Source: Oceanicoccus sp. KOV_DT_Chl (lineage in GTDB: Bacteria; Pseudomonadota; Gammaproteobacteria; Pseudomonadales; Dasaniaceae). From it: a stretch of DNA of 64,000 nucleotides. Made by a program: the position numbers and the translations under genes. The stretch lies in assembly GCF_900120175.1 (NCBI RefSeq), contig NZ_FQLF01000002.1:2356001-2420000 (forward strand). The letters run 5' to 3'. The first letter of the stretch is position 1, and each line of letters opens with the position of its first letter. This document shows positions 1 through 64,000 of this stretch, one piece after another. Below the pieces are notes generated by a model. That model saw nothing but the letters and a program-made list of their open reading frames with translations, was not told the DNA's origin and searched no databases.

Positions 1-1
1 C

Positions 2-151
2 TACGCGCTGGCTGAGAAGTCTAGTGTGTTGTTAATACCGGTATGGCCGGTGCAGTTGTTATTACCGCTGGCTTTTGTTTTGTCGAGCATCCGCTACTTG
101 TTGTTTTCATTTTATCCCGCATTGCAGCCCGTAAATGAGTCGGTGGAGTAG
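2..151 (+). CDS. TRAP transporter small permease (DctQ-like), C-terminal end
   Basis: This is the 3' end of a gene that begins before the window. An open frame runs from base 2 to a TAG at 149-151 and encodes 49 residues. They contain one hydrophobic segment (IPVWPVQLLLPLAFVLSSI) and a short polar tail. The stop overlaps the GTG start of the large TRAP permease by one base, which implies translational coupling. In TRAP transporters the small four-helix DctQ subunit is normally encoded directly before DctM, so the call rests mainly on position and hydrophobicity. The substrate cannot be told. Confidence 0.7.
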   Translation, partial: YALAEKSSVLLIPVWPVQLLLPLAFVLSSIRYLLFSFYPALQPVNESVE

Positions 152-1407
152 TGGTGACGATTCTCGGCTTGATAGTGCTGGTGTTGTTGTTGCTATTGTT
201 GCGACAGCCAGTGATGATAATTTTGATGGCAGTACTGGCCTACTGTTATTACTTCTTTAGTGATAGTGAATTACGTTTTATTCTGCTGGATGCGTGGGGG
301 GCATTAAACAAAGAAGTATTGCTCTCTATTCCACTGTATATCTTGGCCGGTAATTTAATGAGTGCCGGTTCTATGGCCAGCCGTATCACCGATGTGTTGC
401 GAGAAGTGACCATTATAATACCAGGTGGCCTAGCGCTATCGGCAGTGCTGGCTTGCGCAATTTTTGCTGCTATGTCCGGGTCCTCCACGGTGACATTGTT
501 AGCAGTCGGTAGCGTCCTGTATCCGGCTTTAATTGAGGCGGGTTATCCCAAGCGTTTGTCCATAGGCGTACTTTGTGCCGCTGGCACGCTGGGTATTATT
601 ATTCCGCCTAGTATCCCGCTTATTTTATATGGTGTGATGACCAAGGCTTCAATTGTTGATTTATTTCTCGCGGGCTTCGGGCCGGCACTACTACTAACGT
701 TCATTATTTCAGCTTATGTTTTATTTAAATGCCGACATATGCCAACGGGGCGTTACTCAGTCGCGTTGTGGCATAGTTTAAAACGTAGCATATTGGCGTT
801 GTTGGCGCCTGCTTTAGTATTGGGTGGCATATACAGTGGTTTTTTTACTGCTACTGAGGCGGCGGTAGTAGCCGTTTTTTATACATTGTTTATACAATTA
901 TTTGTTTATAAAGAAATGCAAATAAACGATGTATTAAAAATTACGGAAAAGACCTGCACGTTAATTGGCGGTTTATTTCCAGTGTTGATGCTAGCCGTTT
1001 GTCTGAATATGTTTCTTACCTACCAGCAGCTTCCCGACCAGTTAGTGGCCACAATGCTGCAATATATTGATAGTAAGTTAAGTTTTTTACTGGCTAGTAA
1101 TATCCTGCTGTTATTAACTGGCAGTATTATTGATATTGGTTCGGCTATTTTGATTTTAGCGCCATTACTAAAGCCTGTTGCCAATAGCCTGGGGATAGAT
1201 ACCATTCACTTTGGTATTATGATGATTGTGAATTTGGAAATCGGGTATTTAACGCCGCCTATGGGTCTGAATTTAATTATTGCCATGGGCGCTTTTAGGG
1301 AAAGTTTCTGGGAGATATGCAAGGCGGCGGTGCCTTTTATGGGCTTGATGTTAATTGGCTTAATAATAGTTGCGGCTGTACCCGAGATTAGTTTGTTTTT
1401 ACTTTAA
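151..1407 (+). CDS. TRAP transporter large permease (DctM family)
   Basis: This is the main membrane subunit of a tripartite ATP-independent periplasmic transporter, which takes up organic acids or similar solutes using an ion gradient and a periplasmic binding protein. The 418-residue product is almost entirely hydrophobic, with about a dozen predicted membrane segments. It has the family's conserved stretches, such as AAMSGSSTVTLLAVGSVLYP near residue 107, GTLGIIIPPSIPLI near 147 and EIGYLTPPMGLNLI near 366. Length matches DctM (about 425). The start is GTG, overlapping the stop of the upstream small subunit. The binding-protein gene must lie outside the window, so the substrate is unknown. 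Confidence 0.93.
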   Translation: MVTILGLIVLVLLLLLLRQPVMIILMAVLAYCYYFFSDSELRFILLDAWGALNKEVLLSIPLYILAGNLMSAGSMASRITDVLREVTIIIPGGLALSAVLACAIFAAMSGSSTVTLLAVGSVLYPALIEAGYPKRLSIGVLCAAGTLGIIIPPSIPLILYGVMTKASIVDLFLAGFGPALLLTFIISAYVLFKCRHMPTGRYSVALWHSLKRSILALLAPALVLGGIYSGFFTATEAAVVAVFYTLFIQLFVYKEMQINDVLKITEKTCTLIGGLFPVLMLAVCLNMFLTYQQLPDQLVATMLQYIDSKLSFLLASNILLLLTGSIIDIGSAILILAPLLKPVANSLGIDTIHFGIMMIVNLEIGYLTPPMGLNLIIAMGAFRESFWEICKAAVPFMGLMLIGLIIVAAVPEISLFLL

Positions 1408-1448
1408 GTGTCACCCGTTCTGGTGCTGAAATTTACAGGGAGAGTGAA

Positions 1449-1907
1449 ATGCCGTTTATTGATTGTGTCGATGAAATAACAATCGAAGCGCCAGCCTCAA
1501 TGGTATACCAGGTAGTGGCTAACTATCCGCAATGGAAAAAGTGGATACCTGTTTACCAGTGTTCTCTTATTAATCAAGATAGCGTGGTTGTGGGGGCGCA
1601 GCTGCGTCATCAGTATGGTTATAAACCAATAATTCTCAGTGATTTTGTTCGGCAAATTGATGCCATGATTCCCGGTGAAAGCATTGAGGAGTCTTATATT
1701 GAGGGCGATCTTATTGGTAAAGGCATTTGGCGCTTTCTAGAAAAAAATAATAAAACCACTGTATCTTTTCATTGTGCGGTGCAATCCAATAAAGTCTTTT
1801 CTCATTTGTCTTTTTTGTTGATGGGGAAAATGGCGCATCGAAATGTCTATAAGCCGCTACTGAAAAAATTAAAAGAGCATTGTGAGTCACTAGTGGCGAT
1901 CGAGTGA
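1449..1907 (+). CDS. SRPBCC / COQ10-START-like lipid-binding protein
   Basis: The 152-residue protein has the pattern of the SRPBCC (polyketide cyclase/COQ10) fold. It opens with a strand (DEITIEAPASMVYQVVANYPQWKKW), where the conserved 'a.dYpqW..w.P' motif follows the first helix, and ends in a long C-terminal helix containing the hydrophobic stretch SHLSFLLMGKMAHRNVYKPLL. Members bind hydrophobic ligands; RatA and COQ10 are relatives, but this protein is not clearly either. A good ribosome site (GGAGAGTGAAATG) supports the start. It lies 41 bases after the TRAP permease and could be cotranscribed with it. No catalytic residues can be assigned. Confidence 0.7.
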   Translation: MPFIDCVDEITIEAPASMVYQVVANYPQWKKWIPVYQCSLINQDSVVVGAQLRHQYGYKPIILSDFVRQIDAMIPGESIEESYIEGDLIGKGIWRFLEKNNKTTVSFHCAVQSNKVFSHLSFLLMGKMAHRNVYKPLLKKLKEHCESLVAIE

Positions 1908-1921
1908 AGCAGAAAAAGTGA

Positions 1922-3016
1922 TTAGTTTAATCGGGATAAGGCCCAGTTAATGTGCTCCGCGACCATAGTAGACGCCTGTTTTTTTTTGGCTTCAAGTGCA
2001 GCAATGACGGCAGGATTTTTAGGCCCATTACCCAGCGCAACAGCAATATTGCGCTGCCAGCAGTCATAACCAATGCGCCGAATGGCTGAGCCCTCGGTAC
2101 GTTGTAAAAATTCTTGCTCATCCCAGTTAAATAAATCCAGTAATTGTGCTGACTGTAAATCGTTGCGCGGTTGGAAGTCGTCTTCTTGCGAGGGTTTAGA
2201 AAATTTATTCCAGGGGCATACTAGCTGACAGTCATCGCAACCGTAAATGCGATTGCCCATTAACGGGCGCAATTCTTCTGGAATGCTGTCTTTTAGTTCA
2301 ATGGTTAGATAAGAAATACAACGGCGCGCATCCACTTGGTTGGGGCCGACGATGGCGCCAGTGGGGCAGTCATCAATACAGGCGGTGCAGCTACCGCAGT
2401 GCATGGTTTGTTGTGCTGGGTCCGCAGGTAGTGGCAAGTCGGTATAAATCTCGCCAAGGAAAAACCAGGAACCTGCCTGTGAGTTGATTAGCATAGTGTT
2501 TTTGCCAATCCAGCCGAGACCGGCGTTTTCTGCCAGTGCCCTTTCCAGTACAGGTGCGCTATCGACAAATGCGCGGTGGTTGTGTTGACCGGCAACAGCG
2601 GAAATTTTTTCGGCTAATTTAGCCAGGCGTTTACGCATTAATTTATGATAATCCCGACCGAGGGCATAGCGTGAGACATAGGCTTGGCTGGGGTTGTTGA
2701 GCACCTCAGTCATGTCGTCAGTATCGGGCAAGTAGTCCATGCGGGCACTGATCACGCGGATAGTGCCAGGTAATAACTGCTCTGGATTGGAGCGCTTGTC
2801 ACCGTGGCTCTCCATATAGTGCATGTCGCCATGGAAGTTTTTTTCCAGCCAGTGCTGTAAGTGCGCTCTGTGTTCGCCTAAATCAATGTCGCTGATGCCG
2901 ATTTGCTGAAAACCCAACTCAGCGCCCCAGTGGCGAATATCCTCGACCAGGCGGTATAAGTCGATGGTATGGACATCAGGCTTATTGTCGGTGTTAGATG
3001 TGGGATTATTGACCAT
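1922..3016 (-). CDS. queG: Epoxyqueuosine reductase
   Basis: This enzyme reduces epoxyqueuosine to queuosine in the wobble base of tRNAs for Asp, Asn, His and Tyr, using cobalamin and two [4Fe-4S] clusters in the cytoplasm. The 364-residue length is normal. Two ferredoxin-type cysteine groups are visible: CGSCTACIDDCPTGAI near residue 205 and CDDCQLVCPWNKF near 260. The segment LGRDYHKLMRKRL near residue 116 is typical of the family. It is transcribed divergently from nnr (starts 42 bases apart), as in many gammaproteobacteria where queG sits beside nnr-tsaE. The C-terminal HEAT-like region (IRRIGYDCWQRNIAVALGN) is present. Confidence 0.95.
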   Translation of the reverse strand: MVNNPTSNTDNKPDVHTIDLYRLVEDIRHWGAELGFQQIGISDIDLGEHRAHLQHWLEKNFHGDMHYMESHGDKRSNPEQLLPGTIRVISARMDYLPDTDDMTEVLNNPSQAYVSRYALGRDYHKLMRKRLAKLAEKISAVAGQHNHRAFVDSAPVLERALAENAGLGWIGKNTMLINSQAGSWFFLGEIYTDLPLPADPAQQTMHCGSCTACIDDCPTGAIVGPNQVDARRCISYLTIELKDSIPEELRPLMGNRIYGCDDCQLVCPWNKFSKPSQEDDFQPRNDLQSAQLLDLFNWDEQEFLQRTEGSAIRRIGYDCWQRNIAVALGNGPKNPAVIAALEAKKKQASTMVAEHINWALSRLN

Positions 3017-3058
3017 GGCGGCTATTGGGTTTCGTAGTAATGCGATGCATCATTTATA

Positions 3059-4611
3059 ATGAAAACTATTCTGACAGATTGCGACATTAAAGTAATGAAC
3101 AGTCATCAACCCTTACCGACAAACTTATACCGCGCGGCGGCCGTTCGTGAACTGGATCGGCTGGCCATTGAGCAGGGGGGGATTGCTGGTTTTACGCTGA
3201 TGCGCCGGGCTGGCAAGGCCGCTTTTAATGTATTGCAGGAAGCCTGGCCTGAGTTGGAGCGCATCACAGTGTTTTGCGGCACCGGTAATAATGGCGGGGA
3301 TGGCTATGTGATGGCATCACTGGCGCGCCAGCAGGGTATTGCAGTGCAAGTGGTGCAGTGCGGCGACGCTGAAAAAATTCAGGGTGATGCGTTGCAAGCA
3401 CGTAAATTGGCGCTGCAGGATGGTGTTGAGGTTATTGCCTTTTCTGAGTCTGTCATCATTCAGCAAGGCGTCATTGTTGATGCTTTGCTGGGAACCGGCT
3501 TAAGCGGTGAGCTACGGGCCGACGCGCTGACAGCAATTGCGGCGATGAATGCTAGCGACTGCCCTGTACTGGCCGTGGATATCCCTTCGGGGTTGTGCAG
3601 TGACACCGGCCGGGTGATGTCTTCAGCAGGTAATAATAGTGCAGTCTATGCGGAGCATACGACTAGTTTTATTGGCTTTAAGCAAGGCCTGTTGACGGGG
3701 CCGCACCGGCGTACACAGGCACTGTCCATTTTTTTGATTTGCGGGTTCCCGCAATGATTTTTGGTCAGGTGGCTGCTAGTAGTGAACGATTGGATTTAGC
3801 CGCATTAATGAAGCACCTTCCCGCTCGGGCAACAACAGCCCATAAAGGACATGGTGGGCATGTCATGATTACCGGCGGCGATGCAGGTATGGCCGGCGCG
3901 GCGGTAATGGCGTCGCAAGCGGCCTGCCGAGTCGGCGCCGGACTTATTTCCTGTGCGACACGTCCCGAACATATCCCTGCATTGATCAGCCGCTGCCCTG
4001 AAGTGATGGCTCATGGTGTTATTTCCGGGCAGGAGCTGGCAGAGCTATTGCCCAGAGCTAATGCTGTGGTGGTTGGGCCAGGCTTGGGTCAGGCGGCGTG
4101 GGGTGAACAATTATTTCAGCAAGTGTGCCAGTTGGATGTGCCTTTGGTAGTGGATGCTGATGCGCTTAATATGTTGGCTGCAAGAACTTTTATAAAGGAA
4201 TGTACCCGCGACAAGTGGATATTAACGCCGCATCCCGGTGAGGCGGCCAGATTGTTGAATTGTTCGGTCGCCGAAATCCAGCAAGACCGTTTTGCAGCCG
4301 TTATTGAATTACAACGTCGTTATGGCGGGGCAGTCATTTTAAAAGGCGCGGGTACTTTAGTGGCTGATAGTGAGCACCAATTGCCAGCACTTTGTGCTTA
4401 TGGCAACCCGGGCATGGCCAGCGGCGGCATGGGCGATGTGCTTAGTGGCGTGCTGGGTGCTTTATTGGCACAAGGCTTGTCGGTTGCCGATGCAGCCAGA
4501 CTAGGTGTGTGCTTGCATGGTGCGGCGGCAGATTTGGCTGCTTTAGATGGTCAGCGTGGGATGCTGGCGACAGATTTGCTGCCTCATTTACGTCATTTGG
4601 TGAATGAATAA
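3059..4611 (+). CDS. nnr: Bifunctional NAD(P)H-hydrate epimerase/dehydratase, one apparent frameshift
   Basis: The protein repairs hydrated NAD(P)H: the N-terminal YjeF_N domain epimerises it and the C-terminal ribokinase-like domain dehydrates it with ADP. The N-terminal half has FCGTGNNGGDGYV near residue 72. The C-terminal half has GNPGMASGGMGDVLSG, the dehydratase active-site region. The frame breaks at 3697-3700. Frame 2 reads ...FIGFKQGLLTG and then runs into a stop at 3757, while frame 1 continues as APAYTGTVHFFDLRVP. Restoring one G in the GGGG run joins the halves into one normal-length protein of about 517 residues. Separate mono-functional genes are possible but unlikely, because the join falls inside a conserved strand. 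The first ATG (3059) lacks a clear ribosome site; ATG 3095 is an alternative. Confidence 0.88.
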
Positions 4612-4629
4612 CTGGATGACCTATTTTAT

Positions 4630-5130
4630 ATGAATACCCTGCAAGCAAACGCGTTCGAATTCTCTATTCAATTATTGGGCGAAGCTGCCATGGTCGCGTT
4701 TGGTGCTGAGCTGGGCCGCGCCTGTCTCCAGCGGCAAGTAGTCATTTTTCTGGATGGCGACTTGGGTATGGGTAAAACCACCTTGAGTCGGGGCGTATTA
4801 CAGGCTTTTGGTCATCAAGGGGCGGTAAAAAGCCCGACCTATACGCTGGTCGAACCTTATGAGTTTAATGATGCTAGTGTCTACCATTTCGATTTATACC
4901 GTCTGGGAGATCCAGAAGAATTGGAATATATGGGGATACGCGACTATTTTGAGTCTAAAAATAGCCTATGCTTAGTAGAGTGGGCGGAAAAAGGGGCGAT
5001 GTTTTTGCCCATGGCGGATTTAGTGGTTAGGATACAGGCCATCAGTGACGGGCGGGATTTAGTTATTGTTAGCCAGACAAAAACCGGAGCGGCGATATTG
5101 AAGTTGCTGGCCACTAGCCATAATAATTAA
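4630..5130 (+). CDS. tsaE: tRNA threonylcarbamoyladenosine biosynthesis ATPase TsaE
   Basis: TsaE is the ATPase partner of TsaB/TsaD in making the t6A modification next to the anticodon of ANN-decoding tRNAs. The 166-residue protein carries the P-loop GDLGMGKTTLSRG near residue 43, the switch-like VKSPTYTLVEPY near 66, and the conserved VYHFDLYRLGDPEELEYMG and LVEWAEKG segments. It starts 18 bases after nnr, and the gene order nnr-tsaE-amiB is conserved across gammaproteobacteria. It is slightly longer than the usual ~155 residues, with a short extra N-terminus and tail. Confidence 0.95.
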   Translation: MNTLQANAFEFSIQLLGEAAMVAFGAELGRACLQRQVVIFLDGDLGMGKTTLSRGVLQAFGHQGAVKSPTYTLVEPYEFNDASVYHFDLYRLGDPEELEYMGIRDYFESKNSLCLVEWAEKGAMFLPMADLVVRIQAISDGRDLVIVSQTKTGAAILKLLATSHNN

Positions 5131-5208
5131 CGGTTGATCGAAGTGGTTGTTGTTACGGCGGCATCGATTGGCAATAAAGTTGACCAGAACGAGAATTAAT
5201 AAAGAGTG

Positions 5209-6579
5209 ATGCGGTTAAATCAATCTTTCGAACAGCTGCTTTGGTGTGTAAACATCAAGGTCTTTCGCCCCTTGAAAAAGGCTTATCTTCCGGTATTCCT
5301 GCTGCTGCCAATGTATTGGACTGTGTTTGCACAAGCGGCGACAGTGGACGATGTACGGGTCTGGCGGGCACCGGATCACACCCGGGTGGTCTTGGAATTA
5401 TCTGCACCCACTTCCCATAAAGTCATTACGCTGGCAGCACCGAATCGTATTGTGGTGGATATTGATAATGCCACTCTTAAAGCCAAGTTGACGCAGTTGG
5501 ATTTGCAAGGCAGTCCTATCTCAAGGGTGCGCTCAGGTATTAAAGATAAGTCGGATCTGCGTTTGGTTCTGGATGTGAATAGTGACGTTAAGCCGCGCAG
5601 CTTTTTACTAAAGGCCAATCAGGAATTTAAGGATCGATTGGTAGTTGACTTGTACGACAAAAACACCAGCCAGCCGGTAGTAAAGCATGTCGATGATCAA
5701 AGTTTACGGGATATTATTATTGCTATCGATGCCGGGCATGGCGGCGAAGATCCCGGTGCCAGTGGTGCTAATAAATTGCGTGAAAAGCACGTGGTGCTTG
5801 AAATAGCCAAAGAACTTAATTATCTATTGGGTAAAGAAAAGGGTTATAAGCCAGTACTGGTTCGTACTGGTGATTATTATGTTGGCCTCCAGCAGCGTCG
5901 CAATATTGCCCGTAAATCGCAGGCTGATTTGATGGTTTCAATTCATGCCGATGCGTTTAGTGATCACCGCGCTTATGGCTCCTCTGTTTATGCTTTGTCT
6001 CGCAGGGGTGCCTCTAGCGCCATGGCGCAAGTGTTAGCCAATGATGCGAATAACTCGGATTTGGTTGGGGGGGTTAGCCTCAGCGATAAAGATGATGTGT
6101 TGGCCGGTGTACTGGCCGATTTATCGATGTCGGCCAGTTTGGATGTGAGTACTCAGGTGGGTTTCCAGGTTGTGGGACAAATGGGTAAGATTTCTCGCTT
6201 GCATAGTAAAAAAGTGGAGCTGGCTAATTTCTCGGTATTACGCTCCCCGGATGTGCCGTCAATTTTAGTTGAGACCGGTTTTATCTCTAATCCTAATGAA
6301 GCTAAAAAACTCAGTACGAAAACCTATCAGCGGCAAATGGCCAGAGCCATTTTTAATGGTATTACCAGTCATTTTTCCACCAGCCCTCCGCATGATACTT
6401 ACTTGGCCAGTAAAAAGCGTGACAGTAATTTGCATGTTGAATATGTGATTAGCCGAGGTGATACTCTGTCGGGAATTGCACTGCGCTATCAAGTCAGTGT
6501 GTCGTCTATCCGTGAAAAAAATGCTCTGGCTTCCAACACGATTAAAGTGGGGCAAAGAATATTAATACCTGCTTCCTGA
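5209..6579 (+). CDS. amiB: N-acetylmuramoyl-L-alanine amidase with AMIN and LysM domains
   Basis: This is a periplasmic zinc amidase that cleaves the peptide from the glycan of peptidoglycan during daughter-cell separation. The order is a signal segment (AYLPVFLLLPMYWTVFAQA), an AMIN targeting domain at about residues 45-140, an Amidase_3 catalytic domain at about 170-390, and one LysM motif at the C-terminus (YVISRGDTLSGIALRYQVS). Zinc and catalytic residues are visible in DAGHGGEDPGA, SIHADAF and VETGFISNP. LysM plus position between tsaE and mutL match AmiB rather than AmiC. GTG at 5206 immediately precedes the ATG chosen. The N-terminus ahead of the hydrophobic core is long, so an internal start is possible. 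Confidence 0.93.
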   Translation: MRLNQSFEQLLWCVNIKVFRPLKKAYLPVFLLLPMYWTVFAQAATVDDVRVWRAPDHTRVVLELSAPTSHKVITLAAPNRIVVDIDNATLKAKLTQLDLQGSPISRVRSGIKDKSDLRLVLDVNSDVKPRSFLLKANQEFKDRLVVDLYDKNTSQPVVKHVDDQSLRDIIIAIDAGHGGEDPGASGANKLREKHVVLEIAKELNYLLGKEKGYKPVLVRTGDYYVGLQQRRNIARKSQADLMVSIHADAFSDHRAYGSSVYALSRRGASSAMAQVLANDANNSDLVGGVSLSDKDDVLAGVLADLSMSASLDVSTQVGFQVVGQMGKISRLHSKKVELANFSVLRSPDVPSILVETGFISNPNEAKKLSTKTYQRQMARAIFNGITSHFSTSPPHDTYLASKKRDSNLHVEYVISRGDTLSGIALRYQVSVSSIREKNALASNTIKVGQRILIPAS

Positions 6580-6610
6580 GTGGTCGTTTGCCTGCAAATA
6601 AGAGTCGAAG

Positions 6611-8458
6611 ATGTCCCGAATAAAACTCCTTACTCCCAGACTGGCTAACCAGATTGCCGCCGGTGAGGTTGTCGAGCGCCCTGCATCGGTAATAAAAGAA
6701 TTAGTAGAAAATTGTCTGGACGCTGGTTCTAGTCGTATAGATGTCGACGTAGATGCCGGTGGCGTAAAGCTCATGCGAGTGCGGGATAACGGTGGCGGTA
6801 TTCAGCAGGATGATATGCCGCTGGCGCTAAGTCGCCATGCGACCAGTAAAATTGTTGAGCTGGAAGATTTAGAAAGAGTGGGGACGCTGGGGTTCAGGGG
6901 GGAAGCGCTTGCTAGTATTAGTTCGGTATCCCGGTTGACCATTTTATCCAATACCGCAACCAAGGGTGCGGGTTGGAAGGCTGAAACGGAAGGCCGGGAT
7001 ATGGCTGTTGCAGTTAGCCCTGCGCCACATCCACAAGGGACTACCGTTGAAGTGCGGGATTTATTTTTTAATACGCCGGCACGACGTAAATTTCTACGTA
7101 CGGAAAAAACCGAATTTGGGCACTTGGAAGAAGTTATTAAACGGCAATCCTTAAGCCGCTTTGATGTGGGCTTTTATTTAAATCACAATGGCAAGGCAAT
7201 ACATGCCCTTAAGCCCTGTGTCAGTCAGTTAGAAAAAGAACGACGGGTAGCCGCGGTCTGTGGTCCGGCATTTATGCAAAATGCTTTGCATATTGATACC
7301 GAAGCAGCGGGCTTGCGTTTATGGGGGTGGGTCGCCTTGCCGACCTTTTCGCGTAGCCAAGCGGACTTGCAGCATTTTTATGTGAATGGTCGAGTGATCC
7401 GCGATAAGTTAGTTACCCATGCTGTTCGACAAGCTTACCGTGATGTGTTGTTTCACGGTCGTCATCCAGCCTTTGTGCTGTATCTGGAAGTTGACCCATC
7501 GATAGTAGATGTCAATGTCCATCCTACTAAGCACGAAGTGCGATTTCGTGATGGTCGTACAGTGCATGATTTTTTATTCCGCAGCTTACATCGATTGTTA
7601 GCGGCGGTGCGGCCAGAAGACCAAATGCCCTCAGCCAGTATCGAGTCTGCGCAGTCATCCTTAACCGGTACTGCTGCGGGTGAATTTCAGCAGCAGGAGG
7701 TGATGCCGCTGCGACAAGATCAAAATACCAGTTATGCAGGTGTCAGCTATCCGGCTGCAGGAGAGGTGAGGGAGCATCTAAACCATTATGGTTCTTTGTA
7801 TAGTGGCTCGTCGAGGCCTGGTGATCGTGGGGTAGTGCCTGCTGGGGCTACGGAGTCGGCCGATCAGGGGCAAATACTACCACTGGGTTATGCTTTAGCC
7901 CAACTTAAAGGAATTTATATTCTGGCAGAAAATGCTGCAGGTTTGGTGTTGGTAGATATGCATGCAGCGCATGAGCGAATTACCTATGAGCGGATGAAAA
8001 GTGCCCGTGAAGGTGAAGGTATTCAGGCGCAGCCATTGCTGGTGCCTGAGTCGATTGCCATAAGTCAGCGCGAAGGAGATTGTGCCGATCAGCATCAAGC
8101 AGTTTTTGAAAGTTTAGGTATTAGTTTGGAACGGGCGGGACCTGAAACGTTGCTGGTCAGGCAGCTACCGATAATATTGCAAGGCAGTGATGTTGAACAG
8201 TTGGTGCGAGATGTGGTTGCCGACTTATTAGAGCATGGTAGCAGTGATCGTATTCAGTCGCATATCAATGAAATATTATCGACTATGGCTTGTCATGGTT
8301 CGGTACGAGCTAATCGTCGTTTAACGATTCCGGAGATGAATTCACTGTTGCGGGATATGGAAGCTACTGAGCGTAGTGGTCAGTGTAATCATGGTCGACC
8401 AACCTGGACCCAGATGTCGATTGATCAATTGGATAAATTATTTTTACGAGGTCAGTAG
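6611..8458 (+). CDS. mutL: DNA mismatch repair protein MutL
   Basis: MutL couples MutS mismatch recognition to strand incision. The N-terminal GHKL ATPase domain shows [20 protein letters not shown], the Asp-containing VRDNGGGI and [13 protein letters not shown] variable linker (about residues 335-425) precedes the C-terminal dimerisation domain. That domain contains [12 protein letters not shown], which fits the metal-dependent endonuclease motif D-x-H-A-x2-E-x4-E, together with [12 protein letters not shown] and [10 protein letters not shown]. coli MutL lacks this motif and relies on MutH, whereas Pseudomonas-type MutL carries it, so this protein probably nicks DNA itself. It follows amiB by 31 bases. 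Confidence 0.96.
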
Positions 8459-8521
8459 TTACTAATTTTTACTTGAGCTGCCCGTGGATTCAGTTTTTAA
8501 TGCTGGCTTATTATTTAGGTG

Positions 8522-10216
8522 ATGGATTTCTTGAATAAACCAAAGGTTGTGCAAAGCACCGGTCGATCGCTGATAGGAAAACCCTTGCGTTGCGTGCTAT
8601 TGGCGGTGTGCTTGTTGTGGTCTTTTCTTGCCGTAGCTGCTGAAAAAGCTAGCGCACCCATTCAGTCGTTGATTCCTACCCGTTTGGAACCCATTCGTTT
8701 TCAGCTGCGCTGGCATCATCAGTTTCAGTTTGCAGGTTACTATGCGGCTAAGGAAAAAGGTTTTTATCAGCAAGCTGGTTTTGATGTTACGTTGGTAGCC
8801 GGCTCACCTGAACGTCAGCCGGTTACCGAAGTTTTGGCTGGCCGCGCGCAATACGGCGAGGCTAATAGTGAAGTGTTACTCGAACGCTTGCGCGGTACAC
8901 CCATTGTCGCTTTGGCGGCTATTTTTCAGCATTCCCCTTCGGTTTTGGTTACTTTAAAAAGTTCAGGTATTAAACAACCTGCTGATTTAGTAGGTAAGCG
9001 GGTGATGAGTGTAGGGGATGATGCTGACGCTGGTTTTTTAGCAATGTTTCTGGCGCAGAAAATTGACCCCAAGCAGGTTGATATGATTCCCAGCTCTTAT
9101 CAAATTCAGGATTTGGTTGATGGCAAGGCGGACGCATTTAATTCGTATTTGACTAATGAGCCATTTTATTTAGAAGAGCGCGGCATTGAATATAATCTTA
9201 TAAATCCTCGTGATTACGGTATCGATTTTTACAGTGACATTTTATTTACTACTGAACAGGAAGTGCAGCGTAATCCAGAGCGTGCAGCTCGATTTAAGCA
9301 GGCCACAATTCAGGGTTGGAATTATGCGTTAGCGCACCCCGAAGAAATTATTCAGATAATTCGTAGTAAATATAACAGCAAAAAATCGTTAAACCATATG
9401 CGATTTGAGGCTTTGTCTGTACAAGAATTAATAATGCCGCAGTTTGTTGAAGTGGGTTACATGAATCCGCAGCGCTTTGAGCAGATGGCCAATGTTTTTT
9501 TGCAGCAGTCAATGGTTGACAATATAGATAAGTTGGCGGGGTTTGTTTTCACTGAAAATAAAAAAATGTCTGATGATGTCATGTCATTGCTGATAACAAT
9601 ATGTATTTTTTTGGTGGCGCTATTTTTGGTGGCGATGCTGCTGGCTTTATTTAATCACCGTTTACAGAATGAAGTGAAGGAAAGGAAGGGGGCTGAGGAA
9701 AAGTTAAAAAAATTAGCGGATACCGATCCTCTCACTCAGTTGTTAAATCGTCGGGCTTTTGCTCAGCGTTATAACGAAGAGCTGGCACGAGCGCAGCGTT
9801 ACAATGACACGTTTAGTATTATTTTAATTGATTTGGACTTTTTCAAAAAAGTAAATGATCGCTATGGGCATGAGGCTGGCGATCGAGTGTTGGCATCGCT
9901 TGCGGAACTGTTGCGAAACGATAAACGTGAGACGGATAGTTGTGGGCGTTTTGGTGGTGAGGAGTTTATTTTATTGTTGCCAAAAACCCCTTTGGAAGAA
10001 GCGACAGTTTATGCATACCGGCTGTGTGAAAGTATTCGTAATAATTTCGTTAGTTTGCGCGAAGGTGAAGAAATTAATGTGACTGCTTCTGTTGGGGTGG
10101 TGGAGTGGCTTCCTGAAGAGCAGGATGAGGCGACAATTATTCGGGCAGACAATTTATTGTATCAAGCCAAGTCGCAAGGGCGTGATCAGGTTGTTGTTTG
10201 TACAGGCGATATTTAA
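8522..10216 (+). CDS. Diguanylate cyclase with N-terminal THI5/NMT1-type substrate-binding domain
   Basis: The protein appears to sense a small molecule outside the membrane and make cyclic di-GMP inside. After a signal segment (VLLAVCLLWSFLAVAAE), residues about 55-340 look like an NMT1/THI5 periplasmic binding protein (IRFQLRWHHQFQFAGYYAAK, then EVLAGRAQYGEANSEVLLER). A membrane helix (LLITICIFLVALFLVAMLLAL, about 357-377) leads to a GGDEF domain with LTQLLNRRAF and an intact GRFGGEEF active site. RETD lies five residues upstream of the GG(D/E)EF motif as a probable inhibitory site. The related sequences suggest a thiamine-precursor-like ligand, which is unproven. It sits between mutL and miaA, which are usually adjacent. 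GTG at 8519 is an alternative start. Confidence 0.9.
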   Translation: MDFLNKPKVVQSTGRSLIGKPLRCVLLAVCLLWSFLAVAAEKASAPIQSLIPTRLEPIRFQLRWHHQFQFAGYYAAKEKGFYQQAGFDVTLVAGSPERQPVTEVLAGRAQYGEANSEVLLERLRGTPIVALAAIFQHSPSVLVTLKSSGIKQPADLVGKRVMSVGDDADAGFLAMFLAQKIDPKQVDMIPSSYQIQDLVDGKADAFNSYLTNEPFYLEERGIEYNLINPRDYGIDFYSDILFTTEQEVQRNPERAARFKQATIQGWNYALAHPEEIIQIIRSKYNSKKSLNHMRFEALSVQELIMPQFVEVGYMNPQRFEQMANVFLQQSMVDNIDKLAGFVFTENKKMSDDVMSLLITICIFLVALFLVAMLLALFNHRLQNEVKERKGAEEKLKKLADTDPLTQLLNRRAFAQRYNEELARAQRYNDTFSIILIDLDFFKKVNDRYGHEAGDRVLASLAELLRNDKRETDSCGRFGGEEFILLLPKTPLEEATVYAYRLCESIRNNFVSLREGEEINVTASVGVVEWLPEEQDEATIIRADNLLYQAKSQGRDQVVVCTGDI

Positions 10217-10219
10217 GTT

Positions 10220-11221
10220 GTGAATAGTAAATCACTCCCACCGGCAATTTTTTTAATGGGGCCTACTGCTTCGGGTAAAACCGATTTAGCAATTCAGTTA
10301 TGTCAACATTTACCCTGTGACATTATCAGTGTTGACTCGGCGTTGATTTATCGAGGTATGGATATTGGCTCAGCCAAACCGTCTGCAGCAGAATTGTTGC
10401 AAGCCCCTCATCGTTTGATTGATTTTGTTGACCCGGCCGAAAGTTATTCGGCGGCGGAGTTTCGTGAGGACGCGCTAGCAGCAATGGCAGATATTACTGC
10501 GGCGGGTAAAATCCCGCTGCTGGTGGGCGGCACCATGTTGTACTTTAAGGCTTTGTTGGAAGGTTTTGCCGATATGCCAGCAGCCAATGCTGAAATACGC
10601 TTGAAAATTGAAGCTGATGCCAAGCACCATGGCTGGCCCTATGTGCATGCCCAGTTAGCGGCAGTTGATCCTGATGCCGCCGCGCGCATCCACCCCAATC
10701 ACTCACAACGTATCGAGCGGGCATTGGAAGTTTACCGCGCTTCGGGTAAAACTATGACCGCGCTGCATCAGCAGCAATCCAGGGTTGCCTTCCCTTATGA
10801 CGTCATTCAATTAGCGATTGCCCCTCTTGATCGAACGGTGCTGCACCGCCGTATTGAAAAAAGATTTCGACTAATGATGGAACAGGGCTTGATCGACGAG
10901 GTCAGAGTTTTGCGCGCCCGCGGTGATTTGCATTTGGACTTACCGTCTATGCGAGCCGTAGGTTACCGACAGGTCTGGCAGTATTTAGACGGTGAGTTTG
11001 ATGTTGAGACGATGGTGGAGCGAGGTATTATCGCCACGCGACAATTAGCCAAGCGTCAATTTACCTGGCTAAATGGATGGGCTGATGTGTGTTGGTTGCA
11101 TACGGATGAACAAGGTTTATTGCTGGCCAGTGATGCTTCCAGGGCGGTGATATCCGATTTGGAAGGGCAGCCACCATTAGCCTTGGCGTTAAAATATGTT
11201 AATCGCTTTGTCGCAATCTAA
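10220..11221 (+). CDS. miaA: tRNA dimethylallyltransferase
   Basis: MiaA transfers a dimethylallyl group to A37 of tRNAs that read UNN codons, the first step of ms2i6A formation. The 333-residue protein has the P-loop [11 protein letters not shown], the conserved [16 protein letters not shown], the [13 protein letters not shown] motif and, toward the C-terminus, [13 protein letters not shown] and [12 protein letters not shown]. Start is GTG, four bases after the stop of the GGDEF gene, so the pair is probably cotranscribed. It precedes hfq as in most gammaproteobacteria. Confidence 0.96.
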
Positions 11222-11427
11222 CTACCTAAGTTTTTGATATGCGTTATACTGGGGTGGCTTGAAGACTGTAATTGACATTTTCTGTGGTTGTGCTGCGAAT
11301 CTGCGGGGGATCTAAGGAAGTAGCCGGAGAGGGTTGCGATGTTAATGGCGGTGTTAGCAAAGTTATAAAAAATTAGGTCTCACTATTATTTATTATTGGC
11401 TCTATTTGGAGCATTAAGGAGTTTACC

Positions 11428-11667
11428 ATGTCAAAGGGGCATACCTTACAAGACCCTTACTTAAATGTATTACGTAAGGAGCGGGTTCCCGTTTCTATCT
11501 ATCTCGTCAATGGTATTAAGCTGCAAGGTCAAATTGAGTCCTTCGATCAATTTGTAGTGCTGTTGAAAAATACTGTCAGCCAGATGGTGTATAAGCATGC
11601 TATTTCTACCGTGGTTCCATCACGAGTAGTACGGATGCCGATGCCTGATCAGGACGGTGAAGAGTAA
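11428..11667 (+). CDS. hfq: RNA chaperone Hfq
   Basis: Hfq is the hexameric Sm-like RNA chaperone that pairs small RNAs with mRNAs. The 79-residue product has the full Sm1 motif ([21 protein letters not shown]) and Sm2 motif (YKHAIST). The N-terminus ([19 protein letters not shown]) is typical, while the C-terminal tail is short, as in Pseudomonas and relatives. A strong ribosome site (AAGGAG) lies before the ATG. The 206-base gap upstream of hfq probably contains its own promoter; a TTGACA element is visible near 11273, but no convincing -10 was found. Confidence 0.98.
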
Positions 11668-11753
11668 GCTCTTTTATTCTTCCGTTATTGCGCTGAGTCT
11701 TTCAGGCCTGATGGTATTGGCTACTGGCTGTCGTCGCTTATTGAGGTTTTTCA

Positions 11754-13051
11754 TTGTTTTTTGAGCGTCCCGATGCGGGTGAACGTGCTGTGCTCGTCCA
11801 TCTTGATATCTATCGTGAAGATGAGCGTGAAAACTCTCGCGAGTTTGAGGAGCTGGCCTTGTCGGCGGGGGCTGATCCCGTGTCGTTTGTCGGCGGTACC
11901 CGCAATTCCCCTTCAGCGCGTTATTTTGTGGGCAGTGGTAAGCTGGATGAAATCCGTCAACAAGTACGGTTGTACGAAGCGGAATTAGTGTTATTCAATC
12001 ACGCGCTGTCCCTAGTCAGGAACGTAACCTGGAAAAAGAGCTGGAGTGCCGGGTATTGGATCGTACCGGTCTAATATTGGATATTTTTGCCCAGCGCGCT
12101 CGTACCCATGAAGGAAAGTTACAAGTAGAGTTGGCGCAATTGCAGCATATGTCAACGCGTCTGGTTCGAGGTTGGACGCACTTGGAGCGGCAAAAGGGGT
12201 GGTATTGGTCTGCGCGGCCCGGGTGAAACCCAGCTAGAAACCGATCGCCGTTTATTGCGCTTGAGAATCAAAGCAATCACTCAGCGGTTGGATAAAGTCC
12301 GTAAACAGCGTGAGCAAAGTCGGCGAGCAAGAGACCGTGCAGATATACCTACGGTTTCCTTGGTGGGTTATACCAATGCCGGGAAATCAACGCTATTTAA
12401 TGCCCTGACTAATGCTGAGGTCTATGCGGCTGATCAATTATTCGCTACTTTAGACCCGACCTTACGCAAGCTTTCAATTCCGGATTTTGGCCCCATTGTG
12501 TTAGTGGATACCGTCGGGTTTATTCGCCATCTACCCCATAAGCTAGTAGACGCCTTTCGAGCGACACTGGAGGAAGCTGCGCAGTCGGACTTGTTGGTGC
12601 ATGTGATTGATTGTGCCAGTGATGAGCGTGCAGATAATATTGCGCAGGTGGAGGCCGTGCTTAAGGAAATTGGCGCTGAAGATATTCCGTGCCTAGAGGT
12701 CTACAACAAAATTGACCTGTTAGGTGCGCAGCCACGTATTGACTATGATCAGGCGGGCAAGCCATTGCGGGTTTGGTTGTCGGCACAAAAGGCTGAAGGT
12801 TTTGAGTTGTTATTGGAAAGCTTGGCTCAATGTCTGGGAGATGATTATATCCATGGCGAGCTGACACTTGATGCCGGTCAGGGCGCTTGCGCTCTGCGCT
12901 GTATCGGCAGTCGGTGGTAATCAGTGAGAATTACAATGAGCAAGGGTTGCCGGTACTGGAAATTCGTTTACCTAAAGTCGATTTTTACCGCTTGCTAAGC
13001 CCTGAAAAGCTGGATCCGGAACAGGTTTTAGCCGGGATGAAGTTGAGATAA
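11754..13051 (+). CDS. hflX: GTPase HflX, three apparent single-base indels
   Basis: HflX is a ribosome-splitting GTPase made under stress. The N-terminal HflX domain starts [17 protein letters not shown], and the GTPase domain has the P-loop [11 protein letters not shown], switch [11 protein letters not shown] and NKID. Three indels split it. One C is missing at 12010-12012 (true continuation [19 protein letters not shown]), one G is extra at 12196-12199 ([19 protein letters not shown]), and one G is missing at 12881-12883 ([15 protein letters not shown]). Corrected, the frame ends with TAA at 13049-13051 and gives about 432 residues, the usual length. The start is TTG at 11754 with family-like residues right behind it. 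Confidence 0.9.
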
Positions 13052-13166
13052 GCCCTAACAAAAGTTAACGCGGCGTAGCGGCTAGAAATTTGTTAGACTG
13101 CGCGCAGATGTAAAGTGGTTGGCGGCACTACGGTCGCCAACTTATATTCAGTAACAGGAGAATACG

Positions 13167-14320
13167 ATGGCCTGGAATGAACCGGGTGGAGGCAATAACG
13201 GCAAGGATCCTTGGGGTAGTGGCGATCAAGGCCCACCAGATCTGGACGAAGCCTTCAAAAAACTACAGCAAAAACTTAACAGCATGTTCGGTGGGGGTGG
13301 CTCTAAAGGTACTGGCGGTGGTTCTGCCGGCGCTGATATTAGTGGCAGCTTTATCGTACTGATTCTATTGGTGCTGGGATTAATTTGGGCGGCGATGGGC
13401 ATTTATCAGATCGATGAAAAAGATCGTGCCGTGGTGCTCCGCTTTGGTAAGTATTTAGATACCTATGGCCCGGGGCTGCACTGGAATCCGCCTTTAGTTG
13501 ATAACAAAACCATTGTTAGTGTAACTGAGGAGCGCCAGTATTCTTCTCGCGGTTTGATGCTGACTAAAGATGAGAATATTGTTGAGTCGCCATTAACTGT
13601 GCAATACAACGTTGCTGACCCGAAGGCTTTTGCCCTTAATGTGCGCACTCCCGAATTAAGTCTTGAACAGGCAACAGACAGCGCTTTGCGTCATGTGGTT
13701 GGCAGCAGCACTTTGGATGACGTTGTTTCTATCGGCCGAGAGCAAATCAGTGTCGATGTACAGGTCCGATTGCAAGAATACCTTGATAATTACGGTACCG
13801 GTATACAGATTGTTAAAGTCAATATTCAAGAAGCCAAGCCACCTGCTGAGGTCAAAGAAGCATACGATGACGTTATCAAGGCACGAGAAGATCAGGAGCG
13901 TGTGATCAATGAGGCGCAGGCCTACTCTAACGGTGTCATCCCCGAGGCCCGTGGTAGAGCGCAGCGCATCATTGAAGAAGCTAACGGTTATAAAGCCAAG
14001 GTGATTGTCGAGGCAAAGGGTGAAGCGAACCGTTTCGAAAATTTGTTGACCGAATATAGAAAGGCGCCAGAAGTCACTCGAGAGCGTTTATATCTTGATG
14101 CTGTGCAGGCGTCATGAGTAATAGCTCGAAAGTGTTAGTGGATATTGAAGGCGGTAATAATATGTTGTATTTGCCACTAGATAAAATCACTCAACAACGT
14201 GCTGCCAGCTCAGCAACCAACAATGCTATGTCTAGCGCCAATATCAGTGATATTGCTGACGAGGTGATTAAAAAAATACGTCGTGAACAAGCTGCTAACC
14301 GCGGCAGGGAGGCTCGCTAA
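13167..14320 (+). CDS. hflK: FtsH regulator HflK (SPFH/stomatin family), one apparent frameshift
   Basis: HflK forms, with HflC, a large membrane complex around the FtsH protease. The N-terminus is the typical glycine-rich MAWNEPGGGNNGKDPWG. One membrane helix (SFIVLILLVLGLIWAAMGIY, about residues 59-78) precedes the band-7 domain. The frame breaks near 14109-14111. The first part ends RERLYLDAVQA and the remainder (NSSKVLVDIEGGNNMLYLPL) is in the next frame. One missing G in GCGGTC explains it, and the joined protein is about 384 residues. The second part alone has no function as a gene. Its stop overlaps the hflC start (TAATG). Confidence 0.92.
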
Positions 14321-15191
14321 TGAATAAATTAATCCCTGTAGTGATTGCGTTGTTTTTATTGGTCATTATTGCTGACAGCACTTTGTATGTAGTGATGGAA
14401 ACCGAGCGGGCAGTTAAGCTGCGGTTCGGTCGTTTAGTTGAAACCGACGTACAGCCTGGCCTGCATATTAAAATGCCGCTGGCGGATGATGTTCGTAAGT
14501 TTGATAGTCGGGTAATAACACTGGACGCGCAGCCGGAAAGTTTCCTTACAGCAGAGAAGAAGCGCTTGATCGTTGATTCCTATGTTAAGTGGAAAATTGC
14601 TGATGTGGATACTTACTACAAGGCCACGGGTGGTAATGAATCACAGGCGATGAACCGTTTAGCCAAGCGAGTTAATGATGGCCTGCGTAATCAGTTTGGT
14701 ACTCGCACCTTGCACGAAGTGGTGTCAGGACAGCGCGATGAGTTAATGAAGGCCATCAAAGATGACCTGAATGCGCGTGTTGGTAGCAGCCTGGGTGTGG
14801 AAGTTGTTGATGTGCGGGTCAAGCGTATTGACCTACCTTCTGAAGTCAGTGGCGCGTATTTCGCCGGATGCAGGCTGAGCGGGAAAAAGAAGCTCGTGAA
14901 TTACGTTCGCAGGGTTTGGAGCAGGCTGAGAAGATTCGTTCATCCGCCGAGCGTGAAAAAACCATCATTGAAGCTACCGCTTTTAGTGAGTCTGAGCAAT
15001 TACGAGGTCAGGGCGATGCGGAGGCAGCGGCAACTTATGCGGCTGCCTATAACAAAGATCCTGAGTTTTATGCTTTTGTACGCAGTCTGAATGCCTATCG
15101 CACAGCCTTCAGTGACAAGAGCGATATTATGTTAGTGGACCCGCAGAGCGACTTCTTCAAGTACCTGAACGATAGCAAGGCGGGGCGTTAA
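14320..15191 (+). CDS. hflC: FtsH regulator HflC (SPFH family), one apparent frameshift
   Basis: This is the partner of HflK. It has an N-terminal signal anchor (IPVVIALFLLVIIADSTLYVV) followed by the band-7 domain (ERAVKLRFGRLVETDVQPGLH) and the coiled region EREKEARELRSQGLEQAEKI. The frame breaks at about 14854-14857, within GCG|TA. Adding one G reads SGAVFRRMQAEREKEA, the conserved family sequence, and joins both parts into about 290 residues. The lost base is again a G in a GCGG context, as in hflK just upstream. Start overlaps the hflK stop. Confidence 0.92.
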
Positions 15192-15359
15192 TATTTACGA
15201 CTACTTTTTAGCCTTGCGGGGCGCCTCAGAGGTTACCCCGCAGTAAATTGTGGTATCATACGATAACCGGGCAGTTTCATGGATTCGATCGAGAAATCAT
15301 GAGGTTGCGCGGTTTTTTTGTGTTTGGCCTACTTCTATTGCTACCAGCAGGTGCGCTCA

Positions 15360-15547
15360 ATGTGGCACGACTTAATTACGGCTCTCAGTTTAGTGTTGGT
15401 AATTGAGGGGTAATGCCGTTTTTAAGCCCTGATACTGCGCGTAAAACGGCGTGGAATATTACCCGGCTCGATAATCGCACATTGCGAATTATAGGGTTGT
15501 TCAGCATGCTGGCCGGAGTCGGTATACTGCATTTTTTGAATGGATAA
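15360..15547 (+). CDS. DUF2065 (YjeT-like) small membrane protein, one apparent frameshift
   Basis: This small gene starts at ATG 15360 (MWHDLITALSLVLVIEG) and is interrupted at the GGGG run 15407-15410. With one G restored it continues VMPFLSPDTARKTAWNI and ends LAGVGILHFLNG at TAA 15545-15547, about 62 residues. Two hydrophobic segments flank a polar middle, as in YjeT. E. coli has the same gene (yjeT) between hflC and purA, which supports the call. The function of this family is unknown. Confidence 0.8.
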
Positions 15548-15600
15548 GCTCTGTTAACGGTGTGCCATGTGGCCCCACTACAATCTAGTTTGGATCTATT

Positions 15601-16792
15601 ATGACCATAGCTGACCGCTGGTTATTACCTGATGGTGTTGAGGAATTGTTGCCTGCGCAAGCAGCGCAAGCTGAATCGTTGCGGCGTAAATTATTAGACC
15701 TGTATCGCAGCTGGGGATACGAGTTAGTGATTCCCCATTAATTGAATACACCGAATCGTTACTGGTTGGTTTGGGTCATGATGTGGATATTCAAACCTTT
15801 AAAGTTATTGATCAGCTCAGTGGCCGCACTATGGGGATTCGCGCTGATATTACCGCCCAGACAGCTCGGATCGATGCTCACAGCCTAAATCGTGAAGGCC
15901 CGGTACGCTTGTGCTATGCCGGTAGTGTGTTGCATACCAAGCCCAAAACCTTAATGGGCTCACGCTCACCGATACAATTAGGCGCAGAGCTGTATGGTGA
16001 CGATAGTCTGAGTAGTGATATCGAAGTGATCTGTTTAATGTTGGAAACCCTGAAAGTCAGTGGTGTTACCAACATTACTTTGGACTTGGGCATGTCGGTA
16101 TTTATCGTGCATTAATCGAGCAGGCGGGTTTGGAGGGTGAGGCGGCGCAGGACTTATTTGATGCCTTGCAACGTAAAGCCAGTGCTGAAATTGAGACGGC
16201 AATCAACAATAGTGTGAGTGATAGCACGGTAGCTAATCGGTTGCGCGCATTGAGCCAGCTCAATGGTGGCGCTGAAGTGTTGGCTGTTGCAAGTCAGCAG
16301 TTAGCGGGAGCGCCGGCAGCAGTTGCTCAGGCGATTGCTGCGCTGCAGCAGGCGGCTGAGCAAATCAGTGCACGTATGCCTGAAGTGAATTTATATTTCG
16401 ATTTAAGTGAATTGCGCGGTTATCACTACCACACCGGTTTGGTTTTCGCAGCGCTTGCGCCCGGGCATGGTCAGGCAGTTGCCAATGGTGGGCGTTACGA
16501 TGATATTGGCGAGGTGTTTGGACGAGCGCGTCCGGCCACAGGTTTTAATACGGATTTAAAAGCCTTGCTGAATTATATGCCCGCCGCTGCAAGTCAGGAG
16601 GAGGACGGTATTTTTGCGCCGGATGCTGGTGACTTGAGCGCGCAAGAAAGTTTGTCATTGTGGAAGGCGGTGCAGGCGTTGCGTGCAGATGGTGAGCGGG
16701 TAGTGGCGGGTTTGTCCGGTCAAGTCGCCACCGCTGACTGTCGTCGTCAATTAATCTTACAGCAGGGCCAATGGACTGTTGAATCCATCTAG
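15601..16792 (+). CDS. hisZ: ATP phosphoribosyltransferase regulatory subunit HisZ, two apparent frameshifts
   Basis: HisZ is a catalytically inactive HisRS paralogue that, with short HisG, forms the first enzyme of histidine synthesis. The gene begins [18 protein letters not shown] at 15601. A C is missing from CCCC 15733-15736 (true reading [19 protein letters not shown]). A G is missing from GGG 16088-16090 ([17 protein letters not shown]). Corrected length is about 397 residues, normal for HisZ. Conserved pieces are [17 protein letters not shown] and the class II synthetase-like [11 protein letters not shown]-type segment (here [15 protein letters not shown]). Position between hflC and purA is the Pseudomonas arrangement. 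A short-form hisG should exist elsewhere. Confidence 0.93.
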
Positions 16793-16830
16793 TGTCCGCT
16801 AAAACGGGCGCTGAATATTAATATTCTTAG

Positions 16831-18141
<1,311 letters not shown>

Positions 18142-18161
18142 AGTCAGTTTTAGATCGGAAT

Positions 18162-18190
18162 AAAAAAACCAGCCTTGAGCTGGTTTTTTT
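18162..18190. terminator. Bidirectional intrinsic terminator between purA and a GGDEF gene
   Basis: A run of seven A bases, then ACCAGC - CTTGA - GCTGGT, then a run of T bases, forms a stem usable on both strands. It lies between convergent purA and the diguanylate cyclase gene. Confidence 0.92.
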
Positions 18191-18200
18191 ATTGTAAAAA

Positions 18201-19214
18201 TCAGGGCTCTCCTATGACTCTGTCTTTACCCTGGTTTTTAGCCTGATACATATACTTATCCACCCGGTCAAAAAACGCATCGGCAGTTTCGTCAGTACGA
18301 AGACAAGAAACACCAATAGATACTGTTAGTCGGCCTATAATTTTTCCACTGGAGCCGGTGGTTAGTTGTCTGGCAGAAACGGCCTGTCGCAAGTTCTCAG
18401 CTACTTTTTGTGCGCCTTCAAAGGAAGTGTTAGGTAGTACTATTGCAAACTCTTCTCCGCCATAACGAGCGATAATATCGTTTCCACGAATTGATTTACT
18501 AAAAGTCGAGGCGGCGAACTTTAATATTTTATCACCGACCTGATGGCCAAAGTTATCGTTGACAAGTTTGAAGTCATCAAGATCTAAAACTATGAGTGCA
18601 CAACTAATATTATCGGATTGCGCTTGTTGCATAGCTTCGTTAATCGCGACATCAAATCCGCGGCGGTTTAGTACCTGAGTGAGTGCATCGGTCGAGGCTT
18701 CACTGCCTAGACGATTTACGTCTTCTCGTAGCGATGAAACTTCATCCGTTAGATCATGCAATGTACTGGCAATGCTGGTACTGGTATCGCGCACTCGTTT
18801 AGCTTCTTCGGTGATCCGAGAGACGATTGCTTTAACTTCTTTGATATCAGGGTTGTGTTCTAGCCTATCCATACATTGAGCCAGTGTATCGCACATTTGC
18901 GTGGATGATTGATCCCATACTTTTAAATTGTCGACCATTACCGTTAACATTCGGCTGATGGCGATGCTGGTGTCATCGACACTGCGTTGGTCTTCGGTGG
19001 CGATATGCTGCAGAAATAATTTTTTACAAAGCGCTTCAGTAATGGTTTGCTGTTGGCAAATTAGGTTGTCTATATCTTGATTCAGATTAGCGATGGTGCC
19101 CGTTGCATACTCGAACCATAAGCGGTAGTTATCAGGGGTAGCCAGTAATTTATGATTATCGATATTCTCAAGTGCTGAGTTCTTAAGTAGCTTGGCTTGA
19201 ATTTTGTTATGCAT
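18201..19214 (-). CDS. Diguanylate cyclase (cytoplasmic GGDEF protein)
   Basis: The 337-residue protein makes cyclic di-GMP. The C-terminal half is a GGDEF domain with TDALTQVLNRRGFD, the DLDDFKLVNDNFGHQVGD substrate-binding segment, and an intact ARYGGEEFAIVLP active site. RGND lies exactly five residues upstream of GGEEF and is a probable inhibitory site. The N-terminal half (about residues 1-165) is helical with no membrane segment. It includes NYRLWFEYATG and a coiled stretch before GGDEF, as in cytoplasmic cyclases with an unnamed N-terminal sensory domain. The gene is convergent with purA. Confidence 0.92.
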   Translation of the reverse strand: MHNKIQAKLLKNSALENIDNHKLLATPDNYRLWFEYATGTIANLNQDIDNLICQQQTITEALCKKLFLQHIATEDQRSVDDTSIAISRMLTVMVDNLKVWDQSSTQMCDTLAQCMDRLEHNPDIKEVKAIVSRITEEAKRVRDTSTSIASTLHDLTDEVSSLREDVNRLGSEASTDALTQVLNRRGFDVAINEAMQQAQSDNISCALIVLDLDDFKLVNDNFGHQVGDKILKFAASTFSKSIRGNDIIARYGGEEFAIVLPNTSFEGAQKVAENLRQAVSARQLTTGSSGKIIGRLTVSIGVSCLRTDETADAFFDRVDKYMYQAKNQGKDRVIGEP

Positions 19215-19781
19215 AGTCAGCGGTTGTTCCTTACTGATGCTAGATTACTGGCGGTGGCATGGTGTTGGTTGACAGTATAGTTGCTAGCACGAAGTAAATG
19301 ATCATCAAGGCACCCGCTAAAGTGTAGTCCTCAGCGACTACCCGTCGACATTCTACCTAGGCTTTGCTGTGCTTGCACTAACGGATATGCAAAATTTGAA
19401 TCAAGCTTGGGCAGCTACGGCTACGGTCTAATGTATTCATATGAAGTATTAATAACCGGTCTAATCGCCAAATCTAATAATAACTACCAGCTGCAGGCAA
19501 TTATCCGGATATAGTGATCTTCGTTTATTGGTCAGGTATCCCGACCGCTGGCACGCTCATAAGTCATCTATTACTTCTATCCTGACTTTAGCTTAGGTCG
19601 CAGTTGCGGCATACATTGACAGCTATACTTGCTGGATTGCCCTTATTTTGAACCCTTTCGTTGCGTAATACGACAAAACCATAACAAAGCGATACAGCCA
19701 ATTCTTAAAGAGATTGAGGCGCAGTGTTAGAGCGCGATCGCTGATTGCCCATAGAAAGAATAGTCATTTAGGATGTAACGA
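19215..19781. other. Non-coding gap between divergent genes
   Basis: This stretch of 567 bases separates the minus-strand GGDEF gene from the plus-strand accessory cluster. I see no ORF with coding character, no tRNA and no clear riboswitch. It should hold promoters for both directions, but no element stands out. Confidence 0.5.
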
Positions 19782-20303
19782 ATGCAGATTAATTCACTAG
19801 AAAAAAGGGTTACCTATAACTCATGTTCAATCGTATTATGCATTTTATTGATGTGTAGCAGCGTGGTTTCGATCGCTGATAGCTTGATGATAAACACTGT
19901 GGCACTGGAATTTGATGATAACAATAATATAGTGATGGCAGGACTGAATGAGAACTTACAGGCAAAACTAACTGTAGTGTATAGCGGGGTGGGTTTACTT
20001 GAAGGACGCTGGTTAGTGGCAGAGCCAGGCAGTACCGAAGCTCAACCTATTTACCGGACATTAAAGCTGGTTCGTCAAAATTTAAATACTAAGCAGCGCA
20101 GTTTTATTGAAAGTCCGGAATTGCCCACAAATCGAGCAGGTAAGTATTTACTGCAGTTCTGTGTAACCAATCGTCTATTGGATGAAAGTCGCACCGAACA
20201 GCACAGATTGTGCCCTAACGAAAAATTGGTAGCGCAAGCGTATTATCAGGTGGGTGGGGTTGAGATTGACGCGCTGCCAGAAGTAGAAGCGAATAAAAAT
20301 TAA
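19782..20303 (+). CDS. Exported protein, paralogous to a domain of the 22494-24447 gene product
   Basis: I do not recognise a named family. The 173-residue protein has a basic N-terminus, a hydrophobic segment (SIVLCILLMCSSVVSIADS) consistent with a signal peptide, and then one compact domain with two cysteines in the C-terminal part (FCVTNR, LCPNEK). The domain closely matches residues roughly 20-165 of the frame that opens at 23575: both contain GLLEGRW..AEPGS, YRTL.LVRQNL, QRS....SPELP and AGKYL..FCV. This gene opens the cluster that contains the barrel, sigma/anti-sigma and protease genes. A surface or periplasmic role is inferred from the signal peptide and the company it keeps. Confidence 0.75.
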   Translation: MQINSLEKRVTYNSCSIVLCILLMCSSVVSIADSLMINTVALEFDDNNNIVMAGLNENLQAKLTVVYSGVGLLEGRWLVAEPGSTEAQPIYRTLKLVRQNLNTKQRSFIESPELPTNRAGKYLLQFCVTNRLLDESRTEQHRLCPNEKLVAQAYYQVGGVEIDALPEVEANKN

Positions 20304-20451
20304 TATTATTTCGGAGTGAACCGATTTACCCATTTCAACGACTCATCATCGGAATCGAGGCCAAAGCCTAATAATAAGTGTTGCTGCGAGTAAAGACTGA
20401 GAATCGATTGCAGCTATATTGCAGCTATAATTGCTACGACGAGGAAGAGGA

Positions 20452-22494
20452 ATGCCCCTAAGTACACTAAAAAAATACCTGACAGTTGGCTTGTTCAGTC
20501 TTGGGTCAAGCGTTGTGTTGGCACAAGGGGGGATGGCGGTCAGAGCTGATCAGCAAAATCTGGCCATCGAGTTATCGCAAGTTGTGCCCGCTGAGGGACA
20601 GCGAACAATTGCAGTTGAGCTGGATGGTTATGATATTTCAGCCTTCAGCCAAGTTGATGGTAATAGCCTCAATATCCAGTTACAGACACCTTTGGCACCG
20701 GGTGAACACTCTTTAGTAGTACTGATGTTTTTAGCCAATGGTGATATTGAGCAATTATTGGATCAGCGATTATCGGTTTCTTCCGCTGGGGGAGTCAGCA
20801 GTGAGTGGCAAGCTAACGCTAGCTTAAGTAGCAGTTACCGCATGGATCAAAAGGAAAATATAGATTATGCCGGCGTGAAGCACTTTTCCAGCAATGGTGG
20901 TTTGAGTGTAAGAGGCAGAGAGCAGCGCGGTAAATGGCAGTTGGAAACGGAAGTCGATGCGCTCTATGACTCGGTCAGCGAAAATAACCCGGATAGCGAT
21001 GAGTGGGCCTTGCCGCATTATCGTTTAGCGGCAACGTATCAAGGTGATGCTACTTCCTCGCAGCTGAATTTGGGTAATATCGCGATTGCCAGAGAGGATT
21101 TATTATTCTCGGCATTTCAGCGGCGTGGCGCTACAGCCAGCATTGCCGGAGCTGAAGGTAATTATAAAATCGGTGTTTTTGGTATTCAGTCTGAAGTTAC
21201 TACACGCTATGACGGTGATTTATTGCTGCCGGAAAATAGCAGTAGCGGAATTACTGGCATTACTACCACAGTTGCGGTGTTAGACGAATATTTGCAAGTG
21301 AGTGCAGCATACATTGATGGCGAAACCAGTTTGGGCGGCGCCGGCTATCTTAGCTTTGACGATCCCACCATCTATGGGGGCGATAGCTGGAATGTGGCAG
21401 TCGACTCCCGTTGGCTGAACCGCAGTGTGGCCTTGCATTTGGAATATGCTGAATCAGAATTTGATAGCGATGGTATCGATATAGGCCTTAAAGCAAAAGC
21501 TGATGATGCCACGCAAGCGATGTTACAGCTAAACTCTGATGGTGATTTAGGTGCGGGCTGGTTTGATTACTGGTCGGGATATTTACAATACCAATCAGTG
21601 GGCGCCGATTATTACAGTTTGGGTAATCTGTCTATTCCCGGCGACTTGGAAATGACGCGGATTTTTTTCCAGGGTGGTTTCTATGGTATCGCTATTGATA
21701 TGGAGTGGTCGCAGGAAAAAAATAATTTAGATGATGAGGTGTTTCTAGCTACTCAAACGTTAGAACGCAAAGGTTTAGCGCTAACCTACTCCCCGATGAA
21801 TATTAATCCGGATGGGTGGCTGTGGGGAGCCATTGGTAGTCCTTCGGTAATGGCCAGTTTTTATCGTGCAGACCATAGCCAGCCTGATCAGGAAGCGTCG
21901 ATAGTGGGTTATGATTTAGATAATCGCAACGATGAAACGGGTATTACGTTAATGTTCGCTCGCCCGACCTGGAACTGGAGTGTGCAGCATCAATTAATTG
22001 AGCAGGAAGATTACTCGGTAGAAGTGATTCAGTTTGGTTACCTGATGTATCAGCCACCTTCTGATACGCGTAATGAATTAACGGCATTGCAATTAGGGTG
22101 GGTGCCAAATGAACGAGCCTCCATTAATTTGTTAATGCAGTGGAGTAAGCAGTCTGAAACAGATTTTAATAATGATTATCGTAACCGGAATTACGGTGTT
22201 GATGCTTTCTTGCAAATTATTCCCGAAAAATTGACCTTAATGCTTAATTATAATCAAGGTATAGACAGTAGCCGCTTAAGTCAGGTGGGCTTTATTGAGG
22301 ATGATTTTAAATCGCAATTTGGAAATGCGCAGCTAAGTTGGCATGCGTTACAAGCTTATGGATCAAACCCGGGCATAGATTTCTATGTGAGGGGTAGTTA
22401 CGGTAAGCAAGATAATCGGGCTTTCGAGCAAGTGAATGAACAGTGGTCAGCGCATTTTGGCGTGGAATTACAATGGGCCGCAGGAGGCCAATAA
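20452..22494 (+). CDS. Outer-membrane beta-barrel-like protein
   Basis: The start at 20452 is chosen because GAGGAAGAGGA lies directly before it and a signal peptide follows (YLTVGLFSLGSSVVLAQGG); an upstream TTG at 20431 would spoil both. The mature protein has an N-terminal domain (about residues 25-115) of alternating strands (IAVELDGYDISAFSQVDG). A long region of alternating hydrophobic and polar residues rich in Tyr, Trp and Gly follows, typical of a large barrel. The end (WSAHFGVELQWAAGGQ) lacks the terminal aromatic residue common in such barrels. Its stop overlaps the next gene (TAATG), so the two are coupled. It may export or display the neighbouring secreted proteins, which is inference. 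Confidence 0.8.
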   Translation: MPLSTLKKYLTVGLFSLGSSVVLAQGGMAVRADQQNLAIELSQVVPAEGQRTIAVELDGYDISAFSQVDGNSLNIQLQTPLAPGEHSLVVLMFLANGDIEQLLDQRLSVSSAGGVSSEWQANASLSSSYRMDQKENIDYAGVKHFSSNGGLSVRGREQRGKWQLETEVDALYDSVSENNPDSDEWALPHYRLAATYQGDATSSQLNLGNIAIAREDLLFSAFQRRGATASIAGAEGNYKIGVFGIQSEVTTRYDGDLLLPENSSSGITGITTTVAVLDEYLQVSAAYIDGETSLGGAGYLSFDDPTIYGGDSWNVAVDSRWLNRSVALHLEYAESEFDSDGIDIGLKAKADDATQAMLQLNSDGDLGAGWFDYWSGYLQYQSVGADYYSLGNLSIPGDLEMTRIFFQGGFYGIAIDMEWSQEKNNLDDEVFLATQTLERKGLALTYSPMNINPDGWLWGAIGSPSVMASFYRADHSQPDQEASIVGYDLDNRNDETGITLMFARPTWNWSVQHQLIEQEDYSVEVIQFGYLMYQPPSDTRNELTALQLGWVPNERASINLLMQWSKQSETDFNNDYRNRNYGVDAFLQIIPEKLTLMLNYNQGIDSSRLSQVGFIEDDFKSQFGNAQLSWHALQAYGSNPGIDFYVRGSYGKQDNRAFEQVNEQWSAHFGVELQWAAGGQ

Positions 22495-24447
22495 TGAAAA
22501 TAGTATCCTTCAGAATTTTATTATCGATGGCCTTGTTATTGGCCGTAGGCAATGCGTTTGCAGCCATGACTGGTGCCAGTGTGTCGCCCTCCCAAAGGAC
22601 ATTGTCGGATACAGGCAATAATATATTTTCGGTGAGTTGGACTGTCGCTACAGATGGACGGACTGCGGTTAATGTTATGTCACCAAATGCGAGTTTAACT
22701 CGTGGTGCAACCCCTTTGGGTACGACTGGCAGCCTGTTTTCTAATACCGGTGTCGGGCCTTTTGTGTTCAATGAAATATTTCAATCAGTGCTAGTCTAGT
22801 GAGTAGTTGGCAGGCTCAGGGTTTTAGTAGTGTGCAGTTAAGTCGAGTGTTTACTGACGCGGCAACGGGGGCACAAGTAACAGCAAGCATGAACTTATTG
22901 GTGCCAGCTGTTGTTACTCCACCACCCGTATCAGTGTCCGCAATTATTAGCGCTAGCCCAACACCTGCTCAGTTTTCATTGGTAGCAACCACTAATAATA
23001 CTTTGCGTTTAACCTGGAGGGTTACTGCAGATCCTGCTCATCAAGGTGGCGTGTTTTTCTACTAGTGCGAGTTTGATTAATAGTAATGGCGGTGCGTTAC
23101 TAGGTAATGCGGGTGTGTCGCTTAATGCCGGTGGTTCCGGACCATTCACCTTGAGTGAAACTATTAACATCAGTTCCAGCCAGATAAGTAGCTGGCAAAA
23201 TCAGGGGGTTCAGCGGGTGCTGTTACGCAGAGTTTTTGATGCGCCTGGCGCCACCTCTACTGCTAGCGCCCAAGTACAGTTGGTAGTACCGGTGCGAGCC
23301 AATTTTCAGGGCGCGCGCGTTTCTCCCACGCAGCGCCAACTGTTTGCAACACAGGATAATTTCTTTAATGCCAACTGGCAGATCGTGGCAGGAAACGGCT
23401 ATAACAACGTGTGGTTTCCAATTTTGCTCGGGTGATTAATCCTGCCAATGGTTCGGAGTTGACTAGAATTAGTCAAAATCTTTCTGCCACCGGTGGTGGG
23501 CCTTTCCTCTTTTCTGAGTCGATCAGTCTTGATGCCTCTGGTGCAAACATGGGTTAGCCAAAGGGCTTAGCCGGGTGGTATTGGAGCGTACTTTTAATGA
23601 TCCGATTGGTGGAGCCAGTACTCAAACAACGATGGTATTAATGTTGAGTCGTAGTAACTTAAAAGCGGTACGTAATTCGGTCACAGGCGGTTTATCTATT
23701 CTGGGGTTGCGACTTGAGTTTGAATCCGGCAATAATCTTGCTGTTACCATGATCGATTCTCCCTTGAAGGCCAGGCTAACGGTTATCCATAGTGGCTCCG
23801 GTTTACTGGAAGGGCGCTGGCAGATTGCCGAGCCTGGCAGCTCGGAGGGCAACCCGATGTATCGCACGCTGTCCTTGGTGCGTCAAAATTTAGTGGCCAA
23901 TCAGCGCAGTGTTGTGCAAAGTCCTGAGTTGCCTGCACTGAGGGCGGGGAAATATCTGATGCGTTTTTGTGTCAGTAATCGTGAGTTAATTGAAGACGAC
24001 GCTGTAATCACCGATAGCCAGTGCCCAATGGAAAGTTTAATTGTCACCGCTGCGTATCAAGTACAGGAAGCCGCAGCAGGCTCGATGCCGGTAGGGGCAA
24101 GTATTCAAGGTTTGAGCCCTAACCAGCAAGCGGTTGATGCCACCACTCCTTTTAGCTGGCCGGCGGTAGCGGGAGCCAGCAGCTATCAGTTACAGTTATT
24201 CGCATTGGCGAGTACCGAAGCGGCACTACCCAGCTCAAAGCTGGAGAATAAAAAGGTCGAACCCAGGTTTGTTACCGGCATGGTGATCCCAGCCACCAGC
24301 ACCAGTACTACTTTATCGAAGTTGGTAAAAATCAGGCTACAGGTTAATCAGCGCTACTTATGGCGTATCACTGCCCACGATACCAAGGGTAAAATGATTG
24401 CTATCAGTGCCGAGCCAACGTTTATCTATCGGCCAGAAAAAGAATAA
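22494..24447 (+). CDS. Exported repeat protein with several apparent frameshifts
   Basis: The gene starts at ATG 22494, overlapping the barrel gene, after a strong ribosome site (AGGAGG). It has a signal peptide (FRILLSMALLLAVGNAFA). Three repeats of about 110 residues follow, each with V/ISP(S/T)..R/Q, an SW/TW/NW strand, a GPF.(F/L).E.I motif and SSWQ..G...V.L.R.F. Then comes the domain shared with the 19782 gene and an FN3-like end (FSWPAVAGASSYQLQL). Frame breaks lie near 22775-22780 (base missing), 23054-23058 (extra T), 23415-23417 (T missing), and within 23541-23562 (at least one indel). It may be a sequencing-damaged intact gene or a decaying one. No function is known. Confidence 0.7.
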
Positions 24448-24471
24448 AGAAATACTAAAGGGTTAAGTGTA

Positions 24472-25041
24472 ATGACGGTACCGAGTGATGAAGATTTACT
24501 GGCTGATATGGCCAATGGTAAAGAACAGGCGATGGAGCAGTTTTATCAACGCTACTCCAGCGTAGTCTATCAGTTTGCCTTGAAGACCTTACACAATGGC
24601 GCTGATGCCGCCGAAGTTATGAATGAAGTGATGCTGGAGGTTTGGCGCAAGGCCGATAGTTTCTCAGGCAAATCCAAAGTAAAAACCTGGCTATTTAGTA
24701 TTACGCATCACAAAGCAGTAGATGCGGTGCGACGCAAATCCCGCCATGATGGTCAGGAAGAGTTTCAGGAAGAAACCCATGACCTGCCGGTGTGCTCCTT
24801 ACAGGATGCCAGCAGCGGTGTTGAGGATGCGAGCAAGGTCGAGAGTTGTATGAATCAGTTAAAAAATGCCCATCGACAGGTGGTGTATTTAACCTTTTTT
24901 GAAGGGCTGGCTTACCCCGAAATCGCTAATATTTTAGATATTCCCGCCGGTACCGTGAAAACCCGCATGATGCATGCTAAAAAGCTGCTGATGAACTGTT
25001 TGTCACGGTTGGCAGGCGGCGGCGATATGGAAATGGCTTGA
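24472..25041 (+). CDS. ECF-type RNA polymerase sigma factor
   Basis: The 189-residue protein has sigma region 2 (AMEQFYQRYSSVVYQFALK, then DAAEVMNEVMLEVWRKADSF and TWLFSITHHKAVDAVRR) and region 4 (HRQVVYLTFFEGLAYPEIAN, IPAGTVKTRMMHAKKLL). That is the two-domain ECF layout. A linker with acidic residues and one Cys lies between them. The adjacent downstream gene encodes an anti-sigma factor, so activity is probably controlled by membrane sequestration. It is highly similar to the product of 32950-33594 on the other strand, most visibly in both DNA-contacting segments. Likely targets are promoters in this cluster. Confidence 0.95.
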   Translation: MTVPSDEDLLADMANGKEQAMEQFYQRYSSVVYQFALKTLHNGADAAEVMNEVMLEVWRKADSFSGKSKVKTWLFSITHHKAVDAVRRKSRHDGQEEFQEETHDLPVCSLQDASSGVEDASKVESCMNQLKNAHRQVVYLTFFEGLAYPEIANILDIPAGTVKTRMMHAKKLLMNCLSRLAGGGDMEMA

Positions 25042-25172
25042 TATAAACCCAGTGCTCTGGATAGGGGTAATTACTTATCGATTAGCCTGAACCGAATCAC
25101 CACTCGTTACGACTACGTTAGTAGAAGAGGTTAAAACCTCACCCAGCCATTAAAGAAGTATAGAGAGTTAAA

Positions 25173-25766
25173 ATGCCTGATGAAGAGATTATAAACCTGC
25201 TGCCCTGGTACGTGAATGACACCTTGTCTGAGGATGAGCGGAAACAGGTAGAGCAGCTTTTAACTCGATCCGAGGAGGCCCGCGAAGAGGAGGCCTTTTT
25301 GCGGTCGCTGTCCCAGCATGTGCAGTCAGAGGCTGCGGCGCCAGTTTCGGAGCTGGGCTGGAAGCGTCTGCAGCGCGATATTAGAGCTGAGGAAAAGGCA
25401 CCTGTTCGCGATTGGTGGAAGCCGGGTATCGCGGCAGCGGCAACGGTGATGCTGGCGTTGCAAGTGGGCTTGTGGGTACAGCAACCCGCGGTTGATAATA
25501 ACAGCCGTTTATTGAGCCAGGCGTTGCAGGGTGTGCAGGAGAGGCATTGGTTGTTGCAGGTGGAGTTCAAAGATGAAAGTTCCTGGCAGGCTGTTGCTGA
25601 ATTGATCAATAATATTGATGGCCGGGTGGTAGACGGCCCTTCCAGTATAGGTTTAGTGCGTATTGCGTTACCGATAGACAACAAGCGTTTTACTTCAGCA
25701 CAGCAACTTTTGGATTGGCTACAACAGCAACCGCAGATACTACATGCCGCGGTGGAAGGTGAGTAA
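25173..25766 (+). CDS. Membrane anti-sigma factor
   Basis: The first 45 residues (EEIINLLPWYVNDTLSEDERKQVEQLL) match the N-terminal sigma-binding region of anti-sigma factors that lack the zinc-finger His/Cys set. One membrane helix (GIAAAATVMLALQVGLWV, about residues 86-103) separates it from a periplasmic domain of about 90 residues (HWLLQVEFKDESSWQAVAELI). The order sigma / anti-sigma is typical of ECF pairs. Its stop overlaps the start of the S8 protease gene (TAATG), linking the three genes. The periplasmic part may be the signal-receiving site. Confidence 0.85.
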   Translation: MPDEEIINLLPWYVNDTLSEDERKQVEQLLTRSEEAREEEAFLRSLSQHVQSEAAAPVSELGWKRLQRDIRAEEKAPVRDWWKPGIAAAATVMLALQVGLWVQQPAVDNNSRLLSQALQGVQERHWLLQVEFKDESSWQAVAELINNIDGRVVDGPSSIGLVRIALPIDNKRFTSAQQLLDWLQQQPQILHAAVEGE

Positions 25767-27456
25767 TGTGTCGCTACCTGTGCTTGTTGGTTATGTGTTG
25801 CAGCCAGGCTGTATTTGCACAAACCGGGACCAGTATTGATCGGCAAGAAAGTACCCGGCCAATAGATGGATCAAGCTCGACGGCGACTAGACCTGCGGCG
25901 AGCACAGACACGCGAGATGCAACACGAACAGTACCTCTACGCACAGGCACTGCCCCGGGTTCAAGCAGTTCCACCTACCCGGGTGCAGCTGTGCCAGCGA
26001 GACCTATTCCAGCAACTGCCACTATGCCAGCGAAACCTGTTGTGACAGCACCGGTTCTTCCTGCGGAGCAAATCCCCCCGCTTCCTCTTCAAGTAGTGCT
26101 TCAAGGCCGACGCCGCCTGCCGCTGCAACGACCGGACAATTGAGTCAGCCTGGTTCTGTTTCGGTAGATCCTTCCTCGAGAGCAGCCCGGGTCCCCATTG
26201 ATACCAAGCCCGCCGCTGTAGTCACGCCCCCGCAGCAATCATCAGCAGCAACAGCGAATGTCGAAAATGCGACGCCAACGCCGTCAATTATTATGCAAGA
26301 AGAACAGGCAGCGGATAGCGCGGTGATCGGCAGCCCCAGGTTGTCGGCTCCGATATTATCCGAGGGCAATAAACTTCAGCGTGGCGGCAGTTTATTGAAT
26401 CAGTCGCCACCAATGGTCCCCGTATTAATCAACCGGAAGACAACCTTGGCGCCGTTGCGGCAAATTTTAATTACTGCGACAACGTCAAAAATGGCAGAAC
26501 AGCAGCGGAAGCAGTTAGCACAATATCAGCTGCGGATAGCGTCTCGAAAAAGCCTCGATGGCTTGGGGTTGGTGTTAAGTGCTTATAGAGTACCGGACGA
26601 TAGTGATATTGATGAATTGGTTGAGACCGTAAAAAAACTATTCCCGGATTCGATCATTGAAAAAAATAAGCGTTACAGGTTGCTGTCTAGCAAACAGTCA
26701 TACGGCCAAAAGATGGTGGGTTTAGGCGTACCTTCAAGATGCCGAAAACCCTTGCAGATAGCGATGCTGGATAGTGCTATTAACACGGATCTCTCGCTTT
26801 TTTCCAGCGACAGGGTGAGGTTTTATGATGTAACCGGCACCAGTGATTTACCTCAGGATCATGGTAGTGCAGTAGCTAGTTTATTAATCTCTGACGTAGA
26901 AAAATTTCCAGGGTTGTTGCCCGCAGCACATTTACAGGCAATCAATGTATTTGCGTATGATAGTGAGCATGAGCCAGAAACTCGAACAGATTGGATTTTA
27001 AAAGGTTTGGACTTATTGTCAGGTTTATCGCCAACACCGCAAGCGGTTAACCTCAGTTTTGGGGGTGAGCACAGTCAGTTGGTTGAATATGCCACCAACA
27101 AATTATCTAACAATATGCTGTTTGTTGCAGCGGCTGGTAATGACGGCAGTGAGCAGCTGGTTTACCCTGCTGCTTATGCGCATGTGTATGCCGTTGGTGC
27201 AGTTAATGCGCGTGGTGAAAAAACCCGACAATCTAATTATGGGAAGCATATTAAACTCCTGGCGCCAGGGGAAGATATCTGGACGCGCAACGGCAAAGGG
27301 GCTGGTTCCTATATGAATGGCACCTCCTTTTCAGCGCCATTTGCAACGGCGGCGTTGGCGGTGGTCAAATCAGAACATCATTCAGTTGATGATTACGTAA
27401 AATCGCTGGGTGAAACCCCCCTGTTGGATTTTACCAGCCTTTGTAAGGCGCACTAG
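25766..27456 (+). CDS. Subtilisin-like (S8) serine protease, exported, one apparent frameshift
   Basis: The product begins with a signal peptide (YLCLLVMCCSQAVFAQ) and a long low-complexity region rich in Thr, Ser, Pro and Ala. The frame breaks in the C6 run at 26074-26079. Adding one C continues the same Pro/Ser/Ala-rich composition (PPASSSSSASRPTPPAA), giving about 563 residues. The C-terminal S8 domain shows the Asp motif (IAMLDSAI), the His motif (DHGSAVAS), the oxyanion Asn region (FVAAAGNDG) and the Ser motif (NGTSFSAPFA), so the triad is intact. Overlap with the anti-sigma gene suggests joint expression. It could cleave a surface partner or the anti-sigma periplasmic domain; neither is shown. 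Confidence 0.88.
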
Positions 27457-27785
27457 GGCCTTAATTTTTTTCAGCTAACTGTTCTTACTTAAAAGGTTTA
27501 TACCCTTATTATGGCTGAATAAGCTGCGGTTATATCGGCTGTCGTAACACAGCTTTCGTTGCACTGTTACCCAGTTATACCTTACTGAATTTAAAAATAA
27601 AATAATCATCCCTCTCGCTTGTGATTTTGAAAAACGAATAGAAATGGGAGTGGTCTGGAGTAAGGGCTTGCTGGTTTTAAAAGTTATTTTTCATCGATAT
27701 TCAGCAAATTTATATGCCTCTGCCCCAAAGAAAGAGGCAGGGTTAGGAAAATGAAAGCCAGTTGCTACTGGGTTGCAATAAGCGA
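27457..27785. other. Convergent intergenic gap
   Basis: This lies between the convergent S8 protease gene and the minus-strand 195-residue protein gene. There is a weak TGCCTC/GAGGCA hairpin at about 27717-27741 without a clear T run. Nothing else is seen. Confidence 0.4.
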
Positions 27786-28373
27786 TTAGTGTCGATTCGG
27801 GGTGCATCTAACTAACAGACTAGATAAATAAGGTGGTGAATACTGGCTGCCTAGGCTGAAACTACCGCTGATATCGAGTGTGCAATTTGCGCTGTTTTTC
27901 TCATAAAAAGCAGGCAGCGTGATCAGTTGATCTTTCTGGTCTTTGGTACCGGTTAATGCGATTGAGCCAGAATACTGGGCATTAGGAAATGCATCTGACC
28001 AGTGAATAGTTTCCCCAAGGTAACTGTTCATGGTTTTAATAGCGTCTTTAATATTAGGCGTTAAAGTTGAGGTCGCAGCACAATCAAGGTCAAATCCTAG
28101 TTGGCTAAAAAGATGTTGAGCTTCAATGAGGGATGCGTAGCACCACCCTTGAAGTTCGCCGCCGGGTTGGCAGAGCTGGCGCACTTGAGCATAACTTTTA
28201 CCTGCTGTTGCCCTGAGATTTAACCAATCTAAGCTATTTTTTTTATCTCGGATAATCGTGCTATTACCAGGTACATTATCTTCTAGAATCGATAGGTGAT
28301 ATACAGCTACATCAATACTTGATTGGTGAGAATAGCTGCTATGAATAGGGTTATTGCTCCATAGATTTTTCAA
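27786..28373 (-). CDS. Uncharacterised 195-residue protein, paralogue of 37952-38539
   Basis: The segment SLDWLNLRATAGKSYAQVRQ, followed by PGGELQGWCYAS and EAQHLFSQLGF, resembles a motif I know from exported Gram-negative proteins ('lEWLdLt.T.g.sy..V', 'GG.l.GWRYAt..E...Lf'), many of them PEP-CTERM proteins. Here there is no signal peptide and no PEP-CTERM tail. The protein from 37952-38539 is the same length and about two-thirds identical by eye. The C-terminal part (YSPPYLSSLLVR) is the most conserved. The pair brackets the regulatory gene set on the minus strand. Function unknown. Confidence 0.75.
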   Translation of the reverse strand: MKNLWSNNPIHSSYSHQSSIDVAVYHLSILEDNVPGNSTIIRDKKNSLDWLNLRATAGKSYAQVRQLCQPGGELQGWCYASLIEAQHLFSQLGFDLDCAATSTLTPNIKDAIKTMNSYLGETIHWSDAFPNAQYSGSIALTGTKDQKDQLITLPAFYEKNSANCTLDISGSFSLGSQYSPPYLSSLLVRCTPNRH

Positions 28374-28884
28374 CTCGGTATCCCCTGTTATGTTGATTTA
28401 TTAATTTGTCGTTTGAGCTGTGGTTATGGTTCAAAAATCGTCGTCAAAGTAAGCTGCACATAAGTGGGTAATGGGAAAAAATTATTTATAGCGGAGAGGG
28501 GATAAGTACCTGCATAATTGAACCGTTTAGGGCAGGCTTACGACAGATTATTAACCGGCGAGTTATTATGAACCTATCTTGCTGACCATCCAGTCTCGTG
28601 GCTTTACTTAATCCCGCAATATTGCGGGATTTTTTTGTCTTCAACTTTTGGTCAAGATATAAGTCGTAAAAATGTGGTTTTACATAAATAGATGTATTTG
28701 AATAAAGACTATTAAAGTCTGTGCTTTCGCTTGTTAGATCGCTAATAAAACGCAAATAAAATTGATCTAATCCAGTGGGGTAAAGTTTCAACCAGGTTAA
28801 TTCAGTGTTTGAATGTGATGGCAGAAAATTGAGCAGTAATGGCTGTATGAAAATTGTATTCTGCTTATTTAGAGGGCTGGTCTT
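28374..28884. other. Intergenic stretch with an orphan plus-strand terminator
   Basis: No convincing protein gene is seen here; the 101-codon minus-strand frame has no coding character and crosses the terminator. A strong rightward terminator at 28611-28637 has no plus-strand gene upstream of it within this gap, so a small RNA between about 28400 and 28637 is possible. Confidence 0.45.
28611..28637 (+). terminator. Intrinsic terminator, plus strand
   Basis: The perfect stem ATCCCGCA / TGCGGGAT around ATAT is followed by seven T bases. The minus-strand side has no T run after the stem, so it acts rightward only. No protein gene on the plus strand feeds it. Confidence 0.85.
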
Positions 28885-29370
28885 TTATGGGGAGGCACTG
28901 ACTTGCGTAGAGATTATCGCTGGGATAGGTAGAGAGTCAGCCGTCAGAGAGACGATAGGTGCTTGTTTAATGATGAGCGGGTGATGGTGGGACTCCAACA
29001 GTTTACCCAGCGTTAAGTAAAAGAAAACGCGCTGACGGTGTATGCCGTGAGAAAGTTCGTGCTTTTGCTCGCCAAGCTTACAGTAGGGCATATTCGTGCA
29101 TGTGAGCGTTGATGCCTATTTGCCTTTAACTACGCCGCCATTGCTGGTAGTCCTGCCAAAATTTTTAACCTGCACACCCAAGCTATAGGGTTTACCGTCA
29201 ACAGCTGAAACAGAAAGAATGGTTAGGTCAGGCTTTGATGATGTTATCGTCGATAACCGAGTTGTGCTGAAAATAGACTGTTTTGTCCGGCGCAGAGCGG
29301 AAATACTGATCGAAGCGATTAGGGTTAAGGTGAAAGCAATCATTATTGTTGCAAGTGCTTGATGCTTCAT
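28885..29370 (-). pseudogene. Small exported CARDB-like protein interrupted by an in-frame TAG
   Basis: The frame opens with a hydrophobic N-terminus (ALATIMIAFTLTLIASISISAL). It then reads KPDLTILSVSAVDGKPYSLG and VQVKNFGRTTSNGG, the typical beginning of a CARDB (cell-adhesion-related) domain. It stops at a TAG (29116-29118) after 84 residues, much too early for the fold. The same frame stays open for a further 77 codons after the TAG (STLTCTNMPYCKLGE, then IHRQRVFFYLTLGKLL), which could be the rest of the domain. Another frame continues to 28865 with a YPSDNLYASQ-like end. It may be a pseudogene, a base-call error or, least likely, readthrough. Confidence 0.45.
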
Positions 29371-29539
29371 GATGTTGTTCTGTAAGTTTGGGTGCGATTC
29401 GTTTTGTTGGGTTTATAATTTTGAGCTAGGCGGACTAAAAGCGGTTAACTTTTTTAGTGATTATTTTTGTCAGTCATCAGTCAGTAATGACTGCCACTTA
29501 GTGCCAAAGTGACAGCCATAAATACCGGTCCTTACTTTG

Positions 29540-31102
29540 TTAAGATCTGGGGCGGGGTGCCTTGGCTGGCGTTGCGTCTGGGCTAGGTCGAGGTGTCATG
29601 CCGCCGCCGCAACTATCTGGGACGGTTACGGTAATTTTAAAGATGTTGTTGTTTTCATTGCTTTCATCTATTGCCTTGCTATCGTCAATCGAGGCGGTGA
29701 TTGGATATTTTCCTGCAGGTAATAAGATCTGCCCGCTGATATTTTTGGATTGGTTTTTATTGAGATCCATGGTTTTTTGCAGATGCAGCTGTTTACCACT
29801 GAGGCGCATTCGGCTGTTAAATCCTGAAGCATCTGCTTTACCAATGTTGACAGCATCGTAACTGAAGCGCGCTAGGCAGCCACGCGGTGTTGTGTCCGTA
29901 AAGTCAGACTGTTTTAGCGTGATTTGGCCGCCCCAGTTAGACGATTTTTGGCCGATTTTGATACCTTGGCGAGACGTCATGTCGGGCATTAGTTCAGGGC
30001 CTGCGCCACCTACATCTGGAAGCAATTGAGCGACCTTAAGCTGCTGGCAATTTAGTACATATTTATCTTCAGCCGTTCTTTTTTGATTGTTATGCCTCAC
30101 TTCCAGTGTCACTTTTTCTGTAGGCGCCATACCCAGAGGTTGCTGCGCTTGCATGCCACCCTGGTTCATCTTGATGTCTGTGTTTTTTGGGGTTTTGCCT
30201 TGTTGTGGTGATGTGTTGTCGGCATCCAGCGATTGCGTTACCGAAACGTGGGTAATAACTTGCCCTGCAGCAATAGTTTTACTCTTAAATCCCGTGATCG
30301 CTTTGCCATTGCTTAGGAATCGATAGTGTATTTCTCCTCCAGGGCCTTCTGTGTTAATAGTGCCCTTAAAAGTCATATTTACTGGGCAAACACCCGAGTA
30401 ATTTTTGGGGTTGGCAACCACTGCTAGATGTTTAATTTTCATCGGTAGCGCTTGTGTTGGTTTTAATTTCAGTGTTGCTTGAATCGGAGCCAGTTTTTCG
30501 CATTGCACCGCAATGGGGTGGGCGACGCTAAAATTTTTCACCTGATTTGGTGTCAAGCTGACTAACGTTGAGCATTCAAAACTAAATTGATGCATTACCT
30601 GATCCACCAATGCTGTTCCCTGAAATCTGCCTTGAGGAGGATTACCTGATTTGATTAAACTATCACGTTTGTCATTACATGATTTAACAGCGGCATCGCG
30701 AACCGTTTTATCGGGTGTCCAGCTAATGGAGATAGGTTTCATACTACTCGACCAGGTGCGATCTTTATTTTTATAGCCATCATGAATACTGACAATCACG
30801 TTTGACGCTAGAAAATCAGATGAATGTTGTGCTTGGTGATTAGGTTTACTTAATCTTTCAGCAACCGAAGAATAACGATTTGCCCAAGTGCAGCGGCCCT
30901 TAGCCTGTGCATGGAATGTGAGTTTGTTGGAGCTGGCGTTGGTATACGAATTACCCTGTCCAGTAACGACAATTACCGGGTTGGCTCCAGCTCTTTTCAT
31001 GTCGGCATATTCTACTTGTTGCACAGCTTGGGCTGAGGTGGAGCCAAGCAGTGTCAGTAATACAATAGCTGATATAGTTGAACGGTGTTTTTTTGTTTCC
31101 AT
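29540..31102 (-). CDS. Exported protein with C-terminal CARDB domain
   Basis: The 520-residue protein has a signal peptide (ISAIVLLTLLGSTSAQA). The first 340 residues contain several cysteines and beta-rich segments I do not recognise. Residues roughly 405-495 form a CARDB-type domain (ARFSYDAVNIGKADASGFNS, LPAGKYPITASIDDSKAIDE, followed by SNENNNIFKITV), with the E-SNENNN calcium-type end common in this fold. A Pro-rich tail follows. CARDB domains occur in secreted surface and adhesion proteins. It lies downstream, on the same strand, of the orphan sigma and two-component genes and may be one of their targets, which is inference. Confidence 0.8.
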   Translation of the reverse strand: METKKHRSTISAIVLLTLLGSTSAQAVQQVEYADMKRAGANPVIVVTGQGNSYTNASSNKLTFHAQAKGRCTWANRYSSVAERLSKPNHQAQHSSDFLASNVIVSIHDGYKNKDRTWSSSMKPISISWTPDKTVRDAAVKSCNDKRDSLIKSGNPPQGRFQGTALVDQVMHQFSFECSTLVSLTPNQVKNFSVAHPIAVQCEKLAPIQATLKLKPTQALPMKIKHLAVVANPKNYSGVCPVNMTFKGTINTEGPGGEIHYRFLSNGKAITGFKSKTIAAGQVITHVSVTQSLDADNTSPQQGKTPKNTDIKMNQGGMQAQQPLGMAPTEKVTLEVRHNNQKRTAEDKYVLNCQQLKVAQLLPDVGGAGPELMPDMTSRQGIKIGQKSSNWGGQITLKQSDFTDTTPRGCLARFSYDAVNIGKADASGFNSRMRLSGKQLHLQKTMDLNKNQSKNISGQILLPAGKYPITASIDDSKAIDESNENNNIFKITVTVPDSCGGGMTPRPSPDATPAKAPRPRS

Positions 31103-31416
31103 GGTGAAGCGCCCTGGTGGCTTAGTGATATTGATAACAATAGTGTTATATGGGTTAAAATTGATTATTATTGGAATAGTCGTGCATTGTCACAAATCAG
31201 TTCAGTATTATTCAAAAATAGTAATTTTTTCGTCAGATAAGTTCCGGTGGAAGCGATGCGTAACAAAAGAAGTGGGCTATATGAATCCGGTAGATAGATT
31301 TATATTTTTCACTGCGTGATAGCCATGTTGTGGGTGTTGGAACGATTGGTTAAAAAAGTCACTGCGTCATATCAGAGGGGTTTAAATTGACAGCCAGTGA
31401 CTTCCATTAAAAATTT
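31103..31416. other. Intergenic gap upstream of the CARDB gene
   Basis: This 314-base AT-rich stretch should carry the promoter of the CARDB-protein gene on the minus strand. No ORF with coding character and no clear hairpin were found. Confidence 0.4.
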
Positions 31417-31782
31417 CTATTCTACTGGGACATAATTAAAACATTTATAAGATAGCTGGATCTTGGACTTTTTACTTTTCCCGTCTGATGGCAAGCTCAC
31501 AATCTTGTCATTGACATCAGTGACTTGCGTATCGGCATTGCAGATGCGATTAATCGATTGCTCTGATACACACTGGTATTCATACCATTTCTTACCTTCA
31601 TGTTGCTGAAGTTTTATGCCGATGGGAGTAAAGCCCTGTGCACAGGTAGCGGGTTTTGCCGCCCCGGCCGCCTGGAAGCCTACTTTGGGAGATGCGGATT
31701 TTGCTTGCAGCTTCATGCCGTCAGCTTGCGATGCTGAAGCAAATAATAAAAAGCACATTGTTATTGCGGTAAAGTATTTCAT
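31417..31782 (-). CDS. Small exported cysteine-containing protein
   Basis: The 121-residue product has a clear signal peptide (FTAITMCFLLFASASQA) followed by about 100 residues with four cysteines (in PATCAQGF, YQCVSE, RICNAD, YKCFNY). These could form two disulfides in the periplasm or outside. I do not recognise the family. It sits between the NarL-type regulator and the CARDB gene, same strand, and is probably part of the same regulated set. Confidence 0.7.
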   Translation of the reverse strand: MKYFTAITMCFLLFASASQADGMKLQAKSASPKVGFQAAGAAKPATCAQGFTPIGIKLQQHEGKKWYEYQCVSEQSINRICNADTQVTDVNDKIVSLPSDGKSKKSKIQLSYKCFNYVPVE

Positions 31783-32039
31783 GAAAATGTTCCTATTTTT
31801 CCTATGGTTAAATAATGAAATTTTGATGTTACGTATCTTGAGTCGTTAAAACGGGTAAGGCGGTTCATTTATTTTTCGTGGTAAAAATATAACAACGCTT
31901 TAGAATAACTAACATGCTGAGTCTTGAGAGTAGTTTGCAGTGCGGTACGGTTTGATCGGTGGATATGTAGATATATATCACCGTGTTCGAGTTGAAAAAT
32001 AGAGTTATATCGTGGTGTGTTGGATGCTACTGCACAAAC

Positions 32040-32660
32040 TTAGCCATTAGATAGGAGGCCATGCTTACGTGCATATTCGGCTAGTTCTACGGCGCTGCGG
32101 ACACCGAGTTTTTTGAAAATATTGCTACGATGGTTGTCGACAGTTTTGGCCGAAATAAATAATTTTTTAGAAATATCCGTATTGCTCAAGCCTTTAACGA
32201 CGCATTCCATTACTTCAAATTCTCGTGAGGTCAATACACCATTGACCATTTCTATCTGTTCTTGAACCGTGGCTGAAACGACGGTTTCGCCATTTATGAT
32301 GCGCTCGAGACCTTCTAGTATTTCGTCCATGGAACCTTCTTTCAAAAATATGCCATCGACAGGGATGTTGAGCAGTTGTCTATAAAGCGAGCCCGATACT
32401 ACGCCAGTGAGAATAATCACCTTGGTGGCAGGAGTGTGCTGTTTGATATCCCGTACTACGCTAATAATATCGCCGGTAGGCATATTGTAGTCACTAATGA
32501 CAACGTCTGGCGTATTCGCGTGCACGGCCTCAAGTAACGATTGAGTATTATTGGCTTCTGCAACGACTTTGTACCCAGGGGTAGTCTCTAGCAGAATCTT
32601 GAGTCCTTCTCTAAGTAGATGGTGATCATCAGCAATAATTACTTCAGTGAGAGGTTTCAT
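32040..32660 (-). CDS. NarL/LuxR-type response regulator
   Basis: The 206-residue protein has an N-terminal receiver domain (EVIIADDHHLLREGL, phospho-acceptor Asp in VVISDYNMP, Lys in IFLKEGS) and a C-terminal LuxR-type helix-turn-helix (LTSREFEVMECVVKGLSNTD, then ISAKTVDNHRSNIFKKLGV). The start at 32660 is chosen by family alignment over an upstream ATG 13 codons earlier. It is the only DNA-binding response regulator in the locus and the probable output of the two hybrid kinases. Its receiver is clearly related to the stand-alone receiver at 33637-34029. Confidence 0.93.
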   Translation of the reverse strand: MKPLTEVIIADDHHLLREGLKILLETTPGYKVVAEANNTQSLLEAVHANTPDVVISDYNMPTGDIISVVRDIKQHTPATKVIILTGVVSGSLYRQLLNIPVDGIFLKEGSMDEILEGLERIINGETVVSATVQEQIEMVNGVLTSREFEVMECVVKGLSNTDISKKLFISAKTVDNHRSNIFKKLGVRSAVELAEYARKHGLLSNG

Positions 32661-32949
32661 GTTAATACTCGCATGATTATATAGTCTTATTTTTCGCAAT
32701 AGTCAGCAGTGTAATGTCAAATCATTGCCGTTGTGGTTTGTATTAGTGTTTAGTAGTTATTATGGTGCTTGAGGTAATAAAAGAACAAGTATTTTTTATG
32801 CTAAGCCTTAATGGGTGTTAACTTGCTCATCGGATAATGATAGATGGGATAAATTATTGTGGCGCTTATCTGTTTTCTATTCCTGACAATAACTGTAATG
32901 TGTGTAGTAAATTTAGGCTGCAATGATAACTATAGTCATGAAAACGTTA

Positions 32950-33594
32950 TCATCTTTCCATGGTTTGATCGGCTGAATTATTAAGTATTTTAAGTAAGTG
33001 TGCTTTGGCATGCATCATCCGTGTCTTAACCGTGCCTACCGGTATATTTAATACGGTAGCGATTTCGGGATAGCTGCAACCCTCAAAAAATACCATGTGG
33101 ATAACTTGACGATGGATAGTAGGCAGTTGCTGGATAGCTTGCCGAAGTAGCATAGCATCACAATTCATAGTCAATGCGGTGGCGGGATTAGGTTGATGCT
33201 CCTCAGTAAACTCCTGGTCAAGGACCTCGTTATTGTCATGCCGTGATTTTTTTCTGATTAAATCTACAGATTTATGGTGGGTGATACTGAGTAGCCAGGT
33301 AGTAACTTTAGAGCGTCCGCTATAACGTTTTGATGTCTTCCATACTTCAAGCATAACTTCATTAAGTACTTCAGCAGCATCATGGTGATTCAATACTGTC
33401 TTCATCGCAAATTGATGAACGCCGTGGCTGTGCCGCTTATAGAAAACTTCCATCGCTGTTTCGTCGCCGGCACTAATGGCGTTGAGTAATTTTTTATCAG
33501 TATCGTCATTTAATACGTTTGCTTTATTACTAAATTCATTCGTGGCAGATGACTTTTGAATTTTAATATTATTAGTGGCTAGTTGAAGTCTCAT
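32950..33594 (-). CDS. Orphan ECF sigma factor, paralogue of 24472-25041
   Basis: The 214-residue protein has sigma region 2 (AMEVFYKRHSHGVHQFAMK, EVLNEVMLEVWKTSKRYSG, TWLLSITHHKSVDLIRK) and region 4 (HRQVIHMVFFEGCSYPEIAT, IPVGTVKTRMMHAKAHLL). Both are nearly superimposable on the sigma at 24472. It differs by a 30-residue N-terminal extension. No anti-sigma gene is adjacent; instead receiver genes lie on both sides. It may be free-running, be held by the anti-sigma at 25173, or be controlled by the neighbouring phosphorelay. The similar region 4 suggests overlapping promoter preference. Confidence 0.93.
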   Translation of the reverse strand: MRLQLATNNIKIQKSSATNEFSNKANVLNDDTDKKLLNAISAGDETAMEVFYKRHSHGVHQFAMKTVLNHHDAAEVLNEVMLEVWKTSKRYSGRSKVTTWLLSITHHKSVDLIRKKSRHDNNEVLDQEFTEEHQPNPATALTMNCDAMLLRQAIQQLPTIHRQVIHMVFFEGCSYPEIATVLNIPVGTVKTRMMHAKAHLLKILNNSADQTMER

Positions 33595-33636
33595 TTTTCT
33601 ATCCTTAAGAATGACGCTGGTATAGGGTTATAATTT

Positions 33637-34029
33637 TCATTGGTATAAACGCTGCTGTGTACTTTCCTTTTTGAGGGCGCTTAAAATTTCGTCCATAGAG
33701 CTTTCTTTTAATAAAATCTTTGCGACTGACATGTCAATAAGTTGCTGGTATAAATGTTCAGAGCCAAGGCCGTCGGTTAGAATAACCACCCTCATGGAAT
33801 CCATCGTTCTCGTTATGGTAGGCAAAATATCGGTAATCGTCCCATCCGGAAAATGGTAGTCACTGATCAGTAAGTCCGGTTTTTCTGTCATCATTATTGT
33901 TAATAGGGAGCGAGCATCAGCGGCTTCAGCAATCACTTTATAATCTGGTGAGCTTTCTACCAGCATTTTGACACTCTCCCTAAACAGGCGGTGATCATCA
34001 GCAATAATGACTTTCAGTGGTGCTTCCAT
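33637..34029 (-). CDS. Stand-alone receiver-domain protein
   Basis: The 130-residue protein is a single receiver domain (KVIIADDHRLFRESVKML, acceptor Asp in LLISDYHFPDG, Lys in ILLKESS) and stops where a NarL-type HTH would begin. The end (KKESTQQRLYQ) has no helix-turn-helix, and no continuing frame was seen. It is similar to the receiver of 32040-32660. Single receivers often act as phosphate shuttles or protein-binding switches. Being 42 bases upstream of the orphan sigma gene, it could control that sigma factor. A frameshift loss of the HTH is not supported by the downstream sequence, where the sigma gene starts. Confidence 0.88.
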   Translation of the reverse strand: MEAPLKVIIADDHRLFRESVKMLVESSPDYKVIAEAADARSLLTIMMTEKPDLLISDYHFPDGTITDILPTITRTMDSMRVVILTDGLGSEHLYQQLIDMSVAKILLKESSMDEILSALKKESTQQRLYQ

Positions 34030-34303
34030 AGTGACGACTTATATTTCTCAGGTTGTATTCAGTATGTGCTAATTAAAGACCTGAATTGGGTTGACGAAAA
34101 TAGGGCCGGCACCTCATATTGATTGTTATTTAGGGTAGAAATAGGGTGTATACCCTAGTGATTACTGGTTTGGGCTTAACTTATTCAGGAAAAGGCTATC
34201 AGCAAGTTTGTTTGACGTACTCAGGTGCTGCGAGTGTGGTTGGTAGTAGAGTTTTTATATAGCTGAATGGAACTGAACGTAGGGTCGCAGTAGCGCTAGA
34301 TTT

Positions 34304-36051
34304 TTACTGCTGTAACGCGGTAAGGATAGCCTGTTTTAAATCATTGGGATTGATAGGTTTATGTAAGGGGGTAAGTCCGGCGCTGCGTATACTTAATAAT
34401 GATTCAGGAGCGGTGTCACCGGTTATCAGCACGGCTTTGATACTATGGTCTAGCAGTGTTGAGACGTGGTTGATTATATCAATGCCTGATTGATTTCCTC
34501 TTAATCTAAAGTCAGTGATTAACAGGTCTGGGATAAAGCCCCGTTGATGGCATTCTCTGCTTCTTTTATATCGCTGACAGCGATAGCCTGTTGGCAACCC
34601 CAGGACTCCAACAACATGGGCATTGCTTCACGGATATCTTTTTCATCATCAACAATCATGATAGAAACATTGCCTATCCAGAATTCTTCATCCACTGAGG
34701 CGTCATCATAGGCGATTTTTTCAGTGTTATTAGCAAGTGATAGCTTAATGGAAAATGTAGATCCTTGACCTTCTTGTGAGCTAACGGTTATATCAGTTTC
34801 CAGTAACTGCGCTAGCCGTTTGCAAATAGCTAGACCAAGTCCCAGCCCTTTATTGCGGTCGCGTTCCGGATTATGCAATTGACTGAACTCATCGAATATA
34901 TGTGTAATGTTTTTAGCTGCAATACCTTTTCCTGTATCTGTAATGCTGATAGTGACCCATTGGTCAGTTGTTTTTGCCTTCACAGCAATGCTGCCTTGAT
35001 CGGTGTGGTTAATGGCATTGGTCAGTAAGTTTGACAGTATTCTAAGCAGTAAAACCGGGTCCGTTATTATATTCACATCATCCGTGTCAGCTCGTAATTG
35101 CAATCCTTTCTTTTCGGCTTCAGGCGTATTCAGTGCTATTAGGTCAGCAATGAGGGTAGCAATATTAGTGGCTTTGTTATTAACCTCGATAGTGCCAGCA
35201 TCAAGACTTGAAATATCCAACAGACTATTAAATAACCCTTGTAAACTGGTGGCACTAACGGCAATTCGATCGATAAGCAATGTAGCGTCACTGGGCAGTG
35301 TCTTTTTCTTTAGCATCTCAATGAATAAATTCATCGCATGCACTGGCTGTCTTAAATCATGGCTGGCAGATGCCAAAAATGTCGATTTGCTTTGATTGGC
35401 GCGATCAGCCTTTTCTTTTTCCTGTTGTAGTTGCTGCATCAAATCAGCATATTCCAGTTTTAATTTGATCACTTCTACTATTGAGCGGTGGTTCTTTTGC
35501 AATGAACTAATGCAAAACAATACCAGCATTAACAAATATAAAGCCCATAGGTTTGAATCAGCGGCATCATGCAGCAATAACATGGTAATCATTGATCCGG
35601 TTGCGGGTAACGCATAGGCAAACCACATGGGTTTGTAGGATGAATAGGTAACCGCCTGACCAATCATAATAAAGGCGGTAAAAAAGTAGGCGACGATAAT
35701 TTTGGCCGTATCGTCCTTAGCAAGATCAACAAAAAAAACTGGCATCATCCCCCACATAAATCCGTACACCAGCAGCTGCAACAAGGCCAGCCAGGCCCAT
35801 TTTGTTAAGGGTTGTAGTGGCTCATGTTGGGTCATGTTGAAGGCTCGATATGACCAGTAGCGCAAGCCGATGCTAATGGCGCCGGCAATAAGCCAGAGTG
35901 TTAGTCCCAGGCTGTTTTCCTGTGACCATACAGCCCAGGCTACTAGCAATGAAACCGATCCTGAGGTAAACAGATGGATGGGGATCGTTTGATAGATGAT
36001 TTCTATTTGAGCATTATAAATTTTTTGCTCATTAGCCGGTTTAGCGGTCAT
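34304..36051 (-). CDS. Hybrid sensor histidine kinase, one apparent frameshift
   Basis: The N-terminal 200 residues hold about six membrane segments. They are followed by a coiled stretch (YADLMQQLQQEKEKADRANQ), a HisKA box (ASASHDLRQPVHAMNLFIEM), an ATPase domain (LLTNAINHT, DTGKGIA, GLGLGLAICKRL) and a receiver (IMIVDDEKDIREAMPMLLES, acceptor in LLITDFRLRG). The frame breaks at CCCC 34539-34542 (plus strand). One lost G on the coding strand restores INGGFIPDLLITDFRLRG and about 582 residues, matching its neighbour at 36139. The start at 36051 follows alignment with the neighbour; ATG 36069 is also possible. The ligand is unknown. Confidence 0.9.
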
Positions 36052-36138
36052 AAGATGGATCGCGCTCATTAATATAAGGGCCTACGAAAATCATCTCAGG
36101 GTTTATTCTCCATATTTTGGCAGTAAGTAATCACCGAC

Positions 36139-37884
36139 TTATAGCAATGCATGGTTAATGGCTTCTTTTAATTGATTCGAAATAATAGGCTTGTGTAATG
36201 CAATTAATCCAGCCTCGCGTATTCTTAATAAAGATTCTGGGGCGGTATCGCCGGTGATTAAAATGGCCCGCACTTTATAGCCTAGTAGCGCCGATACATG
36301 ATCAATAACTTCAAGCCCGGAAATATTATTTCTTAAGCGAAAGTCAGAAATAATTAAATCCGGAATGAAGCCGTTTTCGATAGTTTCTTTGGTTTCGTGC
36401 AGATCACTCACTGCCCTTATGTTTTGGCAGCCCCAGGAATCCAGCAGCATAGGCATGGCCTCACGAATGTCTTTCTCATCGTCAACAATCAGAATTGAGT
36501 ATTGGTCGAGGAGGATATTGGTAGTCGCCGTTTTGTGTGTGGCGACATATTGCTCGTTAATATCTCCCAGATTTAGTGTCAATGAGAATGTTGAACCTTG
36601 TTCTGGTACTGAAGTTACGTTTATTTTAGTATCTAGTAATGTGGCCAGGCGGCTACAGATGGCCAGTCCTAGCCCCAGGCCTTTGTTGCGATCACGCTCC
36701 GGGTTGTGTAGTTGTTTAAACTCGTCAAAAATATTGGCTATATTTTCAGCCGCTATGCCTTTGCCGGTATCTTTGACAGAAACGACAACCGATTGACCCT
36801 GTTCCTTCGCTGAGACAGTGATCTTCCCATGTCCGGTATGATTAATCGCATTGGACAATAGGTTTGATAGTATTCTTGTTAATAGTACCGGGTCAGTTAA
36901 TACACAGACATTATCGACATCAACTTCTATTTGTAAGCCTATTTCTTCAATTTCAGGCGTGTGCAAAGCGACTAGATCTTTAATATAGTTTGCGATATTG
37001 ACATTTTTGATATTCACATCGACTGTGCCGGCGTCCAGGCTGGAGATATCTAAAAGGCTATTAAATAAACTTTGCAGGCTGGCTGCGCTGGTAGCAATTC
37101 TATCAATAAGCAAGCTTGCATCATCGGGTAGTGATTTGTTTTGCAACATTTCAATAAATAAATTCATAGCATGAACCGGCTGCCTCAAGTCATGGCTGGC
37201 GGCTGCTAAAAATGTAGATTTACTAATATTGGCGATATCTGATTTTTCTTTTTCTCGCTGCAAGCTCAGCATTAAATCTGCATATTCCAATTTAAGGAGA
37301 ATAATTTCTCTGAAGGATTTATGGTTGCGCTGCATCATAAAAAAAAGAAAAAATACAAATAGAATGAGGTATAGCGCCATTAAGTTGGTGCCTGGATAGG
37401 AAGAAAAAAACAATAACGCAATCATTGAGCCTGCCGCTGGTATCACATAGGCAAACCACATTGGTTTAAATGATGAGTGTGAAACAGTAAGCCCGATCAT
37501 GCCAGCAGTAGTGAAAAAATAAACGGCCAATAGGTTGATCGATTGATTGCTGTTGATATCGGTAAATAGTATTGGCATCAGCCCCCAAAGAATACCGTAT
37601 GCCAATAACTGTATGAAAGCCAGTCTAGCCCAGCCATTCAGTGGTTGATTCTCTGCGGCTTTTCTGTTTTTGAATGAGAGATAGGAAAAGAAGCGTAAGC
37701 CGATGCTGGTGAAATTAGCTAATAACCAAAGTGTGAGGTGATAGCTATTTTCGGTAGACCATATTGTCCAGGAAAGAACTGATGTAATGACGATTGCCGG
37801 AAATAAGTTTGTTGGGATTTGCTCATAGATAATTTCTACTTGCGCATTATAGATTTGCTGTTCTTTTAGTGAATTGGCCGTCAT
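36139..37884 (-). CDS. Hybrid sensor histidine kinase, paralogue of the adjacent kinase
   Basis: It has the same architecture and length (about 581 residues) as the downstream kinase: about six membrane segments, a coiled linker, HisKA (AAASHDLRQPVHAMNLFIEM), HATPase (LLSNAINHT, DTGKGIA, GLGLGLAICSRLA) and a C-terminal receiver (ILIVDDEKDIREAMPMLLDS, acceptor in LIISDFRLRN). ATG 37884 is preferred over a TTG five codons upstream. The two kinases are separated by only about 87 bases and arose by tandem duplication. Divergence is greatest in the membrane part and least around the catalytic boxes, which suggests different inputs with shared output. Confidence 0.93.
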   Translation of the reverse strand: MTANSLKEQQIYNAQVEIIYEQIPTNLFPAIVITSVLSWTIWSTENSYHLTLWLLANFTSIGLRFFSYLSFKNRKAAENQPLNGWARLAFIQLLAYGILWGLMPILFTDINSNQSINLLAVYFFTTAGMIGLTVSHSSFKPMWFAYVIPAAGSMIALLFFSSYPGTNLMALYLILFVFFLFFMMQRNHKSFREIILLKLEYADLMLSLQREKEKSDIANISKSTFLAAASHDLRQPVHAMNLFIEMLQNKSLPDDASLLIDRIATSAASLQSLFNSLLDISSLDAGTVDVNIKNVNIANYIKDLVALHTPEIEEIGLQIEVDVDNVCVLTDPVLLTRILSNLLSNAINHTGHGKITVSAKEQGQSVVVSVKDTGKGIAAENIANIFDEFKQLHNPERDRNKGLGLGLAICSRLATLLDTKINVTSVPEQGSTFSLTLNLGDINEQYVATHKTATTNILLDQYSILIVDDEKDIREAMPMLLDSWGCQNIRAVSDLHETKETIENGFIPDLIISDFRLRNNISGLEVIDHVSALLGYKVRAILITGDTAPESLLRIREAGLIALHKPIISNQLKEAINHALL

Positions 37885-37951
37885 ACAAATTACACGCAAT
37901 TATTATCTTGTCACTAATCTACCATAACGACCAGCATAGAGCTCTTTGGTG

Positions 37952-38539
37952 TTAGTGATTTTTGGGTGAATAGCGAACCAGTAGGCTGGATAAATAAGGC
38001 GGCACATATTGGCTGCCAATGCTGAAATTACCAGTGAGATCCAGGGTGAAATTATCACTGTGCTGCTGATAGAACGCAGGCAGGGTAATAAGTTGGTTTT
38101 TATGGTCTGATGTCCCTGTTAATACGATTGACCCAGAGTAGTGGATATGGGGAAAAGAGCCCGAAAAATGAATGGTTTCCCCAAGATAGTGGTTCATAGT
38201 CTCAATGCAGTCTTTAATCTGTGGCGTTAAATTTGATGATACACGGATGTCAGGGTCAAATCCAAATTGATCAAACAGTTGTTGTGCTTCAGTGAGGGAG
38301 GCGTACCACCATCCCTGAAGTTCGCCGCCTGGCTTGCATAGTTGGCGAACTTGTTCACTACTCTTGCCCATGGTTGCTCTTAGATTTAGCCACTCCAGGC
38401 CATTTTGCTTGTCGCGCACAATCGTTTGGTTACCCGGCACATTGGCCTCAATAATCGATAGGTGGTTTATAGCTGTTTCACTCATTGGGGGCTGAAAATA
38501 GCTACTTAAAATATTGGTGTTGCTAAATAGGCCTTTCAT
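37952..38539 (-). CDS. Uncharacterised 195-residue protein, paralogue of 27786-28373
   Basis: The start at 38539 aligns the protein end to end with its paralogue (MKGLFSN against MKNLWSN); an in-frame ATG 21 codons upstream is disfavoured. Conserved blocks are GLEWLNLRATMGKSSEQVRQ, PGGELQGWWYASLTEAQQLF, MNHYLGETIHF, ITLPAFY and PPYLSSLLVR. The motif set resembles that of exported 'EWLdLt' proteins, but no signal peptide or sorting tail is present. It ends 68 bases before the hybrid kinase start and may be cotranscribed ahead of it. Function unknown. Confidence 0.78.
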   Translation of the reverse strand: MKGLFSNTNILSSYFQPPMSETAINHLSIIEANVPGNQTIVRDKQNGLEWLNLRATMGKSSEQVRQLCKPGGELQGWWYASLTEAQQLFDQFGFDPDIRVSSNLTPQIKDCIETMNHYLGETIHFSGSFPHIHYSGSIVLTGTSDHKNQLITLPAFYQQHSDNFTLDLTGNFSIGSQYVPPYLSSLLVRYSPKNH

Positions 38540-38789
38540 TATTAGATCCATCCGATTGCATTGATTTATTGCTTTGTCGTCAGGGTTGCCAATAGGGTTC
38601 ATTCCCCTGGCGTTTATTTATTTATTATCTTGTGGGGATGTGCAGGTTATCTATTACAGCGACGGTGGGCGAAATGCTTTCTTGGAAAAATCGGTAACAA
38701 ACTGGCAAAATAGCGGATTAAATTACCCCGCTGCTTGGCTAGGCTATTGGTCTTCCTAAGCTTGTTGATGTTTATTTAGTGAGAAGACT

Positions 38790-39974
38790 ATGAGTAAAGA
38801 AAATGCTGTCGTAATTGTTGCCGCTACACGTACCCCAATGGGCGGTATGCAGGGCGATTTTGCCGATGTCAGTGCCCCTGAGCTGGGTTCGGTAGCTATT
38901 AAAGCCGCGCTGGAAGCTGCCTCTTTGGGCGGCAATGATATTGATGAATTGTATTTCGGTAGTGTGGTCTCTGCGGGATTAAAGCAGGCGCCGGCCAGAC
39001 AAGCGTCATTGGCTGCCGGTGTTTCTGAAAGCGTGCCGACTACTACTATTAGCAAGGTCTGTGGTTCCGGCATGAAAGCGATCATGATCGGTCGCGATCA
39101 AATTGCAGCAGGCAATGCCGATATCGTGATGACCGGCGGTATGGAAAATATGAGTGCCACGCCTTATTTGCTGCCCAAAGTACGGACTGGCTTACGCCTG
39201 GGGCATGGTGCAGTGGTAGATAGTTTATTGAGCGATGGTTTGGAAGATGCTTACTCCGGCGGTTTGATGGGTGGCTTCGGGCAAGCGACGGCCGATGCTT
39301 TTAATGTCAGCCGGGAGGCAATGGATGAGTATGCCTTGCGCTCATTAGCGCGCGCTCAACATGCCATAACGTCGGGTTTTATGAAAAACGAAATTGCACC
39401 GGTTACAGTAAAAACCCGTAAAGGCGAAGTCGTGGTGGCGGATGATGAGCAGCCAGGCAAGGCTATGCCGGAGAAAATTCCACACTTAAAACCAGCGTTT
39501 AAAAAAGACGGTACGGTGACTGCGGCTAATTCCAGTTCAATGTCAGATGGCGCAGCTGCATTATTATTGATGCGTGAATCGACTGCCGCAGCAAAAGGTG
39601 TGAAGCCATTAGCAAGAATTGTTGCCCAAGCCAGTCACGCGCAAGCGCCTAAAGATTTTTGTTTGGCACCGATCGGCGCAGTAACTAAAGTGTTAGAGAA
39701 AGCTGGTTGGTCCAAGGATGACGTAGACCTGTTTGAAGTGAATGAAGCATTTGCTGTGGTTAGTATGTTGGCTATTGATCAATTGGGGCTTGATCCGGAA
39801 AAAGTGAATATCAATGGCGGCGCTTGTGCTTTAGGCCATCCATTAGGTGCATCCGGTGCGCGGATTATGGTGACGTTAATTCATGCATTAAAACGATTGG
39901 GTAAAACTAAAGGTGTCGCTACGTTGTGTATTGGTGGTGGTGAAGCAACTGCGATGGCGATTGAAATTTTATAA
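38790..39974 (+). CDS. Acetyl-CoA C-acetyltransferase (thiolase)
   Basis: The 394-residue protein is a thiolase that condenses or cleaves acyl-CoA and acetyl-CoA. The nucleophilic Cys is in [11 protein letters not shown] (near residue 90). The His motif is [15 protein letters not shown] and the second Cys lies in [20 protein letters not shown] is also present. Length is standard. It stands alone on the plus strand between terminators, so it is probably transcribed singly. Whether it acts in beta-oxidation, acetoacetyl-CoA formation or branched amino-acid breakdown cannot be told. Confidence 0.95.
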
Positions 39975-39987
39975 TTATTTATTGTTT

Positions 39988-40019
39988 AAAAAAACGCAGC
40001 CATTGGCTGCGTTTTTTTT
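39988..40019. terminator. Bidirectional intrinsic terminator
   Basis: An A run, then ACGCAGCC - ATT - GGCTGCGT, then eight T bases. It lies between the convergent thiolase and SnoaL-like genes and can serve both. Confidence 0.92.
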
Positions 40020-40074
40020 GTGTTATGAAAATGTTGTGGCCGTTGCAGCGTTGAAATCAGCTCGTCAAATGTTA

Positions 40075-40656
40075 TTACTGTGGATCTGCGCCGTGAGTGC
40101 CCAGATAGTGTGTGCTTAAATTTAAGGTGTCAGTGATTGGGTCATTAAGTTCATATAGTCGCTCGTAAGCGGTTTCAGCAATAAACCATTGGCCATTTTC
40201 TTTTACATAACGATCCCAGTATAAGGCAGTGCCGTGGGTTTTTAGTTTGTGATTCATTATCCACATATTATCGTGCAAGTACCAAATACCGGTAGCTTCA
40301 TGATCACTGAGCATTTGTATTTCAGGGTGGAAGCCGTTGTGTTGACCAATGGATTTTTTGGTGAATGCGTAGCTCATATTGGCAATATATTGGTCGCGAT
40401 CATCAAGGTTCCATTCATAGTTGCCGCCCTTGAAACGTATTTTGACATCTTTATGCAATACAGTTTTCATCTCTTCCATATTGAAGGTATCAACGCAGCG
40501 GAAGTAGCGGTGCTTCAATTGCTTGATTGCTTCCATGTCCATTAACCGTTGAATATCCTGCCGTAGTTCTTCGATACCGCCCTCGGATGCCTGCAGGGGT
40601 AAGCCATCGGCAATACCCATCGTTTGCTTATTTAGAATGCGGCGCTGCTCGCTCAT
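40075..40656 (-). CDS. SnoaL/NTF2-like protein
   Basis: The 193-residue protein has the N-terminal helix and first strands of the SnoaL_4/NTF2 fold (MEAIKQLKHRYFRCVDTFN, then VLHKDVKIRFKG) and the closing strands (HGTALYWDRYVKENGQWFIA). Relatives include dehydratases, isomerases and dioxygenase small subunits acting on steroids, polyketides or aromatics. A strong ribosome site (AAGGAG) precedes the start. It lies downstream of a thiolase and acyl-CoA dehydrogenase on the same strand, but a terminator intervenes, so it is probably a separate unit. The substrate is unknown. Confidence 0.8.
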   Translation of the reverse strand: MSEQRRILNKQTMGIADGLPLQASEGGIEELRQDIQRLMDMEAIKQLKHRYFRCVDTFNMEEMKTVLHKDVKIRFKGGNYEWNLDDRDQYIANMSYAFTKKSIGQHNGFHPEIQMLSDHEATGIWYLHDNMWIMNHKLKTHGTALYWDRYVKENGQWFIAETAYERLYELNDPITDTLNLSTHYLGTHGADPQ

Positions 40657-40835
40657 AATGTTTCTCCTTCAGGATCAAATACAGTGTTTACTGTTATACA
40701 CGGGCGTGCTGGCTATGGATAGATTATGAACTGTTCAGGCGGGTGGAAGTTGAGATTGGTTTAACTATCTGAAACGTTGGTGGCTAATGTTGGCTGCTAT
40801 ACAGGTTTGGTGCACAACAATTTTTGGAGGGCCAC

Positions 40836-40866
40836 AAAAAAGGGTTGGGAATTTTTCCCAACCCTT
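40836..40866 (-). terminator. Intrinsic terminator of the minus-strand thiolase operon
   Basis: On the minus strand the stem AAGGGTTGGGAA / TTCCCAACCCTT is followed by a run of T bases (A bases at 40836-40841 on the plus strand). It lies 34 bases beyond the thiolase stop. Confidence 0.9.
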
Positions 40867-40899
40867 GGCTGTATAGAATGTAGGGCGAGCTACTTTACT

Positions 40900-42087
40900 T
40901 TATGCCAGTCGCTCGACGATTAAGGCAATGCCTTGGCCGCCACCGATACACATAGTAATTAAACCGTAGCGGCCGCCGATACGATCCAATTCGGCTAAAG
41001 TTTTTACTATCAAAATGGAGCCGGTGGCACCGACCGGGTGGCCCAGTCCCACAGCACCGCCGTTAGGGTTCACTTTATCGGCGTCAAAACCCAGATCGCG
41101 GCTAACCGCAATTGCTTGGGCAGCAAACGCTTCATTTGATTCAATGACATCCATATCAGCAACGGTTAAGCCAGCTTTGATCATCGCAGATTTAACGGCT
41201 GGTGTTGGGCCCAGCCCCATCACTTCAGGGTTAACGCCAGAAAAACCATAGCTGAGTATGCGGGCGCGAGGGTTCAGTCCGCGTTTTTCTGCTTCCGCAG
41301 CAGAAGTTAGCAGCAATGCTGCCGCACCATCGTTGATGCCAGAGGCATTGCCGGGTGTAACGATACCGTCTTTTTTAAAGGCGGGGCGTAATTTGGCTAA
41401 GCTTTCTACAGTGGTGTCTGCACGTACGTGTTCATCCTGCGAGAATACAAATTCCTTGCGGCCTTGTTTAACGGTGACAGGAACAATTTGGCCTTCAAAG
41501 TGGCCATTGGCGATGGCGGCAGCAGCGCGACGATGGCTCTCGGCAGAAAACTGATCGAGATCTTCCCGGCTCAGACCATATTGCGCGGCAATATTTTCAG
41601 CGGTAATACCCATATGACCATTACCAAATGGATCCGTCAGAATACCTACAGTCATATCAACAACATTTGAATCACCCATACGCAACCCGGTGCGGGCTTT
41701 AGGTAATAGGTATGCGCCCTGGCTCATGGATTCGGCGCCTCCGGCCAGCGCCATTTTGCTGTCACCCAAAGCAATCATTTGCGTTGCGGAGATAATCGAT
41801 TGCACGGAGGAGCCACAGAGGCGGTTTACGTTCAGTGCGGCAGAGCTGGTTGGCATGCCAACATTCAGCGCGATATGGCGAGAGAGGTAGGCATCTTGTG
41901 GACAGGTGGTGATGATGTGGCCAAATACCGAGTGGTCTATTGTTGCTGCATCGACTCCGGCGCGTTTGATTACCTCCGCGGCGGCGGCGGTGCCCAATTC
42001 GGCAGGGGTAAGGCTGGATAAGCTGCCGCCAAAGCCGCCGATAGCGGTGCGTACACCATCGATAATAACAACGTCGCTAATACTCAT
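40900..42087 (-). CDS. Thiolase (acetyl-CoA acyltransferase-like)
   Basis: The 395-residue protein has NRLCGSSVQSI (nucleophilic Cys near residue 90), SNEAFAAQAIAVSRDLG, the GGAVGLGHPVGATGS His motif and MCIGGGQGIALI. It is related to but clearly different from the thiolase at 38790: for example LCGSS replaces VCGSG and GGAVG replaces GGACA. It lies 79 bases downstream of an acyl-CoA dehydrogenase on the same strand, so a role in degrading a fatty acyl or similar CoA ester is likely. AAGGAAACCACT precedes the ATG. Confidence 0.94.
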   Translation of the reverse strand: MSISDVVIIDGVRTAIGGFGGSLSSLTPAELGTAAAAEVIKRAGVDAATIDHSVFGHIITTCPQDAYLSRHIALNVGMPTSSAALNVNRLCGSSVQSIISATQMIALGDSKMALAGGAESMSQGAYLLPKARTGLRMGDSNVVDMTVGILTDPFGNGHMGITAENIAAQYGLSREDLDQFSAESHRRAAAAIANGHFEGQIVPVTVKQGRKEFVFSQDEHVRADTTVESLAKLRPAFKKDGIVTPGNASGINDGAAALLLTSAAEAEKRGLNPRARILSYGFSGVNPEVMGLGPTPAVKSAMIKAGLTVADMDVIESNEAFAAQAIAVSRDLGFDADKVNPNGGAVGLGHPVGATGSILIVKTLAELDRIGGRYGLITMCIGGGQGIALIVERLA

Positions 42088-42166
42088 AGTGGTTTCCTTA
42101 CAAAATAGGGTGTTTAAAATAATGGCCGTGCCATAGTTGCTCGCAGCTATGGCGCGGTTAGAGGGT

Positions 42167-43309
42167 TTATTTACCCAGCATTGAGCGGGCTATGACATCC
42201 TTCATGATTTCTGAGGTGCCAGCATAAATAGTTTGAATCCGGGCATCCACATAAAAACGTGAAATAGGGTATTCAGTGGTATAGCCATAACCGCCGAACA
42301 ACTGCAAACATTCATCGGTGACTTTGCACTGCATCTCCGTCAGCTTTAGTTTGATAATGGCTGCGTCAGTACTGGTCATCTCGCCGGCATTATACTTGTC
42401 GACGAGGTGATTGAGATAGGCCTGCGCCATTTCAATTTCCGCTTTGCATTCCGCCAGTTTAAAGCGGGTGTTCTGGAAGTCGGCGATCCGCTGACCAAAG
42501 GCCTTGCGTTCCTGTACATAGTCGATGGTCAAGTCCAATGCGCCGATTGAGGCGCCTAGCGCTTGGGCAGCAACACCTAAACGCTCCCTTGGCAGTTCCT
42601 GCATCAGGTACATAAAGCCCTTGTTCTCTTCACCTAGCAGAGCGTCGTGGGGAACCATCATATCGGTGAAAAACAATTCAGCGGTATCGCTGCTGTGCTG
42701 GCCTATCTTGTCAATACCCTTGCCAGTAGCAAAGCCCGGCAAGCTGGTGTCGACCAGGAATAGCGAAACCCCTTTAGCACCAGCCTCGGGATTGGTTTTG
42801 GCACAGACAATCACCAGTCCGGCATTGATGCCATTGGTGATGAAAATTTTCGCGCCATTGATAAGCCAGCCTTGATCGGTGCGTTTGGCGGTAGTGCGGA
42901 TGGCGGCCAGGTCGCTGCCAGCACCGGGCTCGGTCATCGCGATGGCAGCAACACAATCACCGCTGATCATTTTGGGTAGCCACTGCTGACGCTGGTCCTC
43001 GGTGCCGATATGCAAAATATAAGGCATACAGATATTTGCATGGATGTTATAGCCGGTAGCTAGACCGGTGTAGTTCTGCCGGGCCATTTCCTGTACCGCC
43101 AGCTGGCAGATTTCCATTTTTGCGCCGGCACCACCGTATTCTTCAGGCATATCAATGCCTAACATCCCTGCTGCGCCCAGTGTTTGCCAGGTTGACTTAG
43201 GTACTATGTGCTCTTTTTCCCATTGTTCATAATGTGGGGCAACTTCCTGCTCCAGCACACGGTTGATCATGGACTTGAATAATTCAGTATCTTCGTCGTA
43301 GTTTGGCAT
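42167..43309 (-). CDS. Acyl-CoA dehydrogenase
   Basis: This flavoprotein introduces the alpha-beta double bond in acyl-CoA. The 380-residue chain has the signature AIAMTEPGAGSDLAAI, the second signature QLFGGYGYTTEYPISRFY near the C-terminus, and a normal length. The C-terminal motif reads IYAGTSEIM, with Ala where short- and medium-chain enzymes carry the catalytic Glu (YEGT). Some subfamilies place the base on another helix, so the substrate class is not the standard medium-chain one. It is the first gene of a minus-strand pair with the thiolase. The regulator at 43462 is divergent and may control it. Confidence 0.94.
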   Translation of the reverse strand: MPNYDEDTELFKSMINRVLEQEVAPHYEQWEKEHIVPKSTWQTLGAAGMLGIDMPEEYGGAGAKMEICQLAVQEMARQNYTGLATGYNIHANICMPYILHIGTEDQRQQWLPKMISGDCVAAIAMTEPGAGSDLAAIRTTAKRTDQGWLINGAKIFITNGINAGLVIVCAKTNPEAGAKGVSLFLVDTSLPGFATGKGIDKIGQHSSDTAELFFTDMMVPHDALLGEENKGFMYLMQELPRERLGVAAQALGASIGALDLTIDYVQERKAFGQRIADFQNTRFKLAECKAEIEMAQAYLNHLVDKYNAGEMTSTDAAIIKLKLTEMQCKVTDECLQLFGGYGYTTEYPISRFYVDARIQTIYAGTSEIMKDVIARSMLGK

Positions 43310-43461
43310 GATGTGACTCCAGCTTGGTACAATGGTACGGGTGCGATATTAGATCGTTGTTGCCGGCCCGGTGGAATGGCTGTTCAAGACGGATTAATTA
43401 ACCGAAATAACCACGACAATAATATCTTAATAAAGAATTCCGAGGCTTCTTTTCCTTCTAT

Positions 43462-44472
43462 ATGACCAGTAAAGCACATATCGCCAACCATTTTTTGCAA
43501 GCCAGTATTCGAGGCGCGGAGCGTCAGGGGTACAGTAGCGCGGAGCTATTACGTGCTGCTGATATTCCTCAAGAGTATTTGCATAATCCGCAGCGGCTAT
43601 TGACTGAGCAACAATATACCCAACTGATTAAAACCGTATGGCGCAGCACCAGTGATGAATTTATGGGTATGGGGCCAGAACCCTGTCGCAACGGTGTGTT
43701 CGCGTTAATGACGGAGTTTTGTCTATCTGCTGCCACATTGGGGGCGGTATTAAGCCGCAGTGCCCGTTTTTATTCCGTAGTTTATCCAGCGATAAATATT
43801 GCTCTGGACAACCCGGATACTGGCAGCCGCTTGTATTTTTATCGATTGCAAATGGCTCACACTGATCAAGATGAGGATCATTTATTACAGGAGTTTTTGT
43901 TACTGATGTGGCAACGTTTGGCTTGCTGGTTGGTCGATCAACAAGTACCGATTGCCGCTACCCATTTTAATTATGCTGAGCCAGCGCATGCTGATGAATA
44001 CCACGTAATGTATCCCGGTGAATTAGTATTTGATCAGGATTGTAGTGGTTTTTATCTGCATGAGCGTTATTTACAAATGCCGATCGTGAGAACGGAAACC
44101 GAGCTACAGGAGTTTTTACGCGAGTCGCCAGCGTATATTTTACACCGCCCCAGTCAGGACGATAGTCTCACTGCCAAGGTGCGGGCTACGCTTGGCCAGT
44201 ATGACTACAATGCTATGCCGCAATTGGAAATATTGGCTAAAAGCTTACACGCGGCACCACGAACCATAGCGCGTAAGCTGAAAGATGAGGGCAGTTCTTA
44301 CAGTACTATCAAAGCATCATTGCGGCGTGAGTACGCGATTAAACTATTGACGACTGAGCATTTGACGGTGGCGGAAGTGGGTGAGCGATTGGGGTTTACT
44401 GAGACGGCTTCGTTCTGTCGGGCTTTTAAGCGGTGGACTGGTAAGGTACCTTCGGGGTGGAGAGGGAAGTAG
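43462..44472 (+). CDS. AraC-family transcriptional regulator
   Basis: The 336-residue protein has an N-terminal 'arabinose-binding' type ligand domain (residues about 20-210, with LLRAADIPQEYLHNPQRLLT) and a C-terminal AraC HTH (LAKSLHAAPRTIARKLKDEG, then LTVAEVGERLGFTETASFCR and AFKRWTGKVPSGWR). It is transcribed divergently from the acyl-CoA dehydrogenase gene with a 152-base shared control region, so regulation of that operon is the simplest reading. Related regulators respond to fatty acids, carnitine derivatives or ornithine. The ligand is unknown. Confidence 0.92.
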   Translation: MTSKAHIANHFLQASIRGAERQGYSSAELLRAADIPQEYLHNPQRLLTEQQYTQLIKTVWRSTSDEFMGMGPEPCRNGVFALMTEFCLSAATLGAVLSRSARFYSVVYPAINIALDNPDTGSRLYFYRLQMAHTDQDEDHLLQEFLLLMWQRLACWLVDQQVPIAATHFNYAEPAHADEYHVMYPGELVFDQDCSGFYLHERYLQMPIVRTETELQEFLRESPAYILHRPSQDDSLTAKVRATLGQYDYNAMPQLEILAKSLHAAPRTIARKLKDEGSSYSTIKASLRREYAIKLLTTEHLTVAEVGERLGFTETASFCRAFKRWTGKVPSGWRGK

Positions 44473-44584
44473 GTTTGAAAGCGACCTAAAAGGGGTGTAA
44501 AAAGAGTTGTAATAAATTTTTTCCCACTGCTGTTTGCGATTGGTTATTTCTCTCCCGGAATTTATCTGGAGTAATAAAATTAGC

Positions 44585-45736
44585 ATGATAAAAATATCGC
44601 TGTTTAAAGTCACCAGCATAACCCGGTTTATAGACAGTTTTATTCCTGTTGATCTAAGTTTAAACGAAGAATTACTCGTTCGCTCCCGAGTGCTAGTTAG
44701 TATTTTGTTGTTCAATATATTTTTTTCTGTTCCTGGGCAGGTAATACTCTATTTTACTCGCAGTGCACAGACTGAACACTTTAGTCGTGGCCATCTAACC
44801 TTTGCACTCATCACTTTGGCGACTGTTGTGGCCTTATGGGTATTTAAGAAATACAGTGCGATAAAATTTGTTAGCAATTGGTTCATGCTGAGTATTATTT
44901 ATTCGGTCTTATACAGCTACGGCTACAGTGATGAAAACCAACAGCTGCGTGTGGTGCTGCATATTTTACTGTTGGCACCTGCATGTGCTTTTTTACTGTG
45001 CGGAACCGTCGCGGCGATAGTTTGGTCTTTGTTCGCTGTCGTCTGTCATATTGGGATCATCATTTTTGGCGACGCATTTAGTGATGTGCCAATCTTCTAC
45101 GCCGCCGTATTTTTGATAGTACACCTGGTATTAATTTCCAGTTATGTCATTTTCAGCCTCATTAGCAGTGGAGTTCGTCGCAAGTTAATCGCCGATAAGA
45201 ACTTGCTTGATTATCAGGCTCACCACGACGCGCTCACTGATCTGGCCAACCGCAGCGCATTTGACAAGTCTCTTAATTTATCGATACAGCAGGCTGAGAT
45301 TACCCATGAAATTATTGGTTTGTTGTACATCGACTTGGATAAATTCAAGCCTATCAACGATCAATTGGGACATGCAGTTGGTGATGAAACTCTTGCTATT
45401 ACAGCGCAGCGAATCAAGCACGCTGTTCGTAATAGCGATGTCGCTGCGAGAATGGGGGGTGATGAATTTGCTGTTATCCTGCGAGGTTTGCGCTCCCAGC
45501 AAGATGCTGTTGCAGCCGCGGCCAAGATATTAACAGCTATACGAGAGTCTATGATTATTCAGGACCACGAGCTGGGTATTGATGCCAGTATTGGGATCGC
45601 GATTTACCCGGATCACAGCAGTATCGCTACTAAACTGCAGCACTATGCAGATAAGGCCATGTATCATGCCAAGCAATCGGGGCTTGGCTACAATCTATTC
45701 GGTTACGATCAGGACGGTATGGAAAGTCATAAATAG
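44585..45736 (+). CDS. Membrane-bound diguanylate cyclase
   Basis: The protein has about six membrane segments in the first 190 residues (VLVSILLFNIFFSVPGQVIL onward), as in MASE-type sensory membrane regions. A GGDEF domain follows (HHDALTDLANRSAFDKSL, then YIDLDKFKPINDQLGHAVGD) with a canonical ARMGGDEFAVIL site. RNSD lies five residues upstream of GGDEF as a probable inhibitory site. ATG 44585 is preferred; an earlier TTG at 44534 would add 17 residues. It is the third GGDEF protein in the window. It follows the AraC gene by 112 bases and is probably separate. Confidence 0.9.
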   Translation: MIKISLFKVTSITRFIDSFIPVDLSLNEELLVRSRVLVSILLFNIFFSVPGQVILYFTRSAQTEHFSRGHLTFALITLATVVALWVFKKYSAIKFVSNWFMLSIIYSVLYSYGYSDENQQLRVVLHILLLAPACAFLLCGTVAAIVWSLFAVVCHIGIIIFGDAFSDVPIFYAAVFLIVHLVLISSYVIFSLISSGVRRKLIADKNLLDYQAHHDALTDLANRSAFDKSLNLSIQQAEITHEIIGLLYIDLDKFKPINDQLGHAVGDETLAITAQRIKHAVRNSDVAARMGGDEFAVILRGLRSQQDAVAAAAKILTAIRESMIIQDHELGIDASIGIAIYPDHSSIATKLQHYADKAMYHAKQSGLGYNLFGYDQDGMESHK

Positions 45737-46080
45737 TGCGGCTGTATTGTTAGTGCAGGACTCATTAATGTGAGATTGAGATCCGGTATACATAATTGCT
45801 TTTAGTTAAAACAGGGGTTGCGCGGAGTGTTTTTTAGTCAATGTTATTTCTATTGTATTTAATTTTTAAGAGTAGATTTTCTTATTTCTAGTATCCAAGC
45901 TCGGACTTTTGGCTAAACAATAATCAAAGTGGCCAATCCGTAAATTATTAAATAACAAGAATATTGACGAGTTTTTTTTGGTTTCGTGTCAGTAACCTTT
46001 AGGTATGCGCACTACAAATAAGTATAATGCTCGCGGTTAATCAATCTCTTCAAGAAATAATAAGAATGAAAGGAAAAAGT
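45737..46080. other. AT-rich intergenic gap
   Basis: This 344-base stretch precedes the lipoprotein gene. No ORF of coding character, hairpin with T run, or known RNA motif was recognised. It should contain the lipoprotein promoter. Confidence 0.4.
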
Positions 46081-46761
46081 ATGTTTTATCGTATTAGTAA
46101 AGTGTTAAGCCTGTTGTCAATTACTTTGTTTCTCGCTAGCGGCTGTACAATTTCCAAGCTGCAGCACGAGGGTTTACAGGCCGCAGAGAATAAGCGGCAA
46201 GGGAGTATATCTGTTGCAGATAAAGCCGAAGGCTTTACAGGTGGGAAGGTAGGCTGGGGTCGACTTACTCCATTTGCTATTCCTGTTGCTCCGGTCTATA
46301 TCCATGGTGATGAGAGTAAGCAGCTCATGGAGAATGTTAGAGAAGCTCTTGAGATGGCAGGTTATACAGTAAGTGTCGAGCCGGCAGCGATTGATGAGCT
46401 TAAAGAAACCCTTGAAACATCTGGTTACACTGTGGTGAAAGAGATAGAGGTGAAAACTGAAAAAACACCAATATTAAAGTGTGTAGTTGATGATATTAGT
46501 TTTAGTAATTACACCTGGTTGGCTCCTATCGTTCCTACTTGGGGGGGCTTGGATGTGACGCTTCAGCTGGTAAGTGCAAACGGTGTCGTGCTGTGGAGTG
46601 AGAAGTTTGAAGGTGGTGGTTTTACCTTTAACTTTTTTGATGGCTATAATATTGCTTCGCAGGAAAGTATGAGTGAGTTGCTGGGGAAGATGGTCCAATC
46701 ATTTTCGGGCGATAAATTCTATCAGGCACTATCAGGTGACCTTGTAACTAGTGGGATTTAA
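46081..46761 (+). CDS. Lipoprotein of unknown function
   Basis: Start 46081 is preferred over 46027 and 46066 because AAGGAAAAAGT lies before it. It also gives a standard lipoprotein signal, SLLSITLFLASGC, with the lipobox LASGC and the modified Cys near residue 22. The mature part of about 205 residues has a near-duplicated phrase (LEMAGYTVSVE and LETSGYTVVKE) and a hydrophobic WLAPIVPTWGGLDVTLQLV stretch. The +2 residue is Thr, so outer-membrane retention would be expected by the usual +2 rule. I do not recognise a family. Confidence 0.75.
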   Translation: MFYRISKVLSLLSITLFLASGCTISKLQHEGLQAAENKRQGSISVADKAEGFTGGKVGWGRLTPFAIPVAPVYIHGDESKQLMENVREALEMAGYTVSVEPAAIDELKETLETSGYTVVKEIEVKTEKTPILKCVVDDISFSNYTWLAPIVPTWGGLDVTLQLVSANGVVLWSEKFEGGGFTFNFFDGYNIASQESMSELLGKMVQSFSGDKFYQALSGDLVTSGI

Positions 46762-46995
46762 TCCATTTTTTTAACATCTTGTATGTGCGCTGCTGAAATT
46801 GCGGCGCAACAACCCCCTCACTTATTCTCGATAGACACCAATCCAATTATAGTTAATAAATATTCCTTCATTTGTCCCTTCGTTAAGAAGTCATGTGCTG
46901 CAGTGCTACCTCTGCTGTTTAGTGAATCGTTCTGACGTTGCTAACGACTCACCATTAGAAGTATGTTTTTAATAATGCTAAATCGGGTGATAAAA

Positions 46996-47133
46996 ATGCG
47001 TAACTATATGATTAACCTTTGCGGGATTTCCTTACCTTCATTTGCTGGTAATCTTGTTTTTGAAGTAGAGGAGATTATTGTTGAAGAAAGTGCGCAATGG
47101 ACCGACTGCTGCTGGGCAGAAAATAATGAATAA
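46996..47133 (+). CDS. Tiny cysteine-containing ORF (45 codons), possible peptide gene
   Basis: A short frame begins at ATG 46996 with GGGTGA seven bases before it; an in-frame ATG at 46963 has no ribosome site. The peptide starts MRNYMINLCGISLPSFAGN, turns acidic (EVEEIIVEES) and ends WTDCCWAENNE. A second overlapping frame (ATG 47126) reads on for 20 residues. Length, the acidic middle and a C-terminal Cys-Cys-Trp are compatible with a leader-type peptide, but nothing ties it to modification enzymes here. It is convergent with the 47181 gene. It could also be chance. Confidence 0.35.
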   Translation: MRNYMINLCGISLPSFAGNLVFEVEEIIVEESAQWTDCCWAENNE

Positions 47134-47180
47134 CGTTAATACGGCAAAACCTGCAAATAATGCAGAGCTAGATAAAGAAA

Positions 47181-48251
47181 TTAATTAATACAAAAAGAGC
47201 AGGAGCTAGCGACTAATCTTCCCGCATGGGCAAACCGCTGCGGTCTCATTACGCCATCCCTGTCACTCATTGCCTGATAAATAGAATTTTCATGCTGAAT
47301 TACGGCACGTTCATGCTCATAAGGATACAAAATACTATTCATTCCACCCTGCGCAATAAATTGTTTGGTTTCTAACAGTGCCGCTTTGGCGTGGAGTAAT
47401 TCATGCAGTAATGCGTCAGCGGGTGAAGCGATGCAGGCATTGGCTTGGGTTTTACAGGCTTTATGTGAACGCAGTTGGGCAGCGGCGCGACTATCGAAGC
47501 GGATATTAACGGCTTGTACCTGAAAGGGGGTACCGCGCACTTCTGTTTCAAAGGTATTTTCGGCGTAGCTGAGTCGCCAAGGGTATTCGGCAAGTGCTTG
47601 GATGAGCTCAACGGCTTCCGGGTATTGGCTGAGGTAACGCGCCATTTGGGTTAGATCGTATTGAATATGATCGGGGTCCTGTGCGGAGGCGGTGTAGTGT
47701 TGTTGCAGAATATCTTCTAACTGTTCAGCCTCGGGGGAGGCGGGTATTTCAAATTCAAAGTGTTCGTGTTGGCCGCCACTTTCCAACAGGCTCTCGCCTT
47801 GGTGGTCATGCAAGCGGTCAGTCGTGTGTTCGCCATCGGCACTGGGGTGGAGTAGTGCGAGTACTGATTGGCTTTGGCTATAGTGCACTGCGCTGCTGTG
47901 CGTATCGTTTCTATCGCTGGCGGCTACCGCGGTGTTGAGGCCTAGTGATAGCACCATGACGGGGAGCCAGGCTTTACGGCGACCGCTTTGGTCGAGTTTA
48001 TCCTGGCTACGGCGATCGGCAACCAGCGTGTAGTGATTTTGCGCGGCGTAGTGTTGTAGTTGTTGATAAAAGGCCGGGTCGCGATGCTGTAAGTCGTTAG
48101 CGTGTACCAGAGTGTCTTTGCCATCGATCACACAAGGGTGCAGAAAGTTGCCCTTAATCGCATGTTGCGAGGACATCAGTCGCTTTAAGCACACTTGGGC
48201 ATTATAGAGTGCAGTTTGTGTTCGTGATGGCAGCACGCGAGGGAGCCTCAA
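47181..48251 (-). CDS. Putative zinc metallopeptidase, M91 (NleD/HopH1)-like
   Basis: The 356-residue protein contains LLHELLHAKAALL near residue 285, an HExxH zinc motif. The sequence around it (ALLHELLHA, then a distal YPYEHERAVIQHE) is reminiscent of the M91 family, whose known members are secreted effectors that cut host kinases. A hydrophobic segment lies at about residues 95-113 (WLPVMVLSLGLNTAVAAS) and divides a basic N-terminal region from the catalytic part. No secretion system genes are in view. The C-terminus (SSCSFCIN) has two Cys. The family assignment is tentative; an HExxH protein of another family is the alternative. Confidence 0.55.
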   Translation of the reverse strand: MRLPRVLPSRTQTALYNAQVCLKRLMSSQHAIKGNFLHPCVIDGKDTLVHANDLQHRDPAFYQQLQHYAAQNHYTLVADRRSQDKLDQSGRRKAWLPVMVLSLGLNTAVAASDRNDTHSSAVHYSQSQSVLALLHPSADGEHTTDRLHDHQGESLLESGGQHEHFEFEIPASPEAEQLEDILQQHYTASAQDPDHIQYDLTQMARYLSQYPEAVELIQALAEYPWRLSYAENTFETEVRGTPFQVQAVNIRFDSRAAAQLRSHKACKTQANACIASPADALLHELLHAKAALLETKQFIAQGGMNSILYPYEHERAVIQHENSIYQAMSDRDGVMRPQRFAHAGRLVASSCSFCIN

Positions 48252-48462
48252 AAATTAAAAACATGAATGACAGCTCATAACATAGAGTGCCAGGCGGGCT
48301 GATTCAAGTTGTGGCGGAGGTAATTGTACCAATTCGTGACGGGGTCGATATTTTTAGCAGTGAATAGATAAGGATTGATATAAGCCCTGAAAAAATAGCT
48401 GCTTGAAGGTATAAGCAAGCCATTTTTAGCGAGGGCTTTGGCAGCAGTTTTGCTGGCTTAAT

Positions 48463-49430
48463 TTATGACTGGTGATACCCAACACACGCTTTAACTTCGT
48501 TGGCGGCGCCTAGAATGACGGGTACCCGCTGATGAATATGCTCTGGCTGGATATCCAGAATGGGGCCTTGATCGGTGTAGGCTGCGCCCCCGGCTTGTTC
48601 AACTAGCCAGCCCATGGGGTTGGCCTCATACATAAGCCGCAGCTTGCCGGGTTTATCGGGTTCGCGATTATCCCAAGGGTAGGTGAATAAGCCGCCGCGA
48701 CACAGAATGCGATGCACATCAGCGACCATGGCGGCAACCCAGCGCATATTGTAGTTTTTGGCGCGGGGGCCTTGATCACCCGCTAACAGGTCTGCAATGT
48801 AGCGTTGCATGGGTTCGGCCCAGAATCGCTGATTGGACATATTAATGGCAAATTCTTTGGTGTCAGCGGGATTGCTACTTTTTCCACGGTTAATACAAAT
48901 TCACCGATGCTCTGGTCGAGGGTATACATTTGTACGCCGTTACCGGTGGTGAGGACTAGCATCACTGATGGGCCGTAAAGCACATAGCCGGCAGCGGTTT
49001 GTTGCCGACCGGGCTGTAAAAAGTCCTGTTCACTGGCCGCTCCTGACCGGGGTGCTGTGAAAATGGAGAAAATGGTGCCTACCATGCTATTGATGTCGAT
49101 ATTAGAGGAACCGTCCAAAGGGTCAAAGGCCACCAGGTAATTACCATCAAGGCTGCCGCTGACAATACTTTCTTCTTCTTCCGAGGCGATGGCCCGAACA
49201 GTACCTGAACTCAGCAGATAGTCTTTTAATAAGTCGTTGGAGATAACATCCAGCTTTTTTTGCGTCTCCCCCTGCACATTTTCTTCACCGGCAGAGCCGA
49301 GTACGCCGGACATGGCGCCCTGTTGCAGGCGAAAGGCGATATCTTTACCCGCGGTGGCAATAGTGGCAATCAGGTTTATCAAGTCAGTGGCAAGGTGGTC
49401 AGCTTGTAATTGTTGGTTAAGTCGCTGCAT
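48463..49430 (-). CDS. fbp: Fructose-1,6-bisphosphatase class I, one apparent frameshift
   Basis: FBPase is the gluconeogenic enzyme hydrolysing fructose-1,6-bisphosphate. The N-terminal part has [12 protein letters not shown], the metal site [13 protein letters not shown] and [13 protein letters not shown]. The frame breaks at about 48866-48870. Restoring one G on the coding strand (CCGGCT) reads [19 protein letters not shown], and the rest ([39 protein letters not shown]) completes about 322 residues, the usual length. AAGGAC precedes the ATG. The gene stands alone on this strand between unrelated genes. Confidence 0.94.
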
Positions 49431-50160
49431 GAAAAGTCCTTGGTAGCGGTTGGTTTATGGTGTTATTTGCTGAGCATTATGCCACAGCCATAAGCCGTGT
49501 CTGTAGTCGAAATCGAGAGTCTCTAGCCTATTTGAGCGCGTTGATGATGTGATCAATTCGATATTTATAGAGTGGCAGCTTAATTTTAAGGTAAATTCTT
49601 AGACTTTTTTTTTCTATTTTGGTCAAAAAAAAAGTATCTGCGTTATTAAAATGTGAGCGATTGCCGCGCCAAAAAATCGATGATCGCATTACTGTTTAGC
49701 TAGTACATTGGCTAAGTGATTGATCAGTTTAACAATCCTGATTTCAGCAGCTAAGCGGTTGTTGCCTATTTAATGCTTTTACAGATACGGGGGTGTGACA
49801 TATGTCACACTTTTTTGTGCTTAGTCATATTGGAAATATTTTAATGCGTCATTTTTTTGATGATGCGCGATTGAAAAAATATAAAGTATCGAGAATAGAA
49901 AATTTAATGACGCTGTTATTGTAAGTATTACTACTTATTTTATGAAGTGACAAAAAAATCACACCTGATTTTTATAAGAATTGTAATATTTTTTATACTC
50001 TTGGATTTTTATTCGGGATGAAAATTTTTTGAAACAAAGTCTGTGAACTTTTAACGGTTGTAGCTTTGCTTTTGCTGTTCTAACCTGAACTCGAACTTAA
50101 GAAATGTCCGGCGCGGATGGATAGCCGTTAGTCGGGTTAAGAAAGCAGAGGAAAGTAAAA
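49431..50160. other. Long AT-rich divergent intergenic region
   Basis: These 730 bases separate the fbp start (minus) and the MORN gene (plus). They are AT-rich with no convincing ORF. A perfect CRP-like palindrome lies at 49794-49809, near the middle, so a long untranslated leader or an unseen small RNA is possible. Confidence 0.45.
49794..49809. promoter_or_regulatory. CRP/Vfr-like binding site
   Basis: TGTGA - CATATG - TCACA matches the CRP consensus TGTGA-N6-TCACA exactly and extends to an 18-base perfect palindrome. Six T bases follow on the plus strand, so a terminator is the alternative, but no plus-strand gene lies upstream. It sits about 365 bases from fbp and 350 from the MORN gene. 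Confidence 0.55.
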
Positions 50161-50688
50161 ATGAAAAGTCTAAAAGCAACAGCGTTAATATTTTTTGCTT
50201 CTTCCATTGGATTCTCATTAACAAGCCATGCAGTTGATTCTTCAATTGCGTCGTCGGCCGATATGGATTATTGCAAAGTGAGTTACGTCGATAAGACAGA
50301 TGGTCGTGAAGGCGTATATCGTGGTCAGTGTCAAAACAACAAGCCGCACGGTTCAGGTTCGGTTGATTTTAATAATGGTGCGAAATTAACCGGTACTTTT
50401 GAAAAAGGTCGTTTCTCCGGTGATGGCACTTATCGCACAGCTGCTGGTGATGTTTATCAGGGTGATTGGTCTCAAGGTAAGCGTCATGGTCAAGGTACTT
50501 ATACCTGGGCTCAGGGCAGCCACTATGAAGGTGAGTGGATTGATGACAAGCGCGAAGGTCAGGGTGTTTTTACCTGGGCTAATGGCAATCGTTTTGAAGG
50601 AGAGTTTAGAGATAATAAGCGTTACAACGGTAAGTACTACACCAGTACTGGTCGGATTTATAAATGTCGTTTAGGTCAGTGTCGGTAG
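50161..50688 (+). CDS. Exported MORN-repeat protein
   Basis: The 175-residue protein has a signal peptide (ATALIFFASSIGFSLTSHA) followed by about five MORN repeats of roughly 23 residues (YRGQCQNNKPHGSG, LTGTFEKGRFSGDGTY, YQGDWSQGKRHGQGTYTWA, YEGEWIDDKREGQGVFTWA, FEGEFRDNKRYNGKYY). The tail ends YKCRLGQCR with two Cys. MORN repeats form elongated beta hairpins and often bind lipids or proteins. Its role in the periplasm is not known. A strong terminator follows at 50784, so the gene is monocistronic. Confidence 0.9.
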   Translation: MKSLKATALIFFASSIGFSLTSHAVDSSIASSADMDYCKVSYVDKTDGREGVYRGQCQNNKPHGSGSVDFNNGAKLTGTFEKGRFSGDGTYRTAAGDVYQGDWSQGKRHGQGTYTWAQGSHYEGEWIDDKREGQGVFTWANGNRFEGEFRDNKRYNGKYYTSTGRIYKCRLGQCR

Positions 50689-50783
50689 TCGTCACCTCTG
50701 TAAAGAGTCTTTAGGTCAATAGTAGTAAGTTCTACAGTTTGTTATTGATACTTGTGTACAGTGATACTGGTTTGTCTCCCCTG

Positions 50784-50817
50784 TCCCCCTGATGTTTGTT
50801 GTAGGGGGATTTTTTTT
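50784..50817 (+). terminator. Intrinsic terminator after the MORN gene
   Basis: The stem TCCCCCT / AGGGGGA around a 12-base loop is followed by eight T bases, 95 bases past the MORN stop. Confidence 0.88.
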
Positions 50818-50992
50818 GCCTGCAGATACTGATTTCAATACTGGATGTGTGCAGTTTTATTTTTTAACGATCAATTTTTTTAAAGATTCTAAATAATTAA
50901 GCCGCAATGAATGCGGCTTTGTAGTTTTTGATACCTATAAAAATCACCTTGAAGGCATTAAGAAAACATTCTGTTATTTAGTCAGCTGATCG

Positions 50993-53900
50993 TTAGGGAT
51001 TATCCTCTGCAAACTCAATCAGTAATGCTCTTTCTGTTGCATCGATGGTGTAATTTCTAGGTGCCATATCGACAGCATCGCAATCATTTAAAGAGCCATC
51101 GTTGATTAAGCAGGCTGCTTTAGCGCGGCTGGTGGTGAATGTGTGGCAGGCACCATCACATGTCTGCGCGTATTCGCCTATTGGCTGTGAGAAGAATGTC
51201 TGCGCAGCAATATCGGTCAACGTGACATCGGTGTCGGCTGAGCGGCCAGGAGTAGAGTCTTCCGAGGAAAGACTGTTAGCGGTAGCACGCACTGTGATGT
51301 TGCTGTAGGTGGTGTTTGAGTTCAAGCCGCTAATCGTTGCCGATGTTGCATCTACCGCGGTATTACTGCCCTGCGCAGTGCCATTGAAGTACACGCGATA
51401 GGTAGCACTGCCGTCGTTATTTGCGCTCCAGTTTATGGTTAAGGAGTTGGCGCCGGTTTCCGTTTCCGTGAGGGCGCTCACTGAAGGTGCCTCGGGATAG
51501 GTGGCGGCACTGTCGGCTAAAGAATCATAGGATTCCAGATCCGGTGTTGGTGAGGTCAATACAGCCCTGACGATATAGCTATAGTTGATGCCACCGGTCA
51601 GCCCGGAATCTTCAAAGCTGGTGCCTACCACTGGCGTCCCTCCGTTGATTTTACTGCCATTGCGGTAGATGTTGTAACCATCGGCGCCGACAACACTGCC
51701 CCAGCTAATATCGGTTCTGGTTGTTTTGTTAAGTGTGGTATCGCCGGGAGCTTTGCTGCTAGCTACTACAGCGCTGGGGGCAGAAGGTCTGGTCAGCTCT
51801 GAATCGGTATTGGAAATGGCAGACTCAACGCCGTCGTACACCGCTTTGATGGTGTAGTCGTAACTGTTGCCTGGCGTGCGGCCGGTGTCAGCATAGACTA
51901 AGGGATCAGTGCTGAGGACATTGGCGATGGCGCTACCGCTGCCATCACTGCTGCGGTAGATGTTGTAACTATCTACACTGCCTGAAGCGGGCGCGCTCCA
52001 TGCCAAGTCGATTTGGGTATCGCCATTCGCGCCATTCAATGTTGCCGTTAAACTCTGAGGCACATTGGGTGCTGTGCTTAAGCTGGCGGTGGCTACACCG
52101 GAGTCGGCACCCTGGTTGGCAGTGATTTGATAGATGTACGTAGTCGCGGCGCTTAAGCTGTCAGTATCTACAGCAAACTCATTAGTGGTGCTGCTCTCTA
52201 CGGAAACAGTAAAGCTGCTACCGCCATCATTACTCCGTTCTACCAGATAGTCATCTTCGTTCGCGATTGGACTGGTCCAGGTGAAGCGAATTTGGCTATT
52301 GCTGGTGTTAGCCAAGTCGATGGCTATTGACGTGGCCTCAAGTGAATTTGTCGTTGCCGTAGCTAGCGCTACATTTTCTGCGGTTTGGCTCTGTTCGTCG
52401 CCATTGAAAATGGCGGCGATTTTATATTCATACTTGGTGCTATTTGCCACCGCGGGATAACCCCGTGATGCAGCATTGCTGGCATTGTCACTATAGCTTG
52501 TCGCCAAGGCAGTGACCGTAGGTTGTGCGCCTAAGAGGGTGTACGCACCGTCGTTAGTGCTGCGGTAGATATTGTAGCCCTCGTCGGTGAAAGCTGCAGG
52601 TACATCCCACGATAAAACAACATGGGTGGCGTCCTCGGTGCCGTCGAGTGCGGCGGCTAGATTGGTCGCTTCATCGGCTCCTGCGGGTAAGGTGGTTTGG
52701 TCCAGTCCTGGGTCATCGGACGGCAGCGATTCTTGTTCCAGCAAGCCGCCGCTGTTTACCAGTGCAGTGACATGGTAAGTGTATGTCATATTCGGTGTCA
52801 GGCCCGAGTCAGTAAATTGGCTTGAAGCCACTTCAGTTATTTTGGCACCGTTGCGGTACACGCCATACACATCGACATTACCGCCGGGGTTATCCCAATC
52901 CAGGTCAATATCGCTGCGCCCGTCCGTGCCAGCCGACAAGTTCAGATTAATCGGCGCTAGCGGCGTAGTGCTTTCGTTAGCGGTATTTGAAAGCGGCGAT
53001 TCTTGTATACCATCAAAGGCTGTGACTCTGTAGCTATAGCTGGTGCCTGGCGTAAGGTCAGCAGTGTCTTTACCGTCCGCTAGCGTGGTGCTGTCATCGG
53101 TAATCGTTTGAATAAGAGCGGTGTCGCGATACACACGGTATTCATCAATGGTTGCCGCGCCAGCTGCAGGTGCTGTCCAGCTGATATTGATATCAGTGGT
53201 ATTGTCGTCTGTGCCGCTGTTATCTGCGGTGACTGCTGTCGGTGTTAATGACGCAGTAGCAGCTGAGGCGTTAGTGGGGTTAGAGTTAACACCACCAACT
53301 ACAGTAGTCACACTATAGTTATAAGTTGTTCCAGCGGTTAAACCGGCACCATTGTTATCATCACTGAAATTAGTGCCGGTGATCAGGCTGCTGTTAAGCG
53401 GTGCGCCTGTGGCACTGGCATTGCGATAGACATTGTAGCCGTCAATAGTAATCGCGGTAACGGCTACCCAACTGAGGTCAATTTCAGTGGTGTTATTTAC
53501 CGCATCAACTGTTGCCGTGGCGCTTTGTGTAGCGGTGGTGCCAGCAGGGGTTGAGTCTATAGTGATGGTGGCAAAACCGGCCCGAGGAGAGGTGTTACAG
53601 GCGCTGGATGTTGTTGATAGACTGCCATCAATATCGCTGAGCTGGTATTCAATAACATCGACACCGCGGTTAAATGGATTGTCGAGTTGATAAGCAAACG
53701 TTTGGCCGTCGTTATTGATAGTAGCCGTGCCAAAGCTGCCGCTGTCGATACTGCTGATGCGAATGCCACCATCACCTCGTGCGGTAATATTGGCGGTGGT
53801 CGCAATAGTATTGAGTACTGTCGAGCTGGCTAATGCTGCAGTATTGACGTTAAAGCATTCTGCTACCGGTGTACGATTCTGGATGACAATATCCTTGCTG

Positions 53901-56332
53901 ATCGAAGCTTGTTGGCCAAGTGTGTTGAGTGCGGTGAGAGTAACGCTGTAGGTGCCGCCAGGAATATCGGCACTGAATAAATTATTCAGGCCGGTGCTGT
54001 TACTCAGGCTGGCAGTCGAACCGTTGGGGGTGGTGAGTGACCAGCTGAAGCTGTTACTAAAAATGCTATTAGTTGCGTCGAGTATTATGGTGTCATCAAT
54101 GCTTGGCTCAGCAGGACTGAAACTGAAATCTGGCACGGGTAAGCCTGGTGTCTGCTGAACGGTTTCACCAATACTGACTAAGTGAGCGCGTAACAGGTCA
54201 GCAGAAGACGTGCCGCTACCGTTGAAATCGACCCAAAAACGGTCCATCGATAAACGCGCCGCAGGCATGATGCCCTGACTATAAACGTAATCAATAATAC
54301 GGTCTTTTTTATCTAAAAACTTTTCATAGCTATCAAAATTATTGGGCTTGTTAGCCAGCTGCGTGTGGCAGATACGGCAGGTTCTTGAAACAACATTGCG
54401 ATACAAATCTTCCTGACCAACCCAGCCTGCAGGTACATAGTCACCGTCAAATGCCTGATTGGGAAGTTCATCAATGGGTAGTTCAACATCGGGGTCACCA
54501 TACCAACCGTGGATCAGTTCAATGGATGCTTCGTAGCGTTCCGGATTATCTATATAGGTAGCCAAGGCGCCAAGATTAAGTTTTCTCAACTCGGCTTCCT
54601 GACTTTCTTTACTGAATTGATCTATTTTTGCTGCGGAGAATAAGCTTGCGTTTAAACTCGGCTCAATAATTTTAGGGTCTAGTGCATGGCTGTATAGAAA
54701 AGAATCCAAATCCCAAGGCAGAAATGTCGCATTTAGGTCGGCATCTGCAACTTCACTATAGTCCCGATTCCCTGGGTTGCTTTGATGACAGATGGTACAG
54801 ACGCCAGGCACAAATTTTTCGCCACTACCGTCAAAGTTGAGGCTACCTACACGAATAAAGTCGCCGCTTCTTTCATCAAAGACATAAACAAAAAACTTAA
54901 CAATTTTTGCATTGGCGCCATCAGGGTCAGGGTTTTCACTGTATTCCATAGCAACCGCGGCAAATTCTCCGTTTTGTTCCATGCCGGCTTCAATGGTTGG
55001 GTAGTTAACAACATAAGAATAAACATTGCCGTTTGGGGCTTTGCGTAAATACATGTCGCGACCAAAGCCTAAGTCATAATTGTTAACATAGAGTGCCTTG
55101 GAAATTTCATCGCTGCGGATAATGGCACCACTGGCATCAATAAATCCGGCATTTTTTTGCCAGTTACTGAGGGTGGTTAATTGGCCGTCTGGATCGATAA
55201 GGTTGTAATAAGCATTGGCCGAAATAGTACTTTCCAAACCCAGTTGCTTGAGAATATTAGTGGTTAGTAAACTTGCAGTTGGAGTGACCTGCCAGCTTTG
55301 AAGCAGTGCGCCGTTTGCAGCGGCAAAACTATTGACCGGGCTTTGTAATTTGTTAATTGATATTAATTGTTTTTCCTGTGCGGCTAGCTGCTTTTTGTTG
55401 CTGGAATCACTGTTACCAATGGCTGGGGAGTTGGTTTGCGTTTCGACAGTATCTGAGTCAATAAGATCGCCACCGCGCGTTAATGCATACATCTCGAAGT
55501 CAACGCTGCTGCTATTAATAGTTAGTTGTATTTCTAAATACGCCGTTGGAATATTGTAGGTTTCCAGGCGGCGATCGCGCTCGCTGGTCTCAAAGTTTTG
55601 ATTAATATCGTCAGCATTTAATCGTAATAGCTCTATGGTTAAAAGTGGGTTGCGGGGCTCCGATAGCGGTGCATAGTTCACTGCAGGGCTGAAATTTTTT
55701 GGAAAGCTACCATCAATAGTACGGGTGTCGATGCGTAGTTGTTCTGCTTCGCCGAGTCGATTTACCCAGTGAACGATAGTGGCAACTTCAATGCTGAATA
55801 ATTGTTCGGCGTTACCGGTTGATTCGCCCCCGCGCAGTGCGGCCAGTAGTGTCAATTCACTGGGTGGGGTGTTAGGGTCCGAAAGAAAACGATCTTGATC
55901 AGAGACTGGAATGACAGTAATGGATAAGGAATCGGTATCGGATTTGCCATTGGCGTCGGTGACAGTTAATTCGAAGGTGAAGGTTTCTTCACTGGCGACA
56001 TCAGGTGTATTAAAGGCTACTGAGTTGGCAGTACGTTCAATAAGCGTCGTCGTTTGGCCGTCCGTTTGCTTCCATTCAAATTTTAAAATAGGGGCGACGT
56101 CGCTATCGCTGTCTTTTCCGGTAAGTGTAGCCTGGCTATTAGCTCTGGCTACAAACATTTTCTCTGTGGTAGAAACACTAGCCCCTAGCCCGAGCACACC
56201 AGCGATAGCTTCAGGCGGCGTGTCGTCATCCTGATAACCTGCATCGCTGCCGCCTCCGCCGCCACACGCGCTGAGTAGGCTGAGGCTGGCTGCGAAAATA
56301 AGGCTACTAAATGTAAGGCGTGAAAAAGCCAT
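50993..56332 (-). CDS. Giant lipoprotein with c-type heme motifs and FN3 repeats
   Basis: The 1779-residue protein has a lipoprotein signal (FAASLSLLSACGGGGG, Cys 23). A PKD/cadherin-like domain lies at about residues 60-140 (FTFELTVTDANGKSDTDSLS). A central part has two c-type heme motifs, CTICHQ near residue 512 and CRICHT near 652, with a possible Met ligand region (QGIMPAARLSMDRFW). A PKD-like domain at about 745-820 precedes about eight FN3 repeats (900-1690; YNVYRN, YRVYRD, YNIYRS). The C-terminal domain has CDGACH, a CxxxCH variant, and DMAPRNYTIDATERALL. It is the last gene of a four-gene minus-strand unit, 14 bases after the barrel gene. Surface electron transfer or heme-dependent binding is inference. 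Confidence 0.85.
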   Translation of the reverse strand: MAFSRLTFSSLIFAASLSLLSACGGGGGSDAGYQDDDTPPEAIAGVLGLGASVSTTEKMFVARANSQATLTGKDSDSDVAPILKFEWKQTDGQTTTLIERTANSVAFNTPDVASEETFTFELTVTDANGKSDTDSLSITVIPVSDQDRFLSDPNTPPSELTLLAALRGGESTGNAEQLFSIEVATIVHWVNRLGEAEQLRIDTRTIDGSFPKNFSPAVNYAPLSEPRNPLLTIELLRLNADDINQNFETSERDRRLETYNIPTAYLEIQLTINSSSVDFEMYALTRGGDLIDSDTVETQTNSPAIGNSDSSNKKQLAAQEKQLISINKLQSPVNSFAAANGALLQSWQVTPTASLLTTNILKQLGLESTISANAYYNLIDPDGQLTTLSNWQKNAGFIDASGAIIRSDEISKALYVNNYDLGFGRDMYLRKAPNGNVYSYVVNYPTIEAGMEQNGEFAAVAMEYSENPDPDGANAKIVKFFVYVFDERSGDFIRVGSLNFDGSGEKFVPGVCTICHQSNPGNRDYSEVADADLNATFLPWDLDSFLYSHALDPKIIEPSLNASLFSAAKIDQFSKESQEAELRKLNLGALATYIDNPERYEASIELIHGWYGDPDVELPIDELPNQAFDGDYVPAGWVGQEDLYRNVVSRTCRICHTQLANKPNNFDSYEKFLDKKDRIIDYVYSQGIMPAARLSMDRFWVDFNGSGTSSADLLRAHLVSIGETVQQTPGLPVPDFSFSPAEPSIDDTIILDATNSIFSNSFSWSLTTPNGSTASLSNSTGLNNLFSADIPGGTYSVTLTALNTLGQQASISKDIVIQNRTPVAECFNVNTAALASSTVLNTIATTANITARGDGGIRISSIDSGSFGTATINNDGQTFAYQLDNPFNRGVDVIEYQLSDIDGSLSTTSSACNTSPRAGFATITIDSTPAGTTATQSATATVDAVNNTTEIDLSWVAVTAITIDGYNVYRNASATGAPLNSSLITGTNFSDDNNGAGLTAGTTYNYSVTTVVGGVNSNPTNASAATASLTPTAVTADNSGTDDNTTDINISWTAPAAGAATIDEYRVYRDTALIQTITDDSTTLADGKDTADLTPGTSYSYRVTAFDGIQESPLSNTANESTTPLAPINLNLSAGTDGRSDIDLDWDNPGGNVDVYGVYRNGAKITEVASSQFTDSGLTPNMTYTYHVTALVNSGGLLEQESLPSDDPGLDQTTLPAGADEATNLAAALDGTEDATHVVLSWDVPAAFTDEGYNIYRSTNDGAYTLLGAQPTVTALATSYSDNASNAASRGYPAVANSTKYEYKIAAIFNGDEQSQTAENVALATATTNSLEATSIAIDLANTSNSQIRFTWTSPIANEDDYLVERSNDGGSSFTVSVESSTTNEFAVDTDSLSAATTYIYQITANQGADSGVATASLSTAPNVPQSLTATLNGANGDTQIDLAWSAPASGSVDSYNIYRSSDGSGSAIANVLSTDPLVYADTGRTPGNSYDYTIKAVYDGVESAISNTDSELTRPSAPSAVVASSKAPGDTTLNKTTRTDISWGSVVGADGYNIYRNGSKINGGTPVVGTSFEDSGLTGGINYSYIVRAVLTSPTPDLESYDSLADSAATYPEAPSVSALTETETGANSLTINWSANNDGSATYRVYFNGTAQGSNTAVDATSATISGLNSNTTYSNITVRATANSLSSEDSTPGRSADTDVTLTDIAAQTFFSQPIGEYAQTCDGACHTFTTSRAKAACLINDGSLNDCDAVDMAPRNYTIDATERALLIEFAEDNP

Positions 56333-56346
56333 GGTGTTCTCCGGTT

Positions 56347-57816
56347 TTAAAATTCGTAGCGTAAACCGCCAGCAATAATCTTTTGACGATAGTCGCCAAT
56401 ATCTTTGATTTCGCGATAGTTGAGGTAGATTTGAATGCCGCCACTAGCTGCAGAGCCAAAAGTATCCTGACTTGCGCCACGGATTACAGAAGACATTCCT
56501 ATCGTGTAAATTTTATAATCAGTATCAGTGCCGTCGGTAGGTAAAGAAAATTGAGAGTCTTTACTTAAGACCGCCGAGGCATCGCCGTAGGTGGCGGTAA
56601 TAATTTCTGGATCAGCATGATGCTGGGTATAGAAGCCAATATCGGCATAGGGGATAAATACACCAAAGCGGCTACTGATGACGTACTGTAATTTTAAGTT
56701 GGCAACTGTTTCGAGTGATTCAATTTTTTGCTCGCTGACATTAAAATTAAAACCGTCGTTTTTAATATCTTCTTCGCTATATTCTTCGATAGTAATATTT
56801 TGATAGTTAACAGTGATTGATGGGTCAAAAGTGAGGCTTTGCGTAAGAAAAAAACTGTAGCCAGCGGTAAGGCTGGATGAAATAATATCGGCACTATTGG
56901 AGCTGGTGGCGACAGTGTCGGTGCTTTCAGTGTTAGGGTTTAGTGATGGATAACGGATGCTGCGGTCGGTATCGAAATCAGCTCGCTGTAATCCCAGCGA
57001 GGCACTGTAGTACCACTGATCAGATTGATAAAGTGCAAAAGGCATAAACGAATAAGCCCGCATATCGACGGTGCCGTCTACAATACTTTGTGAAGAGTCA
57101 AAATCAATTTCCTGCTGTTGATAAGCGATCAGTGCGCCTACAACCCAGTTATTATCAATTCGAAAATCGATGCCAGCATTTATCTCATTGCCATCAAAAT
57201 CAAAAGCATCTTCCAGTTCGCTAGCTTCTTGATTGCCGTAGGTATAGCTACCGTTTAAAAAGCCGCCCCAACGTGACCATGCATCGATAGTGTTATCGTC
57301 GCCAGCGTTGCTGCCGCTAGTGGTGTTGCCCTCGAGGTGTTCGATACCTGACAGGTTAAAACCGCTGGCGCCACTACGCAATGCGCTAATACGCGAGCTT
57401 AATCCGGATAATTGCCCGTTAACAAAACCGTTAGACATGGATTCTTGTGACGAAAATTCTTCGCCGGCAGTCCAGCGCAGTGCGAATCCCAAGCCAAAAA
57501 GAGGAACATCCAAAGAGTATTGGGTAGGGCCACCGTTATTGGATAGCTCGTTAGCGGTATGCACTAATTCACGTACATTATTCCAGACAATAAAAGTTGT
57601 GCCGCTACAATTAGCGGTCGCAATGCGATCCGAATCCTGACAGCCCTGGGCTTTTAGTTCTTCATAGGCTTGCTGGTTGGAGATAGCGGCGCGCTCTTCC
57701 AGTTCGCTGGCGTAGCTGCCTTGAAAATCTAATAAGCTGGCATGACTGATACTAGAGACCAGTAGTGTACTGCTGATAGTAAGCAGCTTAATGGCATCGT
57801 TAGAAAGCGCTCTCAC
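56347..57816 (-). CDS. Outer-membrane barrel protein, autotransporter-domain-like
   Basis: The 489-residue protein has a signal segment (LLTISSTLLVSSISHAS) and an N-terminal region of about 180 residues with two Cys (QGCQDSDRIATANC). Then comes a barrel of alternating strands (GGFLNGSYTYGNQEASEL, NWVVGALIAYQQQEIDF, YSFMPFALYQSDQWYYSASL) ending in GGLRYEF, a typical barrel terminus with C-terminal Phe. The layout resembles an autotransporter beta-domain with a short passenger. GTG start with GAGGGG before it. It lies 14 bases upstream of the heme/FN3 lipoprotein gene and may anchor or export it, which is unproven. Confidence 0.82.
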   Translation of the reverse strand: MRALSNDAIKLLTISSTLLVSSISHASLLDFQGSYASELEERAAISNQQAYEELKAQGCQDSDRIATANCSGTTFIVWNNVRELVHTANELSNNGGPTQYSLDVPLFGLGFALRWTAGEEFSSQESMSNGFVNGQLSGLSSRISALRSGASGFNLSGIEHLEGNTTSGSNAGDDNTIDAWSRWGGFLNGSYTYGNQEASELEDAFDFDGNEINAGIDFRIDNNWVVGALIAYQQQEIDFDSSQSIVDGTVDMRAYSFMPFALYQSDQWYYSASLGLQRADFDTDRSIRYPSLNPNTESTDTVATSSNSADIISSSLTAGYSFFLTQSLTFDPSITVNYQNITIEEYSEEDIKNDGFNFNVSEQKIESLETVANLKLQYVISSRFGVFIPYADIGFYTQHHADPEIITATYGDASAVLSKDSQFSLPTDGTDTDYKIYTIGMSSVIRGASQDTFGSAASGGIQIYLNYREIKDIGDYRQKIIAGGLRYEF

Positions 57817-57859
57817 AGATTTCCCCTCGGCAGAGTTAATTGGTGATGATCAATTTTTA

Positions 57860-59485
57860 TCATGATTTAGATTTGGGTATAAAGAAAAAGTCGCCTACTT
57901 CATGCCCTGCGCCTTTAATCGTTTTGTACACTGGGTTTTGATCAAAATCGACTTCCTTGGCGGAGGTGACAACTTTTTGTCGAACCTGCATATACAATTG
58001 TGGGCCCGACAAAATAGCTTGGTTACCTTTTAAAACGTCGATAAAGGCTTGGGTGAAAACCGAGTGATTACCACCCACGCCATCAAGTACCGGTTTGTCA
58101 CCGCCTGAAGCTAATAATAAACGCGAACGTTTACCGGCTTTGTATTTGATGTATTCATCGGTCATGGTGCCATCTTTCCCCATCATCAAAAAGCCTGGTG
58201 CGCTGGATAGCAGCCCTGCATAACAGGAGTCGGCAACAACTAGTACCCGTTTGGCGTTGAAACGGGTTAGGTGGCGGGTGACAAATTCATTGGAAACCCA
58301 AAAGGTATCGCGGGGCGGGGCATCGGCGTTAGAGGGTAGCCAGTAGCCGGATTCCAGTTCGCCTGTTTGTAAGCGCGCGCCATGACCAGCATAGAAAATC
58401 AGTAAGTTATCGTTTTCGGTTAATTTTTCATTAATGTTATTGATCGCTTCCATAATGCTGACGTCGTCAGCATTAATGACTTTTTGTACTTGGAAACCGT
58501 AATCATTTGTGAGAATTTCGGCAATGGTGTTAATGTCGTTGACGGGGGTGTCCAGATTATTAATGGCAGAATATTTTTCGATGCCAATAACCAAAGCATA
58601 ATATTTTCCAAAATTGATATCGCCCACGGATACATCTTTGCCCGTGTTAGTGAATGTTAGCGTTTGCGCGACAACAGTAGGAGTCCGTAACTTTAATCCT
58701 TCATTGTTTTTCTCGAGAGTGGCTTTTTTACTTTTAATCGCCTTGTTTTCTTGCTCGAGTTCGTTCACTAGAGCTTGCAGTTCGCCGACTTGTTCTTTGA
58801 GGTCATTATCTTTTTGCTTGCTCAGGGTTTTGCTCAGTGCCGCGATTTGTTGTTTCATGACCGATATTTGCAAATCTTTCTTGCGAATATCTTTGTTAAT
58901 TGTGGTGAGTAATTCTTTTTGTTGTTCGTCTACTGCAGATTGAAATACCAAGCTGTCTTCTGGCAGTCCCCAGGCTTTTCGATACCAGCTTAAAGCCATT
59001 ACCGAATCTTTTTCTACACCCAGGCCCTGCTCATACAAAGTACCAATGTTAAATTGCGCACGTTTATTATTTTGTGCAGCCGCTTTCTGGTACCAGATTA
59101 GGGCGGCTTCGTAGTTTGGCGTGCCGCCAACTCCTTTTTCAAAAATCTCACCAACATTGACTTGTGCGTCAGCATCGCCCTGCTCGGCAGTAGGCATCCA
59201 TACATTGAGCGAGGTTTTAAAGTCGGCGCGATCATATGCGACATACTCGCCACCACGAATTTGGCATTCGGCAGCGGTCAGGGTGGCGGGGCGACGGGGT
59301 GTCATATAACTGCGATTACCGAGCATGCGCATTTGACCCGGTAGTAAACAGTCGACCACTTGCAGCTCTGCGATGCGGGTTTCCCGGGCAGTTAGGCTGG
59401 CAGCATTACTCGTCAAGGCACTCAGTAACAGCGTGCTTAACAAAGAGTGTCGAATTACCGTGTAGCTAAGTGTTTTTTTGAACAT
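57860..59485 (-). CDS. Exported caspase-fold (C14) protein with Sel1 repeats
   Basis: The 541-residue protein has a signal peptide (HSLLSTLLLSALTSNAAS), then two Sel1-like repeats at about residues 105-175 (AQVNVGEIFEKGVGG, AALIWYQKAAAQNNKRAQFN). A long coiled coil (about 190-260) follows. The C-terminal C14 domain has the catalytic His in IFYAGHGARL and Cys in VLVVADSCYAGLLS, so both residues are present. The domain starts KYYALVIGIEKYSAINNLDT. The location is probably periplasmic. It lies 43 bases upstream of the barrel gene and 140 bases downstream of the kinase gene, on the same strand. Bacterial C14 proteins act in signalling and cell-death-like responses; the target here is unknown. Confidence 0.9.
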   Translation of the reverse strand: MFKKTLSYTVIRHSLLSTLLLSALTSNAASLTARETRIAELQVVDCLLPGQMRMLGNRSYMTPRRPATLTAAECQIRGGEYVAYDRADFKTSLNVWMPTAEQGDADAQVNVGEIFEKGVGGTPNYEAALIWYQKAAAQNNKRAQFNIGTLYEQGLGVEKDSVMALSWYRKAWGLPEDSLVFQSAVDEQQKELLTTINKDIRKKDLQISVMKQQIAALSKTLSKQKDNDLKEQVGELQALVNELEQENKAIKSKKATLEKNNEGLKLRTPTVVAQTLTFTNTGKDVSVGDINFGKYYALVIGIEKYSAINNLDTPVNDINTIAEILTNDYGFQVQKVINADDVSIMEAINNINEKLTENDNLLIFYAGHGARLQTGELESGYWLPSNADAPPRDTFWVSNEFVTRHLTRFNAKRVLVVADSCYAGLLSSAPGFLMMGKDGTMTDEYIKYKAGKRSRLLLASGGDKPVLDGVGGNHSVFTQAFIDVLKGNQAILSGPQLYMQVRQKVVTSAKEVDFDQNPVYKTIKGAGHEVGDFFFIPKSKS

Positions 59486-59625
59486 GGTCGCTCCATATTG
59501 TTAAAGGCGATTTCAACTTGATTGCTGTTGATTTGTTAGGTAGTGGACGCGTGCTTAGTTAATATTAACGCTTAGCTAAAGTGTCTAACTATACCGCTCT
59601 TTAACGATAATAGCGTATCAGCGTG

Positions 59626-61228
59626 CTAGCGGGTTTCCTGCTGTAAATCTTTGTACTTATCGTTATTAGAGATAAACGAATATTCTCCAATGGTGCCAAG
59701 CTGCTCAATTAAAAATTTTTTCTCGTCACTTGACGGTGCTTTTTTTAATTGCTGGGAAAAAAACTTCAGGATTTGATCGCTACGGTCTTCTACATCATCA
59801 TTACTGTTATGAATTTTATAGGCTCTGTCGAGATAGACCAGGGCACCGTTGTAATCTTGAAATTTAAGCGCGGTATCTGCTTCGGCAATATAGGTTAACA
59901 CTTTTTGTTGCTGTTCGATGGGGAGCTCCGATAATGGAATGTCGTCATCTACGGCCTCTATCAAAAAGGTGTTGGCAATGATCAGTACTAATACTAGTGT
60001 GCCGCCAATCAATACCCGTCGTGGTCCATTTACGGCCCACTGCAAGCTGGATAAAAATTGGCTGGCGCTCTGGGTGCGTTGTTCTCTTTTTACCGCAATG
60101 GCATTAGTAATTAGACGGCGATAGAGCCACTTAATGGGTTGCTTGAAAGTGGGTTTAAGTTTTAACTCGAGAACATCGGTGGCAAAGGTATTTTCGTAGG
60201 GATGAACGCCAGCCATTAATTCACCGGCTATTATGCCGAGAGCATAAATATCATCGCGAGGGTCGGGTCTAGCCCCTTAAACATTTCTAAACTGGCGTAC
60301 TTGGGAGTGAGAGCATTTAAGTCGCCGGCATCGTAAGTGTCTTTGTACAGTTCGGTGTTAAGCGCGCGAGCAATACCGAAATCTAACACTTTAGTTTGGC
60401 CAGTGTTGGTGTAGAAAATATTGCCCGGCTTTAAATCGGAATGGATAATACCTTTCGAGTGGGCATATTCCAGCGCCTGCGCGATCTCTTTTACGATTTT
60501 GAGAGCAGTTTTGAAGTCTACAACTATATCGGTTTTACCCTTGATGATGGCGTCGAGCGGATGACCGTCCAGCTCTTCCATGGTCATAAAGACGGTTTCA
60601 CCATCACGGTCGAAGTCGTACACAGTAATAATGTTAGGGTGAGCAAGCGCCTGGGTTTTTTTCGCTTCTCGCTGCAGCGAGATAAAAGCGTTAGGGTGTT
60701 GCTGGAAGTCGCCGGTCAGAAGCTTGATGGCGATATTAGGTTGATCGTCATCGGCTTCCACTTTTCGTAAATCGACCGCTTGGCAAACCATGCCCATGCC
60801 ACCTTGGCCCAAAATTCTTTTAATAATGAAGCGGTCTTTGATGGCGTCGCCACCAACCGCGTAGGGCTTGTGCAATGTATTGGTAAGTGGGTTTCTGGTC
60901 TCGGTATAGTTAGTGGTGTTGGCGAATTGTTTACTGGCGGATGCTACTTGAGGGTTTGCACGGTTGGGTGACGGTGAATCGCCGGTGATAGTGTTGTCAT
61001 CTGCGAGCATGCCGGTGTTGGCAATAGAAATTGTGGAGCCAGGCCGGTCGGTGATGGTGGCATCGTCAATGGGTTTGGCGTCAGTGAATGGCACTGGAAT
61101 AATAATGGTGCCATCCTCGTCGCCACGGACTGCCGTTGCGTCGTTGTCCCGCAGCTGGGTTTCTTCTTCGTTATGGTCTAACGATCCGTAAGGGTCGCAT
61201 CGGGGTCGGTTATATTTTTATCGGTCAT
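59626..61228 (-). CDS. Membrane Ser/Thr protein kinase with TPR-like C-terminus, two apparent frameshifts
   Basis: The kinase domain (residues about 95-350) shows the P-loop ILGQGGMGMV, Lys in NIAIKLL, HSDLKPGNI, VLDFGIAR and TPKYASLEMF. One break near 60263-60264 (one lost G on the coding strand, CCGG) reconnects GLDPDPRDDIYALGIIAGEL with MAGVHPYENTF. A second near 61181-61185 reconnects the start ATG at 61228 (MTDKNITDPDATLTD) to LDHNEEETQL. Corrected length is about 534. A membrane helix (VLIGGTLVLVLIIANTFLI) separates the kinase from a periplasmic TPR-like part (ALKFQDYNGALVYLDRAYKI). It heads the unit with the caspase, barrel and heme lipoprotein genes. The long acidic N-terminus is unusual. 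Confidence 0.85.
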
Positions 61229-61372
61229 AAGTGACTATTACTGCGGAGGAAAAATAAAGCGTTGTATGGCTAGCAGTATAGGCGAAATGAGGTGATTAGT
61301 TGGGATTTATTTAGAACAAAAATGGGGGGGCTTGGTTTTGTGCCAAGTCCCCGTGCTTGATGATTAAAAACC

Positions 61373-63307
61373 CTAGCAATTGAGTCGATGTTCAATCAAT
61401 TGGTCAACCACTGAAGGATCAGCCAGTGTCGATGTGTCACCCATGTTATCTAGCTCATTGGCGGCAATTTTGCGCAGGATTCGGCGCATGATTTTTGCAG
61501 AGCGTGTTTTTGGCAAGCCTGGCGCCCATTGAATCAAATCCGGTTTCGCTATGGGGCCAATTTCTTTTACGCACAAGGCAATGAGCTGAGCTTTTAATTC
61601 ATCACTGGGCTGCTGGCCGTCCATTAAGGTGACATAGGCATAGATGCCTTGACCTTTGATATCGTGAGGGTATCCCACCACGGCAGCTTCGGCGACTGCA
61701 TGGTGTAATACCAGCGCGCTTTCCACTTCGGCGGTACCCATGCGGTGGCCAGACACATTCAGCACATCATCGACCCGACCGGTAATCCAGTAGTAGCCAT
61801 CGGCGTCCCTGCGCGCGCCATCACCGGTAAAATAATAGCCGGGATAAGTGCTGAAATAGGTATCGATGCAGCGCTGATGGTCACCAAATACAGTGCGGAT
61901 CTGGCTGGGCCATGAGGCTTTGATAACTAGATTGCCTTCGCCTGCGCCTTCAATTTCGTTGCCATCGTTATCCAGTAGTGCGGGCTGTACGCCGAACATG
62001 GGCTGACAGGCCGAGCCTGGTTTGAGTGCGGTGGCGCCAGGTAAGGGGTTAGCATTTGGGCGCCGGTTTCGGTTTGCCACCAGGTATCGACGATGGGCAG
62101 TTTGGAGTTACCGACCTTTGTAGTACCACTCCCAGGCTTCCGGGTTGATGGGTTCGCCGACGGTACCTAACAATTTTAGTGAGCTTCGAGAGCTGCCGCT
62201 AACAAATTCATCGCCGACCGCCATTAATGCCCGGATGGCAGTGGGTGCGGTATAAAAGATAGCGACTTTATGTTTATCACAAACTTGCCAGCAGCGTGAT
62301 GCATCCGGGTAGGTGGGTACGCCTTCAAATAATAAGGTGATGGCGCCATTGGCTAGCGGACCATAAAGGCAGTAGCTGTGGCCAGTTATCCAGCCGACAT
62401 CGGCAGTACACCAGAACACATCGCCGTCTTTATAATCGAAGGTGTATTTAAAGGTCATGGCCGCTTGTAATAAGTAACCGCCAGTGGTGTGCAGCACCCC
62501 CTTCGGTTTGCCGGTGGAGCCGGAAGTATAGAGAATGAAGAGCGGGTCTTCGCTGTCCATTGATTCGGGCTCGCATTGTGCGTCAGCATTAGCTGTTGCC
62601 TGGTGATACCAAACATCGCGACCTTCGGTCCAGCCAATATCACTGCCGGTGCGTTGGACGGTAATAACGGTATGGACATTGGGGCAGCCCGCCACCGCCT
62701 TATCTGCATTGGCTTTGAGAGGGATCGCTTTACCGGCGCGTACCCCTTCATCTGCGGTAATGAGCACCTGGCAGTCGGAGTCGAGGATGCGGTCTTTTAG
62801 TGCTTCCGGTGAGAAACCGCCGAATACTACTGAGTGAACAGCGCCAATTCTGGCGCAGGCCAGCATTGCATAGGCGGCTTCAGCAATCATTGGCATATAG
62901 ATACAGACGCGGTCGCCTTTGTTAACGCCGCGTTGCCGAAGCACATTGGCGAGTTTACAAACGTGTGAGTGGAGTTCGTTATAGCTGATGGTTTTGCTGT
63001 CATCGGGGTTGTCGCCCTCCCAGATAATAGCGGTTTGCTCTCCGCGGCTGGCTAAGTGGCGGTCGATACAGTTAGTGGTGACATTAAGTTTGCCGTCGAC
63101 AAACCAGGCGGCTTCGGCTTTGCGAAAATCATATTGGCTAACAGCCGACCAGGGTTGGTCCCAGCTAAGGAATTGCTCTGCTTGCTCAGCCCAAAACTGT
63201 TGCGGGTTGCTGATCGAAGCCTGATACATGGTTTGGTATTGTTGCTGGTTGATATGGGCGTTGGCGGCAAAGTCCGCGGGCACGGGGTAAATCTTGGAGT
63301 CACTCAT
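61373..63307 (-). CDS. acs: Acetyl-CoA synthetase, two apparent indels
   Basis: This enzyme makes acetyl-CoA from acetate, ATP and CoA. The N-terminal part has [37 protein letters not shown] and [16 protein letters not shown]. The frame breaks at 62115-62116 (one extra base) and 62045-62048 (one lost base). Between them the true reading is [20 protein letters not shown], followed by [15 protein letters not shown]. The C-terminal part has [20 protein letters not shown] and [14 protein letters not shown], and [13 protein letters not shown], which includes the acetylation Lys region. Corrected length is about 644 residues. The start is ATG 63307 in a normal family position ([10 protein letters not shown]). 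Confidence 0.95.
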
Positions 63308-63500
63308 GGGTCATCTCTTATCTATAAAGGTGATCGTTATTGTTGCTGCAGGCGACAGAGAATAACGGAATTAATCCGGAGGTAAAAGTGAGGCTGGTAA
63401 ATAAGCGTTGAGTAGCTAAGCGGGGGGCAGAAAGGTTTGTTCTGGCGGCGGAGAGTCGTGTTATGGCAGTGGTTTAAAAACGCACTGCCGGATTTTTTGA

Positions 63501-64000
63501 TTAATGGGTGGCTAACATGCCCCAGTCCTGACTGGGGTTTAAGGTCAGGGTGACGTTGTCGATCAATCGGGGTTTGCCAAGTTTGGCGGCAGCAAGAATC
63601 ACAATCTGCTCGGTATCGAGTGTCACTTCGCGCAGTGTTTCGGCATCGCGTACTGAAAAATAGTCAGGCTCAAAGCCGGCGTTTTTCAAGGCATCGGTAC
63701 AGTACTGTTCAAGATCCTGATAGCTGTCGAAACCGCAAGCGATGGCTTCGCGGCACTCAAGCAGGGTTTGATGCAGCGCCGGGGCAATTGAGCGTTGCTC
63801 ATCAGTGAGGTAGCCATTGCGAGAACTCAGGGCTAAGCCGTCGAGGTCGCGAGCGGTTTCAACGCCAATCAGTTCAATCGGCATGCACAGATCTTTGACC
63901 ATTTTTTCAATAATGGCTAATTGCTGAAAATCTTTTTTGCCGAAAATCGCCACATCAGGCTGCACGATCTGGAACAATTTATTAACGACTGTGGCTACCC
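63501..64000 (-). CDS. panC: Pantothenate synthetase, partial
   Basis: PanC condenses pantoate with beta-alanine using ATP. The C-terminal 166 residues are present, and the gene continues past the right edge. Visible motifs are QPDVAIFGKKDFQQLAIIEK, the active-site region RDLDGLALSSRNGYLT and the C-terminal PDYFSVRDAETL. The 3' end at 63501 is a normal stop after GMLATH. No frame disturbance is seen in this part. A neighbouring panB is expected beyond the window. Confidence 0.95.
   Translation of the reverse strand, partial: VATVVNKLFQIVQPDVAIFGKKDFQQLAIIEKMVKDLCMPIELIGVETARDLDGLALSSRNGYLTDEQRSIAPALHQTLLECREAIACGFDSYQDLEQYCTDALKNAGFEPDYFSVRDAETLREVTLDTEQIVILAAAKLGKPRLIDNVTLTLNPSQDWGMLATH

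Follow-up and report, generated by a model that had tools for sequence, protein, structure and literature searches.

An exported caspase-fold protein in a recurring envelope gene module that may act as shared control beside a redox pathway or a T6SS

Discussion of caspase homologues in bacteria mostly treats them as enzymes of stress or cell death. The exported C14 protein considered here resembles orthocaspases and bacterial metacaspases in having a caspase domain with a His/Cys dyad, but it differs from them in its export, in a conserved N-terminal VDCLLPG region and in its fixed envelope neighbours. One table entry of PMC4933709 lists an architecture of three Sel1 repeats with a metacaspase. 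In the caspase-bearing NTP-dependent conflict systems (PMC7159879), too, a caspase-like peptidase belongs to a signalling set of several genes, where it is paired with vWA, MoxR or STAND components; none of these domains was found in the four proteins of our locus (Pfam) or in the scanned neighbours.

The T6SS threonine phosphorylation pathway (TagQRST-PpkA-PppA-Fha1; PMC10482370; PMC3953482) shares with the gene set described here a membrane Hanks kinase, a PP2C, an FHA reader and outer-membrane or periplasmic partners, and relatives of our module lie within T6SS clusters. The module differs in its envelope partners, which are C14/Sel1, alpha/beta-hydrolase and barrel proteins, and the genome from which the locus comes has no TssC. 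The word 'caspase' is absent from the main text of the T6SS review (PMC10482370). We recognised no description of this gene set in the openly licensed literature searched; PMC11253628 was discarded as a lead because the caspase term occurs there only within a reference.

The four-gene locus

The window, meaning the whole 64,000-nucleotide stretch of Oceanicoccus sp. KOV_DT_Chl (genome G000) that was analysed, contains the minus-strand features listed in Table 1. The initial annotation described four genes with gaps of 140, 43 and 14 bases. The coordinates agree, and the genes, gaps and domains stand; the kinase as a single open frame does not. The check proposed with the initial annotation, a search for this arrangement elsewhere, succeeds: the same four-gene order is present in one other genome, G008, where PP2C and double-FHA genes lie ahead of the set and a hydrolase gene lies behind it, all on the same strand.

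Table 1. Features of the locus and of the redox operon found elsewhere in the genome.
Feature	Coordinates	Strand	Basis
Terminator-like stem after lipoprotein gene	50899..50919	-	Consensus scan only
Large lipoprotein: PKD-like domain, two-CxxCH region, FN3 repeats, C-terminal CxxxCH	50993..56332	-	Pfam; heme motifs; G008 match
Autotransporter-type outer-membrane barrel, short N-terminal part	56347..57816	-	PF03797; G008 match
Exported C14 protein: N-terminal VDCLLPG region, Sel1 repeats, coiled region, caspase domain	57860..59485	-	Pfam; alignment; dyad survey
Hanks-type Ser/Thr kinase: membrane segment (by eye), C-terminal part beyond kinase domain	59626..61228	-	Pkinase match; G008 alignment
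Seven-gene redox operon: flavin/cNMP-binding/4Fe-4S protein; cytochrome b-like protein; FHA-multiheme cytochrome fusion; HbpS-like protein	outside window		
Seven-gene redox operon, further members: barrel-like protein; 10-CxxCH LVIVD cytochrome; 4-CxxCH cytochrome	outside window		

A consensus scan of the region gave 19 terminator-like sites against 12.2 expected from shuffling. On the minus strand it placed none in the three gaps and one 3' of the lipoprotein gene, and it found no promoter-like site upstream of the kinase. With gaps free of terminator-like sites, but no promoter-like site before the kinase either, a single operon from kinase to lipoprotein, as first claimed, is plausible but not proven.

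In this assembly two breaks interrupt the kinase frame. Its open pieces, 60231-61094 (the upstream piece, with a Pfam Pkinase match at 2.1e-30) and 59626-60216, align to a single 511-aa kinase frame of G008 with 68% and 56% identity, and this comparison puts one frame shift near 60,264-60,276 and the other in the stretch from the ATG at 61,228 to about 61,148. Two neighbouring genes in the window are also split (a fructose-bisphosphatase and an acetyl-CoA synthetase, named by eye), as is a cytochrome gene elsewhere in the genome, and assembly error is therefore likelier than decay. Of the membrane kinase with a periplasmic TPR-like part that had been described, the kinase domain and, by eye, the membrane segment are borne out, whereas no TPR family was matched by Pfam in the C-terminal part.

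The C14 protein (541 aa) matches Peptidase_C14 (PF00656) at 1.3e-23 (84.4 bits, cut-off 21.4) and Sel1 at 3.1e-18 in two stretches, and its catalytic dyad is intact at H368 and C421. This agrees with the initial description of the protein, with export judged by eye, as were the signal peptides of the window proteins in general. Its N-terminal VDCLLPG region is conserved in an alignment of 13 relatives; a lipobox pattern, present in 42 of 56 relatives, is absent from the window protein. A scan of genome contigs gave two loci, one of them the close relative L032 (Luminiphilus sp.), and a structure model from two sequences (window and L032) reached a mean pLDDT of 52.9 and was set aside.

The autotransporter-like nature of the barrel (489 aa; 61% identical to the G008 gene in the same place) is upheld by an Autotransporter beta-domain match (PF03797, 2.2e-31; 110 bits, cut-off 26), ahead of which lie about 185 residues where Pfam matched no passenger family. 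The lipoprotein has the claimed 1779 residues and heme motifs, two of them canonical (CxxCH at 512 and 652) and one not (CxxxCH at 1725); Pfam places fn3 in six stretches and also gives one PKD-like and further Ig-like matches. Identity to the G008 gene is 57% over the first 760 residues and 45% over the rest.

A recurring envelope gene module

We considered whether these genes keep company elsewhere. C14 was matched in 53 order genomes, and neighbourhoods were taken from 51 of them (all but G167 and G242) and from 20 of 31 further class genomes, giving 74 loci at 73 distinct places, since L163 duplicates L109. Dropped before this count were L043, which lies at a contig edge and showed no C14 frame, and the distant C14 loci L046, L047 and L048. 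At least one of a Hanks-type kinase, an exported alpha/beta-hydrolase and an autotransporter-type barrel accompanies C14/Sel1 in 70 loci (kinase 61, hydrolase 48, barrel 39), and all three are missing from 4. The families were called with our own profiles, seeded from such loci, and we therefore used two controls. Module families account for 147 of 405 genes at most three genes from C14 against 0 of 401 at least five genes away (L163 omitted), and the 20 class-level loci unused for profile building yielded 17 kinases, 11 hydrolases and 12 barrels. By this comparison the C14/Sel1 protein, kinase, barrel and hydrolase form a recurring gene module, which FHA and PP2C genes often accompany. The exported caspase-fold family thereby gains a concrete conserved partner set, from which testable roles follow.

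One could instead regard the four genes as chance neighbours with separate roles, given that relatives of the lipoprotein occur in only 4 of the 74 loci and that the order of the other genes differs between loci. The near/far contrast and the shared order in G008 make this highly implausible, and for the kinase, C14 and barrel the contrast rejects it. The lipoprotein, for its part, is a rare add-on, and we do not count it as a core partner.

The initial annotation had read the locus as an envelope signalling unit in which the caspase processes the barrel or the lipoprotein. The first part fits the conserved neighbourhood and the G008 order; the second is weakened. As an active periplasmic protease, the C14 protein would cleave the barrel or another envelope protein upon a kinase or envelope signal, in a stress response or self-destruction. 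The retention of the dyad in 54 of 56 C14-type proteins (a survey including three distant members) and the frequency of the barrel gene favour this view, but the dyad is lost in L039 (H/A) and L117 (W/S), which weakens the case for obligatory proteolysis, and PADLOC returned only general caspase and kinase matches on the window genes. Barrel processing is not obligatory, since the barrel gene is still adjacent in L039, and the rarity of the lipoprotein makes it a poor candidate for a general substrate. We consider the protease reading unlikely.

Beyond the view of the initial annotation lay the further company of the module, namely genes for the hydrolase, for FHA proteins and for PP2C, and one or the other of two machines, a multi-heme redox operon or a T6SS.

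Redox operon and T6SS beside the module

Porin-cytochrome electron conduits join multi-heme cytochromes with an outer-membrane barrel. The redox operon likewise has multi-heme cytochromes (the G008 proteins carry 4, 10 and 10 CxxCH motifs, with Pfam cytochrome matches), joined with a possible counterpart of that barrel, a 617-627-aa protein that is barrel-like by eye and has no match in Pfam, NCBIfam or PDB sequences. Unlike porin-cytochrome conduits and the ExtM cytochrome family, it has an FHA-multiheme fusion, a flavin/cNMP/4Fe-4S protein, and PP2C and FHA genes behind it. ExtM and decaheme matches in the operon are weak; that to ExtM covers a 50-residue stretch (55.9 bits, cut-off 800), and ExtM kinship of the LVIVD cytochrome was rejected, the match being a short heme stretch only.

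In seven genomes, which represent six families (G008, G049, G196, G278, G315, G375 and G592), the operon and the module are contiguous. In the window's genome the operon lies 1.6 Mb from the module (C2:792-809k). PP2C and FHA genes follow it at C2:792-794k, and neither is in the window; the hydrolase occupies a third locus, apart from both. Of the 20 genomes that encode the LVIVD cytochrome, 13 have C14 and 7 lack it, compared with 53 C14 genomes among all 390 (Fisher p 5e-8, kinship uncorrected); 40 of these 53 lack the cytochrome. PP2C and FHA were judged by our own profiles and by inspection of the frames, not by Pfam. All 13 genomes that have C14 as well as the redox operon carry both genes behind the operon, as does 1 of the 5 assessable genomes that lack C14 (Fisher p 0.0016, kinship uncorrected). 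G169 and G349, whose contigs end, were left out of this comparison; counted as negatives they give 1 of 7 (p 1.8e-4). With only the seven genomes in which module and operon were not seen contiguous, p is 0.010 (kinship uncorrected).

A T6SS core gene or tagF lies near 13 of the 74 loci (L192 counted on a single BLAST match), and in L092 and L032 the C14, hydrolase and kinase genes are embedded in a T6SS cluster. C14 and TssC co-occur weakly (23 of 53 versus 122 of 390, p 0.055, kinship uncorrected). The C14 tree was built by a quick method, has long branches and omits L111, L118, L119 and L192 (start motif not found by script); on it the T6SS label is clustered, with 5 changes versus 11.3 when shuffled, and the redox label, with one redox-linked case missing from the tree, is no tighter than after shuffling (146 of 500 shuffles scored as low).

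The embedded loci, the 13 nearby cases and the clustering would suit a module that serves the T6SS as a regulatory branch, comparable to TagQRST-PpkA-PppA-Fha, and was left as an orphan here after T6SS loss and with no real redox tie. However, 30 of the 53 C14 genomes have no TssC, the redox operon adjoins the module across six families, and G000, which has no TssC (PF05943; the search covered TssC alone among T6SS genes), retains the module with an intact dyad. Of the parts of the T6SS pathway, a Hanks kinase is present (membrane segment by eye, frame broken), PP2C and FHA are adjacent in G008 and elsewhere in G000, and the machine itself is not seen, as judged by TssC. We reject a T6SS role in the window's own genome on this ground and think the regulatory-branch explanation improbable.

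A proposed phosphorylation relay

The recurrence of the gene set beside either a multi-heme pathway or a contact-killing secretion machine suggests that the four genes belong to an envelope module that may serve as shared control for both. We give an even chance to a specific form of this idea, a threonine-phosphorylation relay that runs from the outer envelope to FHA readers and is coupled to a redox operon or a T6SS; the window would hold the envelope half of this relay. The barrel, C14 protein and hydrolase would report the state of the outer envelope, and the outer part of the kinase would dock on them; the active kinase would then phosphorylate D-x-T-hydrophobic motifs of its own cytoplasmic tail, FHA proteins would bind the phosphorylated motifs and switch the attached machine, and PP2C would reset the relay. 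The kinase would thus receive periplasmic input, as first proposed; we infer this from the genes, as we do the direction of the signal, its output and any proteolysis. In the window's genome the attached machine would most likely be the redox operon, whose pathway the heme lipoprotein would extend outward.

The D-x-T-hydrophobic motif, picked after some tails had been viewed, occurs 44 times in long kinase tails against 6.0 expected. Of the 33 long tails, 11 lack it; short tails occur in 25 of 59 kinases, and the broken kinase of the window lay outside the motif test.

More tentatively, and with somewhat less confidence than in the relay, we suggest that the caspase-fold module could be a portable envelope sensor, repeatedly attached, as an input that can be exchanged, to trans-envelope machines unrelated to each other, namely the T6SS of some lineages and, elsewhere, a multi-heme conduit with its own FHA-cytochrome fusion. 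The same module beside both suggests that envelope threonine-phosphorylation signalling extends beyond the T6SS; if so, trans-envelope electron flow would come under Ser/Thr-phosphorylation control via a caspase-fold protein.

In G139, one of the seven genomes scored above as not contiguous, the kinase, hydrolase and barrel genes adjoin the redox genes and C14 lies on another contig; the two halves may be contiguous across the contig break.

The kinase–caspase-fold module and its conservation

The initial annotation described four minus-strand genes, separated by 140, 43 and 14 bases, for a kinase, a C14 (caspase-fold)/Sel1 protein, a barrel and a lipoprotein of 1779 residues, and our analysis recovers this arrangement. 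The C14 protein has an intact dyad (H368/C421) and Sel1 repeats, as claimed, and the third gene product is an autotransporter-type barrel. The lipoprotein does carry heme motifs (two CxxCH, plus a C-terminal CxxxCH), and its fn3 stretches number six. The Ser/Thr kinase is of the Hanks type, and its reading frame is interrupted twice in the assembly. Splits also affect a cytochrome gene in another part of the genome and two metabolic neighbours, a putative fructose-bisphosphatase gene and a putative acetyl-CoA synthetase gene, each spread over two frames; we therefore read these breaks as assembly (indel) errors. Signal peptides, lipoprotein sites and the kinase membrane segment were judged by eye; for C14 proteins a lipobox pattern was applied, which fits 42 of 56 relatives but not the window protein. 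A MORN-repeat protein gene adjoins the lipoprotein gene, outside the conserved set.

G008, from another genus of the same family, repeats the order of all four genes on a single strand, with double-FHA and PP2C phosphatase genes before them and a gene for an exported alpha/beta-hydrolase after them. A C14-family profile matched in 53 of the order's 390 genomes (E 1e-40) and, in a class-level sample of 369, in 32, the window's own genome (G000) included (E 1e-80). Among 74 C14 loci (73 distinct places), a kinase is found at 61, the hydrolase at 48, a barrel at 39, PP2C at 17, FHA at 12 and a lipoprotein relative at 4; 70 have one or more of kinase, hydrolase and barrel. Since the family profiles were seeded from such C14 loci, the weight is carried by the near/far contrast, in which these three account for 147/405 genes up to three positions away from C14, 5/116 at the fourth position and 0/401 from the fifth onward, and by a later set of 20 loci (kinase 17, hydrolase 11, barrel 12). 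In G148 the position taken in the window by the heme lipoprotein is occupied, next to C14 and the kinase, by a leucine-rich-repeat protein with 1161 residues or more; this position may be a site for variable large exported proteins.

Locations of individual features
Feature	Location	Genome
Fructose-bisphosphatase-like gene	window 48463-49430	G000
MORN-repeat protein gene	window 50161-50688 (+)	G000
Acetyl-CoA synthetase-like gene	window 61373-63307	G000
Redox operon with PP2C and FHA	C2:792-809k	G000
Hydrolase locus without C14 (L122/L144)	C2 about 1.399-1.409 Mb	G000
Leucine-rich-repeat protein	L110:12577-16059	G148
FHA-multiheme cytochrome fusion	L121:12281-14029	G008
FHA-multiheme cytochrome fusion	L145:6508-8244	
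FHA-EAL fusion protein	L121:17607-18701	G008

Two partner systems

The module (C14/Sel1 protein, kinase, hydrolase and barrel) has two recurrent neighbours. In L092 (G279), C14, hydrolase and kinase lie inside a T6SS cluster comprising tagF, tssM, tssL, tssK, FHA, tssJ, tssA, tssB, tssC, hcp, impE and a gp25-like gene, and in L032 (Luminiphilus sp.) the same three are surrounded by ImpE, Hcp, VipB, ImpA and FHA genes. The module adjoins FHA, tssJ, tssK, tssL and tssM in L097, and tagF and PP2C in L096. In total, T6SS core genes or tagF were recognised in 13 of the 74 fetched stretches, in L192 through one BLAST match. The T6SS label changes 5 times on the C14 tree, against 11.3 with shuffled labels. 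Genome-wide co-occurrence with TssC is weak (23/53 C14 genomes versus 122/390, p 0.055), and a search of G000 found no TssC.

The second neighbour is a redox operon encoding a flavin/cNMP-binding/4Fe-4S protein, a cytochrome b-like membrane protein, an FHA-multiheme cytochrome fusion (10 CxxCH in G008), an HbpS-like protein, a barrel-like protein without family, a cytochrome with LVIVD repeats (10 CxxCH) and a c554-like cytochrome (4 CxxCH). In 16 of the 20 LVIVD-cytochrome genomes these seven genes adjoin one another in a constant order (one gene is split in G000 and G005). In G278 and G139 kinase, hydrolase and barrel genes sit within the set, the stretch being cut in G139; the set is partial in G169 and G349. 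The fusion is an unusual link of phospho-reading to electron transfer. In G008 an FHA-EAL fusion protein is encoded at the operon edge.

Module and operon are contiguous within about 20 kb in six of 13 order genomes that carry the two (G008, G049, G196, G278, G315 and G375) and in G592 (L190) from the class sample, seven genomes spread over six families. In G000 the operon, 62-82% identical to that of G008, lies 1.6 Mb from the window module. The hydrolase relative in G000 lies at a third locus, which lacks a C14 gene and also encodes a 1066-aa kinase, FHA and PP2C proteins and a barrel protein of 985 aa. C14 occurs in 13/20 LVIVD-cytochrome genomes versus 53/390 overall (p 5e-8, kinship not corrected), and PP2C and FHA genes follow the operon in 13/13 C14 genomes versus 1/5 assessable genomes without C14 (p 0.0016; p 0.010 when limited to the seven C14 genomes without seen contiguity, G000 included). 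Against the link, the LVIVD cytochrome is absent from 40 of 53 C14 genomes, and C14 from 7 of the 20 genomes that have this cytochrome. The redox label changes 7 times on the C14 tree (6 or more by starred branches) and so shows no more clustering than shuffled labels do (7.7); the neighbourhood was therefore repeatedly joined or split.

The caspase fold and a possible relay

His and Cys are kept in 54 of 56 C14-type proteins and lost in L039 (G049; H/A) and L117 (G315; W/S), both adjoining the redox operon; the fold may therefore be a scaffold or sensor in places and a protease in most. The proposal that the caspase processes the lipoprotein fares less well, as relatives are too rare at C14 loci for a general substrate. 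With its two heme motifs conserved in G008, the lipoprotein is better read as a putative outer part of the redox side.

Threonine-phosphorylation signalling at the envelope is already known from T6SS. PpkA phosphorylates TssL at T14 in Agrobacterium and Fha binds the peptide DLPpTVVEI (PMC3953482), envelope TagQRST leads to PpkA activation in Pseudomonas (PMC10482370), and a Sel1-metacaspase architecture has been tabulated (PMC4933709). The module would share such signalling with the T6SS pathway. An exported caspase-fold protein as envelope partner and a second machine in the form of a multi-heme operon were not found in the openly licensed literature searched, mostly by listings.

The kinase domain, FHA and PP2C are predicted to be cytoplasmic, C14 and hydrolase exported, and the barrel in the outer membrane. 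By analogy with the T6SS pathway, we infer a chain in which envelope state would act on barrel, C14 and hydrolase, and these on the kinase, leading through phosphothreonine to FHA and the attached machine, with PP2C as the reset. A D/E-x-T-hydrophobic motif, picked after some tails had been seen, occurs 44 times in 33 long kinase tails versus 6.0 in shuffles and is missing from 11 of them; 25/59 kinases have short tails. The window kinase, outside that count, has N-terminal stretches that resemble the motif by eye, as does the start of TssL at two T6SS-linked loci.
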